37,784 bases of DNA from contig QYQM01000088.1 in NCBI GenBank assembly GCA_007280905.1, positions 1 to 37,784 on the forward strand. Direction: 5' to 3'. Below, one piece after another: positions 1 through 37,784 of this stretch; the first letter of the stretch is position 1, and every line of letters starts with the position of its first letter. The position numbers and the translations under genes were made by a program. This stretch comes from Porphyromonadaceae bacterium (GTDB taxonomy: Bacteria; Bacteroidota; Bacteroidia; Bacteroidales; UBA12481). A model generated the notes under the pieces. That model was not told the DNA's origin, searched no databases, and was given only the letters and a program-made list of their open reading frames with translations.

Positions 1-319
1 ATTCCTCACTACCCGGTTTAAAGAATCCCGTGGCTAACTTTAGAGAGTTCCTTGCAAGACTGATGTCGCCCTGCTGCTTCGCTGCTTCTGCCAGATAAAC
101 ATAAATGTACCCAATGTAAGTTTCTGAGCCGGGAAAGTCCTTGTATGCATTTAGTACTGAATCGCATAAAACAATAACCTTCAATGCTTTACCTTCTTTG
201 CTTAGTTGATATATTCGTGAGGTTTGTTGGTAAAGATCCATTGTGGAATGCCTTGTTGTTTGTGCATTGACAGAAAGAAATGAAAATAAAAGCAGATTCC
301 AGATTAAGGTTTTCATCAT
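1..319 (-). CDS. Secreted TPR-like protein, N-terminal part only (cut by window edge)
   Basis: Reading the minus strand from about 319 to the edge gives an open frame of about 106 codons with no stop. It begins with a typical signal peptide (MKTLIWNLLLFSF...VNAQ) followed by amphipathic helices of the kind found in TPR proteins (YLAEAAKQQGDISLARNSLK). Possible ATG starts lie at 328, 319 and 316; the last two place the signal peptide closest to the N-terminus. The rest of the protein lies outside the window, so any C-terminal enzymatic domain cannot be seen. It is divergent from the sigma factor gene at 630. From memory of the group, such signal-peptide TPR proteins near sigma/TPR gene pairs can carry a C-terminal CHAT peptidase domain; that is inference only. 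Confidence 0.7.
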   Translation of the reverse strand, partial: MMKTLIWNLLLFSFLSVNAQTTRHSTMDLYQQTSRIYQLSKEGKALKVIVLCDSVLNAYKDFPGSETYIGYIYVYLAEAAKQQGDISLARNSLKLATGFFKPGSEE

Positions 320-426
320 TTCGGACATAATACGAATGTAGTTTAAACCTTTAATTTTTAACGTATGTTAACAAACACTGAAGAACAAAAAAAATCCACA
401 TTCTCTATGCTTTGGGAATTGAGGAA

Positions 427-525
427 ATGCTTCATGTACGATGCGGAGATGGAGATGGCAATCCAGTTATATTACCACCACCCCCTCCACCACCACCTGA
501 TCCTGATCCAAACCATGGTGGGTAA
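427..525 (+). CDS. Possible 32-residue proline-rich peptide
   Basis: A short frame starts at ATG 427, directly after a GAGGAA purine run, and ends at TAA 523-525. It encodes an acidic/glycine stretch (CGDGDGNP), then seven prolines, then DPDPNHGG. This composition looks like a designed flexible tail rather than random DNA. A competing frame (365-541, 58 residues) overlaps it and looks less protein-like. The region is the roughly 300-base divergent gap between the TPR gene and the sigma factor; nothing else was recognised there. It could equally be the decayed end of a longer gene. Confidence 0.3.
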   Translation: MLHVRCGDGDGNPVILPPPPPPPPDPDPNHGG

Positions 526-629
526 GGAAACTCTTGAATGACCCCATCATCAATTCCGAACAAAAAGATTGGATTGGTGGTGGGGTTTATCAGGGATTGG
601 ATACTTTTACTGCACCTTAAAAGAAGAAG

Positions 630-1184
630 ATGTCCGAAACCTTTGATTCAGAAATTTTAAACAAGATCAAACATGGTGATCAACAGGCTATTGATAAGAT
701 TTTTAATTGTTTAAAGGCGATGGCACACAATATTTTGAGACAGTATGACATCAAAAACTATGATTTGGCCAAGGAAATCGCACATGATGTTATCGCTGAA
801 ATTGTGATGAGCAAGAGAATTTTCACCGAACCCTTTAATGTAATGGGTTATCTTCGCCATATAACTAAGAGCCTTATTTGCAGGCACCTACGGAATAGTA
901 TTCCCTTGGCTGGTCGTGAGGTGGACACAGAAAACCTGATAGACATGAATCCCCAGCTTGATGCGGATATTTCTAAGTATGAAATAAATGATGCTTTTGA
1001 CATCTGTTTGGGGTTTATGAGCGAAAATGAAGTGCAATTGATTGAAAAGATAAAGAGTGGAGAATCTGCAGAAAACCTTACCCAGCAACTTGGGTATAAG
1101 AATAAGGAGGTTTTCCAAGTTCGGAAAAGCGTAGTGATAGCAAAATTCCGGGGACTTTTGCGCAAAAACGGTGTTGATATTTAG
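630..1184 (+). CDS. Sigma-70-like (ECF-type) RNA polymerase sigma factor
   Basis: The 184-residue protein has the layout of a small group 4 sigma factor. Residues 1-95 form a region-2-like helical segment that includes DLAKEIAHDVIAEIV, with the usual start (ILNKIKHGDQQAIDKIF). Residues about 135-180 form a region-4-like helix-turn-helix (SAENLTQQLGYKNKEVFQVRKS). The linker is short and divergent, so the match is by architecture rather than by strong motifs. A purine-rich AAAAGAAGAAG lies just before the ATG and supports this start. It is followed after 8 bases by a membrane-anchored TPR protein, which suggests co-transcription and a regulator/anchored-partner pair. The target promoters are unknown. 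Confidence 0.75.
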   Translation: MSETFDSEILNKIKHGDQQAIDKIFNCLKAMAHNILRQYDIKNYDLAKEIAHDVIAEIVMSKRIFTEPFNVMGYLRHITKSLICRHLRNSIPLAGREVDTENLIDMNPQLDADISKYEINDAFDICLGFMSENEVQLIEKIKSGESAENLTQQLGYKNKEVFQVRKSVVIAKFRGLLRKNGVDI

Positions 1185-1192
1185 AAATACTA

Positions 1193-1858
1193 ATGTTTAT
1201 GACTAAGCAAAGACTGACTGATGATGAATTCATGGAATTATACAGGGAGTTACGTGAATGGAAGGAGCGTGATGCCGCACGCACTATTAAATATCAGAGG
1301 CTGATCCGCATATCCAATAGAAAAAGAAAGATTCGACATGCGGTTATTTTAATGACCGGAGTTGCAGCAGTTGCCCTGATATTATTCAAGATTCCGTGGA
1401 CAGGTGTAAAGTCACCGAAAAACCCGGATTCCTTATATTCCCAATTCTATGAGCCTTATCGTTTCGCCACTGACTATAGAGATGGCAGTGAAAACACCAA
1501 AGACTTGTTCCAGAGTGCTGTTATTGCATACCGAAACCTTAATTTTGGAGAGGCCGAAATACTCTCTGATTCCCTAACAGGAAAAGATAGCGCTAACCCA
1601 GATTATATGTTTCTAAGCGGCCTGGTCAAGCAAGCTTCTGGTAAATACGATATTGCCATTACCCAGTACTTGAAATTAATACCGATGGGGGGTTCCTATT
1701 CTCAACATGCACGATGGTATCTGGCACTGATTTACCTTAAGCTGGGTAAACTTATGGAATGCAACGAACAATTGGATAGCCTTAAACTTCAAAGTGGTAC
1801 ATTTTATCGAGAAAAATCGGATCGTCTTAAAAAGCTAATTAAGTTGAAGGAATCTTAA
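1193..1858 (+). CDS. One-TM membrane protein with C-terminal TPR-like repeats
   Basis: The 221-residue protein has a basic cytoplasmic-looking N-terminus (residues 1-48, rich in K/R and E), one hydrophobic segment at about 49-67 (AVILMTGVAAVALILF), and a C-terminal part (about 105-215) with helical pairs typical of tetratricopeptide repeats (AVIAYRNLNFGEAEILSDSL; YMFLSGLVKQASGKYDIAI; ARWYLALIYLKLGKLMECNEQL). The topology puts the TPR part outside the cytoplasm and the short N-terminus inside, where it could contact the sigma factor encoded just upstream. ATG 1193 or ATG 1199 may be the start. The position resembles an anti-sigma gene, but no known anti-sigma domain is visible, so that role is inference. 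Confidence 0.7.
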   Translation: MFMTKQRLTDDEFMELYRELREWKERDAARTIKYQRLIRISNRKRKIRHAVILMTGVAAVALILFKIPWTGVKSPKNPDSLYSQFYEPYRFATDYRDGSENTKDLFQSAVIAYRNLNFGEAEILSDSLTGKDSANPDYMFLSGLVKQASGKYDIAITQYLKLIPMGGSYSQHARWYLALIYLKLGKLMECNEQLDSLKLQSGTFYREKSDRLKKLIKLKES

Positions 1859-1889
1859 GGGTTGAAGGTGACCAACCAATGACCACTTT

Positions 1890-2108
1890 TCATTTGTTTT
1901 CTAGGAATTCTACCAGCTTCATGTAGGAGTCTTCTTCCTTCCCTCCCCCAATCAGCCTTTCCCGCTCCGAACTCTCACCAAAAGAATGCGCCACCCTCAG
2001 CATTTCCTGTTCATCCACATTCCTTAGCAGCCGGCGCCGACGAAGCGACCGGCTCATGAGCTCGCTGGGATTGAACTTCAGTATCCTGGTAACGAAATTC
2101 AGCTTCAT
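1890..2108 (-). CDS. Small orphan protein, basic N-terminal half
   Basis: A 72-residue frame, ATG at 2108. The N-terminal half is very basic (SRSLRRRRLLRN) and the C-terminal half is acidic and probably helical (EEDSYMKLVEFLENK). No family was recognised. It converges with the TPR gene ending at 1858 and is the last of a run of minus-strand small genes. Coding is supported by a clean frame and plausible composition only. It could be a short DNA- or RNA-binding accessory protein of a cryptic element. Confidence 0.45.
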   Translation of the reverse strand: MKLNFVTRILKFNPSELMSRSLRRRRLLRNVDEQEMLRVAHSFGESSERERLIGGGKEEDSYMKLVEFLENK

Positions 2109-2154
2109 GTTAAGTAATCATTGAGTTAACCAATCAAATCGGGTGATCTGCGTG

Positions 2155-2246
2155 AGCCGGCAGGCGGTTATCCTTTTTGCTCCCGGCAAAAAGATAGTAG
2201 CCGGACAGCGGCCCGCCGGGACACGCCCGAATAAAAGCCGCTACTA
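2155..2246. repeat. GC-rich intergenic segment with nested hairpins
   Basis: Within AT-rich surroundings this stretch is strongly GC-rich. CTTTTTGC (2173-2180) and GCAAAAAG (2186-2193) form a perfect 8-bp stem with a 5-base loop. TAGTAGC (2195-2201) and GCTACTA (2240-2246) form an outer pair around a GC-rich core (cagcggcccgccgggacacgccc). It lies between two small minus-strand genes. It could be a structured RNA, a recombination site or a small mobile hairpin element; nothing further can be said from the sequence. Confidence 0.45.
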
Positions 2247-2435
2247 TTCTTTAAAATGGATGGTCTCAGGTAGTGCCTCAAGAATATCGCCCTCGATGGT
2301 TTCAACTATGCCGGTTAATTCATCAAAGATCACCACCCACTGATGAAAATACATCTCCACCGGAACCACTAGTATCCTGAAATCAGGCGCCGTTTGTCTT
2401 TCAACGTCAACTATTACCTTTCGTAAACCTTTCAT
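2244..2435 (-). CDS. Small orphan protein, 63 residues
   Basis: ATG at 2435 follows an AT-rich leader and lies 18 bases after the stop of the preceding small gene, so the two look like an operon. The protein is mostly beta-like (KVIVDVERQTAPDFRILVVP; QWVVIFDELTGIVETIEGD) and acidic towards its C-terminus. No family was recognised. Its last bases touch the GC-rich hairpin segment. Confidence 0.45.
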   Translation of the reverse strand: MKGLRKVIVDVERQTAPDFRILVVPVEMYFHQWVVIFDELTGIVETIEGDILEALPETIHFKE

Positions 2436-2453
2436 ATCTAATGTATTGTGTTA

Positions 2454-2711
2454 TTATTCAGCAACATTGGCTTCAATGTTCAGATCGTACCAGGTAACCT
2501 TCCTCGGAGCCTTCAATTCCATAATCGGATCAGGCTCACTGATAATAAGCGTGTTATAGTCATTTGAAAAACTGACATCCAGCAACCATTCTCCATCAAT
2601 CAGAGACTTCACGGCATCCTTAAACTTTTCAGGCTCCCGTAGACCGGCTAAAGGATATTTTCCCGGCAGGCGTTGTTTGAGATCCACATATACGGTATCG
2701 ATGTAATCCAT
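2454..2711 (-). CDS. Small orphan protein, 85 residues
   Basis: ATG at 2711 (MDYIDTVYVDLKQ), ending in an acidic tail (NIEANVAE). It has a mixed alpha/beta composition and no membrane segment or signal peptide. It stands directly downstream, in transcription order, of the TGGAACA repeat array and upstream of the 63-residue gene. No family was recognised. The location next to an iteron-like array suggests it belongs to a small cryptic element, but no replication or mobilisation motif is visible in it. Confidence 0.5.
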   Translation of the reverse strand: MDYIDTVYVDLKQRLPGKYPLAGLREPEKFKDAVKSLIDGEWLLDVSFSNDYNTLIISEPDPIMELKAPRKVTWYDLNIEANVAE

Positions 2712-2762
2712 GTCTGAAGCATTAATATTGATTGGGTGTTTTCCAAATGACCCTACGTATCC

Positions 2763-2969
2763 TGGAACAAGCGGAACAGATTTCTAACTATCTTATATAT
2801 ATTGTTTTAACTAAAATTTTCTGTTCTATAAGGGCCCGATTCTGTTCCAACCTGTTCCAAATCTTTCGCAACCTCTCCGACCTTGTTCCAACTTGTTCCA
2901 TCTGGTTCCAAAATGAATAAAGATTAAGGCGTTGATTGACTGACTGTTCCATTTGTTCCATTTGTTCCA
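2763..2969. repeat. Phased array of TGTTCCA / TGGAACA heptamers
   Basis: TGTTCCA occurs at 2843, 2853, 2884, 2894, 2945, 2954 and 2963, with the one-mismatch copy GGTTCCA at 2904. The inverse TGGAACA starts at 2763, and the one-mismatch copy CGGAACA at 2772. The distances (9, 10, 31, 10, 10, 41, 9, 9) are close to multiples of one DNA helical turn, so the copies lie on one face of the helix. The spacings are not multiples of three throughout, so the array is not explained by a repetitive peptide. It fits a cooperative protein-binding array such as replication iterons or an operator. Confidence 0.7.
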
Positions 2970-2984
2970 AGAGTAAAAAAGATT

Positions 2985-3311
2985 TCAAAACTTATCGCCC
3001 AAAGTTTGTTGCTCATATTCCTGGGGTGGTACCAGCTTTGAAGGCCGGCCAGGCTTTACGTCAGTTTCCGTGGTTACCTGCTCGATATCCAGCTCATTCT
3101 TATCCACAATGATTGTCGAGGTGCTAAGGTCAATGCCCAGGTCCTTGTACTCAAACACGAATGCCCATTCCGGTTTTGTGCTCCAGATTCCTTCCACTGA
3201 AGCTGTACGGTCCAGGAACCGGAACCTTTGACGCTTCTTACCGAGGAACCGACTATCGTTCCGGAGGTAATGCTCTATGGAGTCAATCGGCTGGATCTTC
3301 TCACTGGCCAT
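2985..3311 (-). CDS. Orphan protein, about 108 residues
   Basis: The frame is open from 3383 (132 residues). ATG 3311 (MASEKIQPIDSIEHYLRND) looks like the better start because the upstream extension is a hydrophobic-basic stretch without the character of the rest. The C-terminus contains DVKPGRPSKLVPPQEYEQQ, a GRPSK motif reminiscent of AT-hook-like DNA-contacting peptides, though one motif is not proof. The central part is beta-rich (WAFVFEYKDLGIDLSTSTIIVDK). It lies directly upstream of the TGGAACA array on the same strand. No family was recognised. Confidence 0.5.
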   Translation of the reverse strand: MASEKIQPIDSIEHYLRNDSRFLGKKRQRFRFLDRTASVEGIWSTKPEWAFVFEYKDLGIDLSTSTIIVDKNELDIEQVTTETDVKPGRPSKLVPPQEYEQQTLGDKF

Positions 3312-3387
3312 TTTCCCGTGCTTTCGATACAGCTGGAATATTCTTATAACGAGGTTATAAAACCTTACCACCAAACGGAACATTTTG

Positions 3388-3465
3388 CTACCACCCTTTT
3401 GAGTTGTTGATCTGCTGCGGGGTACAGAGGGTTAATGTCTTGAGGATTCCGGTGGAAGTTTTCAT
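3388..3465 (-). CDS. Possible 25-residue leader peptide
   Basis: ATG 3465 opens a 25-codon frame (MKTSTGILKTLTLCTPQQIN...) ending at TAG 3390-3388, four bases before the ATG at 3383 of the longest form of the next gene. The near-contact between stop and start would allow translational coupling. It may also be the N-terminal piece of the next gene separated by a frameshift. Evidence is composition and spacing only. Confidence 0.25.
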   Translation of the reverse strand: MKTSTGILKTLTLCTPQQINNSKGW

Positions 3466-3578
3466 GTTCGATTTTCGATTTAAAACAAGCGGTTAAACCG
3501 ACAATCATCAATGGAGGCAATATAAATGATAACATTGATAAAATAACAGGACAAACCCGGTTTAAAACTGAATATATT

Positions 3579-4610
3579 TATATGATTGTTCGCTAAGATT
3601 AACCTAAAATGTCCAACAATATGATATACATGCAATTAACAGTCTTCCAAATAGTTTCTCCCCAAAGTACCGTCGATTGAGCCGGTAGGTAAATTCATCC
3701 AGGTAGTTTTGTAAATAGGTGTCATCAACATGGTGAAAGTTATTCAAAAGGTTTCTCTTAGCGTTACTGATTGCAATGTGAACCCAGGGCAGTTCCGTAC
3801 CTGCTTGGTCAGAGGGAACTATTTTGGCAACGTGCTTCTTAACCACCTCATTGAGCTTATTATAGCTCGAATAGCTATCGGTTTTAACTTTGGTTTCAGG
3901 GCTCAAACTATCCTTAACAATTCTGTTGATGGTTTTGTAAGTAAGATCAGGCATGACCCTCATTTTAAAATATTTACAACGAGAGGACAGGCGATGGTTT
4001 TTAGGATCCTTGACTTTCTCGGTCTCCGCCATCACCAGCACCGGAGATTGTTTTTCGCTGCCACGTCCCCGTTTCAATTTTTTCTTTTTACCGCCTTTCG
4101 TAGTAGAATCAACCGTTTTAAAGAATCCTTCATCCATCTCCGTAAATCCGGAAAGTTCATAGCGCTCATCACGGGCTCCCATCGCCACTCTGATCTTTTG
4201 CATCATATACCAAACCGCCTCATAGCGCTTACGACCAAGCTGCCGTTGCATTTCCTTCGCAGAAATGCCTTTCTTGGTAGAGGTCATCAGATGCATAGCT
4301 GTGAACCAATCACTGAAGGAAAGATTAGAAGATTCCATTACTGTTCCACTTCGCAAGGTGGTGCGGGTTCTGCACTCTTTACACTGAAATTGTTCAATCG
4401 TTTTCATCCAACAATGAGAAGTTCCTTTGCAATTTCTACAGATAATGCCCTCTTTTTGACGTTGTTCCCGAAAATAATCTCTGCAAGATTGCTCGTCGGG
4501 ATACCGTTTGAAAAAATCTATAAGCTTCATATTCGTAATTTTGAATCGAAGCTACTGCGGCTGAACGTAACCTATTTACGTTTTGGTACATGATTAATGA
4601 CAATCATATA
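3579..4610 (-). mobile_element. IS1595-family (ISXO2-like) insertion sequence
   Basis: The transposase gene is framed by short inverted ends: TATATGATTGT at 3579-3589 and its complement ACAATCATATA at 4600-4610. The outer flanks are AT-rich and resemble each other (TATATTTA left, TAATTTTA right), but I could not identify an exact target duplication. The total length of about 1.03 kb fits a single-gene member of the family. Its right end lies only 43 bases before the start of the GH127 gene. Confidence 0.75.
3604..4530 (-). CDS. IS1595-family transposase (ISXO2-like DDE domain)
   Basis: The 308-residue protein begins with a zinc ribbon (C31-x2-C34 ... C50-x2-C53), as in the IS1595 family. A central segment follows with the first acidic residue in SGFTEMDEGFF, a basic insert (GGKKKKLKRGRG), the second acidic residue in VKTDSYSSY, and the family-typical VHIAISNAKRNLLNN block, which contains Asn at the third catalytic position. 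The C-terminal YLDEFTYRLNRRY is also characteristic. The length is normal and the frame is intact, so the element may still be active. It catalyses cut-and-paste or copying movement of its own IS. Confidence 0.92.
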   Translation of the reverse strand: MKLIDFFKRYPDEQSCRDYFREQRQKEGIICRNCKGTSHCWMKTIEQFQCKECRTRTTLRSGTVMESSNLSFSDWFTAMHLMTSTKKGISAKEMQRQLGRKRYEAVWYMMQKIRVAMGARDERYELSGFTEMDEGFFKTVDSTTKGGKKKKLKRGRGSEKQSPVLVMAETEKVKDPKNHRLSSRCKYFKMRVMPDLTYKTINRIVKDSLSPETKVKTDSYSSYNKLNEVVKKHVAKIVPSDQAGTELPWVHIAISNAKRNLLNNFHHVDDTYLQNYLDEFTYRLNRRYFGEKLFGRLLIACISYCWTF

Positions 4611-4653
4611 ATTTTACCTGTATTTTATATAATTTATTAAAAATTAAAATGTT

Positions 4654-7011
4654 ATGGGAAAATCGTTTAAGATAATATTACTTTTTACAACACTGATACT
4701 GGCCGTTTCAGGGTGTTCTTCAACAGATAAAAACTATATCAGAACCTCAGGACCGGAGGTTGTATTGTTCAGTGTTTTGCCATTCGCACTTACTGATATT
4801 AAGCTTCTTGACGGACCATTCCTTCATGCCACAGAACTTAATGTTAAAGCTCTTCTTAATTATGAGCCAGACCGTCTTCTTTCCAAGTTTTATTCTGAAG
4901 CCGGCCTGAAACCGAAAGCCGATCATTATATGGGTTGGGAGGACGAAACAGTTGCAGGTCATAGCCTTGGTCATTACCTGAGCGCTTGTGCAATGATATA
5001 TCAAACAACAGGAGATAATCGTTTTCTTGAAAGAGTAAACTATATAGTTGACGAACTTAAATTCCTTCAGGATGCCGATGGTGACGGGTATATCGGGGCT
5101 TTTCCAAAAGGGAAAAAGATCCTGGAAGAGGAGGTCGCAAAAGGAGATATCCGTTCAAAAGGATTTGATCTCAACGGAATCTGGGTTCCGTTTTACACAC
5201 AGCATAAAATGATGGCAGGATTAAGGGATGCTTATCGCTTATGCGGAAATACTACAGCTCTTGATGTTGAAAAACGTTTCGCCGATTGGCTCGACGGTAT
5301 TGTTTCTCCCCTAAACGATGAAGAAGTTCAGAAAATGCTACTTTGCGAACATGGCGGAATAAGCGAAACTCTCGCCGATTTATATGCAGATACTAAAGAT
5401 GAAAAATATCTCCGAATTTCAAAAATATTTTATCACAAAGCTATTCTCGACTCCTTGAAAGAAGGTCTAGATATTCTTCCGGGAAAACACTGCAACACCA
5501 ATATTCCAAAACTTATTGCATTATCCAGGATTTATGAACTTACAGGAGATACATCTGACCGGAAGGCAGTTGTATTTTTCTGGCAGACAGTTGTTAATCA
5601 TCATTCATACGTTACAGGCGGCAACGGGAATAACGAATATTTTGGTCCGGCAGATTTACTCAGGGACCGGCTTGGTGAAGGCACCACAGAATCGTGCAAT
5701 GTTTATAATATTCTTAAGCTAACTGAGCATCTTTTTGAATGGGAAGCTTCAGCACATGTCGCAGATTTTTATGAAAGAGCTCTATTTAATCACATCCTTT
5801 CCACTCAGAACCCTGAAACCGGAAATGTCACATACAATCTTTCACTTGAAATGGGCGGATTTAAAAGTTTTCAGAATCCTTTCTGGTTTACATGTTGTAT
5901 CGGTACCGGAATGGAGAACCACTCGAAATACGGGAAAAATATTTTCTACCATAATGATAATGAATTATATGCATTTCAATATATAGCATCTGAACTTACA
6001 TGGAAGGAAAAAGGGGTCGTTCTTACACAAAAAACATCCTATCCTGAAGAACAGGGTTCTCTCTTTGAATTCAGGTGTGAAAAACCTGTAAAATTTACAA
6101 TTCAGATTCGATATCCTATATGGGCACAGAAAGGGATTGAGATTAAAGTGAACGGAAACCGGAAACGGGTAACTCAACAACCCGGCAGCTTCGTTGCAAT
6201 TGAAAGGACATGGAAGTCTGGTGACAAAGTAGAGGTAAAAATTCCTTTCTCATTAAGACTGGAAGCAATGCCAGACGACAGCAACAGGGTAGCAGTTATG
6301 TACGGCCCGCTTGTAATGGCGGGAGATCTTGGTCCTGTAGATGATTCTTCATCAAGGGTTGCAATGTATGTCCCTGTTATGATGACAAAAAACAGGGATC
6401 CTTCAACATGGATGAAGCCTGTTGAAGGGAAACCGAATACTTTTAAAACAGTAAACACAGGCAACCCACGCGATGTGGAGATGAAACCGTTTTATGCAAC
6501 CTACAACAGGAGATATTCAATCTACTGGGATCTTTTCAATGAGGAGGGATGGAAAGCCAAACAAGAAGAATATTATGCAGAACAGGAAAGGATTAAAAAA
6601 CTAAAAGAGGCAGAAATTGATTTTGTCCAACCAGGTGAAATGCAATCCGAGCGTAATCATAATTTCAAAGGCGAAAAAACTTCCTCGGGAGCTTTTAGTC
6701 AAAGGGCTAACCGCATGTCTAAAGGAGGTTGGTTTTCATTTGAGCTTAAAGTTAATCCAGATGGAGCCAGTGCACTTGTAATTGATTATTGGGGAGGTCT
6801 TTCCGGCTCCAGAACATTTGACATACTTGTTAACAACAAAGTAATTGCAACAGAAAATATCTCTAACAAAAAAGACGGTCAGTTTATCAGTATTCAGTAT
6901 GATATTCCGGATGAGATTTCCAGAGGAAGGTTCAAAGTCATTGTCAAATTCCAGGCTCACCCTGACAATATAGCTGGACCTGTTTTCGGAATAAGGACTA
7001 TAAGAAAATAA
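4654..7011 (+). CDS. GH127 (DUF1680) lipoprotein, probable beta-L-arabinofuranosidase
   Basis: The 785-residue protein has a lipoprotein signal with the acceptor cysteine at about residue 21 (LILAVSGCSS). Residues about 40-600 are the GH127 (alpha/alpha)6 barrel and beta domains. The residues that bind zinc and act in catalysis in the characterised enzyme HypBA1 appear conserved: Glu328 (NNEYFGP), Glu346 and Cys348 (GTTESCNVYN), and the Cys414-Cys415 pair (WFTCCIGTG). The C-terminal part (about 640-785) is a beta-rich appended domain. It should release L-arabinofuranose from plant-type glycans at the cell surface or in the periplasm; the exact substrate is not certain because the family is broad. 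The IS ends 43 bases upstream and an intron remnant begins 16 bases downstream, so the gene stands alone between mobile DNA. Confidence 0.92.
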   Translation: MGKSFKIILLFTTLILAVSGCSSTDKNYIRTSGPEVVLFSVLPFALTDIKLLDGPFLHATELNVKALLNYEPDRLLSKFYSEAGLKPKADHYMGWEDETVAGHSLGHYLSACAMIYQTTGDNRFLERVNYIVDELKFLQDADGDGYIGAFPKGKKILEEEVAKGDIRSKGFDLNGIWVPFYTQHKMMAGLRDAYRLCGNTTALDVEKRFADWLDGIVSPLNDEEVQKMLLCEHGGISETLADLYADTKDEKYLRISKIFYHKAILDSLKEGLDILPGKHCNTNIPKLIALSRIYELTGDTSDRKAVVFFWQTVVNHHSYVTGGNGNNEYFGPADLLRDRLGEGTTESCNVYNILKLTEHLFEWEASAHVADFYERALFNHILSTQNPETGNVTYNLSLEMGGFKSFQNPFWFTCCIGTGMENHSKYGKNIFYHNDNELYAFQYIASELTWKEKGVVLTQKTSYPEEQGSLFEFRCEKPVKFTIQIRYPIWAQKGIEIKVNGNRKRVTQQPGSFVAIERTWKSGDKVEVKIPFSLRLEAMPDDSNRVAVMYGPLVMAGDLGPVDDSSSRVAMYVPVMMTKNRDPSTWMKPVEGKPNTFKTVNTGNPRDVEMKPFYATYNRRYSIYWDLFNEEGWKAKQEEYYAEQERIKKLKEAEIDFVQPGEMQSERNHNFKGEKTSSGAFSQRANRMSKGGWFSFELKVNPDGASALVIDYWGGLSGSRTFDILVNNKVIATENISNKKDGQFISIQYDIPDEISRGRFKVIVKFQAHPDNIAGPVFGIRTIRK

Positions 7012-7072
7012 TTTTAGAATTTTACGGTAGAGTAGAGCGGGAAGGGCAAAAGCCCTTCCCTGCCCCCTCATC

Positions 7073-7106
7073 AATCCGTACGTGCGGTTTTCCCGCATAC
7101 GGCTTT
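7073..7106 (-). ncRNA. Group II intron domain V, degenerate
   Basis: Exactly 34 bases fold as a domain V hairpin: lower arm AAGCCGTA / TACGGATT, upper stem GCGG/CCGC with a GAAAA-type loop. The catalytic AGC is present, but its G would face A instead of the usual U, and the closing bases differ from the standard GAGCCG/CGGTTC. That fits a decayed, inactive intron. Confidence 0.75.
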
Positions 7107-7141
7107 CCTACAAACTTCGTCATTGGCATTCACAATTGAGT

Positions 7142-7588
7142 TTAACGGATTGCGTAATTTGTAGGGTCAATCAAACCATATTTGGTTGTCAGAACCTCAA
7201 AGGCATTTTGTCCATAAAGCCTGCTTTTCCGTTGGCTCTTGCTCCCATAATACCGAAGTAACCTTTGAAAAAGGTAAAACCGGAGTCGTCTTTTGCTCAT
7301 TGCCGGATAGCTAACCCCCTTTATCTCAAAGAAGTTGAGCCATCCCCGGATTATCGTATTTAATTCCTTGGCAACATCCTGCGCTTTATAATGTCCGTGT
7401 GACAACAGGTACTCCTTTACTTTATCCCGGATTTTCTGTTCCGACTTTTTACTAGGCATAATGTTCCAGTACTTTGTTTTCCTGCCTTTTATGTCTCTGT
7501 CGTAGCATAGTGATAAAACAAGTTTGTGTAACAATAAGAGATGCAAGATAGGTTTTTCGATTGCTGGTTTCTTTCGTAATATTTTCAA
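7142..7588 (-). pseudogene. Group II intron maturase, C-terminal fragment
   Basis: The 148-residue frame contains a maturase (domain X) region such as MPSKKSEQKIRDKVKEYL and ELNTIIRGWLNFFEIKG, with the C-terminal YGLIDPTNYAIR typical of these proteins. Reverse transcriptase blocks including YADD are missing. The first 30 residues (LRKKPAIEKPILHLLLL) do not look like maturase sequence and are probably unrelated DNA read in frame. It is a truncated, non-functional gene. Confidence 0.8.
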
Positions 7589-7725
7589 ATCATAATGGTA
7601 TATTACCTTGAAAAATTAACGAAAAATGGACAATAGTAAAATTCCGGAAATTGTCTTTGATTTTCAATATCGATCGAAAAGGAAGGAATCTGTAACAAAA
7701 AGTCTTTATCCCGCCAATCGCGTCC

Positions 7726-8405
7726 TCAAATTACATCCTGAGCTTGCAAACGAAACATATCTTGGTATGTGGAAGGGCTCATATTGGAAGATTTCTTAAA
7801 CTGCTCAATAAAATTGGAATAATTGTTAAATCCGACCTCCATACTTATCGTGGATATTTTCATTTTCCCTTCTATCAAAAGTCGCCTTGCGCGCCCGATG
7901 CGCAGGTCATTTAAATATTGAACGAAAGTCTTCTGGGTACGTTCCTTAAAATACCGGCAAAAAGCAGTGGGGGTTAAACCTACAAGATCAGCAACTTGGT
8001 CTAACTTAATAGGGGAAGTGAAATTATTGACAAGATACTGGTAAACTTTATTAAAGCGCTCAAAATCAGCAGAATTTACAGACTCAACAAATCCAATGCT
8101 GCTCAACAGTTCATATTCGTCTGTATCAGTCATCATTTCCAGCAGCATCAAAAGATTGACAATCTTTGGCACCCCCTCCTTATTAAATATCTCTTTAATA
8201 AAATTTCCAATGCGGGTTTGGGAGTTCCCTGTAAATTTTATTCCCCTTCTCGATCTCTCTATCAAATGCCTGATCTTAGTCATCTCTGGCAGGCAAATGA
8301 TGTTACCATCAAATAGCTCTTTTCTGAAATACAGGCAATAACAAACTGCGCGACGTCCTGATAGAGAGTATTCATTGCAGAGGTTCCTTGTTTTATTGTA
8401 ACCCT
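7726..8405 (-). pseudogene. AraC-family regulator lacking its N-terminal domain
   Basis: From about residue VCYCLYFRKELFDGNII onward the frame encodes the second half of an AraC regulator, with a complete double helix-turn-helix (KLDQVADLVGLTPTAFCRYF and ISTISMEVGFNNYSNFIEQF). The frame stays open upstream of ATG 8283 to about 8405, where a stop closes it. The roughly 90-residue N-terminal cupin part that the intact paralogue at 12521 has is absent, and there is no room for it before the kinase gene ending at 8458. It therefore looks like a deletion product. A shortened DNA-binding protein from ATG 8283 could still be made. Confidence 0.75.
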
Positions 8406-8457
8406 AAAAAAATTGATGGTTATAAGGTAAGATTCATATACCTGTTGAATGTGCCGG

Positions 8458-9954
8458 TCATGCCTTCCAGAACTGCTTCAGAACAGGGTACAACTGCTTA
8501 TAGGATTCGAATTTTTTGTCGTAAAATCTTGCATTTTCCGGATTCGGAGAGAAAACTTCATTTTCGGTCCTGCTATGCCTTAACAACTGCTCAACTGGAA
8601 TTTTCTCAATGGCGCTGCGGGCAAGCAGGGTTGCTCCATAGCACCCGGCTTCCTTAATGTCACGTACGATGATCTTTTTGTTCAGCACATCTGCTTTCAG
8701 TTGGGTCCAGTCATTGTTGCGGGTGCCTCCTCCTGTGGCAATGAAAGTATTGATCTTCATCCCTGATTTCTCCATCAGCTGAAGGTTAAGTTTCATTTCC
8801 AGAGCAACTCCTTCGAGGAGTGCCTTGGTAATTTCGCCTTTGGTTGTCGTAAGTTGAATTCCGATAATAACTCCTTTAGCCCTGGTATCAAAATAGGGAG
8901 TCCCGGTGGCTGAGAAATAAGGCAGCACAAGCAATTCAGTAGGTGATGACGGCATTGCATCCAGGAGCAGGGAATAAGGGTTTTGTCCCGTTTTTACCGC
9001 CCGGGCAATTTCTGACTGTCCGAGTTCATCGCGCATCCAGCGAAGGATGTTGCCCCCTGTTAAGCTGTAGGCAACATTAGTATACTTGCCCTTTATTGTA
9101 TAATCGTAGCAGCAAAGGTTATTCCGTTGCAACTCATCAGAAAAGCTTGGTTTATCCAGCACCGGACAGAAACATTCCACCGTACCGGTGGCATACATAC
9201 ACATACCCGGTTCAATCACTCCTGCTCCCAGTGCCGCACAGGTTTGATCATGTCCCCCGGCCACAAGCATAACGGGGTTTTTAAATCCGATCTTACTGCC
9301 TGTCTCCAACCCGATGGTTCCGGTTATTTCTCCGGGTGCTACCGGAAATGCCAGTTTATCAGCCGGCAGTCCGGCAGCTTCAAGTATTTCATTGCTCCAC
9401 TGATGCCTGATCACATCAAACAGCATGGTGCGGCCTGCCATCGACCAGCTGATCTTTGGTTCAAGCCCTACCTTATAATGAAACAGATCTTCAAAACACA
9501 GGAAATACCTGGTATTTTTCCATACATCCGGTTGATTTTCTTTTATCCATAGTATCTTATAAAGGGTGAAAAGCGGGTGGGGGGTATGACCTGTGATGTA
9601 ATAAATCTTTTTTGTCCCGAAATCTTTGCTCCAATTCCATGCGATATCCCTGGCCCTGGCATCGAAAGAAACCATGGCATGTCCCAGTGTTTTTCCGTTC
9701 TTTCCAATGGGTGTAAATGCTTCACCCTGACTGGAAATGCTCATGGAAACAACCGGATCGGAGATACAGGAATTTACCTCGGCTATCACCTCAAAACACT
9801 TGTTGATCACTTCATCCGGATTGAGCTCTGACCAGTCCGGGTGAGGATGTAAAACAGTGTATTCCAGGAATGAGGAGGCAAGTTCCTTCCCTTCGGTGTT
9901 GAATACAACTGCTTTACATCCACCTGTTCCGATATCTAAACCCAGATAACTCAA
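8458..9954 (-). CDS. FGGY-family carbohydrate kinase (xylulokinase-like)
   Basis: The 498-residue protein has the full FGGY architecture: the N-terminal ATPase fold with GLDIGTGGCKAVVF at residues 5-18, substrate-side SISSQGEAF, the catalytic base Asp236 in GGHDQTCAALG, and the C-terminal adenosine motif FIATGGGTRNNDWTQLKADV. It resembles xylulokinases most, but FGGY specificity cannot be read from these motifs. It is the third gene of an aldolase-isomerase-kinase operon, 11 bases after the isomerase stop. It should phosphorylate the ketose made by the isomerase, before retro-aldol cleavage. Confidence 0.92.
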   Translation of the reverse strand: MSYLGLDIGTGGCKAVVFNTEGKELASSFLEYTVLHPHPDWSELNPDEVINKCFEVIAEVNSCISDPVVSMSISSQGEAFTPIGKNGKTLGHAMVSFDARARDIAWNWSKDFGTKKIYYITGHTPHPLFTLYKILWIKENQPDVWKNTRYFLCFEDLFHYKVGLEPKISWSMAGRTMLFDVIRHQWSNEILEAAGLPADKLAFPVAPGEITGTIGLETGSKIGFKNPVMLVAGGHDQTCAALGAGVIEPGMCMYATGTVECFCPVLDKPSFSDELQRNNLCCYDYTIKGKYTNVAYSLTGGNILRWMRDELGQSEIARAVKTGQNPYSLLLDAMPSSPTELLVLPYFSATGTPYFDTRAKGVIIGIQLTTTKGEITKALLEGVALEMKLNLQLMEKSGMKINTFIATGGGTRNNDWTQLKADVLNKKIIVRDIKEAGCYGATLLARSAIEKIPVEQLLRHSRTENEVFSPNPENARFYDKKFESYKQLYPVLKQFWKA

Positions 9955-9965
9955 TGCATTCGTTT

Positions 9966-11408
9966 TTAAAGTTCAGTAATTTCATACCCAAGATAGCGGG
10001 TACATGCTTCGCGCAGGGCTATAGCAACCTGACCTGGTGTTACACTCACATGATGGCGGTAACCGTTGTATCCGATTTTATAGAGTTTTTCCTGCAACCG
10101 GTCAATTTTAGCCACGCCTCCGCAGCCGAAAAATCCTTCCTGAATGGGATCGCTCGTGAATTCCCCTTCGCCCATGTAAATATGGAGTTTGCCGTCCTGT
10201 GTTTTGGAACTGGCAAAGGTGAGTTTATTCGGAGCTATTCGTCCGACATTACAGCCGAAACCGCATCCGGCACCCAGTGCCTTGGCAAACATGGGATGAT
10301 CAATAACCTCACCTTTGGCAGTCATCAGACTTTGTGGCACCGGTCCGCAATGGAAGAGTATGCATTTTTCAGGATCTTCACCATAATTGTTATTCCAGTC
10401 GAGACAGGTTGCGGGTTTGCCCGATGCCAGGTTGAGCGCATACATGGTGATGGCATTGCAAATATCCAGCTCGCAGGCGGCTGGGAATCCACGATCGTTA
10501 ATTTCACTCAGTAGAACACAGGGCGCCACACCAAATTCTTTTTCCATTTCAATCCAGCAACGCAAGGCAAGCGTATTGAGGCCGTACTCAGCGATGATCT
10601 CATCAATAACAACACCAAAACGTACCAGGTTTTCAAATGATTTCTCAGGAACTTTTTTGAAGTTTGTATAATTCCTGAGTCTCTCGGCCTTTTCTTTTGC
10701 CGTGGCGGAGGCTATGTCAAGCTTCCGTACGCGGCTGAATACCTCTGAAAGATCGAGTACTTCAGTAGTAATACCATATTTCTGCAGTGCCAGCTCGTCA
10801 TAACGGACGGTTTTGAATGCAGTGGTTCTTGCTCCTATTGCTCCCACTGTCATTCTTTTCATACCATTAACAATTTTACAAACCTTGTCAAAGGCATCAA
10901 TATGTCTCTCGAATTCTTCTGAAAAAGGATGCACCGTATGCGGCGGAAAAACGGTATACGGCAATTGATACTGATAGAAAACATCCATAATGGAGAATTT
11001 GCCGCAGAAAGCATCACGGCGCTGGTGGAATCCCATTTTATCAAGCTCATCCGGATAGGCCAGGACATAAATAGGTACTCCGGCATCCTGCAGCGCTGAA
11101 ACAGCACCGGTTTCATCGCCAAAATTGGGGAGGCACAGGATCACGCCATCGAATTTACCACGGTTATCATCCAGAAATTTTGCGTATTTGCGGCCTTCTT
11201 CAGGACTTTCAACTGCTCCGAAACGGGTCAGGTTGCTGTCCATTATCAGAAAGTCATGGCCAAGTTTTTTCAGGATTTCACTTAATTCTATGCGGGCCTC
11301 GCCAATGAGTGATTCCGGGAAGAATCCACGGTTACCGAAAAAGAGCGCAAAAGTTGATTTCTGTTTTTTCATAAGAGTGGCATTTTGGTATTTACAGTTA
11401 TTTGACAT
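9966..11408 (-). CDS. L-fucose/L-arabinose isomerase-like aldose-ketose isomerase
   Basis: The 480-residue protein has the fold signature of the FucI/AraA-like isomerases. The C-terminal part carries the metal-site pattern: Glu313 (AACELDICNA), Asp337 (TCLDWNN) and a His at 452/453 (YRHHVSVTPGQ). It is shorter than FucI (about 590 residues), like the L-fucose isomerase-like proteins of uncertain substrate. ATG 11408 has an AAGG ten bases upstream; ATG 11372 (MKKQKSTFALFFG) is an alternative start closer to the conserved sequence. It lies 24 bases after the aldolase and 11 before the kinase. It should convert an aldose or 6-deoxyaldose to the ketose used by the kinase. Confidence 0.88.
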   Translation of the reverse strand: MSNNCKYQNATLMKKQKSTFALFFGNRGFFPESLIGEARIELSEILKKLGHDFLIMDSNLTRFGAVESPEEGRKYAKFLDDNRGKFDGVILCLPNFGDETGAVSALQDAGVPIYVLAYPDELDKMGFHQRRDAFCGKFSIMDVFYQYQLPYTVFPPHTVHPFSEEFERHIDAFDKVCKIVNGMKRMTVGAIGARTTAFKTVRYDELALQKYGITTEVLDLSEVFSRVRKLDIASATAKEKAERLRNYTNFKKVPEKSFENLVRFGVVIDEIIAEYGLNTLALRCWIEMEKEFGVAPCVLLSEINDRGFPAACELDICNAITMYALNLASGKPATCLDWNNNYGEDPEKCILFHCGPVPQSLMTAKGEVIDHPMFAKALGAGCGFGCNVGRIAPNKLTFASSKTQDGKLHIYMGEGEFTSDPIQEGFFGCGGVAKIDRLQEKLYKIGYNGYRHHVSVTPGQVAIALREACTRYLGYEITEL

Positions 11409-11432
11409 TGAAATACCTTGTATGAAAATAAA

Positions 11433-12389
11433 TTAATACTGAAAAATTCGGCTCGCCGATCCGGCAATTTCAAGCTGGTTGTTGATTATGTCGAGCATTT
11501 CGTTATATACGGCTTCCTGAGCTGCCTTTGCCGAATCATTCATCAGTCTTTCGTAGGGTTGCCTTATGGCTGTTGCAATGTTGATTTTGGCAATACCCTT
11601 TTTAAATGACTGCATAAGGTATTCTTTGGCAATTCCAGTTCCCCCATGCAATACAAGCGGAATATGCACAGCATCATTGATTTTCTCAAGCTGGGGAATA
11701 GCAAGGCGGGCTTCAATCTTTTTTTCGGTTCGGGTGGCAGCGGATATGGCACCATGAATATTGCCTATGGCTACTGATAACCAGTCGGTTCGGGTCTCCC
11801 GGACAAACCGTTTCGCTTCTGCAGCTGAAGTAAATCCTTTTCCTGAGGCAAAAAGATCTTCATACGGAGGTAAAGGACCTGATTCATGACCCATTACAGC
11901 TCCCAGCTCAGCTTCAACCGGTATTCCAGCCTGGTGGGCCAGTTCAATCACAACGCGGGTTTTTTCGATATTTTCTTCAAGCGATAGCCTTGATCCGTCG
12001 ATCATTACCGAATTATATCCCAAGTCAATGGCCTCAGTGACAATTCTCTCAAAATCAGTCAGGAGGTTGTCCTCATCAATTACCGGTACATGATCAAGGT
12101 GAAGTCGCGTAAACCGTATATCTTTCAGTTTCTCATATTCATCCCGGATGGATTTCATACTGCCTGATTTGAATTTTATCCATTCGAGCCGGGCAACCAT
12201 AATGAGCCCGAAAGTATCAGTATCTCGTAAAGCCCTCACCACGGGTTCCATCATAGGCAGGTAGGGGATATTGAATCCGGGAATGACAATACCTTTTTTC
12301 AATGCATCGTTTAAAATCATTCCAGTGCCGGCATCAGAATTTAACATATACAAACAAATTAATTGTGAATACAGGGTAATGTCATCCAA
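11433..12389 (-). CDS. Class II ketose-phosphate aldolase (FBA/GatY family)
   Basis: A zinc-dependent class II aldolase of the fructose-bisphosphate/tagatose-bisphosphate family. Visible active-site residues, numbered from the long start, are Asp99 and His100 (LHLDHVP), Glu159/161 (PVEAELGAV), His212 (AIGNIHGA), His248 (VLHGGTGI) and the phosphate loop K268-I-N270-IATAIRQ. In place of the NxDT of fructose-bisphosphate enzymes it has NIAT, as in GatY-like members, so fructose 1,6-bisphosphate need not be the substrate. Residues 1-14 look unlike the family; ATG 12347 or 12320 is a more likely start. First gene of the operon with isomerase and kinase, divergent from the AraC gene. It should cleave the ketose phosphate to DHAP (or GAP) plus an aldehyde. 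Confidence 0.9.
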   Translation of the reverse strand: MDDITLYSQLICLYMLNSDAGTGMILNDALKKGIVIPGFNIPYLPMMEPVVRALRDTDTFGLIMVARLEWIKFKSGSMKSIRDEYEKLKDIRFTRLHLDHVPVIDEDNLLTDFERIVTEAIDLGYNSVMIDGSRLSLEENIEKTRVVIELAHQAGIPVEAELGAVMGHESGPLPPYEDLFASGKGFTSAAEAKRFVRETRTDWLSVAIGNIHGAISAATRTEKKIEARLAIPQLEKINDAVHIPLVLHGGTGIAKEYLMQSFKKGIAKINIATAIRQPYERLMNDSAKAAQEAVYNEMLDIINNQLEIAGSASRIFQY

Positions 12390-12520
12390 CTATATGCGGG
12401 AGACTCTTATAACTATAGCGAATTTATATTGTAAAAAACTCAGATTGTAGCAGTTGATTTGCCGTATAACGAACTATATTTACATGATGCTAATTATTAA
12501 TACCATATTCTGTTAATATT

Positions 12521-13381
12521 ATGCAAATAGCTTATGAAAAACTAATAATAGATGAAAACATTTTTTTTCATCATCAGGAATTTATTCAAGCCCGATTTAC
12601 CTCTCCTTTCCATTTGCATGATGAATTTGAACTGATAATAATTATCAAGAGCCATGGCAAGTTATATGTTGGGAACAATGTGACCAATTTCTTCGATGGT
12701 GAATTGTATCTCTTTGCACCGGGATTGTCTCATTGTTTTTATAACACACGCGGATACGAAAAAGGAAACGAGCTGGCCCATGCTCTGGTTATTCAGTTTA
12801 AAAAGGATTTTCTTGGAAAAGATTTCTTTGAAAAAACGGAGGTTTCCCAGTTAAAGAAGCTGATAAGAAAATCGGAATTTGGGGTACAGATCCTCAATCC
12901 TTCAAAAGTTCTTATAAACAGAATGATTATGTTGAACCAAAAAAAGAACCTGGAAAAACTGGGGAATTTTTTGTTAATACTGAATGAACTGGCTACTAAA
13001 AAGAACATAAAACTGTTGAGTACTGAAAACAGTCTTAGCATAGCCAATTTAAGTGACTCTAAAGTTATCAATGATGTTTACAGGTATGTAGCTGAAAACT
13101 TCCAGAAAGAGATAACTTTCACTATGGCAGCTTCGGTAGCTAATATGCAAAAAGCTGCATTTTGCAGGTATTTTAAGCGAAAAACTAAAAAGAAATTTAC
13201 GGGATTTGTTAATGAAACCCGCATTATGCATGCCCGGAAACTTCTGGTAGAAACGGATAAATCGATTATTGATGTGGCCTTTGAGTGCGGGTATGAAAAT
13301 ACTTCCTATTTCAATCGTCAATTCAAATTATACTGTGATATTTCTCCAACCGCCTTCAGGGAACTACTCAAACAAAATTAA
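12521..13381 (+). CDS. AraC-family sugar-response regulator, intact
   Basis: The 286-residue protein has an N-terminal cupin sensor (FTSPFHLHDEFELIIIIKSHG, about residues 25-80) and a C-terminal pair of helix-turn-helices (ITFTMAASVANMQKAAFCRY and IIDVAFECGYENTSYFNRQF, about 195-280). This is the normal full length. It is divergent from the aldolase operon with about 130 bases between starts, the standard position for a regulator of that operon. A possible promoter for it is TTG at 12454 with TATATTTA 18 bases later (TAnnTTTG with one mismatch). The inducer is not evident. Confidence 0.9.
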   Translation: MQIAYEKLIIDENIFFHHQEFIQARFTSPFHLHDEFELIIIIKSHGKLYVGNNVTNFFDGELYLFAPGLSHCFYNTRGYEKGNELAHALVIQFKKDFLGKDFFEKTEVSQLKKLIRKSEFGVQILNPSKVLINRMIMLNQKKNLEKLGNFLLILNELATKKNIKLLSTENSLSIANLSDSKVINDVYRYVAENFQKEITFTMAASVANMQKAAFCRYFKRKTKKKFTGFVNETRIMHARKLLVETDKSIIDVAFECGYENTSYFNRQFKLYCDISPTAFRELLKQN

Positions 13382-13399
13382 ACACCGGAAATCAAAAGG

Positions 13400-13704
13400 T
13401 TAGAGATTGTCGATAGTTATTAAATTCTTAAGTTCGCGGTACTTTTCTTTTTCAGATTCACTCAATTCTTCATAAGGTATTAAACTTGGATGTGTTCTTT
13501 TTAGGTTGTCTTAACTTGTCTGATCTTATAACCGATTGATAATAACCTTGTTGGAATATGGGCTGCATTATTTATGTTTGAGTATTTAATCTCGTCTGGC
13601 AGATCATCAAAATCTGAGGTATACTGATTTCCGGAATATCCGGGATTATAAAATAGGTAATGATTTTGATCAATTTGAACCCTCTCGCCCGAAACCGTTG
13701 ACAA
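13400..13704 (-). pseudogene. Ryr-domain protein remnant, frameshifted with internal deletion
   Basis: Two frames on the minus strand encode pieces of a bacterial Ryr (ryanodine-receptor-like) domain protein. The first, ending at 13501, contains DDLPDEIKYSNINNAAHIP followed by LLSIGYKI. The second, ending at 13400, reads DNLKRTHPSLIPYEELSESE, the canonical HPxLxPYEEL core. In full proteins a segment with the conserved EHxRW helix separates such blocks; here they abut, and the frame changes between them. The only possible start is TTG 13704. Bacterial Ryr domains often sit in larger NAD-binding or defence-related proteins, so this is a scrap of a larger gene. The family assignment is from motif memory. 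Confidence 0.6.
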
Positions 13705-13774
13705 TTATATTGATTATTCCGCTCTAAAGTGGTTCTTCGTCACATTTGGGGAAGCATTATCCACTATGATAAGC

Positions 13775-13813
13775 TGTACAGTTTTCAACCGTAATCCTGT
13801 ACACTTTTCAACC
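13775..13813. repeat. Two direct repeats TGTACA(G/C)TTTTCAACC
   Basis: TGTACAGTTTTCAACCG at 13775 and TGTACACTTTTCAACCG at 13798 differ in one base and are 23 bases apart. Short multiple direct repeats of this look are typical of the ends of IS21-family elements. No IS21 transposase genes are present nearby, so this may be a solo or remnant end. It could instead be a regulator binding site for the GntR gene that follows at 13970. Confidence 0.5.
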
Positions 13814-13969
13814 GGTATTTACACTAATAGAGATACCTTAACTACGTTAAAAATTGCTACGGAATACAGGTAATAACTTTTTAGAATAGAACCTAAAAAA
13901 ATCCAGCGCACTGATATAATGGATCTAAATATTGACTATAATTGCATAGTATTACCCAGAGGTTTGTGA

Positions 13970-14772
13970 ATGAGCAAAACAATCGATATTAAATTTGAAG
14001 CTAATCCGTCGACTCCAAAATACCGGCAGATTATTGAGACCATTTTGCAGAAAATACAAGTTGGCGATTTGAAGAAAGGAGAGAAGATTCCATCATTGAA
14101 TATGCTTTGTAAACGATATGGGTTATCGCAGGATACGGTATTAATGGCTTACAATGAGCTGAAAGCAAAAGGAATTATTACATCTCAGGTAGGGAAAGGT
14201 TATTATATACAGAATGAAAATACGGACTTCAAACACAATATTCTACTTGTTTTCGATCGCCTTTCTGCCTACAAGGAAGAAAACAATATAAAGACCTTTT
14301 CCCTTTTGTTTGTCAGGACTTTGAGCGGGATATTTTCCGTATCCTAAAAAAGAATGATTATTTGGTAGACAAGTATCAGCGAATGGTTTTAGTTATCCGG
14401 CATCAGAATTCACATTTCAGAGATATAGTTACCGGATTTCGTGATTTTTGCAAACAATATCCCATTGATTATTTTGTAGTTAATGAAATCAAGTCGTTCG
14501 AAATAAAACCGGCCGATACTTTTATTGTGGTCGACGACCGGGATCTGGAGTTTCTGGTTCGTTATTCCATTGACAAGAAAATGGTTCTTGGAACAAACCT
14601 GGGAATCATTTCCTATAATGAAACTCCTTTAAAAGGAATAATCGCCACAGGAATTACCACCATCTCCACCGACTTTGCCCAAATGGGAAAAAGTATGGCT
14701 GAGATGGTTTTAAGTGGTAAACGCGAAAAGATAGATAATCCATTTATTATGCATGTACGTAATTCCTTCTGA
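13970..14772 (+). pseudogene. GntR regulator with LacI-type sensor domain, internal deletion and frameshift
   Basis: Frame one (13970-14347) gives an intact GntR winged helix (YRQIIETILQKIQVGDLKKG, SLNMLCKRYGLSQDTVLMAY, GIITSQVGKGYYIQ), then NILLVFDRLSAYKEE. Frame two, readable from about 14310 (QDFERDIFRILKKNDYLVDK), continues to 14772 with the second half of a periplasmic-binding-protein-like sensor (GIISYNETPLKGIIATGITT). Full-length relatives are about 330-350 residues; here about 260 codons remain, so around 70-80 residues of the sensor between SAYKEE and DFERD are missing and the frame is broken at the junction. Bacteroidetes proteins of this type control fucose or arabinose genes. This copy should be inactive, although a DNA-binding fragment could persist. 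Confidence 0.82.
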
Positions 14773-14806
14773 CAGAATAGGAATCCAAGTTATATTTTCT
14801 CTGATA

Positions 14807-15379
14807 ATGAAACATTTGAAAATTATTAGTTCTCCCGTAGAACTTAGGTTGTTAGATTTTGGCTTAAAAGGTGATCTGATTGTCAATCAAACCCGATTCA
14901 TAAAGGATATGGCAGGGATTTTTCAGGATGTGGAGACCTTTTATAAACTGGATCCGGAACTACCTGTGTATACGGTACAGGCTTGGCTCCCGGTTAAGGA
15001 GGGCACTGAGGGCGGATTGTTCTTTGGAACTTCTACCATTTTCCCCGGGAAAGTTAACCAGGAATATTTTATGACAAAAGGCCATTTTCATGAAAAATCC
15101 GATCGGGCTGAATTCTATTTAGGAGTGCAGGGGACAGGGATGCTCATTTTGATGGATCGGGCCAGGAATACCTGGGCCGAAGAGGTATTTCCGGGTAGTC
15201 TCCATTACATTGATGGAGATATTGCTCACCGTTTAGCCAATACTGGCCGCGATAATCTGATTGTCGGTGCCTGCTGGCCTTCGGATGCCGGTCACGATTA
15301 CGAGGAAATTTCCTTAACCGGTTTCTCAGCCAGATTGATTGATGTTGGCGAAAAGGCTGTTCTGGTCGAAATGAATTGA
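14807..15379 (+). CDS. Cupin-type glucose-6-phosphate isomerase
   Basis: From ATG 14807 the protein has 190 residues and matches the archaeal/bacterial cupin phosphoglucose isomerases: TKGHFHEKSDRAEFYLGVQG gives the metal ligands His93, His95 and Glu102, and DIAHRLAN gives His141. The frame reaches back to 14753, but the upstream codons overlap the preceding pseudogene and do not resemble the family. It interconverts glucose 6-phosphate and fructose 6-phosphate, or an analogous sugar phosphate. It is one of the few intact genes of the eroded sugar locus. A transporter fragment starts 25 bases later. Confidence 0.88.
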   Translation: MKHLKIISSPVELRLLDFGLKGDLIVNQTRFIKDMAGIFQDVETFYKLDPELPVYTVQAWLPVKEGTEGGLFFGTSTIFPGKVNQEYFMTKGHFHEKSDRAEFYLGVQGTGMLILMDRARNTWAEEVFPGSLHYIDGDIAHRLANTGRDNLIVGACWPSDAGHDYEEISLTGFSARLIDVGEKAVLVEMN

Positions 15380-15404
15380 TTTATTAATAGTTAGTCTTAA
15401 AATT

Positions 15405-15734
15405 ATGAAAGTCTATGTCGTTTTAATCTCTGTGGTTGCAGCTCTGGGCGGCTTATTGTTTGGTTTTGATACCGCCGTCATTTCAGGTGCCATAAATTTT
15501 ATTCAGCCCTATTTTGGCCTGACCGAAGCGGGGCTCGGCTGGACCGTGAGCAGTCTGCTATTTGGCTGCATTGTAGGGGTATTTATAGCTGGTGTGGCAG
15601 GAGACAAATATGGTAGAAAAAAAATTCTTATGCTGGCAGCCATGATGCAGCTTTGCTTTGTCCGAAGCCCGATTTACTGGTTTACGCCGATATGGCCCGT
15701 TGGGAAATTCAGCTGCGGATGCGGCTGCATTTGA
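15405..15734 (+). pseudogene. MFS sugar porter, first two to three helices only
   Basis: Residues 1-80 are the start of an XylE-like sugar/proton symporter: ALGGLLFGFDTAVISGAINF, then the loop motif GDKYGRKKILML after helix 2. Homology ends at about 15645 (LAAMMQLC). The last 25 residues are the adjoining isomerase sequence read in the wrong frame. Full proteins have about 450-500 residues and twelve helices, so at least ten helices are gone. A deletion joined this gene to the mannose-6-phosphate isomerase fragment. Confidence 0.85.
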
Positions 15735-17761
15735 TTGATAACCTGGGGATAAAAAATCGCGATACCGCGGACTGGATGTTGCAATATAAACAAGGCTATT
15801 TTGTGGATTGGAGAATTTGCGACCGGTTGAAGAAGACCTTGTTCGACCGATGGGATTTTCTTCTCGATATCAACAAACCCGATCAGCCTAAACTCGTTGA
15901 AGGAAAGGCTATTCTGGAAGGATTGAAAATAGCCGCAGGCCGTCCTTTCAGCGTTGTTCCGTTTTTTGATCCCGGGCTATGGGGAGGGCAGTGGATGAAA
16001 GGGGTTTGCAACTTAGATCCTTCTGCTCCAAATTATGCCTGGTGCTTCAACTGCGTGCCTGAAGAGAACAGCCTGTTGCTGAAGTTTGGCAATGATGTGA
16101 TCGAAATACCTTCGATTAATCTGGTATTCCGCCACCCACGCGAATTACTGGGCGATGCGGTTCACGAGCGCTTTGGCGATGAATTTCTCGACGTTGTCCG
16201 CGGATATAAAGACAAAGATTTCCCTTTGGATTTCTTAGTTCTTGATATGGGATGGCATACCCGTGACGATGCAGTGTCAGGAATGGGAATCATAAACAGG
16301 TTGTATTGGACAGGATACTCCTGGAATAAGAAATTAATTCCGGATCCGGCTTATCTGATTAAAAAATTACACGACGACGGTTTGGCGGTTACGCTTAACG
16401 ATCATCCGCACGATGGAATCCGCCGTCATGAAACAGCCTATCCTGATTTCATGAGAGCTATGGGTGAAGATCCTGCTACCGGAAAAGATATTGTTTTCAA
16501 TGCCGGGAGCAAAAAATACATGGATAACTTTTTTAAATACGCGCACGGACCACATGATTCTATCGGAGTCGATTTCTGGTGGCTTGATTGGCAGCAAGAT
16601 TATCTGATACCTTCTGTTGAGGGGTTTCCTGGAGTGAAACATCTTCAGTGGCTGAATGAACTGTACTATCAGAATTCCTGCCGCAACGGCAAGCGTGGCC
16701 TGATTCTTAGCAGATACTCAGGGTGGGGAGGACATCGTTATCCGATCTATTTCAGTGGTGATGCCACCGGTAATTGGGATGTTCTGAAATTTGAGATTGA
16801 TTTTACGACTTCCAGCAGCAATCAGGGTTGTTTTTACTGGTCGCATGAGATTGGTGGATTTTACAGCAATCGCAACAACGAACTTTATGTTTGCTGGAGC
16901 CAGTTCGCTTTGACAACGAGTACCATGCGTGTCCATTCTTCAAAAGATCCAAATACAGATAAGCGTCCTTGGTTATGGGGTGAGCAGGCAGAAAAAGCGT
17001 TAAGGAAAGTTTATCATTTGCGCTCTCAGTTGATGCCCTATACTTATACGTCGGCCTGGCAGCTTTACGATAAAACCTTGCCTTTAAACAGGGGTATGTA
17101 TTTGGAATACCCTGAAGTAGAAGAGGCTTTCCACCAGCCTCAGCAATATATGTTTGGCGATTTATTGCTGGCTGCTCCGATATCCTCACCCGGTAAAGGA
17201 GAAAACCTGATAGCTTCTCAAAAAGTATGGTTCCCGGCCGGAGAAAAATGGTATGACCTGTTCAATCATAAAGCCTATCCTGGGGGAGGAGTGATCGAAA
17301 CCGAGGCCGATATATACAATACACCTTTATTTGTTAAGGGAGGTGCTCCATTACCATTACAGCCTTATTCTCAGCGGCCTGCAACAGAGGTGTTGGATAC
17401 ACTCATTGTGCGATGCTATCCAGGTATCCCCGGAGAGACTCGTTCCTATTCATTATATGAGGATGATGGTATTTCTCCGGATTTTGAGAAAGGATATTCG
17501 GCCATTGCGCCCATGTCATATACCGAGCTTGAAAATGGCGGGAAATTAATTATTGCTCCATTTCAGGGTCAAGGGTTTCCTAGTCAGGTTATGAACAGAT
17601 GCTATCGTATTGAGTTACCCGTGGCACAGCTAAAAAGTGTGACCATAAACGGTAAGAAAGTGCGAATACTGTATGATGATGAGGTTAAATTAAGTTATGT
17701 GTTAACCACCCTTTTACCTGTTACCAGAGAAATTCTAGTACAGACAACGAACAATAAATGA
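15653..17761 (+). CDS. Chimera: mannose-6-phosphate isomerase piece fused in frame to GH31 catalytic domain
   Basis: The 702-codon frame (TTG 15653 or ATG 15692) has two unrelated parts. Residues 1 to about 177 match the middle of the long class I mannose-6-phosphate isomerase-like proteins (LLVYADMARWEIQLRMR; GYFVDWRICDRLKK; WGGQWMKGVCNLDPSAPNYA; EIPSINLVFRHPRELLG) and stop before the metal-binding QVHP region. From about 178 (LDVVRGYKDKDFPLD) it is a GH31 catalytic barrel with nucleophile Asp312 (VDFWWLDWQQD), acid/base Asp370 (YFSGDATGNW), and C-terminal beta domains to the stop. The GH31 N-terminal beta-sandwich and any signal peptide are missing. The join at about 16187 is in frame. It is probably a deletion product; whether it makes a stable protein is unknown. 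Confidence 0.85.
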   Translation: MLCPKPDLLVYADMARWEIQLRMRLHLIDNLGIKNRDTADWMLQYKQGYFVDWRICDRLKKTLFDRWDFLLDINKPDQPKLVEGKAILEGLKIAAGRPFSVVPFFDPGLWGGQWMKGVCNLDPSAPNYAWCFNCVPEENSLLLKFGNDVIEIPSINLVFRHPRELLGDAVHERFGDEFLDVVRGYKDKDFPLDFLVLDMGWHTRDDAVSGMGIINRLYWTGYSWNKKLIPDPAYLIKKLHDDGLAVTLNDHPHDGIRRHETAYPDFMRAMGEDPATGKDIVFNAGSKKYMDNFFKYAHGPHDSIGVDFWWLDWQQDYLIPSVEGFPGVKHLQWLNELYYQNSCRNGKRGLILSRYSGWGGHRYPIYFSGDATGNWDVLKFEIDFTTSSSNQGCFYWSHEIGGFYSNRNNELYVCWSQFALTTSTMRVHSSKDPNTDKRPWLWGEQAEKALRKVYHLRSQLMPYTYTSAWQLYDKTLPLNRGMYLEYPEVEEAFHQPQQYMFGDLLLAAPISSPGKGENLIASQKVWFPAGEKWYDLFNHKAYPGGGVIETEADIYNTPLFVKGGAPLPLQPYSQRPATEVLDTLIVRCYPGIPGETRSYSLYEDDGISPDFEKGYSAIAPMSYTELENGGKLIIAPFQGQGFPSQVMNRCYRIELPVAQLKSVTINGKKVRILYDDEVKLSYVLTTLLPVTREILVQTTNNK

Positions 17762-17792
17762 TCTGTCAAACAAACTTTTATTAATTGGAACG

Positions 17793-19355
17793 ATGAAAAA
17801 GATTCTATCGTTGTGGACCGCCGGGCTGTTTTGCAGCTTATTGAGTGCGCAAGTACCATTGGATATGGTAAAACAGACAGAGTATGTGGCTAAAAATCCA
17901 TTTAAAACCTCCACTTATAAACAGAGTCCTCTTCCGATCTTTTCTCAAACGAAAGATCTCTTACCGCAGCCGATATTCGATGAGGACAAAGGTTACCTGG
18001 ATATGTATTGGAAAACATGGGAATTGGCTTTCGGACGATTCAGGCAACCAGCACCAGGATCTCCCTTTGTTTCAAACTACATTGATGAGGCCTTTAACGA
18101 AGCACTATTTTTGTGGGATACCGGGTTTATGACCATGTTCTGTAATTACGCATACCGGTATGTTCCCGGTATACAGTCACTTGACAATTTTTACTACTCT
18201 CAAATGGCTGATGGTGAGATTGTTCGCGAGATAGACGAAATCACCGGACAACCACGATCGAAATGGGCCGCTCCCGGAACGGCAGCCAGTTTGAACCACC
18301 CGATACTGGCCTGGGCGGAGCTGGAGAGTTTCAGAATTACCAATGATATTGAGCGTTTAAAGAAAATTTACTATCCGTTGGTTGCCTATTATTATGCTTA
18401 CAATAAGATCAAAGATCCTATCAGTGGTTTATATTACGGATCGTGGGCCAGCATGGATAATTCACCCCGCCTCCCGGGCATGCTGTGCAGCATTGACACC
18501 AGCTCCGAAGTGGTACTTTTTGCCCGATGTTTAGCCTCTATCGCTAAAATAACAGGATTGGATGAGGATAGCAAAAAATTCAATGCAGATGCAGACCAGC
18601 TGACCTCACTCATTAATGGTAAGCTCTGGAACGATAAAACCGGTTTCTATTACGACTTGAATGACAAGGAGCAAATACATAATGTCAAGACGATAGCAGG
18701 TTACTGGACTCTTGTGGCAGGTATTGCAAACAAGGCCCAGGCCGGCAGGCTTGCAACAGAGTTGAAAGACACTGCTGAATTCAAACGTACCCATATGGTT
18801 CCGACTGTGCCTGCCAGCGAGCCCGAATTTGATCCCCGCGGGTCCTACTGGAGGGGGGGAGTTTGGACCCCAACCAATATAATGGTGATAGAGGGCCTGA
18901 AAAAGTATGGTTATGACCAATTGGCCAGCGAGATAGCATTAAACCACCTTGAGAATGTGTACAAAATCTTCAAAAAAACCGGGACAGTCTGGGAGTTTTA
19001 TCAGCCGGACTTTGTTGAAATCGGTTTCTCGGAGGGGCATAAAACCAGGGCCGACTTTACCGGATGGTCCGCTTGTGCACCGATAAAACTGTTTATCGAG
19101 CATAAGATAGGCGTCAATATTGATGCACCCAACAATATGCTGGTGTGGAACATTGCCAGTAATGACAATGTTGGTATCAATAAATTGGCCTTTGGCAGCA
19201 ATACTGTTGACATTATTTGCCATAAACCTGTGGGTAAAAGTGGTAAAAGAGCTGTGGTAATTACTGCTCAGTTTCCCTATACTCTGATCATCCATTACCA
19301 CAACCGTACCATTACCAAAAAAATTAAACAAGGGGTCACAAACTTTACAATTTAA
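17793..19355 (+). CDS. GH63/MGH1-like glycoside hydrolase, secreted
   Basis: The 520-residue protein has a signal peptide (MKKILSLWTAGLFCSLLSAQ) and an (alpha/alpha)6 toroid of the mannosylglycerate-hydrolase/GH63-like group: ALFLWDTGFMTMF with Asp109, the SWASMDNSPRLPG block, FDPRGSYWRGGVWTPTNIM, and KKTGTVWEFYQPD with a candidate second carboxylate. The length is normal and the frame is intact. It starts 31 bases after the chimeric GH31 gene and ends 4 bases before the next gene, so it was probably part of one operon of hydrolases. It should act on alpha-linked glycosides outside the cytoplasm; the substrate is unknown. Confidence 0.85.
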   Translation: MKKILSLWTAGLFCSLLSAQVPLDMVKQTEYVAKNPFKTSTYKQSPLPIFSQTKDLLPQPIFDEDKGYLDMYWKTWELAFGRFRQPAPGSPFVSNYIDEAFNEALFLWDTGFMTMFCNYAYRYVPGIQSLDNFYYSQMADGEIVREIDEITGQPRSKWAAPGTAASLNHPILAWAELESFRITNDIERLKKIYYPLVAYYYAYNKIKDPISGLYYGSWASMDNSPRLPGMLCSIDTSSEVVLFARCLASIAKITGLDEDSKKFNADADQLTSLINGKLWNDKTGFYYDLNDKEQIHNVKTIAGYWTLVAGIANKAQAGRLATELKDTAEFKRTHMVPTVPASEPEFDPRGSYWRGGVWTPTNIMVIEGLKKYGYDQLASEIALNHLENVYKIFKKTGTVWEFYQPDFVEIGFSEGHKTRADFTGWSACAPIKLFIEHKIGVNIDAPNNMLVWNIASNDNVGINKLAFGSNTVDIICHKPVGKSGKRAVVITAQFPYTLIIHYHNRTITKKIKQGVTNFTI

Positions 19356-19359
19356 AAAA

Positions 19360-20016
19360 ATGAAAAATCAGTTTGTAAAAACGATTTCCATTGCTCTGTT
19401 CCTTGGAACAGCTGTATTTGCTCAGAAAACCGCTACTCCTTTGGCACAGAGCAAAGTGGATTTCCAGTTCTCGCCGCCTGAATGGCAAACGGCCATCTGC
19501 CTGCCGGATGACCCCCACAAGTCGCTGGTGGCCCGGGATGCGATGACATCATTCTCGTACAGGTAAAAAATCCGGGTACGCAGGCACGAACTTTTCACCC
19601 GCAGCTGATTGTAAACACCGTATTGCCATTGACTTTTCGCGTTGATAAGCAGAAAGCGGTGGTCAACAATCTGGAGACTGTAACGACCTCCTTAAAGATG
19701 ATCGGCATCACAGAGGAAACTGAAGCACAGCGAAAGATCCAACTGGAACCCCTCACCGTTCCTGCCAACCGAGTGGACCAAGCCTGGCATGGTCACAAAA
19801 CTGAACGGAATAGCAACGCCCTTCGGCGCACTCACGATGGAACTGAAAATCTCCGACGATGGCCGAAGTGCCAAACTGCGTGTTGAGCCGCTGTCCGATT
19901 CATCGTGCAAAAATATCATCGTACACCTCAACGGCTGGACGAAGGACGTAGGTGAAAAAGTGATCAAACTGAATCCCCGGAAGCATAATGAATTCACCAT
20001 TCCAATCAAACTTTGA
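19360..20016 (+). pseudogene. Secreted carbohydrate-locus protein, shredded (several frames)
   Basis: The gene starts normally with a signal peptide (ATG 19360, ISIALFLGTAVFAQ) and FQFSPPEWQTAICLPDDPHK, then loses its frame at about 19545. Coding continues in a second frame (DDIILVQVKNPGTQARTFHP to IQLEPLTVPANRVD) and, from about 19785, in a third (LNGIATPFGALTMELKISDD, ending LNPRKHNEFTIPIKL at 20016). The start and end look genuine but only about 220 codons remain of what is probably a much larger protein, so internal deletions are likely. The N-terminal motif recalls DUF4450-type glycosidase-associated proteins, but I am not sure. Confidence 0.7.
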
Positions 20017-20051
20017 TAGGAAATGGAAAAGTATCTTTTTTATAAAAAGCC

Positions 20052-20081
20052 TTGCAGGCTTCCAAAAAGGGTATATCTTTG
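20052..20081 (+). promoter_or_regulatory. Bacteroidetes-type promoter of tRNA-Val
   Basis: TTG at 20052-20054 and TATCTTTG at 20074-20081 (consensus TAnnTTTG), spaced by 19 bases, lie just upstream of the tRNA gene; predicted transcription start near 20088. Confidence 0.7.
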
Positions 20082-20091
20082 CACCGCTTTC

Positions 20092-20166
20092 GGGTGCTTA
20101 GCTCAGCTGGTTCAGAGCATCTGCCTTACAAGCAGAGGGTCACTGGTTCGAATCCAGTAGCGCCCA
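20092..20166 (+). tRNA. tRNA-Val (anticodon TAC)
   Basis: A complete cloverleaf is visible. The acceptor stem GGGTGCT pairs with AGCGCCC, with one T-G pair. The D arm is GCTC...GAGC. The anticodon stem TCTGC/GCAGA encloses loop CTTACAA, giving anticodon TAC. The T arm is CTGGT-TCGAATC-style with loop sequence TTCGAATC, followed by discriminator A20166. No CCA is encoded after it (CCCT follows). It has its own promoter and terminator. Confidence 0.95.
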
Positions 20167-20179
20167 CCCTGGAAATCAA

Positions 20180-20213
20180 GCGGTTACTTCTCAAAAAGAA
20201 GTAACCGCTTTTC
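20180..20213 (+). terminator. Rho-independent terminator after tRNA-Val
   Basis: GCGGTTACTTCT (20180-20191) and AGAAGTAACCGC (20197-20208) form a perfect 12-bp stem with loop CAAAA, followed by TTTTC. Confidence 0.88.
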
Positions 20214-20214
20214 T

Positions 20215-20237
20215 TTTCGATACACATTTCGATACAC
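20215..20237. repeat. Tandem TTTCGATACAC repeat
   Basis: Two exact copies of TTTCGATACAC (20215-20225 and 20227-20237) with a 12-base period follow the tRNA terminator. Placement 3' of a tRNA is where integrase core or arm sites of integrative elements sit, but no integrase gene is nearby. The role is undetermined. Confidence 0.5.
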
Positions 20238-20339
20238 GCCCGGAAAAGATTGGGAATCAATATCCGCCAGTAATACTTGAATATAGAAACCTAACTGATT
20301 GTCAATTAATTTTAAAAAAACATCTGGTAATCAATTATT

Positions 20340-22049
20340 CTACCGAATAACCTTCATTGTCAGCACTTTATCCCCACAGGTGATCCTGGCAAAATACAAT
20401 CCGGGAATCAAGGTACTGGTATCTATGGTATAAGGACTGGTTGTCATAATTTTATGCAGGTATAACTGTCCTGTACTTGTTAATAGGTCAATCATGGCGG
20501 AATCTGATCCGATTCTCGGGAATTCGATGGTTAAGGTCTCTTTAAACGGATTTGGATAAATATTCACTTCCTGACTGTCGCCGGATGTAATATTATCGAT
20601 ACCTGTTGCTGTTCCGGTGACGAGGTATTGTCCCATCATGCCATCGTCCTCATGCGAGAGCATGTGACAATGAAACATATATGGTGTCTGAGGATCAAAG
20701 AAATCATCGAATCTCATAAGCAACCTCACGGTTTGCATGGCTGGCACTAATACAACATCCTTACGCCCCTGCAGGGATTTAGCCGGTTGATTGCCTCCGA
20801 TATCCAGGATATAAAATTGTAATCCGTGAACATGAAATGGATGTGCGATGGCGGTCTGGTTCGAAATCTGCCAGATTTCAGTGGCACCCATTTTAGCTGA
20901 AAAATCGACTCTGTCCATCGAAAATGATTGGCCATTGATCAGGAATGGACCACTCAGGCTGCCCATTCCCATCCCACTGGCCGACAAAGTTAAAGTCCGG
21001 GTTACTGAGGATTGGGATAATTCGGGTTTTCGAAGATTGATAAGATTGGCAGGGATTGTTGTAACCGGTTGTTGAGTTTGTGCTTTGACTATCAAATGAA
21101 TCAGCCTGAAGTTTTTACCATTAAGGATATTTGAAGAATAACCTGCAATAGTGCCCATTCCCATGGATCCGGGATTGGCGGCACCATAAATTCCATTGGG
21201 TAATTCCGATCCAAAAGAATAGAAATCAATGGATTGATCTTTCAATCCGGTGAGATTAACCAATAATTCAGCCCTTTCCCCCGGTGCGAGCATCAATCGG
21301 GTTAGGTTAACCGGTGTCTCCAGTAAACCACCATCGGAACCGATCTGAAAAAAGGGATGATTCCCCTGAAATCCAAGATTATAAACGCGATTGGTGGAAC
21401 CGTTCAAAACACGCAACCGGACTACCTGAGCGGGCACTTCCAGGCTGGGATCAATGGTCCCGTTAATCAGGATGGTATGATCTTCGGCAGTAATGGTTAC
21501 AAATTGGTTCCCTGAATCGAAGGCACGGGATTGTATTACAACCGGAAAATCATCTAAGCCGTAATCCCGGGGTAGAATCAAAGCTGATTCTTCAGGATCT
21601 CTTATAATGATTATCCCGGCAGCTCCCTTTGTTACCTGTTCTGCGGTTTTGCCATGAAGATGGGGGTGATACCAATAGGTGCCTGCCTGGTCAAGAACCT
21701 TGATCCGGGGCGACCAAACGGTATGGGCTTCAATGACATTATGCGGACTACCGTCAGATTTAGCCGGAACATGTAATCCATGCCAATGCATGGTAGTGGG
21801 TTCGTCCAAGTCATTAAATACCGAGAACTGTACGGAGTCCCCCTTATTAAGAAGGATTGTCGGACCAAGCAGATTTCCATTGATGCCGATGGTTGCCGTT
21901 GCGTTGCCTGATAAGAATTGAATCGAGCCATTTCTTAAATGCAGGTTAAAAGTGCTTCCTTCCAGCGTGTGAGGTATTGCCAAAGGCTTTTGGCTGTATC
22001 CAGCGTAAAAGATGAACAAAAATCCAAAGGCCAGGATGAAACTTTTCAT
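20340..22049 (-). CDS. Multicopper oxidase with type IX secretion sorting domain
   Basis: The 569-residue protein has a signal peptide (MKSFILAFGFLFIFYAGYSQ) and three cupredoxin domains. All copper motifs are present: H88-W-H90-G-L-H93, W-Y-H128-P-H130-L-H132-G, H403-PF-H406-V-H408-G, and H460-C461-H462-MLSH-EDDGMMG, which supplies the type 1 Cys and an axial Met. Residues from about 495 (IYPNPFKETLTIEF) to the end are a T9SS C-terminal sorting domain with the final KVIR. It should oxidise cuprous ion, phenols or similar donors with O2 at the surface or outside the cell. A small lipoprotein gene ends 20 bases upstream, probably the same transcript. Copper detoxification is the best guess from the neighbouring metal genes. 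Confidence 0.93.
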   Translation of the reverse strand: MKSFILAFGFLFIFYAGYSQKPLAIPHTLEGSTFNLHLRNGSIQFLSGNATATIGINGNLLGPTILLNKGDSVQFSVFNDLDEPTTMHWHGLHVPAKSDGSPHNVIEAHTVWSPRIKVLDQAGTYWYHPHLHGKTAEQVTKGAAGIIIIRDPEESALILPRDYGLDDFPVVIQSRAFDSGNQFVTITAEDHTILINGTIDPSLEVPAQVVRLRVLNGSTNRVYNLGFQGNHPFFQIGSDGGLLETPVNLTRLMLAPGERAELLVNLTGLKDQSIDFYSFGSELPNGIYGAANPGSMGMGTIAGYSSNILNGKNFRLIHLIVKAQTQQPVTTIPANLINLRKPELSQSSVTRTLTLSASGMGMGSLSGPFLINGQSFSMDRVDFSAKMGATEIWQISNQTAIAHPFHVHGLQFYILDIGGNQPAKSLQGRKDVVLVPAMQTVRLLMRFDDFFDPQTPYMFHCHMLSHEDDGMMGQYLVTGTATGIDNITSGDSQEVNIYPNPFKETLTIEFPRIGSDSAMIDLLTSTGQLYLHKIMTTSPYTIDTSTLIPGLYFARITCGDKVLTMKVIR

Positions 22050-22069
22050 AACTGCTGGATATCAGCTAT

Positions 22070-22504
22070 TTATTTTACTTTGTAATGCATGATCATCTTG
22101 TCAGAACCATCCATGTGCCAAAACCAAAGTTCCGTAGCAGTTAACTTGGTTATGGTATTTAAATCAGAACTGGTAGCATCAATGCCGTAAACCTTAAATT
22201 GGGTTTCATTCGCTTGAAATTGCCACATGCCCGTTGCAGGATTCAAACCCATATTGTCAGTGAACGTTAGTGTTCCATCTCCCTTCAAAGTCATTTGGTA
22301 TTCGCTTCCTTCATCTGTCAGAATTTCCGCTGCAGTCAAATCCATTCCAGCCATATTCACCGATTCAATGACCCAAGTCTTACTGGTTATTAAAGCTGTT
22401 TTACTGGTGTCATCCTTACTACAGTAAGCAATTGTAAACACAACAGACAATACTATAACTGCTCCAATTAATTTTGATCCAAAATATTTCATTTTGATGT
22501 TCAT
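22070..22504 (-). CDS. Small lipocalin-like lipoprotein
   Basis: A 144-residue protein with a lipoprotein signal ending in AYCSKDD and a beta-rich mature part with alternating strands (SEYQMTLKGDGTLTFTDN; GMWQFQANETQFKVYGI; LTATELWFWHMDGSDKMIMHY), as in lipocalin-like or DUF4923-type Bacteroidetes lipoproteins. ATG 22504 or 22492 may start it. The late W-x-W-H-M-D-x-S-D-K-M-I-M segment is rich in Met and His and could contact copper, which is inference. It is upstream of the multicopper oxidase in the same direction, 20 bases apart. Confidence 0.7.
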   Translation of the reverse strand: MNIKMKYFGSKLIGAVIVLSVVFTIAYCSKDDTSKTALITSKTWVIESVNMAGMDLTAAEILTDEGSEYQMTLKGDGTLTFTDNMGLNPATGMWQFQANETQFKVYGIDATSSDLNTITKLTATELWFWHMDGSDKMIMHYKVK

Positions 22505-22579
22505 TAAGTTTAAAATTATGAATCATGGTTATTTACCATAAGGCTTTAACAAGCGAAATGGGGAATAGTTTATACCGGT

Positions 22580-22901
22580 AACTGAAGGTGGCTTACAGCT
22601 CTTTTCACCTTTTGATGGACTCTGTCAGCCTGCTCTGGATGCTGTACCGGAACATATCGATATTAAGGAGGTTAAAACCTACCTTGAAAGTTTGCCGGAA
22701 GTTACGGGTGTGCATGATTTGCACATCTGGGCCTTGGGGACGACTGATGCAGCCATTACTGTGCATTTGTTAAGGAACGACCAGACCGATGTTAACTTCA
22801 TAAAGACCATCCAGCAGGGGCTGACTAGTCGCTTCAGTATCGGCCATGCCACTATCCAGGTTGAATTCGGGAGTAGCGAGGAATGCGGAATTGAATTTTA
22901 A
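22580..22901 (+). pseudogene. Cation diffusion facilitator (CzcD-like), C-terminal remnant
   Basis: The last quarter of a CDF metal exporter is readable in two frames. The first gives FHLLMDSVSL, the end of the last helix. After a shift near 22640 the second gives ALDAVPEHIDIKEVKTYLES, PEVTGVHDLHIWALGTT and the regulatory cytoplasmic domain to EECGIEF at 22901. The transmembrane part with the metal site is absent, and no start codon precedes it. Full proteins have about 300 residues. It converges with the DUF302 gene. Confidence 0.85.
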
Positions 22902-22917
22902 CTCCTTGAGCTATCTG

Positions 22918-23328
22918 TCAAGCGTCTTTAATTCCGGCAAGTGATTCCATCATAATCTTGAGCTTTTTGAAAAGGCTGGATGCTTCGGCAAACAATACCT
23001 TATCTTTCCTGACCGCTTTCAGCATAATTCCCATGTTCATCGTCGAGATAACTGTTTTGCCATGCTCTTCATGCAAAGCCAGGGTACACGGCATGAAAAT
23101 CGAGAATTCGGGATTCGAAGTAAGCATCATTGACGCTGTTTTTGCCTGGCAAATATCATAGACATAGGCTTTACGCTTAATCGGAAACCCTTTGGATTCA
23201 AGGATCTGGTGGTAATCATAGGATTGAAGGAGTGAGAAATTATGACTCTCGCATGCTGTTTCAACTTTAGATGCCACTTGGTCAATGGGAAGATCGCTCT
23301 CCAGTTTCACCGTTAACATTGCGATCAT
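22918..23328 (-). CDS. DUF302-domain protein
   Basis: The 136-residue protein fits DUF302: TVKLESDLPIDQVASKVETA at the start, the central block YDICQAKTASMMLTSNPEFS, FMPCTLALHEEHGKTVISTM and a helical C-terminus. DUF302 proteins are small soluble proteins without a settled biochemical role, often found near metal and sulfur stress genes. Cys residues in YDICQ and MPCTL are visible. It follows a 163-base gap after the DUF2798 gene and ends 16 bases from the CDF remnant on the other strand. Confidence 0.85.
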   Translation of the reverse strand: MIAMLTVKLESDLPIDQVASKVETACESHNFSLLQSYDYHQILESKGFPIKRKAYVYDICQAKTASMMLTSNPEFSIFMPCTLALHEEHGKTVISTMNMGIMLKAVRKDKVLFAEASSLFKKLKIMMESLAGIKDA

Positions 23329-23491
23329 CTTGCCCGCCGGCAGATTGATTGCACTATTTTATTAAACATTTGTTAAGGATTTGTAATTATAACGTAAAAC
23401 AACACCATGGTTAAAAAGTTATGACATTGACATATTTACCAATTCAACAATATCAATGTTGTTATCGGACAGGTTCAATACCAGGCTTTTG

Positions 23492-23716
23492 TTATTCAAC
23501 GTATTTGTCAATTACCTTTTTTATAACCGGCATGATTACCATGACTACTGGCAAAGCAACCACGAAGCTAAGGCCCCATGATTTCATCCATTTCCCAATG
23601 AATCCGTCATGATAGCCGAAATTGACTGATACAATGACAAATGTTACAACCAAGGTCATTACCAATACCATAATGGCCAAGGTAACTTTCATTTCATTTT
23701 TTCTTGCAATTCGCAT
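23492..23716 (-). CDS. DUF2798-type two-helix membrane protein
   Basis: A 74-residue protein with two transmembrane helices (VTLAIMVLVMTLVVTFVIV and SFVVALPVVMVIMPVI) and the family-like linker NFGYHDGFIGKWMKSWGLSF. Function unknown. It starts 13 bases after the DsrE-like gene, so it is probably the last gene of the ArsR-DsrE operon. Confidence 0.75.
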   Translation of the reverse strand: MRIARKNEMKVTLAIMVLVMTLVVTFVIVSVNFGYHDGFIGKWMKSWGLSFVVALPVVMVIMPVIKKVIDKYVE

Positions 23717-23729
23717 AAGTAGCTATATT

Positions 23730-24086
23730 TTAAAATGTTACCACTTTATCACTTTCAACCGTCCAACGTGTAAATTGGCTCATCGTGCTTAATTCAGCTC
23801 CTTCGATCAATGGAATTGATTTCAGACCCCGTGCTTCCGCACAACTTCCACACAATTTCACGAGTCCACCTTTTTGGATAATGGATTTTAGCATGCGCTC
23901 GATGCTGTAATATCCCTGTGGAGTATTTTGATTTGGGATTGCACAGGTAACTGCGTCTGCCATCAAAAAAATCCGAACTTCAGTTTGTTCATGTTCCTTC
24001 TGAAGCTGCATGGCCAATCTCATTGCATTATAGGCCTTTTCAGTACCATATGGGGCATCGTTTACCAGAATTAAGATACTATTCAT
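23730..24086 (-). CDS. Cytosolic DsrE/DsrF-like sulfur-relay protein
   Basis: Starting at ATG 24086 (MNSILILVNDAPYGTEKAYN) the protein has 118 residues and the DsrE fold pattern: first strand ILILVNDAPYG, AMRLAMQLQKEH, the strand RIFLMADAVTCAI and the cysteine block VKLCGSCAEARGL. The frame is open further upstream, but that part overlaps the preceding gene and is not family-like. The CxxC-type pair is the likely sulfur-carrying or redox site. It lies 11 bases downstream of a secreted relative. Confidence 0.85.
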   Translation of the reverse strand: MNSILILVNDAPYGTEKAYNAMRLAMQLQKEHEQTEVRIFLMADAVTCAIPNQNTPQGYYSIERMLKSIIQKGGLVKLCGSCAEARGLKSIPLIEGAELSTMSQFTRWTVESDKVVTF

Positions 24087-24097
24087 TTTCAACAGGA

Positions 24098-24514
24098 TTA
24101 AAAGGTTAACAGGATTTTGCTTTTCCTGACAATAGCATACAAATCGCTCATCGATGACATGGTGCAAACTTGTGGGTGAAGGTTGTTCCGGCTGCGTAAA
24201 CAGGTACCACATCCTAGAATAAGGCCTCCGGCATTAAGGAAAATGTCCGATTGCTTTTTTATATCGGCATTATTCTTTGCCAATGAATCCATAACTACTC
24301 CTTTTCCCAAGAGGAATATTTGTACAGTGTCGCCTGAATTGACGGCAAAATTTGCGAGCCTCAATGCATTCCAGACGGTCTCAACGTCCTGTGAGTAGAT
24401 CACCATCCCGATACTGGTTGGAGCGGGTTTATCTCCGGCATTAGTGCCTGATTGGGGAAATGCTACAGTACCCAAGCCTATAAATAGGAGCATTACACAA
24501 AACAATTTTTTCAT
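24098..24514 (-). CDS. Exported DsrE-like protein
   Basis: From ATG 24514 (MKKLFCVMLLFIGLGTVAFPQ) the protein has a signal peptide followed by a DsrE-like domain: SIGMVIYSQDVETVWNALRL, TVQIFLLGKGVVMDSL and the cysteine block GLILGCGTCLRSRN. It parallels the cytosolic protein encoded next, so the operon makes a periplasmic and a cytosolic version of the same fold. A role in moving or sensing sulfane sulfur across compartments is plausible but unproven. Confidence 0.85.
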   Translation of the reverse strand: MKKLFCVMLLFIGLGTVAFPQSGTNAGDKPAPTSIGMVIYSQDVETVWNALRLANFAVNSGDTVQIFLLGKGVVMDSLAKNNADIKKQSDIFLNAGGLILGCGTCLRSRNNLHPQVCTMSSMSDLYAIVRKSKILLTF

Positions 24515-24524
24515 GTTGTTGGTT

Positions 24525-24764
24525 TTAAAGTAGTTTGATAATTTCATGTTGTTTATTTAGGTTATCCACCAGAATTTCTCTCATGATCCGGCAGGCTATT
24601 GCAATCTTCTCACTGGAAAGCTTATAGAATGCCTTTAGCCCATCTTTTCTTTGAATCAGGATTCCATTTGATACCATCAAAGAAAGGTGTTGCGAGAGGT
24701 TGGATTTCAAAACCCCAGTTTCCACTTGCAAATCTGTAAATGCCAATTCCCGATCTCCGAGCAC
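24525..24764 (-). CDS. ArsR/SmtB-type regulator, start region apparently frameshifted
   Basis: From GTG 24764 the frame encodes 79 residues with a clear winged helix (ELAFTDLQVETGVLKSNLSQHLSLMVSNG; LIQRKDGLKAFYKL) and a C-terminal helix with Cys (IAIACRIMREIL). The same frame continues upstream without a start codon as YLCSACQYFKALANPIRIEI, the normal first part of an ArsR protein. The natural start seems to be ATG 24844, but there the reading is ATG CAG GAT TAA; one extra base would restore MQDLKYLCSACQYFKALANP. So there is a one-base deletion or a sequencing error at about 24836. Cysteines at CSAC and in the last helix could sense metal or persulfide. First gene of the DsrE operon. Confidence 0.75.
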   Translation of the reverse strand: MLGDRELAFTDLQVETGVLKSNLSQHLSLMVSNGILIQRKDGLKAFYKLSSEKIAIACRIMREILVDNLNKQHEIIKLL

Positions 24765-24858
24765 CTCAATGATCTCGATACGAATCGGGTTAGCAAGCGC
24801 CTTGAAATATTGGCATGCAGAACATAAATACTTTAATCCTGCATGTTTAGAAGTTTAT

Positions 24859-24896
24859 AAGTTTACAAAAATATAAACTTGATTGACAAAAACGCA
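24859..24896 (-). promoter_or_regulatory. ArsR operon promoter with palindromic operator over the -7 box
   Basis: On the minus strand TATTTTTG (24873-24866) fits the TAnnTTTG -7 element, with a TTG 21 bases upstream (about 24896-24894). The inverted repeat AAGTTTA (24859-24865) / TAAACTT (24874-24880) encloses exactly this -7 box; a further AAGTTTA copy lies at 24851-24857. A dimeric ArsR protein bound here would block transcription of its own operon. Confidence 0.65.
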
Positions 24897-25025
24897 AATG
24901 AAAACTAAGTGTTTTGGCCCCTTATTTTTCAAAACCGAAATGATCCGAATGTGTTGTAAAAATCGTCCTATTCGTCAAGCCCTGATATCATCTTGTGCTT
25001 TTCGCTGAGTAGTCATCAGTGAAAG

Positions 25026-28000
25026 TTAGTGCACCATAACATATGGATTCTCATTATCAAAGGTGAGATTGTCATCATCAGTATCATCCGTTGTATCTGT
25101 ATCATCTGTCTGGCGATTTTTAGTAATCAACTTCAAAAGACCTGGCAATACGATCAATAACAACGGCAATGCTACAATGAATCCACCAATAACCGCAATG
25201 GCTAAGGGTTGGTGCATTTGTGCCCCGGTTCCGATACCCAGCGCAAGCGGAGAAAGAGCAACAATGGCACCTAAAGCCGTCATCAGGTTAGGTCGAAAAC
25301 GTGCTGAAACAGCTATTATAAGTGCATTGCTTCCTCCATTTTTCAATTCTGACAAATACTGCTGGATGGTAAAAATTGAGTTCTCGCCGATAATACCAAT
25401 AATCATGATCAACCCGGTGTAGCTGCCAACATTCAAAGGCGTGTGGGTCAGATATAAGGCAATTGCACTTCCCGAAATGCCCAATATGCTTATAAAAAGC
25501 ACTATCAAGGAATATTTCAGGTTTTTGAACATAAACAGAACGACAGTAAAAACCAACAAGCCCCCTGCAATAAGGATTTTTAGTAATTCGGCGAATGAAT
25601 TCTGTTGTTCGGCATATGAACCCCCATACACTATCTGGTAGGATGGGGGTAAACTGATGTTTTTCATTTTCTGCTGAATGTCTTTCATGACACTTCCCAA
25701 ATCCCTGTTATTCAACCGTGCAGTTACTACTCCCATGGACTGCAGGTTTTCTCTTTGAATTTCGGAAACGCCACTTTGTATGCTGAATTCTGCAAATTCG
25801 GTTAAGGGCATATAATCTCCGGCTGCTGTGGATATTGAAACCTGCTTTAACTCTTCGAGTGGTGTCTTATTATTGTTAGGAAAAATCACGCGGATATTGG
25901 TAAACTGCTCTTTCTCCGGCACTGTTCCCACAACAGTACCTTCCAGATAGGAGCTCGCCTGCTCTTGCAACAGCAATGGTGTAAGCCCGAATTGTTTGAG
26001 CTTGCCCTCTTTCGGCACGATACTCATTACCGGTCCGACAACTATGATTCCATTAAATACATCCGCTGTTCCTGGAACTGTTTGGAGTCTGTCAGCCACC
26101 TGTTTTGACAAGCCGAGCAGGATATCATGGTTGCTACCAAAAATTTTTATTTCAACAGGTTGAACGCTGCTCATTAAATCGCCCAGCATATCGGTGATTA
26201 CCTGACCAAAATCAACTGTAAGGGCAGGAAGTGCACTCTCAACCTTTTTGCGGATATCATCAGATACCTGTTCGGTACTTCTGGTTCTTTTTTTGTTTAA
26301 TTCAATCAAATAGTCCCCTCTGTTGGGCTCGGTTATAAAGAAACCCATTTGCGTTCCGGTTCGTCGGGAATAGGTTTTAACTTCGGGAATTGATTCAATA
26401 ATTTTATCAGCTTCATTCAACATTCTGTCAGTTTCTTCAAGCGAGGTACCTGCCGGGCTATTATAATCCAGTACTATAGAACCTTCGTCCATGTTGGGAA
26501 GAAAGCCGGTCTGTAGCCTCGGCATAATAAATAGAATGCTGATAACTAATAGTATAACAAGCGTAAAACTGAAATATGGCTTGTTAAAAAGAAATCCAAG
26601 CCACTTGTATTCCGGTGCGTGAAATATATGGGGTTTCCTGGAAAATGCTTTATCGTTGGAAAAGAGCAGGTAAATAACCGGCAATCCTATCCAGGTTATA
26701 AAAAAAGAACATACCAGGGTAATGATCATTGTTTCCGTGAGAATTTTAAAATAGGCGCCGGCAATGCCTGTCATCAACTCAAATGGAATGAGGATGACAA
26801 TAGTGCTTAATGATGAACTCACCATGGCAGGAAATAGAAATTGTATGGCTTTCCCTACCAGCTCCTTTGACTTTTGCTGAGGATTTGCCTCATGCGCACG
26901 ATGAATCTGCTCGACTACAATGATGGCATCATCAATGATCAGGCCTATGGCTGCTGCAATAGCGCCGATAGTCATTATATTAAAATCGGATCCGATTGAA
27001 AACAACACAATGAAAGTCAGCGACAACGTTAACGGAATGGTCACAAGAAGCACCGAACTTGCTTTAAACGAATGCAGAAAAAGGATTACAACTACGATTG
27101 AGAGCAATAATCCTATCCATAACACATCTATTATGCTTTTGATGCTATTTTGCACAAACTCAGCCTGATTGTAATAAGGTTTCAGGACAACGCCCTTTGG
27201 CAAAAGAAGGTTGAGTTCCCTGGCTTTTTCTGTTACCTGAGCCGCAACATCAATCAGGTTGCTATTGGGTTGTTTTACAATGGCCACCAATGGAAAGTCT
27301 TTGCCATCTGCTTTGATTTTTACATATTCATTTTTTTCTGAAATTTCAACCGATGCAATATCCAAAATTTTGATCTGCCGGGTAGCATCATTAAAAAGAA
27401 CCAGGTTTTCGAGTTGTTCCTTATTCGAAATTGTAGCATCGGTAACAGTAAGATAAAGCCTTTTATAATCTACTGTATAGCCGTTTGACTTAATAAATCC
27501 GGTTTGTTGAATGGCATTTGCAATTTCCTGTGTACTGATTTTTAAAAGCTTTAATTTTTGAAGGTCCGGTACAATCCTGTATTCTTTTTCCCGGCCTCCA
27601 ATTACCTGAACGGCGGCAACTCCCTCAACGCGTGAAAAATAGGGTTTCACAGTGTATTCAGCTATTAATTTCAATTCTATCTGGGTTTTGCTATCAGATT
27701 GGAGTGAATACCCCATTACAGGTAAAATAGACGGATTCATTTTCTCGACCGTTATTTCCACTTCAGAAGGCAATGCGTTCTTGATTTGAGTAATACGCGA
27801 TTCAACCTGTTGTTTGTCGAGATTAATATCGGAACCCCAATCCATAAAAGCAGAAATTTCGCAGCTGCCCATACTGGTTATACTGCGTATCAGTCTCAGG
27901 TTTTCGACCTGTTTGATAGCATTTTCGAGTGGCTTTGTAACAGAAACCATCATTTTGTCGACCGGCTGCTCCCCATTATTGGCAATTACCTTTATTTTTG

Positions 28001-28121
28001 GAAAAGTAATATTGGGGAACAACGACGTTTTCATATTCTTATACGATAACCCACCGCCTATTAAAATCAGTAACAATATGACTGCCACCGGGCTTTTGAA
28101 GCGGACAAAAATCTTTTCCAT
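25026..28121 (-). CDS. RND efflux permease
   Basis: The 1031-residue protein has the duplicated RND architecture: helix 1 (PVAVILLLILIGGGLSY), a large periplasmic loop, the helix 2-6 block at about 330-490 with the proton-relay helix GLIIDDAIIVVEQIHRA (two adjacent Asp), the second loop, and the second helix block at about 845-1010. It lies 1 base after the adaptor stop and completes a TolC-adaptor-permease operon. The DD motif fits the hydrophobe (HAE) type as well as or better than the heavy-metal type, so drug, bile or lipid efflux is as likely as metal export. The C-terminus ends in an unusual Thr/Asp-rich tail. Confidence 0.93.
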   Translation of the reverse strand: MEKIFVRFKSPVAVILLLILIGGGLSYKNMKTSLFPNITFPKIKVIANNGEQPVDKMMVSVTKPLENAIKQVENLRLIRSITSMGSCEISAFMDWGSDINLDKQQVESRITQIKNALPSEVEITVEKMNPSILPVMGYSLQSDSKTQIELKLIAEYTVKPYFSRVEGVAAVQVIGGREKEYRIVPDLQKLKLLKISTQEIANAIQQTGFIKSNGYTVDYKRLYLTVTDATISNKEQLENLVLFNDATRQIKILDIASVEISEKNEYVKIKADGKDFPLVAIVKQPNSNLIDVAAQVTEKARELNLLLPKGVVLKPYYNQAEFVQNSIKSIIDVLWIGLLLSIVVVILFLHSFKASSVLLVTIPLTLSLTFIVLFSIGSDFNIMTIGAIAAAIGLIIDDAIIVVEQIHRAHEANPQQKSKELVGKAIQFLFPAMVSSSLSTIVILIPFELMTGIAGAYFKILTETMIITLVCSFFITWIGLPVIYLLFSNDKAFSRKPHIFHAPEYKWLGFLFNKPYFSFTLVILLVISILFIMPRLQTGFLPNMDEGSIVLDYNSPAGTSLEETDRMLNEADKIIESIPEVKTYSRRTGTQMGFFITEPNRGDYLIELNKKRTRSTEQVSDDIRKKVESALPALTVDFGQVITDMLGDLMSSVQPVEIKIFGSNHDILLGLSKQVADRLQTVPGTADVFNGIIVVGPVMSIVPKEGKLKQFGLTPLLLQEQASSYLEGTVVGTVPEKEQFTNIRVIFPNNNKTPLEELKQVSISTAAGDYMPLTEFAEFSIQSGVSEIQRENLQSMGVVTARLNNRDLGSVMKDIQQKMKNISLPPSYQIVYGGSYAEQQNSFAELLKILIAGGLLVFTVVLFMFKNLKYSLIVLFISILGISGSAIALYLTHTPLNVGSYTGLIMIIGIIGENSIFTIQQYLSELKNGGSNALIIAVSARFRPNLMTALGAIVALSPLALGIGTGAQMHQPLAIAVIGGFIVALPLLLIVLPGLLKLITKNRQTDDTDTTDDTDDDNLTFDNENPYVMVH

Positions 28122-28122
28122 A

Positions 28123-29055
28123 CTATTTTACGATTTTTACCAGAGTGCTATCTGACAACCCGTAGGCTCCTTCAATGATTACAAGGTCATCTGCCAGAAT
28201 TACTGTTGAGATGACTTCCACCATCTTGTTGTTTCCAAATCCCTTTTTAACGGGTACTTTGATGGCGATGCTGTCGTCCAGAATTTTCATCACCCAGAAC
28301 GCCTGTTGTATTTCGTTGGTCAACAGAGCTTCTTTAGGGATTAGGAGTGTATTTGAATGACTTGATTTGACAAACTGCACTATAACATTCAGATTTTCTG
28401 GTACCTGACGGTTGCCCCGGACTTTTATCAGGACATTCTGCGTTTGCGAAGTTTCATTGATCACAGGCATGATCTTATAAATATTCCCATCAAGAAAAGT
28501 ACTGTCAGGCAATATAATTTTACATTCCTTATTAATTTGGATTGATTGGTTGTAACCATACGGAACATTAACCTGAACCGTCATTTCTTGATTTTCAACT
28601 ATTGTGCAAAGCAGGCCGCCTTCTGTTACAAACATTCCTGATGAATTTACACTCAAATCGCTTATTATGCCATCAGAGGGGGCAAATACCCGGATCACAC
28701 CGCTTTTTGAAGAGGTAAGTTCCGGATTAAGACCCGAATTTTCCAATGCTCTATTTTCCCTGGTCTGAATTTCGAAGAGAAGGTCGTTTTTATGCACCTT
28801 GTCTCCATATTGCACATTAATCTTTTTAAGATATCCAGGGATTGATGAAATAATTGCATTTTTTTTCAAAAAAACAGATTTTCCATTTAAGCTGATAATA
28901 TCATCAATGCCGCCAACCACAACCTTTGTGGTTTTTACCATAACTTTTGCATGTGCGATATTCAGCACAGTTCCAGTACTTTTGCTCTTACAAGAGACCA
29001 TGACAGTAAGTAGTACTGATATAAAAAGAAGATGTTTCCCGGTTTTCATAATCAT
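28123..29055 (-). CDS. RND periplasmic adaptor (membrane fusion) lipoprotein
   Basis: The 310-residue protein has a lipobox ending at Cys22 (VMVSCKSK), a barrel-sandwich (lipoyl) half (SIPGYLKKINVQYGDKVHKN and IRVFAPSDGIISDLSVNSSG), a beta-barrel domain (VQVNVPYGYNQ... CKIILPDSTF) and a membrane-proximal domain (VPVKKGFGNNKMVEVISTVI). It is short because the helical hairpin between the lipoyl halves is reduced (ETRENRALENSGL), so it may contact a short-barrelled TolC partner. It connects the permease to the outer-membrane channel encoded 4 bases upstream. Confidence 0.9.
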   Translation of the reverse strand: MIMKTGKHLLFISVLLTVMVSCKSKSTGTVLNIAHAKVMVKTTKVVVGGIDDIISLNGKSVFLKKNAIISSIPGYLKKINVQYGDKVHKNDLLFEIQTRENRALENSGLNPELTSSKSGVIRVFAPSDGIISDLSVNSSGMFVTEGGLLCTIVENQEMTVQVNVPYGYNQSIQINKECKIILPDSTFLDGNIYKIMPVINETSQTQNVLIKVRGNRQVPENLNVIVQFVKSSHSNTLLIPKEALLTNEIQQAFWVMKILDDSIAIKVPVKKGFGNNKMVEVISTVILADDLVIIEGAYGLSDSTLVKIVK

Positions 29056-29059
29056 AACT

Positions 29060-30340
29060 TTAGTAGTTCCAAAAATTGAATGAAATGATCAATGCCTGTT
29101 TTTCCATGTAGAGCATTAACCTATCCTGTTTTTTTGTTGCTATGTCCTTTACAATGTTCTTAAAATCAATTACTGAAATTTGGCCCTGGGATAATTGAAC
29201 GTGATAGACTTTCACTAATTCATCATACTTATTAAGTTGATTGTCAGTTAGCTGAATTCTCTTTTCTATTGAAGCAAGCTGGCTCAGTATATTGTTTTTA
29301 TTGATTTCTTGTTGCGTAAGGAAATTATACTTTTCAAAATTAAGTGTCAGCAAATTAATATTCGATTTTTGCCTTTGTATTTTTTGCTGGCTGCCATCAA
29401 AGATATTCCAGCTGAACATTAGACCGGTGCTGAAACCAAGCCGGTTAATTGTTGGCAGATACACTGCATTTAAGCCGGCATTCGCAAAGAAATTAACCTG
29501 AGGTTTGTATTTTAAGTCGCTGATCGTCTGTTCTGCATTAATAGTTAAACTATCGAGAAGGTAGGAACCTAAAAATGCTGAAGGAACCGCAATATTGTTA
29601 TTTAACTGAAAATCCAGCTCTTGTAAATCAACAGAAGTAGTGTCATTAATTCCACACAGAATATTCAGATCGTAAAGATTATTCTCGAAATCGGACCGAG
29701 ACGTTACATAATTCAGTTGATAATTCTCAAATTCAATCTGCATCAGCATTAAATCAGATTGTTTATAGATGGCATTGTCGACCAAGCTCTGCATGACAAG
29801 CAACTGGTCTTTAAGTTCCTTCAGGAGTTCTAAGCTTAGGTCAGCCGTTTTTTTAGCTTTCAGACAGAGAAGATACTGATGGCTGACGACTTTTTCCAGT
29901 TCATGCGTGGTGAGAGAAATACGATTGTCACTTATCCGACGTGCTATGGCAGCCCTGTTCGCGTAGGATTTCGAGATTGAACCCGTGAACAAGGGTTGTT
30001 TGAGCGATATAACCGATTGATATTGGCCGCCATCAGTCAACGCCATATCATATCCCGTATAGTTTGTCGCACCGTTTGAAACCGGTTCGAAACGATACCT
30101 GTTGTTATCATGCGAAATAATAGGAGCAAGCAACACTCCGGCTTCCAGATTAATTTCGGGTTTTGACAGGATGGTTTTTATCAGTTCCAGATCAAGCCCT
30201 GCGATCTTATTTTCGTTTTTAGCCAGGTTAATCAATGGGCTAAAAGCATTAGCCTTCTCCAAATAGAAATCCAGGCTTTTTTTTTGAGCCTGAACGGAAT
30301 TCAGGAGGAACATTAAAATGAGCAAATTTACTAAGCGCAT
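29060..30340 (-). CDS. TolC-type outer membrane efflux channel
   Basis: A 426-residue protein with signal peptide (LLILMFLLNSVQAQ) and the TolC repeat pattern of long helices and paired strands (SVISLKQPLFTGSISKSYAN; VNFFANAGLNAVYLP; GLMFSWNIFDGSQQKIQRQK). It is the first gene of the RND operon, 4 bases before the adaptor. It forms the trimeric outer-membrane exit duct. No regulator is adjacent on the upstream side. Confidence 0.92.
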   Translation of the reverse strand: MRLVNLLILMFLLNSVQAQKKSLDFYLEKANAFSPLINLAKNENKIAGLDLELIKTILSKPEINLEAGVLLAPIISHDNNRYRFEPVSNGATNYTGYDMALTDGGQYQSVISLKQPLFTGSISKSYANRAAIARRISDNRISLTTHELEKVVSHQYLLCLKAKKTADLSLELLKELKDQLLVMQSLVDNAIYKQSDLMLMQIEFENYQLNYVTSRSDFENNLYDLNILCGINDTTSVDLQELDFQLNNNIAVPSAFLGSYLLDSLTINAEQTISDLKYKPQVNFFANAGLNAVYLPTINRLGFSTGLMFSWNIFDGSQQKIQRQKSNINLLTLNFEKYNFLTQQEINKNNILSQLASIEKRIQLTDNQLNKYDELVKVYHVQLSQGQISVIDFKNIVKDIATKKQDRLMLYMEKQALIISFNFWNY

Positions 30341-30490
30341 AATTTAAGCAGTTAACTGATTTCCATGATTTAAAGTTACGGATTAATTCTGTCGGAAACC
30401 TGTGGCACATTTAGTGAAAATGGAGGAATTGTGGCCTTGGACCTGAAGGCTGCCTCGGTGCGAAAAACTGGGCAGGATTTTATTAACAGC

Positions 30491-31226
30491 TCAAGTTGCG
30501 CTATTTAGATATATTCTTTTAATGAATTTCTTCTCAACAGTAAAATAAAATGAAAAGATCAAAACTTGGTTTATGAGTGCAGCTAATAAACCGATTTCTG
30601 AGCCATACCATATAGCAAGAGCATATGCCTGGAGTTGACCAATTCCGTACATTGGATTACTCAGAAATTTGTAAGGCCCAGTTTCAACAAACTCAGTGAT
30701 TTTTTTCCCCAGAAACATATCTTTCCAATAATAAATATCAATGGAAACAACTTTCGCCGACCAAATTTTAATAAAAAAATCCAGCTAAGATCATGACAAT
30801 CAATATTATTTGTAATATTTCACGGTCCACAAAGTTAAATAAACTGCCGTGAGTGGTCGCGGCAATAAAACCCAGACTGGCAGTATTATGAAAGAATAAT
30901 ATTCCAAGCACTGCTTCGAAAGACAGATAACCTTCCTCTTGATTACCCCATCTTTTAATAAACCAATGCCGGTAGCCATGTTCAGAGAGGACCAGAAAGA
31001 TAAATCCCAAATAGAGGACCTCGGAAACCAGAAAATAAATCACTCCTATTGTATTGTTATCCTGATAATTGAATGCTAATAAATACGAAAAGGTAATGGA
31101 AATTGTAATTGCTATAACTCTCGGTAAGGTGGCATGTTTTGGTACAAAACCGGCCATAGAAATTAAAAGTAAACAGTAATTAAAAAAATCTGTCGAAATT
31201 TTGATGACTCGCGTTCGAAATATCAT
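30491..31226 (-). pseudogene. Polytopic membrane protein with methyltransferase-like C-terminus, frameshift in a T7 run
   Basis: The minus-strand frame from ATG 31226 gives several transmembrane helices (ATLPRVIAITISITFSYLLA; GVIYFLVSEVLYLGFIFLVL; ILQIILIVMILAGFF) and stops at 30768 just after a run of seven T. Removing one T continues the same protein as FFIKIWSAKVVSID and then YWKDMFLGKKITEFVETGPY, KFLSNPMYGIG, the signature of PEMT/isoprenylcysteine methyltransferase-like membrane enzymes, ending at 30491. The combined length would be about 245 residues. Decay, phase variation by slippage, or a sequencing error would all explain it. It is the last gene of the TonB receptor operon, 37 bases after the PagL-like gene. 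Confidence 0.75.
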
Positions 31227-31263
31227 GAGAAGTTTCTTTTATAAGGTATTGTGATTAATCTCT

Positions 31264-32448
31264 TTAACGCTTACCAGTTATCCGATACCCAATATTCCAT
31301 TCAATAAAATCAGAAATGTGAAAATAATAAGCTCTAAGGGTTATTCCCACAAATAATTTATCATTAATCTGATATTTTAATCCAATTTGCTGATGAAAAA
31401 CAGGGGTTTGATTTTTTAATTTTTTGCGATAAAGATAAAACGCTGGCTGAAGGATGAGTGAAACTTTATTTGCTACTAACTCATAGGAGGGAAATATGCT
31501 GAGCTGCAATTTATCTGTAAACGGCCCATCTTTGATTTCCAACTGATTGTTGTCAACCGCTACCTGGGCATTTACTGAACCATTATACGAAACTGACATT
31601 CCGATACCAATTTTTGATTTATAGCTGACCTGCCGGTTATAAATACCGGTAACCCCAAAGACCGGGAAATACAAACCCTCAAATTTTTCCCTGATGTCAA
31701 TGTTTACCGAATCGAAAATTACATTCTTGGCACCGCCAAAAGCAATGAATGCAAGCTCATTTCTTTTAGAATACCTGGGAATTGCCTGGGTTATAAACTC
31801 TGGCCTATTATAAAAGTTATATTTCAAACTGATTTTTGGGGCAATAGAATTGAATCCCTTATTGGGGTATTTCAATGAACCATTAGAAAAGTGAGTTAAC
31901 GAAAACCCGGTTTCAAGATCGATTTTCTTTGTCAGATGGTACTGCAAATTTAATCCGGCATCGATTAAAAATGATTGTCTGGCCCCAATGGCTATATTAT
32001 ATTTGTTGGTAACAGGATTATAGGATTTCCAATTGGTAACCAACCCAAAACCCAGTTCGTAGTTAAAAGAAAGTTTTTTCCACCGAACAAACGGAGCATT
32101 GAAAAACCCGTAAATCGACATTGGGATGCCTATTTCTTCAGGATTATAAAAATCGCCGATATATAATCCTATTCCCCAATTGGGATATTTGTATAATTGC
32201 TCCCAGGCCTTTTCGCCCAAAGTTTGTGTCGAAAGTTTCAGGGAAAACGCCTGAAAGGCATTTATCTTTTCGGCTTCAGCATTGTTTCCTTTGACAAAAG
32301 AGTTGGTGGCAAAAACATAACCCTTTTGATACATTCCTTGTAGAGCAAGGGTTTCATGAACCTTGGCTTTTTTTGCACCGACAGAATCAGGTTGCGCAAT
32401 GCTGAATTGAGGGATTGCTAAAATTAAAATGACACAGATTATTTTCAT
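31264..32448 (-). CDS. PagL-like acyloxyacyl hydrolase (lipid A 3-O-deacylase family)
   Basis: The 394-residue protein has a signal peptide (MKIICVILILAIPQFSIAQ) and outer-membrane beta-strands. Its SLTHFSNGSLKYPNKGFN block carries the His186-x-Ser188 pair of PagL. If the alignment is right, the third catalytic position (Glu in Pseudomonas PagL, 12 residues after the Ser) is Asn200 here, so activity cannot be assumed. The protein is about twice the length of PagL because of extra strands (residues 205-394). It lies between a DUF4249 gene (9 bases) and the methyltransferase-like gene. Confidence 0.8.
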   Translation of the reverse strand: MKIICVILILAIPQFSIAQPDSVGAKKAKVHETLALQGMYQKGYVFATNSFVKGNNAEAEKINAFQAFSLKLSTQTLGEKAWEQLYKYPNWGIGLYIGDFYNPEEIGIPMSIYGFFNAPFVRWKKLSFNYELGFGLVTNWKSYNPVTNKYNIAIGARQSFLIDAGLNLQYHLTKKIDLETGFSLTHFSNGSLKYPNKGFNSIAPKISLKYNFYNRPEFITQAIPRYSKRNELAFIAFGGAKNVIFDSVNIDIREKFEGLYFPVFGVTGIYNRQVSYKSKIGIGMSVSYNGSVNAQVAVDNNQLEIKDGPFTDKLQLSIFPSYELVANKVSLILQPAFYLYRKKLKNQTPVFHQQIGLKYQINDKLFVGITLRAYYFHISDFIEWNIGYRITGKR

Positions 32449-32457
32449 GTGAGATCT

Positions 32458-33354
32458 TTACTCCGGATAAATGAATAATACGGAGTCCGATCGGACAAAG
32501 CTTCCAAAAACTCCGAAAGCATTAATAAATTGGGTAGGTCGCAGAAACACCGGTTCGACGAACGGATTCATTTGAGCCAATTTCTGTTTATCGAGCTGAT
32601 CATAATAATCAAACATATTCTTATCACAAATCTGGAGATAAACATAACACGCATCTCCGGCTTTATGCTTAAATGCAGGTTCCACCGTGAAAACCATCGG
32701 TACCCCATTCATGTGCTGATCGCTGTATATGCTCCGGCCGATTTCCCTGACCATCACCTTTTCATTCCCCAGGCAAGGCGATTTGATTTTATTGACACCG
32801 TAAGTGGTACTGTCAATCATACGGGTCATCTCATATCTGTAAAAGTTGACCCGATTTGGGTCATCCTTGAAATTGCACACAACTCCTTCATGTTCACCAT
32901 AAATGTCTTTAAAATTTGAAACATAGTGAACACTATCTAATTGAACCACCTGGTTGTCGGTAGTTGTGGAAGCTTTAAATACCTCGCCGTTGATTGTTAC
33001 TTCCAGGTCATACCTGACATTCGCTTCGATGATTTTCCCGCCGTGGTAGAAATATTTGTAATCACAGTAAAATGGATCGATCGCTGAATCGGGTGTTAAA
33101 ATATCCGTTCCATGTTCACTTTTGATCATCACAGATGCCTGGTCAATAAACAGAGATCGTTTGGTTATTTTGGGATCAAAAAATGGAACCGTGCGATAAA
33201 GATAAAGAACAGGAGTAGCTCCGGGAGTTAGCAGGCATTCGATTGACACCTTGTCAGTGTAGGGTAATTGCTTGATAGTTATATCCTTTTCACAAGAAAT
33301 GAGAAAAGAAACTATTCCCAGTAATATAAGGGCTGATCTATTTATAGTTTTCAT
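32458..33354 (-). CDS. DUF4249 lipoprotein
   Basis: A 298-residue protein with lipobox (GIVSFLISCEKD) and the DUF4249 layout: an early strand block KVSIECLLTPGATPVLYLYR, the plug-like VRYDLEVTINGEVFKASTTT and a C-terminal domain ending in FGSFVRSDSVLFIYPE. DUF4249 genes regularly follow FecA-type TonB receptors, as here with 14 bases between them, and probably supply a surface lipoprotein partner for the receptor. The ligand is unknown. Confidence 0.9.
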   Translation of the reverse strand: MKTINRSALILLGIVSFLISCEKDITIKQLPYTDKVSIECLLTPGATPVLYLYRTVPFFDPKITKRSLFIDQASVMIKSEHGTDILTPDSAIDPFYCDYKYFYHGGKIIEANVRYDLEVTINGEVFKASTTTDNQVVQLDSVHYVSNFKDIYGEHEGVVCNFKDDPNRVNFYRYEMTRMIDSTTYGVNKIKSPCLGNEKVMVREIGRSIYSDQHMNGVPMVFTVEPAFKHKAGDACYVYLQICDKNMFDYYDQLDKQKLAQMNPFVEPVFLRPTQFINAFGVFGSFVRSDSVLFIYPE

Positions 33355-33368
33355 TTTTAACAGTTCGT

Positions 33369-35666
33369 TTAGAAATTAAACTTCCAGCTTACCGAGGGGA
33401 TGATTGGAAGCAGTGAAACTTCTTTGGCTTGTGGCAATTGGGTTATCGGATCTTTCGTCAAGTAAACAAAATACGGATTCATCCGGCTGTACAAATTGTA
33501 AACACCAAATTCCCAGGTTGATTCAAAGGCATGATTGAGTATTTTCCTTGTCTTGTTTTGCCGGATAAAATTAACGTCCAGCCGGTGATAGGGCCGGTAC
33601 CGGTAATTATTCCGGGTCGTATAATCATAATAAGTACCGTCATACAGCGAACCATCCTGAAAGGAGGAAACCCTTCCCAGAGGCAGTGTATAGGCTCCTC
33701 CGGAAGTAAAAACCCAGTCTGCCGAGACCGTCCATTTTTCATTGATCTTGTAGGTGCCTACAATAGAGAAATTGTGCCGTTTATCATAAGCATAAGGGAA
33801 AGGATTTCCATAATTGAGTGAGGCAAACAATTGATTTGTCCAGGAAAGTGTATAAGAAACCCAACCGGTGAATCTCCCGAAATTCTTTTTTAAGAAAAAT
33901 TCAGCACCATAACTAACCCCTTGTCCGAAGGTCAATTGTTCATCGAGGTTAGTTGCCACTAATGGCTGGGAACCTTCTTTAAACAGAACCTGGTTTTTCA
34001 TGGTCTTGTAATAAATCTCAAGACTAGCTTCAATATTGTTATCCTGAAAATTTTTAAAGATCCCGATTGCAACCTGTTGGCTTACTTCGGGTTTGACTAT
34101 TTTGCTGCTGCTGATCCAGATATCAGTCGGTAAGGAGGCAGTGCTGCTCGGCACTAAATGTAAGAACTGGTTCATCTTGGTATACGATGCCTTGATCGAT
34201 GTAGTGGATGAAAGAGAATATTTTAATATTGCCCTCGGCTCCCAGGTAAAATAATTGATTTCCTTGTTCACAAACAGCGGAACCCGGACTCCCAGATATA
34301 TGCTGATTTTATCAGACGCCTTGATTTCATCGCTGATGTAAATAGCGGTTTGGTGACTGAATTTTCGGGGGATGCTATCGGGCCTGATAAATTTGATGCT
34401 GTCGATATTTTTTATTTTGGATGACACGGTTGCCGGGAAAAAGGTATTATTGGAGTAATTGACTCCTAGTTTAATCGTATGATTATCATTTGGATAGATG
34501 GAAATATCTGTTTTAGCATTCATGTCGCGGATACCGGAATAGAGCTGGGCGAAGTATTTGCCCTGAACGGTCGACAAACTATTATGGTAATCGTTATAGA
34601 TCAGCGAAGTATTGATGAATATCCGGTCACTGAACAAATGGTTCCATCGCACGGTGCCGGTAACGTTCCCAAAGTCGGTTCCGTAATTCAGGCTACTGGC
34701 TCCGGTGTATCTTGCATTATCGAGCCCGGTAAAGAAGCTTAAATATAAGCGATCCTTTTTCGACAAGGTATAGTTCAGTTTAGCATTAAGATCATAAAAA
34801 TAGTAGGTGGTATTGTTCATGCTCTTCGGGATAAAGGGCTTGAGCAATAAATCGATATAACTTCTTCGGGCTGATATGATAAATGATCCTTTGTCTTTGA
34901 CAATGGGCCCTTCCAAAGTCAGATCAGCGGATAAAAGACCAATACCGCCTTGCCCTGAAAAGTTCTTCTTATTGCCTTCTTTCATGGTTATTTCAAGGAT
35001 GGAACTCAACCGTCCGCCGTATTCAGCGGGGAATCCGCCTTTTATCAGCGAAACATTATTCAAAGCATTATTGTTGAACGAGCTGAATAATCCAAAAAGA
35101 TGGTTGGGATTATAGATCGTGGCTTCGTCAAGTTGAATGAGATTTTGGTCGGTATTGCCCCCACGAACCTGAAAACCGGTAGTTCCTTCCTTGCCGGATT
35201 GGACTCCCGGTAATAACTGAATAACTTTTAGAACATCGTTTGCACCGGCTAAAGACGGCATTAAAGCGGATTGCTTTAACGGAATATCAATGGTTCCCAT
35301 ACGGGCCTTCTTGATATTATTATCATTTCGCCTGGCATTCACTACCACTTCATTCAGGGTTTGACCAATAGGATCAAGCGAGATATCGCCAGAAAAACTC
35401 ATTGAACCTGAACGCTTAATTATAACCATTTGGTAACCCAGGTAGGAAATTGCCAGTTGAACCGAGTCGGTTTTGGGAATGGTTAAAGAGTAGAAACCGT
35501 AATTATTGGTAATCGTACCCGATTGGTTAGCAAGATTGTAAATGGCCGCACCGATCAAAACTTCACCGGTTTTGCCATCCTTGATGGTTCCGCTGAAGGT
35601 TACTTTCTGAGCTTCAACACTTAATGCAGAAACTATGAGCATCAATAAGAAAACTAATTTCTTCAT
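33369..35666 (-). CDS. TonB-dependent receptor with N-terminal carboxypeptidase-like domain
   Basis: The 765-residue protein has a signal peptide (LVFLLMLIVSALSVEAQ), a CarboxypepD_reg-like domain (about 22-105: FSGTIKDGKTGEVLIGAAIY), a plug (about 115-235: LPGVQSGKEGTTGFQVRGGN and FPAEYGGRLSSILEITMKEG) and a 22-strand-type barrel ending in aromatic VSWKFNF. It imports a ligand across the outer membrane using TonB energy. It is the first gene of a four-gene operon with DUF4249, PagL-like and methyltransferase-like proteins, so its job may concern lipids or envelope ligands rather than glycans; no SusD partner is present. Confidence 0.93.
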   Translation of the reverse strand: MKKLVFLLMLIVSALSVEAQKVTFSGTIKDGKTGEVLIGAAIYNLANQSGTITNNYGFYSLTIPKTDSVQLAISYLGYQMVIIKRSGSMSFSGDISLDPIGQTLNEVVVNARRNDNNIKKARMGTIDIPLKQSALMPSLAGANDVLKVIQLLPGVQSGKEGTTGFQVRGGNTDQNLIQLDEATIYNPNHLFGLFSSFNNNALNNVSLIKGGFPAEYGGRLSSILEITMKEGNKKNFSGQGGIGLLSADLTLEGPIVKDKGSFIISARRSYIDLLLKPFIPKSMNNTTYYFYDLNAKLNYTLSKKDRLYLSFFTGLDNARYTGASSLNYGTDFGNVTGTVRWNHLFSDRIFINTSLIYNDYHNSLSTVQGKYFAQLYSGIRDMNAKTDISIYPNDNHTIKLGVNYSNNTFFPATVSSKIKNIDSIKFIRPDSIPRKFSHQTAIYISDEIKASDKISIYLGVRVPLFVNKEINYFTWEPRAILKYSLSSTTSIKASYTKMNQFLHLVPSSTASLPTDIWISSSKIVKPEVSQQVAIGIFKNFQDNNIEASLEIYYKTMKNQVLFKEGSQPLVATNLDEQLTFGQGVSYGAEFFLKKNFGRFTGWVSYTLSWTNQLFASLNYGNPFPYAYDKRHNFSIVGTYKINEKWTVSADWVFTSGGAYTLPLGRVSSFQDGSLYDGTYYDYTTRNNYRYRPYHRLDVNFIRQNKTRKILNHAFESTWEFGVYNLYSRMNPYFVYLTKDPITQLPQAKEVSLLPIIPSVSWKFNF

Positions 35667-35691
35667 TCTTTGAATTGTGAATAAAATGATA

Positions 35692-35734
35692 ATTAAATAT
35701 CAGGAGTTACAATGGTTAACTCCTGATATTTAAT
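35692..35734. terminator. Perfect 18-bp hairpin between lipoprotein and TonB-receptor genes
   Basis: ATTAAATATCAGGAGTTA (35692-35709) and its exact complement (35717-35734) form an 18-bp stem with a 7-base loop. On the minus strand it follows the lipoprotein gene stop (35788) and precedes the TonB receptor start (35666); T-rich DNA follows. It would end the upstream transcript or process the mRNA between the genes. Confidence 0.7.
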
Positions 35735-35787
35735 GACTTAAAGATTAACGATATTTCGGACTCTCGGGGGATTTCAAAACAATCCGC

Positions 35788-36525
35788 TTATTCAACCTCC
35801 ATAAATTTTTGAACATTTTTAACGAAGAGGTCATACAGGGCCTTATTGTTGTTGGGATCAATCAAGATTTTGCCATTAGTCAATTGTGCAGTTACCAGAT
35901 CAACGGTGTCAAACCATTTCTGGACATCAAAAACAACAGTCAGGCTAACCGTGGTTGAAGCCGTAACAACAACTCCACCATTGGGCAGTAACAATTCAAA
36001 TGTACCGGCCAAATCAGAACTGATTTCCACAGGAACATTCCCATTAAGAGTTCCCTTCAGGAGAATGGTATGTCCATCCTGACCAGCTAACAGGTCGAGA
36101 TTGATCTTTTTATAGGTACCTGCAGGTGCTACCATCTGATCAACCGGTGTACTTCCGTCAGCTATGTTTAGTAAATAGGGGCCGGCCAGAACGATATCGC
36201 CTGTATCACCTGAATTACCGGACTCTGGTTTTTCTTTGGTATCCTTGCCTCCCTGATTACCATTGGCATCCTGGTGTTCTTCGCCTGAATTTTCCTGAAT
36301 CGTAAGGTTGGCAACGTTCACCCAGGCTTCCGATAATTGAAAGGTACCTCCCGGCAAAGTGATATCGCCCTGCGCGGTTTTGAATTTCGATCCCGAAACG
36401 CTGTTGGCTGCCTTAATACTGATGGGACCGCCAAGATCCATGAGCAAGGGTTTCTTGACACAGCCCGTGAAGGCAAGTCCAAGAGCCACAGCCGCAATTG
36501 TTAACACACTCATTTTTGTTTTCAT
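35788..36525 (-). CDS. DUF4382-like lipoprotein
   Basis: The 245-residue protein has a lipobox (VALGLAFTGCVKK), a beta-rich body with the family-like turn VAPAGTYKKINLDLLAGQDG, and a hydrophilic Gly/Asn/Asp/Glu insert at about 80-108 (EEHQDANGNQGGKDTKEKPE) that resembles a flexible surface loop. The segment SLTVVFDVQKWFDTVDL near the C-terminus is also seen in Bacteroidetes lipoproteins that sit with sensor or receptor genes. Assignment to DUF4382 is tentative. It is transcribed towards the TonB receptor operon but separated by a hairpin. Confidence 0.7.
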   Translation of the reverse strand: MKTKMSVLTIAAVALGLAFTGCVKKPLLMDLGGPISIKAANSVSGSKFKTAQGDITLPGGTFQLSEAWVNVANLTIQENSGEEHQDANGNQGGKDTKEKPESGNSGDTGDIVLAGPYLLNIADGSTPVDQMVAPAGTYKKINLDLLAGQDGHTILLKGTLNGNVPVEISSDLAGTFELLLPNGGVVVTASTTVSLTVVFDVQKWFDTVDLVTAQLTNGKILIDPNNNKALYDLFVKNVQKFMEVE

Positions 36526-36705
36526 GAAGAAATTATTTAATTGATTATATCTCTAAGACTTCGAGGTCCCCAAATGGGTTGGGTACACTTTTCATTATTT
36601 ATTTCGGTAACCATCCAGACGCGGATAAATTCGATAGGTTCATGGGCATAAGTCTCATTGCACAAGTCGAGTAGGCCGGGGGAATTTCACCCCCAGCCTC
36701 TCACA

Positions 36706-36739
36706 GAACCGTAGTTGACAGTCTCCCGTCATACGGCTC
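36706..36739 (-). ncRNA. Group II intron domain V
   Basis: Exactly 34 bases: GAGCCGTA pairs with TACGGTTC, the upper stem GACGG/CTGTC is closed by a GAGA tetraloop, and the catalytic AGC is present with the usual G-U partner. A two-base bulge separates the stems, as required. Confidence 0.85.
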
Positions 36740-36751
36740 TTCCAGATAAAC

Positions 36752-37784
36752 TCAAATGGTAAAGCCATATTTCCAATGTACAAATGTGTTAGGGTACCAC
36801 TTCATCGTACGTTTCAGCCAGCTATAGGATTTGGAAAATGTTTTAAACCTGTATTTTCCTCTCGCCCAACTGGCAATACGGCGGTTGAGTAACCAAAAGA
36901 CCCGCTGCATTTCAGTGAGGCGAAATTTCCCATAGTAATTGAGCCAGCCTTGAATCCTCGGTGCCAGAGCGTTGGCTAAATCGTGAATGTCCATTGACAC
37001 CCAACTCTGAAAAGCCAAATCCCGCAGTTTCCCTACGATTTTCTTCTCGCTCTTCTTACTGATAGCTGGTCGGAATCCCCAAAATTTCTCCCCGTCCGAT
37101 TTTTCACAAATCCTTGGTTTGAAGGTGAAGCCCAGGAAATCAAATGACCCCGGAACTTCCTTTCCTTCTTTGAAAAACCTTGCAGTTCGATAACAATAGA
37201 CAGTCTTTGTCTTATCGGGGTGTATTTCCAGTGAATACTCCGCCAATCTTGCCTTCAGTTTATCCAGTATGAAGTTCGATTGCTCTATACTTCGTGTGTG
37301 GATCACGATGTCATCGGCATATCGCTCAAAAACGATGAGCGGCTGCGTATCAGCCAGCCATTGGTCGAATGCATCGTGCAGATAGAGGTTGGCCAGCAAT
37401 GGGCTGATGACTCCGCCCTGTGGCGTGCCTTTGCTCCTTGCCTGCAACTCCCCATCCTGCTTGTATACCGGCGCTTTCAACCATCGTTCGCTGTAGAGTA
37501 AGATCAGCTTCTGACTCGTGTACTTCTGCAAGATCCTCATCATTTGTCCATGGTCTATGTTGTCAAAGAAACCTTGGATGTCAAGGTCTACCACATACCA
37601 TCTTTCCCAACAGTTCATAGCGCATTGCTCAACGGCATCGTGGGCACTCTTGCCCGGTCGATAACCAAATGAGCTGGGATGGAACAGCGGTTCAATGATT
37701 TTCTCCAGTTCCTCCCTGATAACTTGCTGTGCTACCCTGTCGAGAATGGTGGGCAACACCCTTCTTAACTGCACTCCTTCGCAA
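36752..37784 (-). CDS. Group II intron reverse transcriptase/maturase, 5' end outside window
   Basis: The frame is open to the window edge, so the start lies beyond it. Visible parts are RT blocks (VLPTILDRVAQQVIREEL; SFGYRPGKSAHDAVEQ; WYVVDLDIQGFFDNIDH; GTPQGGVISPLLANLYLHD), the active-site FERYADDIVIH, the thumb (FDFLGFTFKPRI) and the group II maturase domain (RIQGWLNYYGKFRLTEMQRV). No HNH endonuclease follows; the protein ends MKWYPNTFVHWKYGFTI, 13 bases before domain V. It promotes splicing and retrohoming of its own intron. Confidence 0.93.
   Translation of the reverse strand, partial: CEGVQLRRVLPTILDRVAQQVIREELEKIIEPLFHPSSFGYRPGKSAHDAVEQCAMNCWERWYVVDLDIQGFFDNIDHGQMMRILQKYTSQKLILLYSERWLKAPVYKQDGELQARSKGTPQGGVISPLLANLYLHDAFDQWLADTQPLIVFERYADDIVIHTRSIEQSNFILDKLKARLAEYSLEIHPDKTKTVYCYRTARFFKEGKEVPGSFDFLGFTFKPRICEKSDGEKFWGFRPAISKKSEKKIVGKLRDLAFQSWVSMDIHDLANALAPRIQGWLNYYGKFRLTEMQRVFWLLNRRIASWARGKYRFKTFSKSYSWLKRTMKWYPNTFVHWKYGFTI

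Follow-up and report, generated by a model that had tools for sequence, protein, structure and literature searches.

Remnants of a sugar-use cluster and an open isomerase-like/GH31 chimeric frame, a probable by-product of recent deletions in a Porphyromonadaceae bacterium

The stretch of DNA analyzed here (the window, 37,784 nucleotides) corresponds to contig C180 of its own genome (G000), a draft of 4,394,321 bases in 185 contigs whose completeness is given as 99.27%. Open reading frames and Pfam profiles place the chimeric frame that concerns us within a sugar-use cluster. On the minus strand, positions 8458-12389 carry kinase, isomerase and aldolase genes, named by reading their proteins, next to which lies the gene of an AraC-type regulator. 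On the plus strand, the order is the remains of a GntR regulator gene, a glucose-6-phosphate isomerase gene, a porter stub, a piece of an isomerase-like gene, a GH31 remnant, an MGH1/trehalase-like glycosidase gene, and the remains of a further glycosidase-like gene. The glucose-6-phosphate isomerase, which is of the cupin type (14753-15379; PF06560, profile 4-171 of 182), appears intact, as does the MGH1/trehalase-like glycosidase (17793-19355, 520 aa, with a signal-like start; PF22422). The counterpart of the latter in G004, a genome of the same genus, has equal length (520 aa) and 72% nucleotide identity, and is preceded there by other genes. A terminator-like hairpin stands after the cluster on the plus strand (20178-20210); it is a consensus match only, of a kind found at 13 sites against 6.5 expected.

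Several further features of the window deserve mention. A group II intron maturase-domain fragment (PF08388) adjoins an AraC-type regulator on the minus strand (7145-8403), and of this regulator the DNA-binding half alone is recognisable. A zinc/cation transporter at 22569-22898 (plus strand) is apparently reduced to its C-terminal dimerisation domain (PF16916). Two overlapping minus-strand frames (30494-31226) resemble one membrane methyltransferase with a frameshift near 30770-30784, PF04191 being found in the second frame and no Pfam match in the first. Finally, a minus-strand frame at the contig end (36752-37774) reads as a group II intron-type reverse transcriptase.

The porter stub occupies the beginning of a plus-strand frame of 109 aa (15405-15734), whose first 81 residues match MFS sugar porters of about 450 residues (15405-15647; PF00083, profile 2-85 of 452); five other porters in the same genome are open frames of 440-509 aa. 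Sequence comparison places a deletion-like join (join 1) at 15640-15655, where the porter gives way, out of frame, to an isomerase-like gene, identity to which extends leftward to 15646 (TGCAGCTTTG, as in the relative L014). A second plus-strand frame, of 702 aa (15653-17761), overlaps that of the porter stub, which ends at 15734 inside it. Residues 1-178 of this longer frame match the interior of a longer protein, and alignment to open relatives identifies 15653-16186 as about residues 158-337 of an isomerase-like protein of approximately 600 aa. Besides the window, this part has 15 matches, all in open frames of 539-691 aa; it is 70% identical to an open paralogue in its own genome (contig C91, L024 6735-8543) and 69% identical to the copy in G004. 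The C91 copy and 12 further loci made up the 13 relatives used for comparison. Genes of this family (L024, L006-L018) adjoin, in three genomes, a gene that reads as peptidyl-prolyl isomerase-like.

The first-pass annotation of this DNA had described three genes collapsed into one, the middle one being a piece of mannose-6-P isomerase. Three gene pieces are indeed joined, but in two overlapping frames rather than one, the porter stub's own frame closing at 15734. The isomerase name is a loose one: residues 242-466 of an open homologue do match the mannose-6-phosphate isomerase of B. subtilis (PDB 1qwr, E 5.7e-10), but no Pfam or NCBIfam match was obtained for the two family members scanned. While the C-terminal half of the open homologue resembles 1qwr, much of that match lies beyond the piece in the window, which ends near residue 337 and takes in an N-terminal stretch of no known family. 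The piece also ends before the LSLQVHP stretch of the open relatives, whose LQVHP residues we take to be the metal-binding cupin residues of mannose-6-phosphate isomerase.

Within the 702-aa frame, a second join (join 2, plus strand, 16178-16187, inside GATGAATTTC) leads in frame from the isomerase-like piece into a GH31 glycosidase (16187-17761) that lacks the signal peptide, the N-terminal domain and the first barrel strand. From about residue 176, the frame matches PF01055 (profile 22-327), then PF21365 and PF17137, and the GH31 part is 57% identical to a protein of Pedobacter petrophilus. Ten of the 11 GH31 relatives have a signal peptide-like start and a domain of around 200 residues before the barrel; L026, the closest of the relatives, has no clear signal-like start. 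The match to the Pfam barrel profile begins at profile position 2 in L028 and L026, and at 22 in the chimera. In the predicted structure of L028, a strand (216-221) immediately precedes the helix in which the join position falls (226-238); the predicted structure of the chimera keeps this helix (173-187), the counterpart of strand 216-221 is absent, and the remainder of the predicted fold is still recognised as GH31. Residues D312 (WWLDWQQ) and D370 (FSGD) are invariant across 18 aligned sequences. D312 is presumably a catalytic position of GH31, and D370 aligns with the position changed in 7wjc. By sequence, the best solved relative of the barrel is the GH31 alpha-1,3-glucosidase of Lactococcus lactis (PDB 7wj9 group, E 1.7e-87), whose catalytic positions are kept in the chimera but whose first 230 residues or so have no counterpart in it. 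The first-pass observation is borne out: alignment to relatives recovers both of its joins, near 15645 (out of frame) and 16187 (in frame), and the 702-codon open frame, the intact GH31 active site, and the foreign N-terminus without an export signal are all there.

Some features of the structure predictions and alignments were set aside. Low confidence at residues 355-405 of the chimera was dropped as a sign of damage, an intact control being low at 401-418 and 430-446. The isomerase part scored mostly below 50 in a prediction whose alignment was without isomerase relatives, and is uninformative. Moreover, a global alignment that paired the isomerase piece with the N-termini of GH31 proteins was taken as spurious and not used.

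Collapse of the same kind, which the first-pass annotation had missed, is found in the GntR gene upstream and in the gene that starts at 19360 downstream, both on the plus strand. When aligned to nine homologues in open frames of 328-347 aa, the GntR gene resolves into an N-terminal piece with the DNA-binding domain (13970-14284; PF00392, full profile 1-64), a middle piece of 27 bases between two joins (14285-14311, NIKTFSLL), identified from only about 8 residues, and a C-terminal piece with the ligand-binding half (14314-14772; PF13377), which is 24-38% identical to its nine matches in relatives. The join at about 14284 keeps the frame and that at 14300-14313 breaks it; compared with L151/L152, about 23 residues are missing at one of them and about 50 at the other. 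The gene after the MGH1-like gene encodes 864 aa in G004 and is represented in the window by three colinear pieces (19360-19535, 19527-19763, and 19766-20010, the last reaching the gene end). About 697 bp are missing at the join between the first two (join 3, 19527-19536), and about 1244 bp at the next (join 4, about 19755-19770). In G005 and G006 this 864-aa gene is spaced nearly as in G004, as it is in G001 within the stretch fetched, and it is open over 864 codons in G006 and over 869 translated codons in G005. An open paralogue is found on contig C174 of the same genome; this copy, of 749 aa, was considered as a second in-frame deletion, and is more readily taken, to judge from the alignment, for a shorter paralogue.

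At least six deletion-like joins are thus found in about 6 kb (13970-20010), across five genes (GntR, porter, isomerase-like, GH31 and 864-aa gene) that are shortened in comparison with open relatives. An intact porter-isomerase-GH31 order was not found in any genome searched. We infer that these three genes were once whole and side by side in this order, in which case joins 1 and 2 would each have removed at least about 1.5 kb.

We then turned to the sequence that the flanking genes have in common at the joins. At the position of join 2, every one of the 13 isomerase-like relatives has Glu-Phe, and six of them, as well as seven of the 11 GH31 relatives, have Asp-Glu-Phe; the DNA GATGAATT itself occurs in the isomerase-like relatives L011 and L012 and in the GH31 relatives L029, L031 and L032. 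Across 117 pairs (13 isomerase-like by nine GH31 relatives, with L027 and L107 excluded because their match begins elsewhere), the shared in-register run reached up to 10 bases, with a median of 3 and at least 6 bases in 28 pairs, whereas 28 shifted registers gave medians of 0-2 and a longest run of 7. At join 3, 16 pairs shared 3-6 bases, a run of 6 being reached by 0.9% of shifted pairs; at join 4, two of 12 pairs had a shared run, of 5 and 8 bases, and the remaining ten were at the level of shifted pairs. Ku was found in none of the eight genus genomes and, among 14 control genomes, in one (B. subtilis), which makes Ku-type end joining unlikely. The frame is kept at two of the six joins (the first GntR join and join 2) and lost at four; as this is the share expected by chance, the open 702-codon frame is no sign of constraint.

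To place the breaks in time, we considered stop codons and the pattern of substitution. The retained pieces comprise 1255 codons with zero stops, and a random substitution in them creates a stop 4.75% of the time, so that neutral change since the breaks is probably below about 1.7% per site (a rule-of-three bound), which makes a recent date for the deletions probable. Across the three remaining pieces of the 864-aa gene (212 codons, with G001 left out for the last piece), the window has 8 private changes at first, 5 at second and 18 at third codon positions. The first two positions together take 42%, against 52% in G004, 64% in G001, 61% in G006 and 69% in G005 for the same gene. The pN/pS of these pieces is 0.25 against G004, 0.25 against G006 and 0.31 against G005, the corresponding values among relatives being 0.21 (G004 and G006) and 0.39 (G004 and G005); the intact MGH1-like gene has a lower value, 0.18. 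This purifying pattern, together with the stop-free codons and the bound derived from them, agrees with the very recent deletion product that the first-pass annotation had offered as one of two readings.

The isomerase-like piece gives a pN/pS of 0.23-0.27 against five relatives, and its paralogue on C91 gives 0.13-0.14 against three of four relatives and 0.31 against the fourth. Window-private changes in the piece fall on codon positions 1 and 2 in 79% of cases, compared to 43-64% in four close relatives. Read naively, this skew would speak against clean purifying selection; it may reflect relaxed selection or just the greater distance of the piece, which is a more distant paralogue, so that its whole branch counts as private and the skew was not used for dating. 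The piece departs from the consensus at one of 50 otherwise invariant columns (0-6 in the 13 relatives). The GH31 part departs at 14 of 146, the second highest of twelve, in a set dominated by a close group; its relatives range from 0 to 18 (18 in L027, 7 in L026, 6 in L028, 5 in L107 and 0-3 in seven others). Overall, the selection picture is clean for the downstream 864-aa gene and mixed for the isomerase piece, for which greater distance may account. All considered, the breaks are young compared with the divergence of species, and such purifying pattern as there is dates from before them.

Broken genes do not look to be spread throughout this genome. Short coding segments, a count that includes true small genes, number 5.8 per 10 kb in the window; among 21 other stretches (20 sampled, plus C91), 20 gave 0-4.0 and contig C95 gave 14.9, the highest density of the 22 sequences scored. 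On the minus strand of contig C95 (L184), a DUF218 gene is present in two copies (680-921 and 7492-7835), one longer and one shortened; the shortened copy lacks about 103 bases, on either side of which the two match at 85% and 95%. A further minus-strand open frame of this contig (5862-6518) begins like a DegT aminotransferase (profile 6-41 of 360) and ends in a part without a Pfam match that reads like a nucleotidyltransferase, and another DegT piece (profile 209-264) lies at 2869-3123.

How the joins came about can be explained in different ways. The draft comprises 185 contigs, and short shared sequences, where some of the joins lie, are also favoured by overlap-based gap closing; both points would suit an artefact of assembly or library preparation, in which case the organism would have whole genes and the joins would have arisen in silico or through chimeric amplification. 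We nevertheless consider an assembly chimera unlikely. The two GntR joins are only about 27 bases apart, so a single short read should cross both, and the losses at joins 3 and 4 (0.7 and 1.2 kb) are larger than a usual short insert. Furthermore, at a completeness of 99.27%, the missing parts were not found elsewhere in the assembly other than as paralogues: with the N-terminus of a GH31 relative as query, the only match there was the barrel start of the window itself, and the middle portion of the 864-aa gene turned up only as paralogues on C174 (46-58%) and C166 (24%). A single burst, for instance the repair of a shattered segment, that produced most of the six joins in one event is more doubtful still. 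Every lesion is a mid-size deletion and the pieces are stop-free, so all are recent, as such an event would have it; however, the GntR and 864-aa gene pieces have kept their order and orientation, and no relative is known to carry an intermediate state that would order the joins in time.

The other reading offered by the first-pass annotation, a new fusion gene under constraint, would make of the isomerase-like N-terminus and the GH31 barrel a cytoplasmic enzyme. Its 702 codons are open, its GH31 catalytic positions are kept and so, mostly, are the conserved GH31 columns, but this conservation can predate the joins. In addition, the first barrel strand, the N-terminal domain and the signal-like start are missing, the porter stub's frame ends inside the chimera, and the neighbouring genes are broken likewise, with frame kept at two joins in six. 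Nor was the joint seen elsewhere. In 59 relatives, the isomerase and GH31 parts match separate genes, and no convincing match spans the joint; one weak match, in G021 (25% identity, query 115-680 of 702), crosses it within an 802-aa frame, and five weak matches in frames of 325-352 aa end at query 182-190. The joint sequence itself (38 bases, up to 3 mismatches) was found, among 12 family genomes including its own, in its own only. A search for a start signal for the 702-codon frame gave promoter-like matches in the region only at chance level. Taken together, we regard a constrained fusion gene as highly improbable.

We therefore favor, with good confidence, the view that the chimera is a by-product of deletions at short repeats in a redundant sugar operon that has recently been decaying; it has the look of ordinary gene decay and not of a newly functional gene. 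The operon being dismantled would have comprised the GntR regulator, glucose-6-phosphate isomerase, porter, isomerase-like, GH31 and two further glycosidase-like genes, and would have become dispensable; open paralogues of the isomerase-like gene (C91), the 864-aa gene (C174) and the porter (five) are present in the same genome. Deletions between short direct repeats, most likely through slipped mispairing or annealing, would then have shortened its genes. One such deletion, between two GATGAATT-like copies encoding Asp-Glu-Phe, would have cost the isomerase-like gene its end and the GH31 gene its start, and the frame across it happens to be open. To judge from the sequence and the predicted fold, the product is most likely inactive, having lost the first barrel strand, the N-terminal domain and export. 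Counted against decay are the two genes between joins that look intact and the kept catalytic positions of GH31.

Deletion is a usual bacterial route for clearing broken genes, and in the survey of Salmonella pseudogenes on which we draw (Kuo and Ochman 2010, PMC2916853), the counts we use give 346 of 378 pseudogenes with one inactivating change and 32 with more than one. Among those with a single change, short deletions account for 141 cases and point changes for 133, and insertions make up 17%; by subtraction, larger deletions come to only about 13. The locus described here resembles these young pseudogenes in being recent, confined to one genome and subject to removal by deletion. It differs in that small deletions, insertions and nonsense changes dominate in those counts, mostly as one hit per gene, while the window has five genes with six larger deletions and no stop. 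Given how few larger deletions the survey counts contain, this is a somewhat unusual mix, although the survey counted differently.

The locus offers a clean snapshot of an operon early in decay, in which the joins are readable, the pieces unblurred and open relatives at hand for comparison, and it illustrates that a perfect catalytic motif in an open frame can be wrongly read as a new enzyme. It is also conceivable, though we think it improbable, that this lineage deletes unneeded genes by an unusually active short-repeat deletion process, acting in bursts on one locus. If so, mid-size blocks would go before point decay sets in, leftovers would be welded into open chimeric frames, and contig C95, with its shortened gene copy and apparent in-frame chimera, may be a second such spot.
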